Origin: Liolophura sinensis
Taxonomy: Eukaryota > Mollusca > Polyplacophora > Chitonida > Chitonidae
NCBI RefSeq assembly: GCF_032854445.1
Contig: NC_088303.1
Span: 21,645,501-21,709,500 of the forward strand
Length of the DNA stretch: 64,000 nt
Reading direction: 5' to 3'
This document shows positions 1 to 64,000 of the stretch, in pieces. Below the pieces are notes generated by a model. The model ran no database searches. It saw nothing but the letters and a program-made list of their open reading frames with translations, and was not told where the DNA came from. The position numbers and the translations under genes were made by a program. Position 1 is the stretch's first letter, and each line of letters begins with the position of its first letter.

Positions 1-1206
1 GGTCTGAAACAGAAAAAGTTATAAGCTATGATGACAGTGCTTTTTCCAATCTGACAGTATAACAGAGAAGTATGACTTTAAACGAAAAGACCTACAAAAA
101 ATCGAACTATGCATCACTAAGCAGACCACTTAAAACTATGCAATAAATATACTTTCATATATTTTCTTAGATTTTTGTGAAGACTTAAAGGTGTTCAAAC
201 ATTTAAATTCTACGGTGGGCTTTATGAACCGTACTATCAGAGTTTAGGAACTATGACATCATAGGAAGGTTTTCCAACTGTAATCACAACACCTGAATGT
301 TCGAGTAACTCTTTTTACCCATGAGTAACAGATTACTGTTAAAAATTCCTTCCTCCTGATGAACATTAGGAAAACAGGTGATGTGACACAGATAGTCAGT
401 ATGGCTCATAAGGCCCAATGTACTATTCAAATATTTTGGTGCCTTTCAATACACTTTAAAAAATCTGAAAAAATAATTGAAAGTATTTTTACGCATAGTT
501 TTCAGTTGTCTGTAGGATGAACCTTACTTCACATTTTAGCTTTCTTTTACTTTAAGCAACAATCAAATAATTAAATAAATATGACAGAGGCACAGTGGAT
601 AGGGAGTGACCTACAGGAGAGAATGACATTCATTGTAAAATATAACATTAAAAGACAATCTAGATCAGAATTTTCTGCATTGGGGTTTGAATGACTTACT
701 CAGAAATAAACTGTAAGGCATGACAAGTTTAATGAACACAGTGCTCATAATGTTTTCACGAAATATGTCAGGTTAACTTCAAAAAATTTCTTGATGACAT
801 TACATTAACATTCTGCCTGAAAAACTTTCATTCGGACAAGTACACACATTCTGACATTTGCTTCTAAAGTCTGACCACAAGTTCTACAGGACAATTTTTA
901 TGGCATACATGAACATATTTCCAGTTATTATAGCATAATTTAGATATCATAGTGCCAAAATGATAGACAAGGAACCATACACTGTATTTATAACCGTGTA
1001 CAGCGGTATGTTGTTTTACTTCACTGGTAAGAAAATTAACGCTACCATTAACATAGATTTGACAACACTTAAATTTTTTTTAAAAGTTTTAAAAATTTGA
1101 CATTAATTTGTAAAATGAGCCTACAGGGCTCTTTCACTTCTCGTTGCTTCTGATCTTGCCATGTTGATAAATTCAGCAGATATTTTGGAGCTTTAGAGTA
1201 CTGTTT
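1..1206. other. Downstream flank / probable 3' UTR of the UBL gene
   Basis: AT-rich sequence immediately downstream of the minus-strand stop at 1207. No convincing coding exon or recognised repeat was seen. The part next to the stop is probably 3' UTR, since minus-strand poly(A)-like variants (ATTAAA near 728, TATAAA near 985) are present, but no canonical minus-strand AATAAA was found here. Confidence 0.4.
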
Positions 1207-2603
1207 TCACATAACATAATTTGTAAGAAATATTATATCATGTTTTATTTCATATTCTTCTAGTCTTACTCTGAAATCCATCACCAATCGCTCTCGTCTC
1301 CTGAAGATGTTGATTTCCTTCTGTAGAGCATCAATGATGCCCTCTGGCTGTCCACGTCCTAAGTCCTCTGCTGATCCCAGGCTGCTGTGAGAGCCTGGAT
1401 CAGCTACCACTGACTACAGAAGAGAGCAGACAAAAAATAAAATAAAACATATGTTAAGTGTATGTTACAATGGTCAATGTTATCATAAAATTATCCATTC
1501 TGTACATTGTTCTGATGATTTGTGCCATACTCAGCAATACATTTATCCATGTCAGTATGTAACTAAGTCTAAATTTATTCTTGATATATTCAACCTTACA
1601 AATTCACATGCTCTTAACATCATTCCATTGAAACATATCAGATCACAAACATTACAGTTTGCAATATACCTAACTACAAAGCATATACTTCAGAAATGTT
1701 ACTATTTTACAAAAGTTTCAGAAATTCACTTTAATGAGTCATGTCCCACCAATTCAGATTAATAAATGTTCTTTTTCTAGATATGGAATAATTTCAAAAA
1801 TTTGTGTGAGCTTGGGGTTGATCAAATTAAAATTTTTATCATGTTTTTTTTTTTTACGTTTCACTGAACAGAAGTTCTACAAAATACATTTTAACCTGAA
1901 CACAATCACGCATACTGAGTGCATATCATTAGTTAAAAAAACTCACACATCAAACCCCTCGATCAATTCACACACATATACTGTTTGAATGTACAAAGAA
2001 AAGCTCACCTCATTTTTCCCTGCCATAGAGATCATGTTAACAACAGCCTTGTCCGAGATGTTATAGTCTGACAGGGTGAAGGCATCTTGCAGAAACTGGG
2101 ATTTGTAATACAGTCTAAACTGGTAATCAATGCGGCCTATATTGTTGAGGATGTGTAGCATCTGAGCACGGACTCGTGCAATCTTATCTCCAGCACTTAC
2201 AAGTGACACAAAAGTTTTGTTCTGTGAATGAAGTTGTATATTCAACTAATTGATTTTTGCCACATATGAAAAATACTTTGTACAAATATAAGATCAACTT
2301 CTAAGCTATGAAACAGTGAAACATGTACATTTACAATTTAAAGTCTGCTGTATGCACATGTATGAAGAGTTTATCATACTTGTTTCTTTTTTTATTATTA
2401 TTTTTTTATTTTTAATTTATCACACAAACGCTACAGCCAGTATTTAAAAAGAGAGAGAGAACACTTTCACTCTTTGAACCAGTTGATTCAGTAGCTTTTC
2501 ACATAAAAGTCATGCATAAAATAAGACTCTGAATGGTTTGACTAAATTTAGGAAGTGACGTTACTTCAGCATGCAGATCTATAGATTCAGACTTTTTCAA
2601 CAT
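1207..2603 (-). CDS. Ubiquitin-like-domain protein, 152 aa, 3 coding exons
   Basis: Coding exons read on the minus strand are 2603-2565, 2221-2009 and 1413-1207 (stop), all joined in phase 0 with GT/AG borders. Start is the ATG at 2603-2601 (MLKKSESIDLHAE). Residues about 8-84 have a ubiquitin-like layout: first strand IDLHAE, a second strand around KTFVSLVSAGD, a helix RVRAQMLHIL, the strand QFRLYYKSQFLQD and a final VVNMISM. There is no C-terminal Gly-Gly, and the chain continues for about 68 residues, so it is probably not a conjugated modifier. Residues about 105-145 are a charged amphipathic helix (EGIIDALQKEINIFRRRERL). The layout recalls small UBL proteins such as the one encoded by human TINCR, but that is only a resemblance. 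No function is assigned. It is transcribed divergently from PSMC2, with about 320 bp between start codons. Exon 1 is the least certain part: its donor (GTAACG) is weak, but it supplies the missing first strand in frame. Confidence 0.82.
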
Positions 2604-2922
2604 CGTCGTATGTAAGGCCCAGGCCTACTCTGTCATATATTTTGTCATGTTTGTCTCACTTTTGCAGTATATGTGTAAGGGTGTAAACTTACTGGGAAAG
2701 ACTCACTGGTGACGTAAATTAACATTATGTAGCGAATACACAGGCTAAGATCAGTGTTCCTAATTTTCTTCGCTTTCGTCCTGCGTCAAAAATACATGCA
2801 TCTTGTTTACACAGCACCTTGGTTATTTTGAAAGCGGAAGTATACATATCTCGCGAGATCACCGGTAACTTCCGAGACTTCTTGAACACAGCAGTTAAAG
2901 AAAGATAAAGGAGCTTGCCAAA
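2604..2922. promoter_or_regulatory. Divergent (bidirectional) promoter of UBL gene and PSMC2
   Basis: This is the 319-bp gap between the two start codons. It contains the perfect palindrome TCTCGCGAGA at 2849-2858, a motif known from vertebrate and insect work in CpG-rich, often bidirectional housekeeping promoters (bound by BANP and also linked to ZBTB33). It is flanked by a GCGGAAGT ETS-type site at 2833-2840 and the inverted ACTTCCG at about 2868-2874. Kozak context of PSMC2 is good (GCCAAAATG). The factor assignment is inferred from motif knowledge, not shown here. Confidence 0.7.
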
Positions 2923-17836
<14,914 letters not shown>

Positions 17837-18672
17837 TACTTTTCTCATTGGATTCCATAAATGGACGAAATGGACATTTTGCCGTCACAGGGAAACTTGT
17901 TCCTATATGGCCTGGAAATTGTCTGCACTTGTGTTCAGTGTGTTTTTGTGCTTGTTGATAAGCTAAGGGGTCTAGGAATGGAGTTTCATAAGAATTGGTA
18001 AGACAGACAATTGAACTGAAGGCTTAATCAGTAGCCCTGATCTTACAAAGACATGCTTTCTTCTGTGCTATTATTTAATAACGGAAACAGTTTCAATCTG
18101 AATTCAATCTGAGGGCTGGAAAAATCATCTTCAGTGGCTAACACAGCGCACAAGTTGATGGCAAAATGTATGGCCTCTTTAGTTCAGGTGTCAACAGAAA
18201 AATGGCAGTAAAAGAAAATCGGGAGTGGAATATCTACATTACCATTATCAAAGTTATTTAAGCTTTGGATGGATGAGGATGGGATGGGAAGGGAAGGGAA
18301 GGGGAGCTGGGAGGAGTCTCTAATTGTTTTTTATGTGTCCTGTACTTGACATTCAGGAATCCTCATTAAACACTCCAGACTTATCTACTAGATGGTTGTT
18401 TGAGGTTGTCTCCTTGTTGTGAACCACTTTTTAAGCAACAGTTTGATTCCAGTTAAGATAAAGGAATTGAACCTCTTTGATCTGTTTACGTTAAACTGTT
18501 CACGTTGAACTGTATTTTCAAATGTCCGCCAAGAGAGAAGATTAGAGTGTTGACCGTGCATCTTAAAAGGGTAATTCATACTATAGACTTAAACAGCCAT
18601 AGTCAAATCAAGCAAATCTAACAGGTAAAAAAAAATAGTAAAATAATCAGGAAAAGCGTATGTGTGAATAAA
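17837..18672 (+). other. PSMC2 3' UTR (extent uncertain)
   Basis: Follows the stop codon at 17834-17836. The first clear AATAAA is at 18667-18672, so the 3' UTR could run to about 18.7 kb. A purine-rich gggaagggaagggaa stretch lies near 18285-18305. No other coding signal was seen. Confidence 0.4.
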
Positions 18673-19819
18673 CTGAAAGACGACATCATGTGATTTAGTC
18701 ACCCTTGTCATCCATTAAACTGAGTATTGATGGAAAACGGAAAACCTAGTTCTTAGATTAGTGCTGCTCAAGAGAAGTGAGGTACTAGCTGTAAACAGGG
18801 AGGTTGTATGCCAAACAGTAGGCACAAAACGATAGCAGGCCCATCTGCTGAATCGTTCCGACTGCCTGCTCCAATTTCATGGTCGTTTAGTCCCGCCTTC
18901 TGTTTATGATTCAATCCCAGGCTCACCCTAGCCAAGACGGCATCCCTCATCAAAACAGCGTTAAACATATCGGCTATTTGATTACACATTACTCATGGCG
19001 TTACTGACGGTGCAGGTTTGGTTGTTTTGGAGACCATTTGAGACTGAACATACGAACAGCTGTTAAGAATTACCCACAAAAAGTACCCTTCGATGAAAGA
19101 GGTCGTCTGCCTGTACACATCTGCCCCAGAGTCCCGTGGCTTTGAACCTAAGCCTTGTCCCTAGCACATTTCTTGTATTCGAAAATCTTCAACTCGTCGG
19201 TTCTGTTAGTCTAAAGCTACCGTCGAAGAACACTTGTGTATGGTATGATTGGCAAGGTGAACCGCATTTGTTTCCGTTATTTGTTAAATGAATTTGGATA
19301 ACCTGGCATTTTTATGGGAATGTGCGCCGAAAGCTAATATGTCTTCGAACTGGTCCTTGCACAATAACAACTCGGTTACTAACCGAGTTGACAAATGTTA
19401 TCTTACCATGAAAACGTTTTGTGTTACCAGTCTGCCCAATAAACGTCGTCCCAGAGGCAACAAAAAGCATACACTACACAGCTTGGCACGAGTTGCTGTA
19501 GGCGGGAATGGTACCTAATCGGACTCAAATAATAATTAGATCTTCACGGAAGTACGGGCAGTGTTGCGTGCGTGACGTGGGGAGTTTCTATTCGGAACTC
19601 GTTAGGCGTACACCAAGAGTTTGTCATAGTGCATGGTTGCTTTGCTTAATTGATGCTAACGATGGTTACTTGTGGGCTAATTGAGGACTATTTGGTAAGA
19701 TTATACTTTTATAATTCAATGCATTAGTAGCATAAGTGTGACATCACTATGCACGGAGTTCATGCTGTAAGTCGATGCGAAGTCATGAGATCACTGTTTT
19801 AATGTAAAAAGCAGCGCCT

Positions 19820-20515
19820 GGCCCAGCACAATTCTACGGCTATGCTATGCCTTAACTTGGCGGTAGGCGAGATAGCACCAAAGCGCTTGGAGCGTGCCAT
19901 CAAAATTATCCCCTGGATGTTTCTACATATAGTCTTAGTAAAACCCACTTAGGTCAATTGTTTGGTCGTTGGCATACATTGTTAGAAAACACCCGAAGAT
20001 AAACGTCAAAACTCCGGTTCCATCTTTGGCCTCGCCTTGACGTGGGCATAGCGTACATGTACTCAAAGAAATCGAATTCTACCACCTGGAACAAATATTT
20101 CTAATATGCAGCACAAGTTACTGTGTCCGGTTCTCTGTCCGTATTGATTTTCCATAGAATTCCGATTACGACATAACCTTTAGCAGACCGGTATAGTAGC
20201 AATCGTAGACATTTAGTGCGGGAGGGTATGTGAATGAATGGTGATAGAGGTAGAATTTGACGTTTTCCTAGAATAGAAGTAGGCTACCGATGTTAAAACG
20301 AATTAAGCCAAACATGGCAGTGGAGGAAAACGTCGAGCCGGAGTATTGATGTTTATCTTCGAGTTTCTTTCTAACAAGGTAGGCCAACGGCCAAACACTA
20401 CGTGGGTTTTACTAAATACTGTAGAAACATTCAGAGCATACCTGGGATGGAGTGCTTCAGTGCGATCTCGCCCACCACCAGGTTAAATCATAGCGATTAT
20501 TATAAGTCTAGCCCA
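19820..20515. mobile_element. Long-terminal-inverted-repeat DNA element (about 200-bp arms)
   Basis: The left arm (about 19820-20030) and the right arm (about 20322-20515) are imperfect reverse complements. Matching landmarks, left versus inverted right, are GGCGAGATaGCACcaAAGC / GGCGAGATcGCACtgAAGC, GATGTTTCTACA / AATGTTTCTACA, TTAGTAAAACCCAC in both, CCGTTGGC/TCGTTGGC, TTGTTAGAAA in both, and AGATAAACRTCAAWACTCCGG in both. The loop is about 290 bp with no open frame of note. This is the architecture of a non-autonomous TIR transposon or foldback element. No superfamily can be assigned. Confidence 0.7.
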
Positions 20516-21221
20516 ACAATTTTGCTTTTTTCTGGGCCAGCTCTATATATTATTTCTACATAAACAGCCCCATAGAGCTGTGTATGTTCCAGTCAGCAAA
20601 ATCTTTGATTTTAGGCGCCGAAACTTCCTTACAGAGCAGTCCACATACAGATTATATTTTACGTTTTCTTCTTTGACAAGACAGCTCTAGTCGACGAGCC
20701 CCAACCGCTGGCGTGGCGGCCAGCTCTATGTAGTGAAGAAAAATTGCCAAAACAATTGACTTGTTTTCTCACTGTTTTGCAAAGATTGTACACCTGTTCA
20801 CTGAGTCAAGATAAAGCAATGTTCTCTGTTTTTCAATGTATATAAACCAGCGGTCTATATTGGTTGTGAATAAAGTGTTCCTCACCAATGTCCGAAGCCT
20901 TACTGTATCTGATAAGGTCACCAAAAGAGCTCATACATTCTTGGCAACGAGACAAGAACCCAATCGTAAAGTTCTCATGCCCCTATCCAATTAGCTGCTG
21001 GCTCAGCTGTTACCTAGGCCTAATCATTATGGAGACGTGAGTCAGGTTGTCAACAATGCAGTTCCTAAATATTAATAAACCTGACCATCGCGGCATAAAT
21101 TTACAGACCTGCATGCAGAATTGTGCAACATGAGTGGCGTTCAGCACTAGGGGATTTCTGGTGGTTGTACACTGGGGCGGATATGGTGTGAAGTCAGCTG
21201 CATGGTGTTCCCGTGAGGCAC

Positions 21222-21316
21222 GGGGGCTCCGTGGCCGAGCGGTTAGCATGATAGCTTACCATAATGTCCGGAGCCTTTCAACAATAGACACTGCGTGAAA
21301 CACCAATGAAATAAAT
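21222..21316 (+). mobile_element. Internally deleted SINE: tRNA head joined to tail
   Basis: Has the head gggggctccgtggccgagcg followed by gttagcatgatagctta, then jumps to a short tail reading gcgtgaaacaccaatgaaat. The central body (about 170 bp) is missing. Confidence 0.6.
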
Positions 21317-23067
21317 TCTGGTGATGCAGCAATGACGGTAAATGTGTACGGTAGGTATCAGGATCAAGACTTATTTCAAAAAACTTCATATTTCGTAAAT
21401 ATCGTATTTCGCAACATACACATGCAGGCCTAATACGATACTAATGTAGTGCTTGGCAAAACATTCAGGACATTCACGCAGTAAGACACAACTAGAATTT
21501 TCCACCCATGGATAATGGTGAAGGTTGGTTGCCTCACCAAGCTACTGCAAACCCATGGCACCCGAACACTGCCCCTCACCCTTCACCTGCTCTGAACAAA
21601 CAAGTGTAGAAAGCTGCGCTACTGTGATAGAAAGTGACAGTATTTCAGGATATCAACGGAAGATAAGTGAAGTCCCACACCTTATAACTCTGGGGCGATG
21701 CCACTTTGATTTATGATCCAAGGTTCGCACCCTGTGGCTTCCTATTTTCTTCAGCTGCTCCACACCCAATCCTTAAGTCTGCAGCGTGTACGAAGAGCAT
21801 CGTGGCAGAACAGTGGTTAACTCAAAAATATGCTTCTATATTCCACTATCAAGTACTATTTGAGCACAACCCTGCACAACGAGCGCTCAGAGATTTTTTT
21901 TTTTAACAAGTTTTCGGGTTCAAACCTAATCTGCCAATTAGGCTTTTGAAGTAAAACCTCTTTTTATTATAAACATATGTATGAGAGACAAACGGACATA
22001 AGTTTCTGTGTTCAGCTATGTCATACATTCGAATTCGCAGGATGTTCCCTAAGAGAAACTGAGACACATGTTAAAAGACACCTAGCTGATGTCAAAAATT
22101 TAACCATGACACAGACCCACCTATATCGAGTTACAAGATATGTCTGCTTGTCACAGATAGAAATTAAGAGTAAAACTCCATTTCAAAATGTCGCTTATTT
22201 CCATGGACATGATGTCTTTTAAACGTCATTTAAACTAACTCAAATCGATATATACCATTACCAGTGCCCAAATATCTTGAATCTCCGTTTGTATTTAGTT
22301 TTATTAAGAGTCAATTTGACTCGCACAACTTTTGACATCTCATGCGCAATGTACCATATCCGTATACCCACCTGAGTAATGGCGCTGTTTTGTGTATTTA
22401 TGGCCAATTTGTTAATATTTTCCCCACGCTGTTTACCAGTGTTAAACGATTCTGTATAGCCATGACATAGTTATGAATATGTATTTAAAATTCCATTATG
22501 CTGTGGCTGAAAAGGATTTTGCTACATATATGTTCTGCGACCCTGAGATCAGCAGAAGCGTAGGTCAATATACTTTGCACCGACTTTATGCCATTCTTAA
22601 AAATTCTGACAATCATCAGTGTTACGATACATCAACTTCCGGATGTGTGTAGTTCATTTGTTATGGCAATGGCAAGGATGGTGGAGTCGCCCCTGTTTTT
22701 GTGAAGGCGAGATTTTGTCTCAGATCACTGACCTCTGTGTGGTGAAAATAAACGATGCAGCCCAACACAAACTGTTGTGCTAGCTCAACCATTCCTGGGA
22801 CAGCAGTCCCACAGGGGTTAGGGTAGATCTTACGCCGAGGCGATTCAGTTGCAGCTGTCTTGTTATTCCAGAGTAATCTCCAGGGCATCAGATGCGCTTC
22901 CTGGCTGGTCTCTTATCTTCCTCTACCAGGCAGTTGTCAGAGACCATCAGTCGATCACTGATAACTCTTACAGCGGCCATTTCCAAGTCCTACAGATGTG
23001 CACATCTTCCGCGACCACTGGGTTGTCGGGGCATGTAGCAATGAGATTCCCCCCCCCCCCATTTGTT

Positions 23068-23400
23068 TATAAGTATGTATGTATGCTTGGGGTTTAACGT
23101 CGTATTTTAAAAAGTTCAATCATATGACGACTAGGAGTCATTAGGTGTGTGTACATATGTTGTGTCTTCTTGTGGCAGGGAGAGTCCATGTGCTGCCGCT
23201 ACTGAAGATAATGCCGAAGACACCAGGCATGACACCCCAAACAGTCATATTATACCATGTGCTGTCGCTCATCAGTAATGTTTCCTTGCTCTAACCTCTC
23301 AGTGCTGCCCATGTTTATAAGATTTAGAGATGAAGTCCTTGTGCTCCGTGCACATATGTGCAAGAAGAAGGTTTTTCATGCACTGTATAGAAGAAGAATA
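23068..23400 (+). repeat. Dispersed repeat with 'ggggtttaacgtcgt' start
   Basis: The stretch beginning gcttggggtttaacgtcgta and continuing tcatatgacgactaggagtc, gtggcagggagagtccatg and gtgctgccg resembles a repeat I recall as abundant in molluscan genomic DNA. That is recalled similarity only. No second copy is visible in this window. Confidence 0.35.
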
Positions 23401-23751
23401 GATAGTTCTTCAAATGCCTCGTGTTGAGCGTACGTAGCATATAAAGGAATGAAAATTCCGAGGATTAACTAGCGTCATTAGGAACCCTTTGATTTGTTAT
23501 GCCACGCAGAACCAAAAGATAAGGGAATCCTGATCAGTGAAAACCATCACTGAAAATCGGGTCCGTCACCATCTTCAAGGAGCTCAACTAACCCTGTGCT
23601 CAACGCTATCCTATAAGTGACATATAACATCACTTGCCCAAAATATCAATATTTGTGCATTAGTTTACTGACCATTCAGCTGAAATTTTTCTACCAGATA
23701 CAGAACTACAAAACAAATCGTCTTGAATAATGCGTTTTAAAATTGAATCAA

Positions 23752-23886
23752 ACGTGGGAAGGTCTGTAAGCAGCCTGCGGATGGTCGTGGGTTTCCTCCC
23801 ACCATAATGCTGGCCACCGTCGTATAAGTGAAATATTCTTGAGTACGGCGTAAAACATTAATCAAATAAACAAATAAATAAATAAA
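23752..23886 (+). mobile_element. 5'-truncated SINE with possible 8-bp target duplication
   Basis: Body and tail of the SINE family: gtgggaaggtctgtaagcag, accataatgctggccaccgt, then cgtataagtgaaatattctt and an AAATAAAT tail. An internal segment of about 20 bp (the cccgggctctgcccgg part) is missing. TGAATCAA is present just before the element and just after the tail, which would fit insertion as a truncated copy. Confidence 0.75.
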
Positions 23887-24853
23887 ACTGAATCAAGAAG
23901 ATGAACCGATGAACATATCCGATGACTGCAGATGTCGAGGTAATAATGTTTCACTTGTATGATAGTTATTACGTTAGTGGGTAAAAGAACCGTCCTGGAA
24001 ATCACCGCCCTGCTTTAAGTTGCTGACAATCCTCCCGACGTAAAGCCGCAGTCGATCCAGCAAGACCTGGATGAATTAACTAACGTACGCTAAAACCTCC
24101 AATTACCACAAAACACACTGGTTAACTGCGCTGACTACAGCTGACACAAATGCTGTATATTGGATCAGTTGTTTTGATCAGTTTGTCACAGCCCGCTGTA
24201 ATATTGCGAAAATGGCGTTAGGCCATATTCATTTGTTCGGCCAGACAGTTATTTTGGGGTCATTCCCTTACAGCGTTCAGATTAAAAATGTATGGAGTTT
24301 CAGGAGTAATCTACATGTAGCATGTATAAGTTTAGTGTCTATCACAAGCTGTCTCTCTTGGTCTTAATTCTTGATGGCGACGAAAGTATTCATTTAAGTA
24401 TATGGCCTAGTGCTCAAAGGGATTTCAACCTCTTTATATATAAATACGCATACCGGTTTGGGACGATTGCATATGAACTACATGTTGACCCGAAGACTTA
24501 GTGTAAAGCTTGTATGCCCTCTCTGTCTTGTCTGGCTTCTGTAATTATCAAAAGGAAAAGACAATTCACATGCACTCAAAACAGAAGTAAAAAAGAAGTA
24601 CAAAGTTCAGATGTGGCTTCGTATAGCTGGAAATGCTTTCCATTTATTTGCATTCTTGTTACACTATCCTAATGCTACTGTATATAATATACACACTGGC
24701 CCATACATGTGACACTATATATACAAATATTTGCTAACATGATGAAGGGGTAGAACAAAAATCAGAGGCAAATATGAAGAAGGGAAGAAGTCTTTAGTGA
24801 TATTCCTTGATTATTCCCGGACTTGTTGATATATCATAATGCCCTATTAAACG

Positions 24854-25102
24854 GTAGCGTATGCATAGCAACACCAACAGCTGTAGCGTATGCATAGCAA
24901 CACCAACAGCTGTAGCGTATGCATAGCAACACCAACAGTTGTAACGTATGGATAGCAACACCAACAGTTGTAACATGTGCATAGCAACGCCAACAGTTGT
25001 AACCTTTGCATAGCAACGCCAACATTTGTCACCTCTTCATAGTAACGCCAACATTTGTAACCTCTTCACAGCAACACCACAGTTGTAACCTATGCATAGC
25101 GT
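24854..25102 (+). repeat. 29-bp minisatellite, about 8.5 copies
   Basis: Unit gtagcgtatgcatagcaac followed by accaacagct, 29 bp. The first three copies are almost identical; divergence then grows steadily toward the right end (gtaacctcttcacagcaacac). Because 29 is not a multiple of 3, all minus frames show similar repeated peptides, which explains several overlapping spurious open frames here. Confidence 0.9.
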
Positions 25103-27406
25103 AACAAACAATCTGAAACTTTTGCAAAAGTCAAAATGGATCCATGTCATGCATGGAAATCGATCGCTGATTCTATGCTGTGGTAGTACAATTTCACCCA
25201 AGTTACAGTATGCAGCTTCAAAATGACTTGTAAATAAGACTTGGACTTGGCATGGCAACGTCCTGAGTCTTAACCTTTGGCAAGGACAACAAACTAAACA
25301 TCTGACAACATACAGACCGTATATTTGGTAATGCCCACAAGCAGAAGGTTTGGCAATTTCCAGAGATTTTATGACTGTCTAACGGAAAAATCTAGAGAAC
25401 GGTTGGCAGCATTCGGAAAATAAGACCTTTCGTGCTATGTCTACGGAAGACAACATTGACGGTGTCTAACAAACACTCTGTAATGTACAAAGCGCATCCA
25501 GGAATTTTGTGGCCACTGGAAGTATCAAAACCATGTCCGAATGATTATACATAAACATTATGATAACTAGAAGGAAGCCGATACTATGCATGATGTTGTG
25601 AGCAATATGCTTGTGCGAATCAACCTTGGTGAATAAAAAAAAAAATACTCAAGACTGAAAATAAAGAATGTCTAACAATGATTGGAATCATACATTGACC
25701 ATCACACCCTGTCTCAGAAAGTGTCTAGTTATGCATCTAATGGGAGTGTACTGACGTGTCTTGCATAGCAAAAGAAATACGCCAAAGGGACGAGAAGTTC
25801 GAATTGTCGCGGAAAGGCAAGAATAACATTTGGTGATGGATTATACGGACATGTATTTAAAGTTTAACAAAGACACAACATGCACACATTTTTTCGCTAT
25901 ACTTAAGAAAATAAAATGGAAAATCATTGAATGCAATACAGTCCGTCTTTACGTATCTAAATCAGATATATTCTTAAACATTGCAATACGATGACCTGGT
26001 AATTATGGTGACATTAAGATATGTCAAGATATGCGTTATTAATTAGTCTGTATCCACACACGTCAAAATATATACATAGGTATAACTGAACTTAATAACA
26101 CTACCAAAGTATTATTAACAACATATATGTACCGGCGGGACTACATGTACATGAGCATATCAATCAATTCAATTCTTTTCTTCTTTGTTTCAATAAAAAA
26201 TAGAAAAATTTACAAAGCACACTGACACAAACAAGGAGAACAAAATGAATAATTAACTACTGTGGTTTACATAAGCCAATGCACAATATTTATGTTTGAG
26301 CAAAATAAAAACCCTGCAAAGAATTTAAAGATTTTTTAAAACCAATAATAAAATTGTCATTATGGATTAGCGACCCTAACTCTAACTGATGTTATGGTAG
26401 AAGGATTTACTCTCTGTACTTGTACCTGCATTTCCTGATACGAAAACTACCACTCTACCAGCAGAAGTAAAAGCAAATTCCAAATAGCTACAGAAAACAT
26501 CATAATAAAATTTATGTCAAATTGTCACAGTTTGAGAGCCCATAGATCGAAAACGGCAAAACATCGTAAAAGCAGAATTTTCACGTCCTTCGACAAACAG
26601 TTGACAGTTTACAGGTTATCAGTATAACCTGTTCTTCTTCATATCTCTCACGTTTTAATATACTTGCAGCGGGTTTCCTAATGCCAGATGGCATTGGCTA
26701 TAAAATCGTATATCATTGCAGCATATGAATATGTTTTAAACAATGAAATAATACACTTATATAAGGAAAAACTTTGACTGATATAAAACACTTTTCCCTA
26801 AATATATGAAATAAAATTAATATCAACACAATTTCTTTTGTTGGCATAAATAAAGTTACATATTTCTAATATAAAAGTTTAAGATCATATTGTGTTTGTG
26901 TACAGTTTTTCTTCTACGGCGTATAATCAATGCCTTGAGACCATAAGAAAGAGCTCAATGCATCCCTTTAGAAGGCACTTATAAAAAAAAATTGGCAGTA
27001 AACAAGGCCGTTACATCCAGTAACCATGGAATACCAGTCATTGAGGTTATTTCACAGTTAGAATCCTTATCATCTTTTGTCGTAGATTTGTTTGCAAGTC
27101 TGTTTCAGATCAAAAAGTTGATTAAGTTGAGACAACGCAACACCATGCAAATGGCCATGCCTGGACACCATTAGACCCGTTAAAATAAGGCACTCCAGAA
27201 TTTGAATTCATGATGAATGTCATCCCATTGAAACTGATGGTAAGCCTAGTCAGAATACACAGGTCTAGTCCATCCCAATCAAGCTGATCAAGCCTGGTCC
27301 CAAGTATGACACAGATGTAAACCTGTCTCCGACACTTTCGAAGGAAGTTGTCTTCACCACCATATAACAATAATTGCCACGTCACACCTGGTTAATGGCA
27401 TGCCAT

Positions 27407-27412
27407 TTTATT
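27407..27412 (-). terminator. Candidate poly(A) signal of the Ig-mucin gene
   Basis: tttatt on the plus strand gives AATAAA on the minus strand, 124 bases beyond the TGA stop. Spacing suits a short 3' UTR. Confidence 0.4.
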
Positions 27413-27535
27413 TTGCGACAACTGTGGTGGTAGTTTTGCCAATACTGCGTGGCACTTGTTCATCACATCGTCATTATGCATAGCATCGGCATTTACGACA
27501 CTTATTTGAGTGTCTTCTGCAGGCTTTGCTCCAGC

Positions 27536-30500
27536 TCACACGGCAGTGACATTCGATGACACTACATCCGGTGCCTCTAAGCCCGCGTTCATCTCATCAG
27601 CATGGGGTGGGGGTGGTGGAGGCGTACGGTGGGGAGGAATAGGTGGAGGCGGGGGCAAGTCTTCAATCGACCTACAAATAGACTCAAAATTATTAAAACC
27701 GAGTGGTATAAGGCCATTTAATAGCAGACCGTGAAAGAAAAAAGAAATGTCTTTAAAAAACGATTGTAAACTATTCGGAAAGAGCCGATGTGGCCTATAT
27801 GAATGGTATTGAATGTAGTTTCACAAACTGACGTTGGTTTATTTGACCCAAAATGCCAATTTAAAACTGCCGGTTTTCTGTCAAAACGCATGTATTTTGT
27901 ATTTTGTCTAAATTTAATTGAACCAGTTTCATCTTTACCCAACGGTACAGACAGTGCATTAAAGTATAAACACAAAATCTTACTTGGTCATTTCATCTCT
28001 CTCTGGAGCCAAATCCTGTTCGTTATAAGACATCTCCACACCATTGCTGAGCCTTTCATCTGCAAGTGGACTGCCTTTAACCTCCGGCGGTACTGCCACA
28101 GGAGATAGCCTGTGTCAACAGAAAACAGTTTCCATATTAAACAGACGGTATTCTGAAACAGGAAATTGATTATTATAGTCTGATTATCGCAAAGACCACA
28201 AAACACAGTTACATTTTTATAACTATTTATGCCAAAAGTATCCATTCAAACATGTGTTTCCTTTCCTACCACCTGCATTCTTTTCAGCTTGACTGTTGTT
28301 AAAACTGATATAGTACTTTGCTCTTGACCTAATCACGAAGTGATTTTTAAAGCTTGTTATAATCATCCAAACTGCATTCGTATTAACTGTGTCATATAGA
28401 TAATCCAAAACGATGATGTCTCGATCATTGTGACCTGTCAGTTTTTGATAAAGAACTCACCTCTCAACTGGTGGCTCCTCCCCTTCCGGACTGATCATTG
28501 GTGGAGTGGTATCAAAAGGTTCCTCGATATCCTGAGACTCTAGCTCTACAGTGTCCACGGATTTATCTTCCAGCTCTACGTTAGCGCCATTTACAATGCT
28601 TTCCTTGACAATCATCTCCTGAGGTTCCAGTTCATCAAAAACAGGGACGTGTTGCTGTGGGCTGACATCTAGCTCAATATGCTCGCCATGAGATGAAGTG
28701 GGGGGTGGTGAAGGCTCCTTCTGAGGACTTGTCTCTGGGGTAATCTCTCCAACAGGACGTGTTTCCACGGGATCCTCGTTTACCTCCTTATCTTCTTGTA
28801 GCCCATGGTCATGATGGGGTGCAGGGGGAGGTGGCGGTGGCAAGATGGGTTTTACGGGCTCGCTTTCTTCTGCTGGTGTTTCTTTGTTCTCCTCCACAAT
28901 TTCGTCTGTAGTATTTACGTTTGGCTGAACCTCCTCGGGATTGTTGTGTGTCTCAGCCTCAGCCAATCCCATGGGTTCGTTCTTGCTATCTTCGTTTGTC
29001 GCAGCCGCTGCTTCGTCCGCATTACGTTCAGTGTTATTAATGTCAACCGTTGTCAAAGTGTCTTCGCAATGGCTAATTCTACCGTTGGGACCAGGTGGAA
29101 CACTTTCAGGTTTTTCCTTAATTTCGATCCCTTCACCTTCCCCCTCTTCCAATTTTTTCTCTGAAATTTGGACAGTCTTCTTTCGCCGGATGCGTGGCAA
29201 GCACAAGACTAGTATAAAAGCATAGATCAGTATCAGACAAAAGGCACCTAAGATTGCAATAGTCGCTATGGCCGTTGGGCCAAATCCAGAACAGGCATAA
29301 ATCGCATCGTCAAAAATCATGGAACCGTTATGAGCGGTACTTTCCGAAGCATTTCTCAGATCCACCCTTTCCGCAGTAACCTTGTTTTCAATGGCCACCG
29401 GAGAGTTACTGTCTCTTTTCCTTCGTTGGTTGATTGGGACAGCTGCAAAGTCTGGTATGACATTGACAACACCAGTGCGCGCATTCTGGATGGATTCATT
29501 TATAATCTCAGTTCGTATATTTTCTTCTAGATTAACGTCACTCTCTTCTAAATCTGTGTCAACGCTCTCAAGGAGGGATCTGCTTGAGTTAGCGTCCGAG
29601 CCAGTGTCCACCACCTCCCTAGACTGTATCTCGGTTAATTCGGTAGATACTGTGGCTGTTGTAGCGAAAGAAATCTCAAGCTGTGGGATTTCCGTAGCTG
29701 ACTCTTCTGCTGATGTTTCCAATACAGACGTATCGTCTGATAACATGGGTGATGGAGATTCATCGGGTGTCCTTTCGCGTGTGTCAAATATTGACGAATT
29801 TTGCAAGGATAAATCCGTTGGGGAAGTTTCGGAGGGTGATGGATTTGGTAAAGTAGCTACAGGCAACGGCTCCTCAGACGCCAGGCCTTCAGCAGCTGTT
29901 GCCAAATTACCAAACGGCGTAACGTCAATTTCTGTGTTGCTCTGTGTAGGATTTCTTGTGGAATCTTGCGAAGGAAGACCGTCCCGTGGCTCTGCCGATG
30001 ACGTGGCTTCAGATGATCCCGATGTGAAAGAATCCGAAGAAGTTGACGAACCCACGAGGATTCGATCAGCAACAGCTAAAGCCTGTGTAGCTGTTGTTAC
30101 TTCAGAAGTTGTTGTTGTCGAGGATGTGAAAGTTGGTGATTGTGCTGAAGTGGAGGGCGTCGAGGAACTTGTTGAGGTTGTCGTGGACATTGTAGTCGTT
30201 GGCGCAGGGGTCGTCGTTGTCGTCGTAGTTGTAGTTGTTGGGCCTGGTGTAACTGTGGTTGCTGGGTAGCGAGCTGAAGAAAAGAAAAGCTAATGAAAGT
30301 CTATTAGCACAACTGAGTTTACCATGGGTGGACTAAGAGACACAACAACACAAGAAATAAAGCTAATAAGTGTCGCAAATACCTATGTTTATAACGCAAA
30401 ATTAGCTGCAAGCTTCTGCTTTCCTTCTCTTGAATATATCCTTTTCACCTCCATTCTACATGACAATTAAAGAAAATTTAACCCTTACGCTTTATTTTTA

Positions 30501-33500
30501 AGTACGTTGTACGTATTATCCAGTTTCCAGCGAAGTATCCTTTGCATAGATAGTTTCCCTCATGTTTTGGTTGCAGATTTCCAATCTCCAACCGAAGAAA
30601 GCCAAGCCAATATCTTGCTCCATTGCTAGAAAACAAAACAGAGTGCAAAACATAAGCCGAATTATTTCGACTACCAAGTAACAGAATATTCCTTGAATAC
30701 TTATGACTCAATATACACCTTTACGTAAATTCGAAAATCCTTACAATCGACCATTATTTTTACAGTATAGTTACAAACAACCGAGAAGACGAAGTTATTC
30801 TAAAACAAATTTCCGCTGATCAAACGTACGTGTTTTTGCCTTGAATAAAGAAGATATTCTAAAAACCACACACCAAATACTGGAGCCATATAACGTTTCT
30901 TGCAGAATGAAAGTACCTTGGCCCTTGTAGGCCTAGATGCTTAATTGATTCTGTCGTAAGTCCAATATTCTTTGACCAATGAGGAACACTGATGTTCCTC
31001 CAACGTCCCAAGGTTTCCTCCAACCTCAAAACTTTATCATCATCATATAAATGAAATATTTTGAATAAAATAAAATGGAGTAAAAACACCAAGCAAATAA
31101 ATAAACAAATAAACGTACCTATACCTCCGAGAAGCAGGCTGCACTTCCGGTACTCGTCTTCCGGCATTATCCTCCCAGTGTAATGATCGGGTTAATTCTC
31201 TACAGTTTGCCTTGCAGTTTAGGAACAAAGTTTCGCCCTCGTTCATTTCCAGCATTGTGGATGGCAGAATAACTAACTCACAGAGGGGCCTGTACTCAGG
31301 GACTGGACCAATCACAGAACCGATCTGTTCCCATGGTGGAACTATTAAAAAGAATAACGACACAAGTCGAAACAAATGAGCAAACAGAATCATTTAGGGA
31401 TAACATGATAACTGAAACAAATGGAAGGTGACGGAAAGTTCATTTACAATCAACTGTACCCCAGCGCTGACAGACTGCTTTGGGATTTCTATTGCCTTTC
31501 CGAGCACTTCTGTCGAAGCAACTCTCCACATGTAAGCTAACTTTTAAATGTCATGACATCAAACGAACTAAAAACAATCTGTTAGTTTTAACAAAAAGTA
31601 TGTTGCTTGAGTGATATTATAATGTATTCTGTTATTGTTACAGATTATTCTGTTAGATATAACACATATATTCTGTTAATTCAACATGAAGATTGGATTA
31701 AACTAACAGGATATTATGCTGAATATAACACAGTATTATGTTATAATAAGAGAATACGTTCTAGCACCACTCAGACAACAGACTTTTTGTTAAAATTAAC
31801 AGATTAATTTAATTTTTTTAACAGATTTATTAATTTTAAACTTACAAAAGCTACAAAGGCTAAAGCCTGTTATTTAAAATGGAGAGGTGGAAGCTGGGGC
31901 ATTTTACCATCACACATCATTCATACTTGACTAAGTTTAGTAATTATTGACCAACTCTGCAGAGGTTAGGAATGCATATCTTCATTTTAAAAATCTGTTG
32001 GACCCTTGGTAATCAGTAATGTTTTCAACAAATTTGATTCTTGATTACAAAAATAATTAGCCAACGATATGTCATCTAGGCCAGTGTCAGCAATATAATA
32101 TCTCGGCCAGGGACCCGTTTTAATGTCTCTATTGTGCCCATTACAAATGACGTCTTACACACTGTTTCAGCATAACAAGTTATAGAAGAATTTCAAGTTT
32201 CATGCCTTTACCTCCGTTTGCGACAAAACGTGCTGAATTCAATGCATGTAGATAGCATCACCATTATAAATTACAGAACCTATCCGATTTTGAAAGCCAG
32301 TTCATCCTTTTTAGACACAGTTATGATTGCTTTACTCCTGTTCTAGACTTCAACTTAGCTACATGTATTATTTTGAAAGCTCATATTTCCACAATGTTTG
32401 TATCAATGCGTTTTACTAGTCGTGCGTTAGCCTTTAAGTAACAACGCAGAGGTAATAAATACAAGTGGGTGTTTGTATGACGGAACGCTCAGTACATCCA
32501 AATTACCAAGTGTACGGAAGGACACATGGACTAAAATGCCACAAAACTATGTGTGTGGTCAACACCAAATAATACATCTTAATCTACGGAGCCCGTAACA
32601 AATGAATGTTAGACATATGTCATATGTACATGGGAGAAAAGTGCTTTTTCAGGGCGAGATCCGCTTTCCATTTGTTGGCTTACTGCATTCCAGTTTGCAC
32701 ATTATTGGACGGTGCGGTCACGTGCCAAACCTTGACCTTTGACCCACTGAATCGTACATATACCAGGACAGCTATATCATTTTCCAGTGGAAAAGACATA
32801 GTTTAGGAATTTCGCAGGGAAAAAAACAGCATTTCCAGCTGAAGCAATACGACTGTTGAGTACCATTTCCTGTTCACATTAACCTAAGTGACACGAATCT
32901 AGCTTTCGTTTGTTACTATAAGGCACTAGAGACTCCAGTAGTTTGAAAAAAGACATAGAGAAGAAAACTCCTGCTTTCCTCCATAACGTCTGTCTTGCGA
33001 AAGAGCAAATCATGGTTGGAGACAAATTACAGCGATGCGTATTTGCATACGAGGCCAAAAAAATCGCGTTAAGGTGAATAATAGGTTACCAATTTTCGTC
33101 GCTTGTTTTACAATTAAGTCAACGACTTTCATTAATGTTAATTTTATAACATTGTATCTGTTTTAGCTAATTATTTGAACTAATCAGTAAAAGCACAACC
33201 TAAGTAGATTGAACAATCAAACGGTTTTAAAATCGCATTCATCAGCAAGCCAATTAGTTAAGACTTTTATAATTTTTTAGATTGGCAAAACAAGTTCGTT
33301 GCCATGCTGAACACCTCTTACTGAGCCAGAACAACAATATTTTAAAAAATACCGATGCAACAAAATGTTTAGTGCATTGCTGTTTCATGTATACATAGTT
33401 CAATCAATAAAAATTGTGTTGAGAGCTATAGCCTCAGTATTTACAATCAGTTCGATCAAATAGTGCCCGTAAATAATGACTTAGCAACCATGGTCAGGAA

Positions 33501-36500
33501 CTTAATAAATATAGGATATTGCACAGTGAAGATTGAAAATCATAAATATTTCGAGTGAGAGGCGAAAATGATAACCCACGAGAGGTGAAGCGTCGAGTAG
33601 GTTGTCATTTGCACTTTTCACAAGAACAATATTTATGATATTCAACCTTTACTATACAACATTCTGTTTATTATTTATAGTTTGACAATATCATGATTTT
33701 GTCTGTTTGCACAAGCTTAAGCAATGTTTTTACCTGTAGGCCTTCACAGGTTGCGTGACGTAAGAAATGTTAAGGTTTACTGAACTTATATTATGACGTC
33801 ATTCTGTTAACCTCGGATTGGAACGTCACAAAACAAAATATTCGTTTGTGACGTCATGGCGTCGGAGCGTGTAATAAAAGTGATATCTAATTAGCCAGTG
33901 AGATATCACTTTTATCGGTGAAGGAAATCTTGACATTTCATAATAAAACACTATATCCGGTTGGACATGGGGCTGTCCTTCATGCTCATAAATTCACATT
34001 CAAACCCTACGCTGTTGGTGCGAACTTCATGTAACAGACGTTTTCACTGACTCCGGCTGCTGTGTTTTCATCCAGTTTGAGTTAGTCAAGCAGTTTGTAA
34101 AGCTATAAGCTGGTACTAGAGGTTTTGCAAATAACCAGCTCATGCATGTTGTTTCCAGAATGTATACACATGAATATATAATAACACTTAAGAACAACGA
34201 TAATAAGTGAATGTATACTGGCATGGTGCCAATATTAACAACTAAAGATTATATCCGAGTACCAAAGAACCGCTGCCGAAGCCCCTATAGAGATTCAGCT
34301 GTCATCTGATAAGCTAGCCACGCTTGGGCGTTTCAGGAAGATCATATGAAGTAGTTCTCATGTAATGCTCTCACATCAATGACGAATCAATCTTACACAG
34401 GCTGCGTCAGCGATTCTCCACATGCCAGTGGTGAACCTATCATTACACTGTAGCTCATACTCCATGAAATCTTTTCTGAAAGGGACACTATAGTTCCGCT
34501 TTTGTTTTGCCTGTAACATTTTCCGTTCAAGGCACGGTTGTATACACCTCGCATTTACACTAAATCATCTTAACATATAATCTACTCTTCTGCCTTCGTT
34601 GAGATGGTGACCCTAACATTGTACATTCCGGCCATGTTATCGCCCAACTCAAAGCAATCCCAGTGACGAGTCGTGTTAATGATTAATCATTGAACTTTTA
34701 AATCGCACCATCCTGCATTTGATTGGCCAGGTCCTGCTTGCATAGATCGCTTATCCAATTAGTTGGACGCTGTGTTTTTTCTGTTACCGTACATTTCTGT
34801 CGCTCTACAGAATGCGCATGCAAAGACTTTCTGAGGTTTTCACCTACAAAACAAAAATTACCTATACCTGTAAAAGTTTTAGGGTTTGAAAATTACTATC
34901 ACCTAAAACATGTAACAAAATGGCCACTAAAACAGCTTATGCTAGGCACAGGGATAGAAAAAAATGACCAAGATAACGCGTTGATCTAGGGAACAAATGT
35001 GCAAAAAACACTCCAAACATTTTTCCAGGTCATCCTGGAAATTTATTTTATCAGCGGAATAAGCGCCCATAGAGGAGCCTTAATGGGTTAGTGCCAGGAG
35101 TACCCCATTATCAAGAGTAAACATCCAGACTCTCTGTTCAATAAAACCCCTACAAACCATGCTAGATGAGTGGTGATAACCACTCATGACCTCGTATGCC
35201 TGAAGCTAAAAACACCTTACCGACTGTACACATGGGACGTAATGGTAGCAATTACTATACAGGTTGTGTTCGTCCATCAGAGCTTCATGTACATATATGC
35301 ACGACTTGACCAGCCTTTCGTAGGTAAACGTGCGAGAAATGCAGAAATTACAGAGGAATTCTAATAAAGTCTAACAAAGTAAAACCAAATGCACAAAATG
35401 TTCGAATAAAAATGTAGTGTTTTACTTTCAGACAAATTCCATAGTACCCGAATGTCAAAAAACGTACGGAAGTGAATCATCAAAACAAGAGCATCCCAAT
35501 AGTAAACCTGAATAAAAATTTATTCCACAAACGTTATAAGCTGAAAGCTGACATGCTATAGATGAACTTTTCGGGGTTGTCATCAAAAGAGCATTGTCAT
35601 TTCGATCTTGACCAGGAAAAATTATCGTCAAAATCTGGACACGATATTTCAAATAATGAACCCGAAGGACATGGTCTTATTCAGTCCAGTAATGAATTTA
35701 AACATCGTTGAGAGTAGCACACTGACATTTCAGTAATGAGCCACTAGTGTTCATATTTATTCATTGCATTCATGAAGTTAAGCATGGTGAAAACCATAAC
35801 ACTGCATGTCATTTCAGTAATGAAAGAAAAGTGTTTACGTTTATTGTAATAATGAACTAAGTTTACGTTTATTGTAATAATGAACTTAAAGTTGTTTTAC
35901 ACTTGGAGAACACTGACGTTTCGGTAATGATCGAAACGTGTTCGTGTTAATTCCAGTTATAAATCTGAACGTTCTTTGAAAGCAGAACTGTCATATGAGT
36001 AATGGGCGAAAAAGGTTCAAGTTTACTACAACAATGAACTGCCATTTCGGTAATGAGTTCGTGTTTATTAAAAGGACAAATCTGAACATTGTTTGAAAAC
36101 AGAGCACTGTTATTTCGGTAATGAGAAAACTTGTTCGTGCTAATCACAAGGACAAATTTGAACGTGTGTTGACAGGAGAACACTGTGATTTAGGTAGTGA
36201 ACAAAAAGTGCTCAAGTTTGTTCCAATCATAAACTTAACCACTGTTGAAAGCAAAACACTGTCAATTCGGTAATGGCCGAAAGAGTTCATGTTTAAATGT
36301 TCTTTGAAAGCAAAACCCTGTCATTTCGGTAATCCTGTTAGTTCAATAAAGGACTAATTTGAACGTTTGTTGAAAGCAGAAGGCTGTAAATTTAGTAATG
36401 AACAATAAGTGTTCAAGTTTAATCCAGCTATGAACTTAACAACTGCTGAATTTGCCCAGCGATGGGCAAAATGTATTAGTATTAATTCCAAGAACAAATT

Positions 36501-39500
36501 GGAACGTTTTTGAAAGCAGAACTATCATTCCGGTAATCGTGTTCATTCCAACGACAAATCGGAAAGTTCTTTGGAAGCAGAACATTGCCATATCAGTAAT
36601 GACCAAAAAGTGCTCACTTTCATTCCACTGATGAGGTAAACCACTGTTAAATGGAGAACACTGCGATCTCGGTGACGGGCGAAACGAGTTAGTGTTCAGG
36701 ACAAGAACAAATTTGGACGTTCGCTGGAAGCAGAATCCTGATATCATGGTTGGATCATGGTTGCCTCATAAGATCCTATCTTATTCTATTATGAGATCCA
36801 CTGATCGCCCAGGTTCAATGACATGTAAACAGCGCGTATACAGGTAGTGAGTTGATGCTGGCAAGGTGCCGCTTGTACTACGTGTAATGAGGGACTTCAG
36901 CGTAATCGCCTTTGACAGCTTTGAGTGCAGATGAACGCAAGTGTGCGTACTTAACGGATATCTTTTACTCGTATTACACAGCTACTAGTATATCTAACTA
37001 TCTGCCGTGTAGAGGCTCTGTACGATGTGCACTTATCGACGTGCCCTACAACACTACAACACCTACATGTATATCTTTCAAAGTAGTCAGCACTGGATAT
37101 TGCTCCTGGCTCTGTCTTACAGTGCCCAGATGATCTCAGTTACTATAAGACAACATGTTCTGTAGAAATAAGTCGTTTATATGGTTTCAAGTTCTCAGGT
37201 ACCATGTAAGAGAACATATCCTGTAGAAAAGAAATTGTTTACATGGTTTCAAGTTCGCAGCTCCTCTATTACAACATTCCTGTTGAAATAAGTCGGTAAT
37301 ATTGTTTCAAGTTCTCAGTTCCTGTGAGACAACATATCCTGTAGAAATAAGCCGTTAACATGGTTTCAAGTTTTACAATTGTCTTTGTGAGCAGGGACCT
37401 GAGTCACAAAAAGGATACACAGCAAGAAAACACTTACGATCATTGCAATGCTGCGAATACCAGGCCACGGGATCACGACGCGATCTTAGACTTAAATCAT
37501 AATTTCAAATGACTTTAAAATTGTTGTTTCCTATATTATAAGGTCAATATTTTGCTTGGCAATGTAAATTCTGGGTAAGCTATTGTACAACAAATTTCAG
37601 CTAAAATAACGGAAAGGAACACACCAAATTTAATAAATGAAGTTTTGACTTTTGTCTAAGATGGCTTCGTGATTCCGAGGCTGGGATATATTTATGCATT
37701 TAGACTTGCACGTATGCACATATGTATACCAGTGTAAGGACAGAGTTAGCACGAAACAACGCGCATTGTAGAAACGTTAAAGTGGAATGAAGGACGCGGT
37801 TTGTAGTATATCTGCATGATATAAAACATTGTCCAGTAGTTAAACAAATTTGCATCCATTCCATTATCATTTAGAATCACTTGAATGGTGTCAGCTGACA
37901 CGATCTAGATATATGACTTTCCTTTACACCAAATTTCAGCTAAAATAACGGAAGGGAACATCATGAATTGCATGATTGAAGTTTTGATTTAAGTCTACGA
38001 TCGCTTCGTGATCCCGATCTCATATTCTGATATATACAGGCCAAATCCAACCGTTATCATTTCAGGGTTGACCAGTAAACCGATGATAATATATCAGTTA
38101 CCAAATATCAAATAAACCGGCATCCCAATGATTATCACGAATTTTTTGGTCGCTTTTAGTTTCACGGCGTCATTCAAGCAAAAGTATGTTGGGAGTTGTT
38201 GTGATTGCTGACATAGACTGCCCACTTATTCAGTCTGTTTCACGAATAATAGGTCGCAGTCTCTCTTCAGTCATACTGGAAAACGGTCTGATTGCTGATA
38301 AAGGAAGGTCGCCATTCCAAGGACAATACAGGTCTTAATTTTAAAGCTATCTGAATAGCATCCGGAAACTTAACTTCCGTCAGTTGTGAGGATACGAGCT
38401 ACAAAGAAATGATTGGCTTATTTGTGACGAACGAAAGACCGGAAGTGCGACGAATGGGCCACTTGACCATCTCAAGCTTGATGAACTTTGACATTATCTT
38501 TTTTACTTCAGTGATTTCAAGACAAATACAACGTGGAACTTCGAGGTTGTAACTAACGTGGACTAGTGCTATACTATCACATGTAGTTGACCCACTAACC
38601 TATTTGTAGCCGTGCATCCGAATCGGTATCACTTAGAAACTAGGTCAAAGCAGGAGAAAGTGCACTGAACACAAGTACTTCAAAACTTGAGCGAAAGCCT
38701 AGGTGTTTCTTATGCAACTGTTGCCTCACAATGACAATAGGTAACATTTACTACTTAAACAAGCCGTTCCCACGCAGTGTAAAAGGCACACCATCCTCCG
38801 TTATTAAGCGGTAGAGCATGAGCACCACCTTTAGAACAACTATGCAGAAGCTGTGACGTATTACAGAAAAGAACAAAACTGAATCCAGGTAGACACCTGA
38901 TGAAGAAATACTGATTAGACAGGTATTAACAATAATTATTAACCTGGTATACGTGTGAAGAAAATCAGACAGCAGAAATTAGATAGTCTTCATGTTTGAG
39001 GCAATCCGTCACACAATCTTGCTGACGCACAAAAAAGTTTTGATGACAAAAACAGACTTCTGTTTTGGTAAATACCATCAAAAAAGCACACGAAGGCGCC
39101 GCATATATCGCATATATGATTTTTTAGATAGGGTATATAACAATGTGACATGTGGTTCTGTTGACAACGAGAATGAATAATCACGCTGTGGCCCTCTCGT
39201 GGTTATATAGCATTATAATGAGGCTGCCATATTGTGTAAAATTAACTTGATGTTAAATAAGACGTAAACACGTCTTAAATTAATTCCACATTGTCGTAAG
39301 TATTTTCACTTTAATCGGCTTTACTCGTAATCTACACTCGCATATAAAGAGGAATATCATCCAAGATTCCATGCTGTTTAGGTGTTATCAAACTTTGCTA
39401 ACCCCGGGGCAAGCATTTGTTGCTCGTTTTTGTCAATGACCAACGAAGACTTTCTCCCTCTTCAAGGAGGTGCCAAATATATATTCAAAACCATTGAAAG

Positions 39501-42500
39501 ATGAAGACTCATTCCCGTCATATATACGTCTTTTCTAAGGGCTACTGTCCTTATCCAGAATCACTGACAAATGAAGACTATCTTTGAAAGAGGTACATTT
39601 GTCAAACTTACGCAAAATCGTTGACAAACGAAGACTGTCTTTGGAAGAGCTACATGTGTCAAACTTACTCAAAATCCTTGACAAATGAAGATTGTCACTT
39701 GAAAGAGATACATGTATCAGTCTTATTCAAAATCACTGACAAACGATGACAGTTTCCCTCCAAAGTCAATGAAAAAAATAATGCTCATGATGACGTCAAT
39801 GGGTATGAGAACTTTTACCCACTGGGCGCTGTTTTTTGTCCTTCAACTTGCTTCAAGCCAACGTCAGAGGAGTCATGGGTGGCGACACTTTTTGTTTCTT
39901 TCTGTAAATTTCTGTGTGAGTTTAATGAGAATCAGTGGCCAAGGCGGAAATCTTACGTAAGATCATACCCGGAGACAAAGACACATACGGCGTTCCTTGT
40001 AGTCACATCTGCTTTTACTTTGGGAAAGTTTACAGGGCAGGTCACCAGAGGAGCTTGCAGCGTAGAAGGACTACCACATCACCACCCCAACCCCCTATGC
40101 ACACCAAGTTTGACGAAACATCGTATATTGGGCTCTAAACCTAAAGCGTACAAATTTTGGTGTGTTTTGGCGATATTAGGAAAAACATGAAGAAATTTCA
40201 ATCCTATTTTCCACGTATAATCTATCCGGCGATACATTTGATACTTGTATATAATTCAGGTGAATATGTTGGTGAGATTTGTAAATCTTTTATTATACGG
40301 CATATCCATCCTGCTGTTAAAAAAACCCACAGCGTTAACTTGGATAGTCACAAAATAAACTTGGCTAAAGCCAATAAAAATATTTACCATGCCATAATAT
40401 TAACTGAAAAGAGACAAAGGTACAGATGACCGTACACTGGAAAGAGTTTCGTTTTATGTTAGTTTGCAAATGGGTTTCCGAATACCGATTTGGAACGCTA
40501 TTGCTGTTTGTTGGAGAAGAGAAAAGAGTACAGTGGTTTTTACACTTGGTGCAGTTGATTGATATATCGCTTTACGTCAGTTTAGAAATAAGGTTTTCCA
40601 ATACCGATTTGGAACGTTATTGTGCTTTGTTGTATATATGGTCCTACACTGGTTTCGAAATGGATTACCGAATAATATTGTGAATACTGAAAGTTAGATT
40701 CCCACACACTAAAACAAAAACTGAACACCTCTTTTAAGCTATTCCTAAATAATTGTCAGTAAGCTTTTGGCATGCTCTAATCTCCGGACTCGTGACTAAT
40801 TACTGTGTCTCCGATAATAGCTCACGGTTCGTGTACACAACAACCTCATACGTAATAAGGTCACAGAATGACGGTCATAAGGTCAAAACATCCGGGGATA
40901 CTGGTATCAAGGCATCAGTAAGGGCAAGAATGTCAAGCCTAACACATTCACAATGCGGTTCTGTTTTCCTCAAAAACATTCTTCTTGTTCAGAAATATCC
41001 GGGATATTCTCCATGTCACACGTCTTGTGTTGTCTTAAAATCTTAAAATAATACCAACCTTTAATTTCAATTTCATGTTATCTTTAGAAATCGGAGAGAA
41101 TGTATTTTTAAGAACCATTGTGGTTCTGTTTTCTGACCAATTGTGGTCATCCGCGGGCTAAGCTATGTATTAGCTAATTCAGTCATTTTTAATACCCCCA
41201 CATGGTGACGTTTTTCCCAAGAAAATTCTCTATAATTCCTAACCGTGGCTGTACAGGCTTAATACCATGTATGGAATAATAATAATTCCCTACATGGTAT
41301 TTAGCCTGTATAGTTTCATGCACTCAGAAAACTAATCTGTTAAGTTTAACATAATATTATGTTACTGCAACACTGTGTTGTGGACACCAGAATACCCTGT
41401 TACATCAGCAAAAACTGATTCTGTTGGAATACCAGACCAGGTTGGAAACATAATAGTTTGAAGCGATAACACAATCTATTCTACCATCATTCAGAAAAGA
41501 TGGTATTCTGTCCGCTTAACAACCTAGTTTTCGTGTTGTGGTTTCGGAAGCATTTTTTAAAACTATAGTGTATTCTTGTGAATAACGCAATCTCCTTGTA
41601 AACGGGAGACACGAGTTCAGTCCGATTAAGTTTAAGGCTGACATCAAAATGGGCCGCCTTAATACATGTACTTCTTGGCTTGGCGATCAGAATCTGGCGA
41701 CTGCCTACCGGTAGTACTACAGCCTTTCCGGTGTCAGTATTATAGTGTGACGTTGTGATATGTCTAAGGATCTGTCTAGGGGTAAAAACTATTCACCAAG
41801 TTCAAATACACCTCGCCCCCTATTACTGTTCCACAAAACCCAAATGCTTAAAGTTTTAATGCCCAATTAAATATTTGGTATACCCTTTTGTTTATATATT
41901 GGTGTTTTTGTGTTTTTGGGGGAAAATTAGAAATTCCATTAATTATCCCATATTAGTGAACACTGCCCAAATGGTCAGTTTCCTAGGTTTGCTTTCTCAA
42001 GTCTTTGCGTCTAACTTTACTCGTTTGGCATGGACTTAAGCAGGAAGCCAGATGGTCAAGCGACGGCCTGACTGACCGTTAGCAGATGTTGATAACAGCG
42101 GTCAGCGTCAGTTAGATCAGCCTCTGCCATGGGGCGAGTCATCACGGACACTTTGAACCGTCGGGAACAACTTGGCCAGAGTTGAGACATGAGCAAACTG
42201 CTTTTGAAGATATAAAAAAGTACCCGTACAACTGCCAAAAGACAAGGTTTCTAAAAAAAAATTTGTCAGTGTACGTCATTACATGTCAAAACATATGCGC
42301 CATGCTCTGATGTTCAAAGAGCTGTACGATAAATCCTAGAAACGCTAGCCGCCGTTGTAAAAGTACCAATCAAATAAATAAATTAATAAATCCAAGATAA
42401 GATACAGGGCCAAGTGTGGAGGCCAGAAGCTTGCAATTCATAACAATGTCATGGGATTTAAGGGAAAGTTTAAGAAATAAGCCATGCATGTTTTCAATGA

Positions 42501-44488
42501 TCGAATGATCCTTCGTATCGAATCTGACATGCTGTCAACACCAATGTATCAATGTAAAACTGCAACATCCAACTGCTAATTCAATACAGTTTGAGAAAAC
42601 CATATCATTGGTGAAATGAAGTATCCCCGCAAAGCTTTCATGGTCACACATAAACAGTTATTAAAATGTAACGAGAAATTCGTGTATCAAATTCAAATTC
42701 AGAGTAATTTGGACATCCAAGCTGAGCCACGTATTAAAGTAGTCTCACTGGTTAGCAGACGGCTTTGTGCGGGGACGTTAGATATTCCGTCTACTAGCTG
42801 AGGCTGATGGTTCCAATGGTTTACCACCAATTTAATCCTATCGACGGTCAAATTTATTACAATGGATTAGTTGTGGCGCAAGACCCCAACCCTAGAAAGT
42901 TACTGAAGCATATAAAAGTGAAAAGAAGCGTGAGTTCTACACATTTCTTAATTCATGACTTAAGATCATAAACACTTGCGCCGTTTATGATAAAATTGCT
43001 AGCTAAGAACAAATACAAATGGATCGAAGGATATGAATTCTGTACATTTCTGAATTCACAACTTAAGGTCTTAAACACGCTACATTTTATGAATATTTAA
43101 CATAAAACTGCTAGCTATAAACAACCGTAGACAAAGATCTGTCATGAACGCCTTGCCCAAGCAGGGCTGATATCTTGGAGGCCAGTAGCCAGCTGTAGAT
43201 CTACACAAATAGCCAACACGTCATCGCTACACAACTATTTCACATCAGTTAGGATACAGAGCTGGGGTTCCGCATAAACTTGTCTCCACCCACAAACTGC
43301 TTCCAACCCAGGGTGTTTGAAAGCAAACACTTAATTATCTCTGACAAGGAGATTTTCCAGCTGACATCTGGCAACCCCGTCAACATCAGACCCGTCTGCC
43401 CTACTACCGCATGTCAACCCCAGATTGCAGCGAACGCGTACAACCGCCAGGGCTGAGGGTGGGGGAGTTTGAGGAGGGTATGGAGATGTGGGTCTGGGGG
43501 TGCAGATCATGGTCCTGCCCATTCCCCTGGAGAAGCTACCCTTACCCTTCCTTAATATCACAATAATAACAATAAGGCACGACAAAATTACACCTTAACG
43601 ATCTACTGTAATAGTATCAAATGATTTGTATACAAGGAAAAATCCGCACGTCAACTTACATATTCAATTGTGATCGAAGAAATATATCAAAATGCGAATT
43701 CCTAATATTAAACGGATTAAAAATTAAACAGTTTAAAGTTAAACATAAATTCTATGACTTTTCTCTATTTTGTTCTACCCAGGCACCCAAAGCAACCCGC
43801 AACCGCAACCCGTCACCCTCCCGATCCCTCCTGGCCCCAAATGCCAACCCCTCATTCTAGAACCATCCTGTCCCCCAGACTACTGACTTTCTCTTCCATT
43901 TCCCCCGAGTTTGTTCTCTGCTTAGGTCGTTATGGCCCTATAGCATCTCATAGCCAGCGCGTGACCTCTGAGGACGCTTCACATAGTCATGTTCACATTC
44001 GGGATGTGTTCGCCATCCCTGTCTCCCTGCCTCTATGTTAAACAACTTAACTGACAATATATATGTATATATATATAGTACCACTTATCGCTTCCATTGG
44101 TCGCCGTATTCAGTTGGTTTCCTCCCGTTTTTGACACGCACACTTCTAGGTTTACTGGGGTTAGAACGTCTAACACGGTCATTGTTTCATATAATAGTCT
44201 TAGAAGAAAACTCAATATCTTGTAAAGTATCTGTACTATGAAACAGGACAATAAAATCAGCTTTATTAATTAAGTTCTGGTCTATTTAAGATGTCAGCAT
44301 TTACTCAGTTTGTTGCGTTTTACACTACATCATGTACCGCTGAGTCTTATAAAACACAACCAAAGAAAGCAGATAATGTTGCTCAGTTTCTTTCTCTTAA
44401 ACTTATCACACTTACCGAAGTTGAAGTTCTGTGCCAGAGTAGGAGTTGATGCAAAAAACCAGGCGACACAAAGAAAGTATACTGCCAT
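27536..44488 (-). CDS. Ig-like, mucin-type single-pass membrane protein, 835 aa, 6 coding exons
   Basis: Exons in transcript order: 44488-44416, 31341-31119, 30625-30489, 30273-28461, 28109-27984 and 27671-27536. Total is 2508 nt in one frame, with GT/AG at each border. Residues 1-19 are a signal peptide (MAVYFLCVAWFFASTPTLA). Residues about 45-144 form one Ig-like domain: LFLNC (C67), LHW (W80), LRLEIGNLQPKHEGNYLC (C126), with exon 2/3 split inside it. Residues 145 to about 426 are Thr/Ser/Pro-rich with an early poly-Thr run, mucin-like, with N-glycosylation sequons. RRKR at 427-430 is a furin-type site. A transmembrane helix lies at about 475-502 (IATIAILGAFCLILIYAFIL), followed by basic RIRRKK. 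The cytoplasmic tail (about 333 aa) is acidic, with PPPPPP blocks that could bind SH3, WW or EVH1 domains. I do not recognise the gene. A cell-surface adhesion or receptor role is inference. The link to exon 1, across a 13-kb intron, rests on phase and signal peptide. Confidence 0.82.
30185..30262 (-). repeat. Coding Thr-codon microsatellite (poly-Thr run)
   Basis: Within exon 4 of the Ig-mucin gene, imperfect ACN triplets encode a run of nine Thr followed by PAP and more Thr. On the plus strand it reads as gttgtcgtcgttgtcgtcgt. Triplet expansion or contraction would keep the frame. Confidence 0.7.
31010..31116 (+). mobile_element. Degenerate SINE 3' fragment abutting an Ig-gene donor site
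   Basis: ggtttcctccaacctc, catataaatgaaatatttt, gtaaaaacaccaagcaaata and aataaacaaataaac follow the SINE 3' order. The tail ends directly at the splice donor of exon 2 (donor GT at 31117-31118 on the minus strand), so the intron boundary sits against the insertion. Confidence 0.6.
31600..31830. repeat. 'ctgttaa/ttaacag' rich repeat, copy 1
   Basis: AT-rich stretch with repeated tattctgtta, aacacagtattatgttataa and attaacagatta motifs, partly self-complementary. A similar stretch occurs at 41330-41530 (aatctgttaagtttaacata, then atattatgtta and aataccctgtta), suggesting a dispersed AT-rich family. Confidence 0.4.
33504..33679. mobile_element. Foldback MITE, family B, copy 1
   Basis: Terminal inverted repeats of about 50 bp. 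The left arm reads aataaatataggatattgca followed by cagtgaagattgaaaatcat and aaatattt; the right arm is its imperfect reverse complement, ending in ctgtttattatttat. The loop contains ggtgaagcgtcgagtaggtt. A second copy lies at 47178-47310. Confidence 0.75.
33873..33917. repeat. Hairpin with 15-bp perfect stem
   Basis: ataaaagtgatatct and its reverse complement agatatcacttttat are separated by 14 bases (aattagccagtgag). Two TGACGTCA palindromes (CRE-like) lie just upstream, near 33793 and 33850. It may be the end of a further TIR element. Confidence 0.55.
35680..36750. repeat. Degenerate tandem array, about 60-100 bp units
   Basis: More than ten spaced occurrences of a composite unit: gcagaacactgtcatttcgg, then taatga, then a gaaaagtgttcgtgttta-like segment and ggacaaatttgaacgtt. 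Units are diverged and of variable length, giving an old satellite-like array inside intron 1 of the Ig-mucin gene. Confidence 0.7.
37150..37376. repeat. Tandem repeat, about 58 bp, four copies
   Basis: Four adjacent units share acaacatatcctgtagaaat, then aagtcgtttayatggtttca, then agttctcag. Units start near 37151, 37210, 37267 and 37326. The last copy ends in ttttacaattg. Confidence 0.75.
37460..37685. mobile_element. MITE, family A, copy 2 (best preserved)
   Basis: About 225 bp with inverted ends of about 40 bp. Left: GGATCACGACGCGATCTTAG followed by ACTTAAATCA. Right, inverted: GGAATCACGAAGCCATCTTA followed by GAC. Interior shared with 14661-14901 (actttaaaattgttg, ctattgtacaacaaatt, ggaaaggaaca). 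A right-half copy follows at 37920-38018. Confidence 0.75.
37920..38018. mobile_element. MITE, family A, copy 3 (right half only)
   Basis: accaaatttcagctaaaata, acggaagggaac, then ttgatttaagtctacgatcg and cttcgtgatcccg match the right half of the 37460-37685 copy. Confidence 0.65.
39430..39770. repeat. Tandem repeat, about 58 bp, six diverged copies
   Basis: gacaaatgaagact-type cores recur near 39439, 39497, 39566, 39622, 39679 and 39739. They are linked by ctttgaaagaggtacat, gtcaaacttac and caaaatc segments, with drift increasing to the left. Confidence 0.7.
40430..40685 (+). repeat. Direct duplication, about 125 bp, two copies
   Basis: Both copies carry a cactggaaagagtttcg / cacttggtgcagttgat start and the shared segment aataccgatttggaacg followed by tattg and tttgttg. 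The second copy begins near 40550. Confidence 0.5.
41252..41310. repeat. Hairpin with stem of about 26 bp
   Basis: TACAGGCTTAATACCATGTA followed by TGGAAT pairs with ATTCCCTACATGGTATTTAG followed by CCTGTA across a short aata loop. Only a few mismatches. No promoter or RNA gene signal accompanies it, so it is probably a small foldback element. Confidence 0.65.
42347..42391 (+). mobile_element. SINE tail fragment
   Basis: tagccgccgttgtaaaagta followed by ccaatcaaataaataaat is the last part of the family 3' region and its AAATAAAT tail. Confidence 0.5.
42905..43135 (+). repeat. Direct duplication, about 110 bp, two copies
   Basis: The segment gttctacacatttcttaatt, then catgacttaag, ataaacac, then gctagctaagaacaa recurs as attctgtacatttctgaatt, cacaacttaag, ttaaacac and gctagctataaacaa. 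Confidence 0.55.
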
Positions 44489-45372
44489 TTTCCGATGGAA
44501 GTGAAGTCAAACCGTAATTCTTAAAGTTCCATCCACAGTGGAGTGGCGTAATTCCAAAGTTTAGCTTTTTGTCGACAGAGTCATAACGATGCCGTTCGTG
44601 ATTTACACATCTCCGCCGCGAACGCTTCCTTTGTTCTCACTCCAGCCGCAGTAGTTGAAAAACTGAAGCTGTCAGTCAGCAGATACTTGTAAAAGAAACC
44701 GTGCAGAGAGTCCGCAATGGTCCAGCATTCTAGCCGCGCGAGTTAAGGCGGGTTTACAATTTGAAGATAGTTGGAAAGTAGCGGTGAAACACGACCCTTC
44801 TAGCTTGTGACGCGGAGACCCAGTCAGACTAATGTCCGACTCCCAGCTTCTCACTTTCAGCATGAAGCACCAGCAGTTAAGATGTGGTAAGTTCGTGCAC
44901 CAGTACACAGCCTGGCTAACTTTAATCTGAACTTCGTGGAAAGTTTGATGGTCTTTGTAACACGAGCCCACCCCAACAGTTTGGCTGGGGGGGGGGGGAA
45001 GGAATAAGATGGTGAAACTGGTGAAAGCGGCGAGAAAGAAAAAAAAAAGAGAGAGCGAGAAAGGATTTAGTGAGGAAGCTAGTGTGCGCGATAGGATAAA
45101 CAGTGTGTCTGGGACGTACGTTGGGTAATAGTGACTTAAAAGAAAGCCTTTCATAGTAAAAGATCCTAGGGCATCCAAGCAGGGTGTTAAGCGGCGCAAT
45201 ACATGTACATCAAAACGTTTAAGCTCTCTTGTCAGAAGGCTAATTTGTCCCATTTGAGCAGAGTGTAGGCAAGGCTACCGTAATATCACTGGCTGTAAGA
45301 ATACTGCTCATTCTCTTAATTCACTGTAAATACACATAGTGCACATCATCACAGCTGCGTAGTAATATGTAA

Positions 45373-45639
45373 CAGGGGCCTCCGTGGCTCAGTCGGTTAG
45401 CGCGCTAGTGCAGCGTAAAGACCCAGGAGCCTCTCACCAATGCGGTCGCTGTGAGTTCAAGTCCAGCTCATGCTGGCTTCCTCTCCAGCCGTAAGTGGGA
45501 AGGTCTGCCAGCAACCTGCGGATGGTGGTGGGTTTCCAACGGGCTTGCCCGGTTTTCTCCCACCATAATGTTGGCCGCCGTCGTATAAGTGAAATATTCT
45601 TGAGTATGGCGTAAAACACCAATCAAATAAATAAATAAA
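45373..45639 (+). mobile_element. Young full-length tRNA-derived SINE with 10-bp target duplication
   Basis: Head caggggcctccgtggctcag includes a box A (TGGCTCAGTCGG), and box B-like GAGTTCAAGTCC follows about 75 bp later. Body and tail follow the family order, ending in AAATAAATAAAT. TAATATGTAA occurs at 45363-45372 and again at 45640-45649, a clear target-site duplication. It would use LINE enzymes for mobility. Confidence 0.92.
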
Positions 45640-45735
45640 TAATATGTAATATATGTAATATGCTGTAAGAACACGAACTGCCCATCATCATAGTTGCGTG
45701 TAACATCACGTACTGCTCATCCTCACAGGTCAGTA

Positions 45736-46006
45736 GGGGCCTCCGTGGCTCAGTCGGTTAAAGCGCTAGCGCAGCGTAATGACCCAGGAGTCTCTCACCA
45801 ATGCGGTCGCTGTGAGTTCAAGTCCAGCTCATGCTGGCTTCCTCTCCGGCCGTACGTGAGAAGGTCTGCCAGCAACCTGCGGATGGTCGTGGGTTTCCCC
45901 CGGGCTCTGCCCGGTTTCCACCCACCATAATGCTGGCCGCCGTCGTATAAGTGAAATATTCTTGAGTACGGCGTAAAACACCAATCAAAAAAAAAAAAAA
46001 AAAAAA
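45736..46006 (+). mobile_element. Young full-length SINE with 13-bp target duplication and poly(A) end
   Basis: Same family as the copy at 45373, over 90% alike by eye, with intact box A and box B-like segments. TCACAGGTCAGTA flanks it exactly at 45723-45735 and 46007-46019. Its 3' end is a run of 20 A instead of the AAATAAAT repeat. Confidence 0.94.
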
Positions 46007-46144
46007 TCACAGGTCAGTATGACTACACATATGCTGCTCATTCCTTAGATCTCATTTTAACAACACATACTGTTCATCATAGTTCATTGCAACAACACGT
46101 ATACCGCACTTACTTCTTATCATCACCGGTAAACTTGCGTTATA

Positions 46145-47010
46145 ATACTCCCTGTGTACTCATCCTCACAGCCCAAAGTAACACAACATGCACGTACAAC
46201 TTATCCTCACAGTTCACGATGTGACAACATGCACGTACAGTTCATTATTATAGCTCACAGTGACACAGTATGCACGTACAACTTATACTCATAGTTCACG
46301 GGGAAACAACATATACTTACACGTAGAGTTTATTGTCATAGTTCACGATGACACAACTTAAGTGACAATATCTAGGTGATACAACACACATGTAACGTTT
46401 ATCCTCATAATTCACGGTGACACAACATAAACGTACAGCTTATCCTCATAGTTCACAGTGAAACAACATGTACGTACAGCTCATTCTCATTGCTAAAGGG
46501 TGAAACAGTATACACGTACAGCCCATCCTCATGACTAATGGTGAAACAGCACAGGCCTACACGTACAGCTTATCCTCATAGATAACGGTGAAACAACATA
46601 CACGTACAGCCCATCTTCATAGTTCACGGTGACACAGCATAGGCCTACACATACAGCTTATCCCCAAAGTACAAGGGGAAAGAACATGCACGATCAGCTC
46701 ATTCTTATAGTTCACGGTGAAACAACATGCACGAATAGTGCGTCCTCAAAATTGATGATGAAACAACATGCATAGTTCACTATGAAACAACACGCACGTA
46801 GGCCTACAGCTCACCCTCATAGATCACTATGAAATATAACGCACTACAGTTCATCCTCACAGTTAACTGTGAAACAACACGCACGTACAGCTCATCCGTA
46901 TAGTTAACTATGAAACAAAACGCACGCACAGCGTATCCTCATAGTTCACCTTGAAGCAACACGCACGTACATCTTATCCTCATAGTTCACGTTGAAGCAA
47001 CAGAAGCTCA
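46145..47010. repeat. Degenerate tandem array, about 45-bp units, near 18 copies
   Basis: The unit is approximately cacgtacagctcatcctcat followed by agttcacggtgaaacaacat. Copies vary in length and in the word caca/gaca, and occasional extra ggccta insertions occur. Confidence 0.8.
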
Positions 47011-47177
47011 TCCTCATAAACATTTATAAACATGTACTGCTCATCATCATATCTCATTAACAATCTAAGCATCGAAGCAGAGATTCGTATACCAGTTGTC
47101 AACCATAATATAGACAGTTCAAGTTCAGTTATGCCAATACCAATTTCCAAAGCAACGTTCAACACAAACCCCCGAAG

Positions 47178-47310
47178 AAATAAATAGAGGATATTGCACA
47201 GTGAAGACGCGAGACGCGAAGCGTCGAGTGGGTTATCATTTCTAACTTTCACGAGAACAATATTTATGGTATTCAACCTTCACTGTGCAATATTCTATTT
47301 ATTATTTATA
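47178..47310. mobile_element. Foldback MITE, family B, copy 2
   Basis: Left arm aaataaatagaggatattgc followed by acagtgaag; right arm caaccttcactgtgcaatat followed by tctatttattattt, its reverse complement. The loop carries gcgaagcgtcgagtgggtta as in the 33.5-kb copy. It is shorter than that copy because the left arm is deleted. Confidence 0.75.
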
Positions 47311-50010
47311 TCCCGCCATTTTCTCTACATGTATGTGAATCAGTTTATCTCTTGCGTCCGTAAAAAGTAAGGCGATGTGCCATCTTCGTCGTATTTGTGA
47401 TTCTATTCATACGCCCTTGCAATTTCATTCACGTCCGCGCTCACAAAACCTTTTTACACTTTTAAACGCTGTCTGTAAGTAATTATACATTCTACAAAGG
47501 TGCTTACTCCAAATATCAACCACAAAATAAATAAAATTTTAGCATTCAAGTGTGGTACGTAGCATCAAGACTGGTCCAGAATTTGAAAGTTTTAGGTAGG
47601 ATGTGACGTGGAAATTAAACATGGCGGAGTTGCAGCTGTCATAAGAATAATTCAAGAACAACCATACAACTTTTAATACTTTTAAATGCTTTAGGGCGGG
47701 GAATGCTGAATAACATGATCTCTGCAATATTTAAACGCACGACTAAGGATTAGGCTTACGCTGAGTTTTAAAAATTAAAACAGGTTTAAGAAATTGTGAT
47801 AATAATTCTATCAATAACTGGATCTGAACTATTGATATTAACCTAAACCTGGCTGAATTAATATGGCGTCAGTCTAACTAAGTTTGTGTTCGGAGACCTT
47901 GAAATTATGATTGATTCGTATTCAATAGTAGTCTGAAATCATCCACCGATATTTGTTATCGAAATAAAGACAATTGGCTGTCGGTACGTGAGGAATAAAT
48001 CCCTCGCAGGTTTTGTGGCATTTGAGTTTTGGCTTATTTTCACCAGTAGGCATAGGTCTACCATACAAATTTAACGTAGGGAAGTTTTCATATATTCATG
48101 TTTTAATGAATTCTTTTGACGGAAGACCGTTATCTGAGGCCATACTAGTTAATTTATGAAGTCAATATTTGCCGGTATAGTGTTTATTTATTCTCGTATA
48201 AAAGTTTAAACTTACATTTATCCGTTTCATGGACGAGAAATTTTTGTTGTGGTATCGGCGTTCCTACATATTTGGGATAATTTTTAAGTATTTTTCACCA
48301 CTGTAGGCCTAGTAATAATAATGTAAAAATTACAAAATTCTATGTCATTGTCTTATCTGAAAATCCTTTGCCTTCTATTTTCGTTTCTGTTTCACACAGT
48401 AAAATGACATTTATTGTTGTCAGTTAAACCTCGAAATCAGAAGTTTGTGTTGCCGCCATTTTGTAGATTTATGGTAATTAGGGTGTCTGTAGAACCTAAA
48501 CTTATGGACTTTTAGAAATCGGACCAGGATTTTCCCCACCACAGTTTGAAAAGGAATTTATCATTTAATACCCTTGTATGGAAATTGGTTATATGAGTAA
48601 TATGGATAAAAATATGGACTTTTCAGGCATTGGCATTTAGATTTTGGCTTCAAAGGAAAGCCATTATTTTGGAGTTCTTGGTTGGGATCGTGATGACGTC
48701 ATCAGGTCATCTGTTTTTACAAACTGTCAAAACTTGCCCTTCTGATCAATCAGAGTCTACTAATTTGGTTCACTGCTCCGCCCACACCATGTGGAAATCT
48801 ATAAATATGTTGATTTTTCAGCGTCTGTAGACGGCCCTGGAATCTAAGAGGAGTAAAAGTTGACAATAGATCGAGACTATATACCAGAATATAACAACCA
48901 TAATTTGAGACAAGTTTGAGACTTTATGTGCCATGTATTGTGTTTAATTGGGACTCTGTCTCATACGACACTCAACCGTTTGGTACTTGTGTCAACTACT
49001 GGTTTCTCCCTCGTCATAATAAATACTCATCATCTGATTCACTGACAATTTGTTGTTGGAGAACTTTCATTTCGTGTAAGAATCTCGAATCTCATGTACA
49101 AGTCATACAGGATAACAATCCGAGTTCAGGAAATGTTATGAAATCGAACCCAAATAGTAGCGACGTCTCAAAGTGCAGGGTAGATCCAGTCCCGAATGGT
49201 TTATTCATTTAACCAGCTTCGCTCGACACGTTAAATATGGAACAGGATTAAAACTGAGTGAATGGTGTCGAACTCATAGGTACCTGTATATATGAGGAGA
49301 AGACATCATAAGAAACGAAAGCACAGAAGACAAATACAATAATTGAAGCGCTACAATATCCACATTCTATAATTACTGACTGAATGATTGCAACATCCAG
49401 ATGAATAGGATAATTCGACTAAATCCAAATCGATGTTACCAAAAGCTTATTGTATTTTCCAGTAAAAGAGCAACGAAGAACAATGTTGTTGAGAGGTAGG
49501 TAGGACATGGCGATATGACTAGTTCAAGTCTAGCTCCACGAGTGAAGCTGACACCTGATTTAACAATGTACTAACGTACCAAATGTAGGCTACTGCTTGG
49601 TATGATAGTACATCGCCAGATAAGATGAGAGCCACTCACGAACGGCTAGTTCAAGTCAGAAGTATAAAACACAGTAGAACTAATGTAGGCACTGTATGCA
49701 TGTAGGCCAACGCAGCAAAAAAGAGGAAACAACTTAAGTTTCTATTTTCAAAGTTTGATTCTGAATTTCTAGATGGAAAAATTGAAAATGGAATTGTCAT
49801 CCGAAATACGGATATGTATCTGCATCTTGCGCTAACAATTGAAGGCCCTCTAGCGGGAAAACACGCAGGCAGTTTAGAGTTGTCGCTCTTGCGTTGTTGT
49901 TGGCGATGTCGGCGTAGACACTGCTTTGATGAAGTCTTGAGAAGGTCTGTGGGATCATTTGACTCATACTCGTGAAAGTGATCTCTGGATTTATCAGTGG
50001 ATAAAGAGAG

Positions 50011-53000
50011 ATGAAAAGTGGGAATATGGCGAACATGGGATGTTCGGTGACTGTGCGGCGAGGTACGTAAGCGTTTGTTTAGCAGGTGGCGAAAATTGAA
50101 CGCTCGGTAATCATATGCAGTTTATCTGTTGCACTGATTGAGTTAGATACTGTGCAACTATAACGACTTGTTATATTCCACTAGGACCCTTATAAATGCT
50201 GGCTCTTCCTCCGATAACAGTGATCCCGCCGACCAAGTCTGTCAGTTTCCTCCGTAAACGCTTACTTGTGATATATCCGTTGTACAGACCAGCTCGACAG
50301 ACCCGAGAGTAGGCCTACAGGCCGTAGCTTGCTAACACTCCTGTAGAGCTATACATCCCTCTGTTTAATTTTCCTATAGTAGCGCCAGTGTTCTGCTACA
50401 TCCCACCTCAAGAGCCAGACTCAATCCCCTGTCCATTATAGCAAGTCACATGATTTTGTAATGGTGCACCAATTAAATCTTATTTCTCAAGAGGAAGCAT
50501 CCAGGCCTTTGTGTCTCTCTGTCCATCTTCATGTAAAACAGGAGGGCTGCAATGTGCATTAATTGCTATGTCTAGAGCATGCCTAATATTTAGCATACAC
50601 TGAATCCCCAATTTATTTAGCTGATAGAAGGAATATCAACACTAGCAATGGCAATCCCTCTTTCAGCATAATCCAACTGCTGAAACTTTTGAGGCCAGCA
50701 AAGCCAAAGTAACATCTGACATCAAACCTCTGCAAAAATACCTCCCTTTGGGACTTTTAAAAAAAAATTAAAATGAAAGTTGTTCTTAGCAGCTCCAGAA
50801 TGAAAAATTGAAAATGAGTTTGACAGCTCTTGCACATTCATTCTAAACAAAGAATGTAATACTTGTTTTTTATATCTGCTCAACAAAAATTCAAGGAAGA
50901 ACCTCCAAATAAGATATTTCTTTATTGAAACCCTAAATTAAAGTTGGTCATACCAACCTCACCTGTAAAAATAAGGTTTAAAAAAATAGTAAAATGGTCA
51001 GGCTTACTAGATGTAATTTTGCTGTCTCTTTACAGTTGGGGTTGTGTTACTTATCCTATGGCTGGGAACATTGATATATCTGTGGGGTGTCCGCTGGTCG
51101 AAAAGAAATACGGTCACTGATAAAGATATTGCTGCAGGTGAGATGTCTTAGAGTTGTGGTGTGTTATATAACATGTCAGTCTAATAGTACCTGACAATGT
51201 GGGGTGTTTGGTGGTCCAAGAGAAAGATATTTCTGAAGGTGAAATATCCAGAGTTGTAGTCTGCCCTATAACATGACAATCTGTTAGTACCTTTGGGATG
51301 TTGGCTGGTCTGGACAAGAGAAAGATATTGCTACAGATGAATTACTCATGGCCCTGGTTAATTGTATATGGTGACAATGTTATGTAGGGGTAATTCTGTC
51401 ACGGATAACAGGGCCTGAGGTTGTAATATCTAACTCTGTATAAAAGTTGACCCTTGATTTTCCTGTGTGCTCTCATTGGACTGTTGGGGCCTCCATGGCC
51501 AAGGTGATTGGCGCGCCAGCGCAGTGCAATGAACCAGGAACCTCTCACTAATGTGGTCACTGTGAGTTTAAGTTCAGCTCAAGGCTGGCTTGCTCTCCAG
51601 CCGTACGAGGGTTTGCCTCGGGTTCTGTCGGGTCTTGGTTTCCTCCCTTCATAATTCTGACCACCATTGTATAAGTCAAATACTCTTGAGTACGGTGAAA
51701 ATAACTAATCAAATAAAGAAATAAATAAACATTCGCTGACTGCGATCAACATTTCTTCCTTACCAGAGGTTGCTCATGCAGACTTTGCTCTGCGCTTTAA
51801 GGCTGTGCAAAATGCGACAACGGGGTCAGAGCTGGTGCATGTGGTAGTTGCTTCTGACGAGAACACAGTAGGAGGCATGATTGCTTTGATTCATAGCATC
51901 CAGAGGAATTCCAAACATCAAGTCATCTTTCACCTGATCACAAGCAAGGCTAATGTGGACCATGTTAAGTAAGTATAAACATTAATACTGTATCTCTTCA
52001 ACCTTATCGCATGTTTGGAAGGGGTTAATTCAAGCAAATACTGAGGGCATTATTCTGTGTTGACTTATTAAATCACCCTTTTTGAAGCCCTGAACTTTTG
52101 TCTCCAAAATCAAATTAAAAACATGCATAAATTGCACTGAAGGTTGCTCTTTAACATGTGAAAAGGTTGAGGAACTAAGGTATTAAAGTCCGTGCCATAC
52201 TTCTACTCTTCCTATATTGTAATCCATTATACATTGTAACACTGGGCTACAGCCAGGTGTTCTTTTTCACGAGTTCTGCTGACACACACTTGGTGAACCC
52301 TTTTCCATATTCTACTTTTTTGTGATGGTGATTAAATACTCTTGATTATGGTATTATTTTAAATGAATATTTTAAATGAATAGTTCCCAAAGTAATGTTG
52401 TGCTCAGTCGGTGAAGTTCCCAGGGTAAATACATGTAAAATAATTTTGAATGCACAAGATAGACCAAGACGAAAGAAAAATGTCCATCTACAGATCAAGT
52501 GTTACTTTTGTGTAAATTGTAATACCTTTAATGTTGTATTTGTGGCAGATCCTGGATTGATGGCACAGAATTAAAGCGGATCATCTACAATGTGATAGAA
52601 TTTCCCTCAGAATGGGTGGAGGGAAAAATTAAAATAAGAGGAGGCAGGGTTGAACTTGCAAGCCCAGTAAGTAATACAAGAAACTGAAATTAATAACCGT
52701 AAGAAAAAACATTACATATAGGTCCAGGACAGAGGACTTCTTATTCTTTGTATAAACAGTTATTCACCTCTTGACAACATCAACATTAGGTTTTTAATGT
52801 TGAGGAAGGTGCACATTCAAAGCCAAAGAAAACACAAACATGAAGCTTATGTCAGGTAATTGTCAAGGAATTTAGTTTGATTTATAGCTTCAGAATTTTT
52901 TCAACCCATTAAAATGCATTTGAAACTTTGGGCTCTGTGGTGAACTTTCTGAAAACCAAAAGACTGCTAGGTGTCAGCATTCAAATTGCATATTCATTTG

Positions 53001-56000
53001 AAGCCTGAACTGTTTCAGGTAAAAATATGGATGTGATGTCATTGATACCTCTGGATCACAACAGTTCACTGAAGAGTCCAGTATGTTAAAAGCCTTTTAC
53101 TGGGTTGCAAAAAATATAAAAACGGTAAATCAAACTATGTCTCTGGACATGCGATGTGATATATACATATACTTTACTTAAGTATTTTCTTTGCCTTTAA
53201 TTTTACTGGAAAATCAGAATCTGGATTGACTTTATATAGACCTTGAGAAATGAAGTGAATCTGGATTTGATACCCTAGGTCTCGAATAATGGACTGGCCC
53301 TGGCCTTTGAACAATGACCAGAGAATGGATTCACTGTCCAGTGGTCCTCAAGCTATAAGGTGAAGGCTGAATGAATGCTAGCCCTTGGGTAGGCCTAATG
53401 ATTGACAGACTGTAAGAACATTAATGGCCAGAGCCACTTAATATTTAGTTCTGTTCACATTTGTGGGCTTGTGTGAATTATGCCTTGAAGTATGCCTTAT
53501 GTGTGCATTTTTATTTTCTCAGCTGAACTATGCCAGATTTTACCTCCCTAGACTGCTGCCAAATGTTAAGGGGCGGATTGTATATATAGATGATGACTGT
53601 ATTGTGCAAGGTATGTGGCTTTTTGATTTGGATGGGGAAAGTTGTCAAACTGATAGATTTGTGACAGTAGTTGTACTTATTGGATGGACTGTTTGTGAAT
53701 GGTGACAAATAAACCAAACAGTACAAGTATATTCATACGATTTGACATCTAAGACTATTTATAGAGTTATGTTCCCAAGATAGAAATGATATAGTTTCAG
53801 AAATAACTGGTGTACAGCAGGACAGATTTCTTCAGGTGTAACTCCGCCTGGCTTCCACTGCCAGTTTTAGGTATCTCTAGACGGGTGCTGTTTGGTAGCA
53901 ATACTAAGCAGATTTTCAGCAACTTTTCAAGAACATTAATGTGTACATGTGGATTTGTTTTGTTTTATGCTGTGCACATTCATAATAATGTTGTTGTGGA
54001 TGCTGTTGTGGAACAGAGAAGCATGTAATGGTGGAAATAAGCAGAGCGTATGTTCATTGAACAGACTGCCTTCACATCTTGATCCAGCCTCTGAAATACT
54101 GGATCATTATGGATGCAAATTATGGAGCTAATAATGTGATTCTCCACTTTCTTATGTGAGAAAACAAGATTTACCAAGATGTAAAATACTGCGGTCGCCG
54201 CATTTTTACAAATGCAGTGGAGTCAATCTTAATTTTGGTTAATTTGATTGGTGTTTAATTTTGGATAATTTGATTGGTGTTAGAATTTTGGATAATTTGT
54301 TTGGTGTTTGATTGTTGATAATTTGATTGCTGTTTCACAATGTACATAAAAATATGAAATCCTGATGTACAGCTGCTGTTGCCAAAACAGCGAGAAGACT
54401 CTGTTGTATTCATGTAATATTGTGAAAGATGCTGAATTTCAAAGAAGTTCACTTTGTTTTAGGTGATATTTATGAGCTGTTCACAATGAAGCTAAAACCT
54501 GGACACATAGCAGCATTCTCCGATGACTGTCACTCAGGGGCTAAGCGGGTGACAGGCATGCAGGTAACTCCTCATAGCTCACAAGATCAATTCGCATACA
54601 TGTGTTTTATTAAAATCACTTTGTTGTTTGTGCTTTTTAGCAAAATGACCTCCAGTTTCACCCACAAAAATACATTTTTAAGGTAAATAAATGTCACAAA
54701 ATATAATTTTTGGTGCTGAAAGTTACAGTTTTTCAGTAGAATGTCATCTCATATTGCAAGCAAACCTCAAAACACTGTTCTAAAATCAATAGAACTCTCA
54801 GAATCAGGATAAATGGGCAAGTTAGTCATGGATGAAATTTGTGGTCATTTAGGGTAAGCCCTGATAATAGTTCAAGTTTGGAGATGAAACTGCATGTACA
54901 TATGTTCATCGGTTTGCAATCAAGTCCTGTTAAGATAAATATGAGCAAACTATTTCCTTCTGAAAACTTTTGCAAGGTTCGAGCATGTAGCTTGTCTAGG
55001 TGTTCAGAGCTGTAGGACTTGTGATAGCACGACAACTGTTAGTCTAACACAGGGAGTAGAGAAGGTACATATACCATGTACCTGTATCAAAGGGAGAAAA
55101 CTTTGCTAGATTTACTTGCCACATGTATTGTCTCCCTTTACTTTCGAGATACTCTACATGACTAAAAATCCGTCTAATGTCTAACTTCACACTGTTGTTT
55201 GGAGACACATGCGCCAGAATTTTCAAGTAAACAGTCTTTTTGCATTCGAACTTTGGCAGTGAACTTATTTGCTTATAAAACTTCATTCTGAAACTTGTTT
55301 TCTATCTTTCAGAATAAATTTATCGACTACATAGATTTCAAAAACGAGCACGTGAAAAATATGAAGATAGCTCCTTCCACGTGTTCATTTAACACAGGAG
55401 TTTTTGTCACAGACCTCAGCCTTTGGGGAAAACATAATATCACAAGCCAGCTGGAATACTGGCTCTCTCTTAATGTTAAGTGAGTATAGTAAGACATTTT
55501 TATGATCTGATGAATGGGATCCTATTACAAATGTTCTGTTGTCTGTAATGTTATGTTTATAGGCGGTTGAATTTATTCGTATTCAAGGCCCACCCTATCA
55601 ACTACTGGTATGGGTACTAGCAAAAATGACAGTATTGGGAAAACTCAGCACTATTGATGGAAACATCAATAAACTCTAATTAAGAAATTACTCACATTCC
55701 AAGTCACGTTAAGACTGAAGTGCACGTGAAAATACATTTCTTGGGAGGATTTATGAGAAGTATGTGTGTGTATTTACAGGGAGGAGGTTTATGGCAATGA
55801 GCGGGGTGGGGGTGGCTCCCAGCCTCCAATGATGCTTGTCTTCCATGACAAATACTCTAAGATTGACCCCAGTTGGCATGTCAGATATTTAGGTGAGTAA
55901 AGTTAGACATGGCATAGAAACTTCAGGGGAGGTAACTGTTCTTGGTTAACTTTTTGTTGGCTTTACAAGGTTAGAAATACTGTTTTGCTTCAATACTTTT

Positions 56001-57113
56001 TTCCATCTTACATGGAAATGTGAACTCATCCCTTGATCACTCCTGGTACATCATATCTTTTATTGTGTGTGTGTGTGTGTACCTATCTTGTCAGTTGGTG
56101 TTGATGCATCTCTATTAAGCATATTGGAATTATTTTCAAACAGTGACATTTTCACTTCATGACCGAGGTGAATGAACACAATATCTGTCTGTACATTATA
56201 CGTTTTTCTGAAGTGTTTTACACATTATTTTTAATGATGACATGTGAATCTCCCATGGCTGCTGTGTGTCATTTACCTCATACAGGATTTTCATACATTT
56301 ACCTCATACAGGATTTTCATACATTTACCTCATACAGGATTTTCATACATTTACCTCATACAGGATTTTCAGTTGCACAGTTTAAGACTTAGGTATTTCT
56401 GTTGAATGTATGTGTTATCTTGTGACATGTTAGGCACTCTTTAATCCTTTAACATCACTGTTCTCAAATCAGTTGAACTCTGACATGACAGTACCTTGTA
56501 CATTGTGTTATACTTTTTTATTTAGCTCCCTAGAACACATAATACAAGTATCTGTAAAATGTATGCATGACATGTTCATAGATAATCTACCAAAAGGTTG
56601 CTGAAATAGCATTATTGAGCCATAACTGTTCATTTGCATGAAGAGGATATCCATATTTTATGTCTTAAATGAGTCTAGGGCTTGATGTCACATTTTGCGT
56701 CATTTTTTTGGAAAGAGTAAAAACTTTTAGAGGTCACTGCCATGATACATGCATTTTTGTAACAGTTTAGGATTAATTTTGAGATAAGTCACAGAAAATT
56801 AAGAAAAAGTATTTGACGGTATTTTGTGAACACTTTATGGGTGGTAATGAGAGCCGGGTTGTGTGGGGTAATGATATCTATGTTAAAGCACAAACATGGA
56901 CATTAGACATGGTTTGATTTCTATTGTTGCTTTTTAACAGGATGGACAGCTGGTACAAGCTATTCTGCTAAATTCATCGAATCTGCCAAGTTGCTTCACT
57001 GGAATGGTCGATTTAAACCGTGGGGTAGAGCATCTCAGCACACTAAAGTCTGGGACAGGTATTTCATTAAAGATCCTCAGAAAAAGTTCCTACCTGTGAG
57101 AAGATCGAATTAG
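50011..57113 (+). CDS. GLT8D1: Glycosyltransferase 8 domain-containing protein 1, 9 coding exons
   Basis: Exons: 50011-50062, 51036-51137, 51767-51968, 52549-52666, 53523-53610, 54463-54563, 55313-55479, 55780-55892 and 56941-57113. Total is 1116 nt, 371 aa, the same length as human GLT8D1. It is a type II Golgi-type membrane protein of CAZy family GT8; the exact acceptor is not known to me. A short basic N-terminus precedes a transmembrane anchor at about 18-36 (VGVVLLILWLGTLIYLWGV). The catalytic domain follows, with VVVASDENTVGGMIALIHSI, FARFYLP-type NYARFYLPRLLP, the metal-binding DDD at 181-183 (YIDDDCIVQGDI), STCSFNTGVFV, and HWNGRFKPW (334-342), the HxxGxxKPW signature of GT8. Start: in-frame Met codons at 50011, 50026 and 50035 follow a TAA at 50002; the first is chosen. 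Exon 1 is only 52 nt, and is supported by phase 1 joining and a GTACGT donor. Confidence 0.95.
51486..51730 (+). mobile_element. SINE, near full length, diverged (GLT8D1 intron 2)
   Basis: Head ggggcctccatggccaaggt, box B-like gagtttaagttc, then ccgtacgagggtttgcctcg, tataagtcaaatactcttga and an AAATAAAGAAATAAAT tail. It ends 36 bp upstream of exon 3. Confidence 0.85.
54230..54345 (+). repeat. AT-rich tandem repeat, about 28 bp, four copies
   Basis: aattttggataatttgattg followed by gtgttt recurs four times with drift (gttaatttgattggtg, gataatttgtttggtg, gataatttgattgctg). It lies in intron 5 of GLT8D1. Confidence 0.75.
56268..56371 (+). repeat. 26-bp minisatellite, four nearly perfect copies
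   Basis: Unit atttacctcatacaggattt followed by tcatac, repeated without mismatch; the last copy is cut at ttca. Located in intron 8 of GLT8D1. It produces a repeated peptide in one frame but no gene. Confidence 0.9.
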
Positions 57114-60100
57114 ACACATTTGCATAGATGTCACACAAGATAATACAACGAAGGAGACAGGAAGTGTGGTTTGGATATCAGCAAGGATAAGGTAGCTGGT
57201 ATGCAAGATAAAGACATAATGATAATCTAAGCTTTAATGTTCAGCCGTTTTGGTGGTGTTAATTTCAGGAAAGATGCTGTATTATGTATTCATGCCCATG
57301 TTTTCCCTGACACAGCACATGTGCTGCTCTCTATACTCGCTTTACATCACTGCCACCACTAGACAAGCTTGACCTTTGAGGCCTGTGCAATGTGTGTGGG
57401 TTTCTTTTGGCTTGGCCCCATCACTAACGTCCCTCCGCTGACCTATATTCAGCATTTTTGGGTGCGTTCTGTAGATGAAGAGAATGCGTGTGTCTCAAGT
57501 ATAAATATGGCAAAGGTTCAGGCAGAGCGTTTGTGTTTTCTGAAATCACTTCCTGTCTCACCACCATGACCCCAGTGACCTTGGCATTGTTGTTGTACGA
57601 AATTTGCTAGTGGTGGCAGTAATGTAAAGAGCAGTGCAAGCACTGTAAGGAGTATGGTTTGTCCTTTGTAATCATCCCCACTTCATCTGGAGGCAAATGG
57701 CAGATAAGTTTTAAATCTTTAATTAATAAAGTAGTATTCCAGAAATGTTCTAAAAATATTTTTAAAATTCTACACTGCTTATCAACAAAATAAATAGCAA
57801 ATGATTGTCAGTACCAAGTTACTCATTTGGTGATGCCATTTTGCCATGTTATAGCTGACTAGAGTGACGTCTCAAAACCTAGCAGTTATCGTTATTAAAC
57901 AATGTGACAATGAGAAAATACAAACAGAATCGTCTGATAAGCAAACAAAGAGTATCAGTTCTGCTCCGTTTTCAAAGGGACGATGTTTCTTTAAGCTTGG
58001 CATTCAGTCAGCACAATTTTCATTGGCTCAACCCCCATCTTGTAGCAGTCATACAGGTCCTCATCTTCAACCTGCATGGGTGTAAGCATTAGGCTGGCTG
58101 TACCGACATCAGGGAATTTACCGAACATAGCAGGACCTTCTGATTTGTAACATTCCTTCATGGAGATTTTAGAAAGATATTTTTGTAATAAACCTTACTT
58201 TGCTAAGGACAAATAATGTAATGTGACAATATTTTCCTTCAAGTAATGACTCTCCCAAGGAGGTTTCCTTGTGAGCTCACCCTGGCAAGTTACTGCATTC
58301 TCCTGCCCAACATGTACGCATTGTGACACCCGCAGCCGTTCTTGGTTCCCTGCTCATAAAGGTGTGGTACAAAATGCATCAGCTTCACACTTAAACTAAC
58401 CGTAAAATCTGATTTATTGCATCAGTATCTGTCTTTAACCTCTAAGAAACCACATTGACAGCCAAATCTAATAGGTTTTTCGACGTGACATCCAGTAACC
58501 ATGTGACCCTGTGCCCCATATCCTTTTTCTATGTAAATATATATAGTGGCAGACTTTGTGTTCACTTTAATTTACATGAGTCAGATATTACATAAAATAG
58601 ACTGTCTAAATTGTACCCACCTGGTTGGTATTAATTTTATCTGACAGAACATCATAGAAGCTTTAGTAATAAGCCCCATGGACTCAGGTTTAACCTCGGT
58701 CTTTGGCACTTCTATACTGTACAACATGACAAGGTTCAAAATCCACCATTCAAAATACGCACAATGCTTTGTACTTATCTTTCCAGAAAATGAAATACAT
58801 AACGTGACCATTATTTATAACATCACCCATCTGCTTTTTAAAAAAAATTCTCCTGTTTATTTGGTGTACAATGATGCATCTAAACCATGACAAATGAATA
58901 TAGTTTTGCTTCTCCAATTCCGATAAAACGTAGGTAGAAGTGTTAAACCGATATGAAGGAAACCCAATGGAACAGAGCTAATAACATGGCTCAAATGGAT
59001 GTACATCGAATAACACTACTTGACTCCTGTAAACCCCATAAAGAAAATTTGTGGCAGTTTTCATAAAATTTGCCTGGTGCAACGTGATATTTTGTGTATG
59101 ACGTTAAATCAGGCAGATATGACATAGAGTAAAGCAGTGATGCAGAAATAATGTGAATAGCGTATGGAAGTAAAGCATTATTTGTGGCCATTTGTCAGCG
59201 ATGAGTCATGTCACATGTTTTTGTGTGACGTCACTCCAGGCGGAGGTAGAAACAGCAGAAAACTTTTGTGCTCGTATCATCATCAGAAACCTACAATATG
59301 GATTTTTATACAGTTATTTTTGTCAGTGCAGGGTAGTAATCCACACCATCTTGATAAACTGGACACAATTTATGAACTCACTGATACCCTCATCACGTAA
59401 TATAAAGTGTGGTTTGGGAAGCTAGATTTAATTGGTGTTGGTAAATCTTTTGGATTGTGGACCATATGAATATGATGTACAATTATTTCCATTTCTAAAT
59501 GTGATAAATATATTTGGTAAAAACTATGATTGCTTTTCCCCTCTCATTTTCATGATGTGCTGTTGGACATGTTATATTTTTATGCTATGCTGAAGCTTTT
59601 CGCTCAGCGTGAAGCCTATTGCCCACTACAGAAATAACATTGACGCTAGGGAGATACATGTAAACCAAGGAGGAAGACTTGCCAATTTCTTTTTGTGTGA
59701 GAAAGCAATAAGGTACAGGCATATTGTTTCATATGGTGCTAGAGGATGAAAAATCAGTTCGTGTTTTTAATCTTGAATTAGAAAAAGGTAGCCTGCAAAC
59801 CAAATCTATGAATGGCAAAAGTTTTGCAGTTTTCAGTGCTTCCACAATTGGTGCTGTGTTTTGCCTTCCAATTTTCTACTGAAAGAGTTTAAACGAATTA
59901 AATTTTGTTTAAACATAAATATATGTGCATGGGATATGTGAATTGCATCCAAATTGGGCTTTCGTGGATGAACTGGATGTAATAGCAGTTACATCTGGAA
60001 CTATTATGTAATAGTCTCAGATAACGTGTAGGCCTACATGAAGTAGCGGTGTGAATGTTGAAGGTCAACAAAGGATTTGAATATTTAAAAAAAGTTTTCT

Positions 60101-61800
60101 GTGCAATATAGGCCGGTATTCCTAAACCTCTAATGACATTTTCATTAGGGTAGTGACAAATAATCTCAGCTTGTCACATATGGGTGATTGCCACTGATAA
60201 TCATACTGATATCTTAAAATTGGTTGAGATGCTAATACTGTGATGTGCTAATGCTGTTTTAGGTCAGTGACACTTGATTCCTTCTTTCCTGTCCCAATAT
60301 TGTGCAAAATTGGTGGAAACAATTTTTTATTAACATTATTTCAGCTATCATTTATGATAATGTTACTATGTTGTGAAAATTTATGGGCCAAAACAAAATA
60401 ACCTGTTCCAGTACGGGAGGGTGGAGGATTGATGTGCCGGTGGGACAGGAAACTAGGAATTTAGTGGTATTAGTGGTATTATGGTTAGTATTAAAGCTAA
60501 AAAAATAACAGTGGATACTGTCAAGTATACATGGGTAGGCCTGGTTTTAAGAAAGCTATAGAAAATATTTCAATTCTCAGTAACTTTAACAAAATCGTCG
60601 CTTATCACTACTGAATACATGAGAAACAGACACTTTTATATAGGTGTATTTTGATATTAAATATTATAATTGTGCTAGGAATTTAAATACATGTAGATAT
60701 TGTCAGCTTGTGGTTGTTTTGTAATACCAAGAAAAAGATCTGATATTTGATCATATTCATTACAAATGTGATCTGACCTAAATGTAGTATGGTAATGTGA
60801 TGTGATACTGATAACTGTTAATCCCTTGAAAATGAATAGATGACTGTTACAGAAAAATAACGTAGATTTTAATACAGGTATTCTAATATAACATTACTTA
60901 ACGTAGGCTTTGTAACAAAATTAAGGGCATGGATTAATACTGTAAATGTGAGCAGTGTCTGTTTGGGGACCATATTCACCTTAACTTGATCTCACACTTA
61001 CCTCATGTTTTCCGTTGTGAGAGATGTGGCCGTAGACAGACTGTGATTCAGGATTCTGAATCCAGCACAATTTTATCTTAAAATTTATTTTAGACAGTGA
61101 GAATTGCAGTCATCTTTTATGCCCAGCACACCATACTTTTATACATGTAATCACTGCTAGTCTTGATTGATAGCTTTTTTCTTTTCCTTTCCTTGAATGT
61201 TAGTTGTTTGGCTCTTGTACATGTAGGGTTACAATCACTGATTTTTGTCACTTGAAGGTTACCATGAATGCTATTTTTCCCCCTTGAAAGTTGAAGGTTT
61301 TTTTTATATATAGTATATAAAAATGAAAAGTTGTATGTAGTAACAAAGGTGCCAAACTTGTAGTGACTTTGTCTGTGGAATATAACGTAAATTCACTTGA
61401 AGGACTTGGATGATCGCAGGCTTTTTGTCTTGGGTCTTTATGAGCATGAGATGGTAATCTGTAATTGACATGTGTGAGGTAGCTCTCCGCATACCGGTAC
61501 ATTATTTTTCTGCCTTAAAAAAATTTATGTATGTGAGGTAGGGTGCATGAATTGTATCTTTAAGTTTGTATTTATGTTTTCATGTTAGAATCCTGACAGT
61601 ATTAAAGTTGTATCTGCATGACTTCATTGAAAACCTTTATCTAGTTCTATCTTATTTTAATAACAATATGTCCATCATAATCTGAACTGCTGAGTAAACA
61701 AACAAATGGAATCTCACAAATCTTCTATATTTTAATAGTCTACCGGTAAAGTCAATTTATTTCCAGCATTACCATTGTATACTTCACAGTTCTGTGACGT
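57114..61800 (+). other. Downstream region of GLT8D1: probable 3' UTR then featureless DNA
   Basis: AATAAA occurs at 57725-57730 and 58187-58192, 0.6 and 1.1 kb beyond the stop, so the 3' UTR may end at either. No supported coding exon or strong repeat was seen as far as 61.8 kb. Short open frames here have no recognisable domains. Confidence 0.4.
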
Positions 61801-61864
61801 TAAATATACAGTTAAAAAAACATACAGGTGTTTTTTGTTGTTAACCTTTACTGACCATCAGAGT

Positions 61865-62760
61865 AGGATAATGGAGGATGTTAAAAACAGTGACCAATGT
61901 GTTGGTGAGTAAGAATTCAGCTCTACAGTCTGTGACCAATGAAGGAGATGTATTAAAGGAGAAGAAAATGTAAATATTAACCAAATACCATTGAAAAAGA
62001 GTATGCATTCCTCGCAGGTGCATGCCATAAAAAATTCTTATATGTACCTCAAGATGATAAATTACAAATAAAGTCAGCGTCAACATCCGCAGTGGGCGAC
62101 TCCATTTTGCCTAAGAACTAGTCCTGAAGTCTTCTGGTTAGGAGGAGAATTGCCGTCAGAAACCGCCGAAGTGCAGTTCGTATATTTCCGGTAGAACTCT
62201 TCTTCTCAGAAGGTAGCGAGCAGTACAGTTCGTTTTCCGCTTGACAATTGGGAAACAGGAATGTTGGACGTAGGTTCCTAGTTTACACGAACAAGCCGGC
62301 AGTTTTAACGACTCTCATTGGTTGAGAGGCAACACAACCCCAGCATAAATTACAGGGTGTTAAAGAAGAAGGGCGCGATGAACTCAGCGATTTATGCCAG
62401 CTTTGCCGTATTCAGGCTTTACGTGTATGTTGAGGAAAAATCGCAAAATTATGCAGCAGGCACCACCAGATAGAAAGAAATGTGCTCTTTTCAGCCCATA
62501 GTGTCATGTTTTTAAGTTTTCTTCTCCTTTAAGAGTCCACTTTTACAGACTGTGACCAATGGGGTGGCATATTACAACCAACTTTTACAGAGAGTGACCA
62601 GTGGGGTGGCATTTTACAATCCACTTTTACAGACTGTGACCAATGGGGTGGCATATTACAATCCATTTTTACACACTGTGACCAATGAGTTTATGTGTTA
62701 GAATTAACTTCTAAAGACCATGATTACTTGGTAACCTGTTAAAATCTACCACTGCAGCCT
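61865..62760. repeat. Degenerate tandem array, about 43-bp units, split by a MITE
   Basis: Units read approximately tttacagactgtgaccaatg followed by gggtggcatattacaatcca. One or two units lie left of the insertion (61880-61952) and about five lie right of it (62533-62760). Related units reappear at 63440-63660. Confidence 0.75.
61957..62528. mobile_element. TTAA-flanked MITE (piggyBac-like), 572 bp
   Basis: Flanked on both sides by TTAA (61953-61956 and 62529-62532). The ends are perfect 12-bp inverted repeats: AGGAGAAGAAAA on the left and TTTTCTTCTCCT on the right. It sits inside the 43-bp tandem array, where neighbouring units without the insertion provide the empty site. No transposase frame is present. 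TTAA duplication is characteristic of piggyBac elements; the ends are not the usual CCC start, so the superfamily is tentative. Confidence 0.75.
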
Positions 62761-63070
62761 GTGGTCAAGGGTGGGCAGTTGGAAAAACTAGGGTTACCCT
62801 ACTGTTAGTCAATGAGCTCCTCAGATGTTTATTGTGAAAAGCTGCTTCTCCAATGAAATGACGTCACACTACCCTCAAGTTTAAAAGTCCCCAATGATGT
62901 AATGTGTTAGAAGATACAAGTACCTCTGCATACTGGGGCCAGTCATGTTATGTAGTTAAGCTGTTTGCCTTTCAGTCGCAATGGTTCAGGAGACGGGAGT
63001 TTTGCATAAAGTTAGGCCCTATTACTTCTATCAGTATGACAAATGTCACGTGTGAAAGTTTGCCAATTAC

Positions 63071-63186
63071 TTGCCAAAGTTCGGTAGTTTTCACTCCGGC
63101 TGTATCTGGTTTTCTCAACCCATAATAGTGTCCGTCATCGTACATGTATAAGTGAACAATTCTTGAGTATGACATTCAAATAAACC
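63071..63186 (+). mobile_element. Degenerate SINE 3' fragment
   Basis: ctggttttctcaacccataa, tagtgtccgtcatcgtacat, then gtataagtgaacaattcttg and a tcaaataaacc end follow the SINE 3' order with many changes. Confidence 0.6.
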
Positions 63187-63439
63187 TGATAACTATCTCT
63201 ACAAAGCGCACATTGCTGACCCGGGTCAAAGCTAAATTGACCATGATTCTCTTGCTGTGAGTGAATACTACATGTACATGTACATGACTAGTCTTGCCAC
63301 TAAAAATTAAACACTGAAGTGAACAACAGACTACACGGCTTATGCTCAAGTTACTTTAGGCGGGAAAGGTTCCTAAGTTGTACCTACTGGGATGACATGT
63401 TAGAATGTATATCTGCTTATGATGTCTTATGAGGAGACG

Positions 63440-63660
63440 TGTTATAATTCACCTCCTTAGACCCTGATCAGTGGGGTGACGTATTACCTTGAGTAGACGT
63501 GTTAGAATCCAGCTTATCAAATATTGACCAGTGGGGTGTATTAAGTTTGCTAACCGAGACCAGTGGGGTGACGTGTTAGAATTCATCCTTACACGCCGTA
63601 ACCAATGAGGGGACGTTTTAGACCAACGGGGTTACGTGTTTGAATCCACCTCTACAGACC
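63440..63660. repeat. Degenerate tandem array, same unit family as 62.5 kb
   Basis: Repeats of gaccagtggggtgacgtgtt followed by agaattcatcc, with tccttacacgccgtaacc and tctacagacc links. About five diverged units. After it (63661-64000) nothing recognisable is seen. Confidence 0.65.
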
Positions 63661-64000
63661 ATTCATTACCGGTAGCAATTATGGTGATCGACCTCCACAT
63701 ATCGTGGGTTAAGATTTATTTATCTGTTTGGTCCTGTATACATCCATTCTCAATAATATTTCAATTGTATACTGCAGTGGCCATGTTTATAGTCGACTGA
63801 AACCTGTCAGCGTGCACCCAGAGTAACCTGGCGATGTTAAAGGCCATACTGATGTATGGTTACGTGTCTATATCGACTGGGTATAATAGCGGTTTCCTGA
63901 ACGGATGTAAGGTTTACTTCAAGGATTCACTAAGCGAAAATTGTCACTAGGCTATGCAGCATGGCACTAGAACTTTTATGTAGAGCACAAAAAGGTGCCA

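Follow-up and report, generated by a model that had tools for sequence, protein, structure and literature searches.

A Liolophura sinensis gene for a predicted Ig-mucin membrane protein, a plausible new cell-adhesion receptor

Neuregulins that carry an immunoglobulin (Ig) domain have a Ser/Thr-rich spacer, are cleaved near the membrane and possess a long tail, and guidance receptors of the Robo/DCC type combine an Ig ectodomain with an LPPPP-type Ena/VASP motif in the tail. The TIM family has a six-cysteine pattern as its defining mark. In TIM-3, according to the portion of the source available, three disulfides are formed (Cys38-110, Cys52-63 and Cys58-109), the FG loop holds a Ca2+ site and the tail is phosphotyrosine-dependent (PMC6269442). 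Here, we describe a gene of the chiton Liolophura sinensis, found in a window of 64,000 nt (contig C9, positions 21645501-21709500; the whole stretch of DNA that was analysed), whose product recalls parts of each of these systems.

Gene model and start of translation

An earlier note on this DNA had joined six exons into one frame for an 835-aa type I membrane protein, and this was borne out: the six minus-strand exons were rejoined in one frame without an interrupting stop, 2508 nt (stop included) encode 835 residues, and all five introns have GT-AG borders, with phases 1, 2, 1, 2 and 2. The chiton gene behind the Ig-mucin protein looks genuine, and its observation is confirmed. Its features are as follows.

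44416..44488, minus strand: exon 1, with the start codon, the signal peptide MAVYFLCVAWFFASTPTLA and a phase-1 donor (chance control 5 of 40)
31119..31341, minus strand: exon 2, holding the first, N-terminal half of the Ig domain (C45, C67, C71 and W80)
30489..30625, minus strand: exon 3, the C-terminal half of the Ig domain, with HEGNYLC and C126; poor donor score
28461..30273, minus strand: exon 4, the Ser/Thr/Pro-rich stalk, RRKR, the membrane stub, the transmembrane helix, the first LPPPP and most of the acidic tail
27984..28109, minus strand: exon 5, a 126-nt tail exon of phase 2 on both sides, placed solely by its splice sites and an open frame
27536..27671, minus strand: exon 6, the tail end with EDLPPPPPIPPHR, the C-terminal VTAV and the stop codon, placed solely by its splice site and an open frame
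27407..27412, minus strand: AATAAA, about 124 nt past the stop codon, a possible polyadenylation signal by motif only

The frame used by exon 4 has no stop over 603 codons, whereas stops number 25, 44, 10, 32 and 28 in the remaining five. Since this open frame has no Met before the stalk, upstream exons are required, and the join of exons 2 and 3 is supported because the Ig match (Ig_3) runs across the splice. A phase-2 intron divides the Ig domain and phase-1 introns lie on either side of it, as is usual for Ig exon modules. Donor scores for the five introns in order, calculated with generic textbook weights not trained on the L. sinensis genome, were 4.87, 3.95, 0.86, 7.28 and 3.8, that of exon 3 (0.86) being poor. 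Reading through the donor of exon 3 (30488-30470, minus strand) or of exon 4 (28460-28457, minus strand) meets a stop after a few codons; intron retention on the exon 3 side would yield a secreted, Ig-only form, and on the exon 4 side a receptor lacking the final 86 residues. In-frame skipping is possible for exon 5, leaving 794 codons, stop included. Additional exons in intron 1 were sought among the minus-strand open frames of at least 45 aa lying wholly inside 31300-44420, a scan that shorter exons would escape, and all 50 of these frames were without a Pfam match at E 0.1.

Exon 1, which sits 13 kb upstream of exon 2, is the weakest link of the gene model; it is likely, if unproved. By a crude rule of our own, the signal peptide would be cut after A19, and an in-frame stop is found seven codons upstream of the ATG, at 44509. 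Upstream of exon 2 (32.7 kb of the window, three donor thresholds), exon 1 is the sole candidate that combines an ATG, a signal and a donor in the right phase. At stricter settings (donor 6 bits) zero candidates were found upstream of exon 2, exon 1 (4.87) being rejected too; the donor threshold was relaxed from 6 bits to 4.5, 3.5 and 2.5 with exon 1 already known, the hydrophobicity threshold went from 1.8 down to 1.5, and one residue of slack was added to the spacing rule. In the real window the same rule also picks candidates in other phases and on the opposite strand (at 4.5, for instance, three of phase 2 on the plus strand), and in first-order Markov sequences an equally good first exon arose in 5 of 40 at a donor threshold of 4.5 and in 20 of 40 at 2.5.

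As for the surroundings of the gene, ten of the window's 275 open frames (at least 55 aa, starting outside 27500-31400) were put to Pfam and two of them matched. Two AAA ATPase exons at 7795-8870 on the plus strand (PF00004, 49.6 and 47.2 bits) belong to an ordinary neighbour gene, which we take to be that of the proteasome subunit Rpt1/PSMC2. At gathering thresholds, the window had no Rfam match. The repeat GATTGGTGTTTTACGCC, together with what follows it, has minus-strand copies starting at 45986, 45624, 23863 and 9256, two of which are upstream of exon 1; four of its seven sites (up to three mismatches) look like true copies by eye, and the repeat is presumably SINE-like. Tandem arrays are found at 24860-25100 (29 bp units, 8.3 copies), 46375-47002 (41 bp units, 15.3 copies) and 62536-62687 (42 bp units, 3.6 copies).

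Ectodomain, convertase-type site and cytoplasmic tail

The single Ig-like domain had been recognised by C67, W80 and C126, and these residues are indeed present on the rejoined exons. The isolated domain matched Pfam Ig_3 with an E of 2.2e-6 and 28.5 bits, under the cut-off of 30, and PF00047 with 22.7 bits against a cut-off of 21.8, the sole pass among the five Ig models listed. In the profile search of the joined protein that had been proposed, all three Ig models listed for the whole protein remained below the Pfam cut-off (17.3 and 22.7 bits). Together, PF00047 and the C-W-C core place the protein, narrowly, in the Ig superfamily. PDB sequences gave generic Ig matches for the domain, the best (E 0.0015) being to DSCAM and an antibody light chain, and Robo1 appeared in the same search as a generic Ig match with an E of 0.0017. 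The Ig region has four cysteines (C45, C67, C71 and C126), with a single Cys in the F strand (YLCKG). C67-C126 is the canonical Ig disulfide pair; C45 and C71 flank the AB turn at equal distances, the midpoint being residue 58 in MNEGE, and from this symmetric placement a second disulfide, C45-C71, could span the A-B hairpin.

The Ser/Thr/Pro-rich stalk, put earlier at about 280 residues, measures 281 residues with 45% S/T/P, but it is dense only at residues 156-205, where S/T/P accounts for 80-92% per 25 residues, and becomes more acidic later; by this density the truly mucin-like part of the stalk is its first part only. An antisense open frame of 311 aa lies over the stalk (29334-30269, plus strand) and is probably just a consequence of the Ser/Thr codons used there. 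The RRKR motif is present, but at 428-431 (29425-29414, minus strand) and not at 427-430, and is directly followed by Asp-Ser; among 20,000 shuffles of the ectodomain, RRKR or RKRR occurred in 0.235% and any R-x-[KR]-R in 8.5%. Its distance of about 45 residues from the membrane holds good, the stub having been measured at roughly 43-50 residues, and so does the transmembrane helix, for which the strongest 19-residue hydrophobic windows begin at 483-485. The stub carries two N-glycosylation sequons (N452 and N460) plus C472, and the membrane region gave one chance-level match to a PDB sequence (E 1.1). A disulfide-held two-chain form looks unlikely, because all four cysteines on the N-terminal side of the cut can find partners inside the Ig domain, so that none would be left for the membrane stub; after cutting, the N-terminal fragment would probably not be disulfide-held, and shedding, or weak or non-covalent holding, would be expected. 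The analysis supports a predicted type I membrane protein that has a single Ig domain, a mucin stalk and a convertase-type site.

The acidic, proline-rich tail of about 330 aa was also recovered: it runs for 332 aa from PRIRRKK and includes 76 D/E and 25 K/R. The motifs carry their usual names (PDZ class I, SH3 classes, ITIM and furin), that of EVH1 following PMC8789275. Two LPPPP motifs are found at residues 622 and 796, their starts 174 residues apart, the second in the context EDLPPPPPIPP with acidic residues before and prolines after; an SH3-type motif, PIPPHR, is at residue 801, and the C-terminus, T-A-V, is of the PDZ type. Exon 6, which is placed solely by its splice site and open frame, encodes the PDZ-type end as well as the LPPPP at 796. 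Of the shuffled tails, 2.3% had a PDZ-type end and 1.2% contained one or more [FL]PPPP. The tail has one tyrosine (777), and a pattern search for ITIM, YxxL/I, YxN, NPxY and PPxY gave no match in it. Exons of the WH1/EVH1 superfamily, which also includes WASP and Homer, are present in the L. sinensis genome, with seven matches over the cut-off. In the portion of the source available, EVH1 domains are described as binding the core [FWYL]PxPhiP, more strongly where the flanks are acidic, where prolines follow and where several motifs are present, the preferred spacing of the motifs being about 5 or about 15; FP4-type core motifs are common, with 4,994 in the human proteome (PMC8789275). The tail fits the Ena/VASP ligand core, with acidic and proline flanks, as a sequence match for putative binding, and its spacing of 174 differs from the one there preferred (PMC8789275).

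The L. sinensis assembly (609,464,459 bases in 632 contigs) was searched with the parts of the protein. The species, at first assigned to Liolophura japonica, has since been renamed L. sinensis as a correction (PMC12441733). The stalk and membrane region retrieved the gene itself alone; the Ig domain retrieved the two exons of the gene and one stretch on another contig (C4; E 1.02, one internal stop); the tail retrieved exons 5 and 6 and nine weak matches elsewhere, of which the best two were rejected as relatives, being plain poly-proline reading frames, and the remaining seven had E values of 0.063 to 5.5. At least 20 V-set Ig exons are present elsewhere in the genome. Within this exon-by-exon search, which scored the best candidates only, the gene appears to be single-copy.

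Candidate function and rival readings

We tentatively regard the single-Ig type I membrane protein as most likely an actin-coupled adhesion or guidance receptor, and the Ig-mucin protein as a plausible new cell-adhesion receptor. The signal peptide would route the protein to the cell surface, where the stalk would be O-glycosylated and stiff; a furin-like convertase would cut after R431, freeing or loosening residues 20-431, and the Ig domain would bind a partner, located either in the matrix or on another cell. Within the tail, LPPPP would recruit Ena/VASP, PIPPHR an SH3 adaptor and the C-terminus a PDZ scaffold, and partner binding would lead to local actin assembly through this recruitment. 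Convertase cutting would set how much of the protein is tethered receptor and how much a circulating soluble competitor. Points that count against this reading are the commonness of FP4-type cores, the 8.5% of ectodomain shuffles with an R-x-[KR]-R, the wide spacing of the two LPPPP motifs, and the weak links of the gene model at exons 1, 3 and 6. A bolder and, in our estimation, quite improbable extension is a class of molluscan receptors, perhaps confined to chitons, that would have arisen independently of TIM and Robo; a convertase-severed Ig-mucin ectodomain would be coupled directly to Ena/VASP and PDZ scaffolds, and one locus would supply a membrane receptor that steers actin as well as a soluble molecule for recognition.

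It is quite possible, and compatible with an actin-coupled receptor, that the protein belongs to a known animal family outside the libraries searched (for example a described molluscan single-Ig protein), in which case orthologues would settle its function. The searches covered Pfam, NCBIfam, PDB and the species' own genome: Pfam returned generic Ig matches plus a sub-threshold TMEM132_C, the PDB matches were likewise generic, and NCBIfam gave no match to the protein. Nothing specific speaks against such a family; among the titles and abstract openings listed by literature searches, no single-Ig, mucin-type receptor of molluscs or other invertebrates was found. The canonical RRKR followed by D-S, and the lack of a spare cysteine to tether the ectodomain if all four pair up, would also suit a membrane precursor of a secreted Ig-mucin protein, cut constitutively in the secretory pathway, with residues 20-431 as the active product (a soluble ligand, a decoy, or a component of matrix or mucus) and the membrane part as a sorting remnant; however, a tail of 332 residues with several ligand-type motifs exceeds what a sorting remnant needs, and we think this precursor rather doubtful.

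Also unlikely, in our view, is a gene model that is wrong in part, with a start near exon 2 (ATG 31393), an exon 1 that belongs to another gene, or exons 5 and 6 as alternatives; the Ig-mucin-membrane core would remain in any of these cases. The chance rate of exon 1 given above, at both the stricter and the laxer threshold, and the early stops beyond the donors of exons 3 and 4 speak for it. A start at 31393 would give 828 aa by our own count, and the in-frame segment before exon 2, MILFAHLFRLVSLFFLIV, passes the crude signal rule with a hydrophobicity of 2.75, compared with 2.27 for the exon 1 signal; however, this hydrophobic run is the pyrimidine tract of the acceptor, which tends to read as hydrophobic, and exon 1 offers a purine at -3, a G at +4 and, in our judgement, the better place for cutting (TLA/QN). 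An immune function, as a TIM-like haemocyte receptor recognising phosphatidylserine or microbes, is the least supported reading and seems to us very improbable: the order of parts is alike (an N-terminal Ig domain, a mucin stalk and a transmembrane helix), but the cysteine pattern and the Asn-Asp FG site of TIM-3 are absent, the tail offers a lone tyrosine and none of the tyrosine patterns tried, and no second genome copy was found, so no lineage expansion is seen.

Were the actin-coupled receptor to be confirmed, the chiton would possess an apparently single-copy receptor with an ectodomain that a convertase may release and an Ena/VASP-directed tail, and a molluscan link between recognition and cell movement could be tested directly; if it is a protein of haemocytes or of neural tissue, its soluble form would serve as a marker. 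Failing confirmation, the protein would join the many and varied other proteins of the Ig superfamily.

Comparison with known systems

The TIM family (HAVCR1, HAVCR2 and TIMD4) shares with the chiton protein an N-terminal Ig domain, a mucin stalk and one transmembrane helix, as described for TIM-3 (PMC6269442). Both have the layout of a type I membrane protein whose mucin domain adjoins the Ig domain, O-glycosylation being predicted for the chiton protein. The TIM-like logic proposed in the earlier note therefore stands for the order of parts, but cysteines, FG loop and tail are unlike those of TIM-3 in the text available (PMC6269442): the Ig domain has four cysteines, compared with six in TIM, without an adjacent pair such as 109, 110 of TIM-3, and C126 is followed by CKGYFAGNWIIRTTYLKI, without the Asn-Asp of the TIM-3 FG loop. 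Moreover, the chiton protein adds a convertase-type site and a long tail, acidic and rich in proline, from which the tyrosine motifs tried are absent. Membership of the TIM family was rejected on cysteine count, FG-loop site and tail tyrosine signalling.

Snail FREPs, in what is accessible of their description, likewise have an Ig domain in a molluscan protein; they were rejected on the lack of Pfam fibrinogen among the matches listed (E up to 10) and because the chiton protein is a predicted membrane protein. TMEM132 shows a weak likeness round the transmembrane helix, an isolated segment only (TMEM132_C, 14.5 bits against a cut-off of 27), and was rejected on this sub-threshold profile and on the genome's clear TMEM132_C match elsewhere (contig C10, 99.7 bits). 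Ig neuregulins resemble the chiton protein in the Ig domain, the Ser/Thr-rich spacer, the cleavage near the membrane, which is predicted here, and the long tail; the assignment was rejected on the single Cys (C472) between Ig domain and membrane helix and on the lack of Pfam EGF among the matches listed, at E up to 10. Finally, the chiton protein differs from Robo/DCC-type receptors in its one Ig domain, its mucin stalk and the lack of a fibronectin III match in Pfam, and has in common with them an Ig ectodomain and an LPPPP-type motif in the tail.
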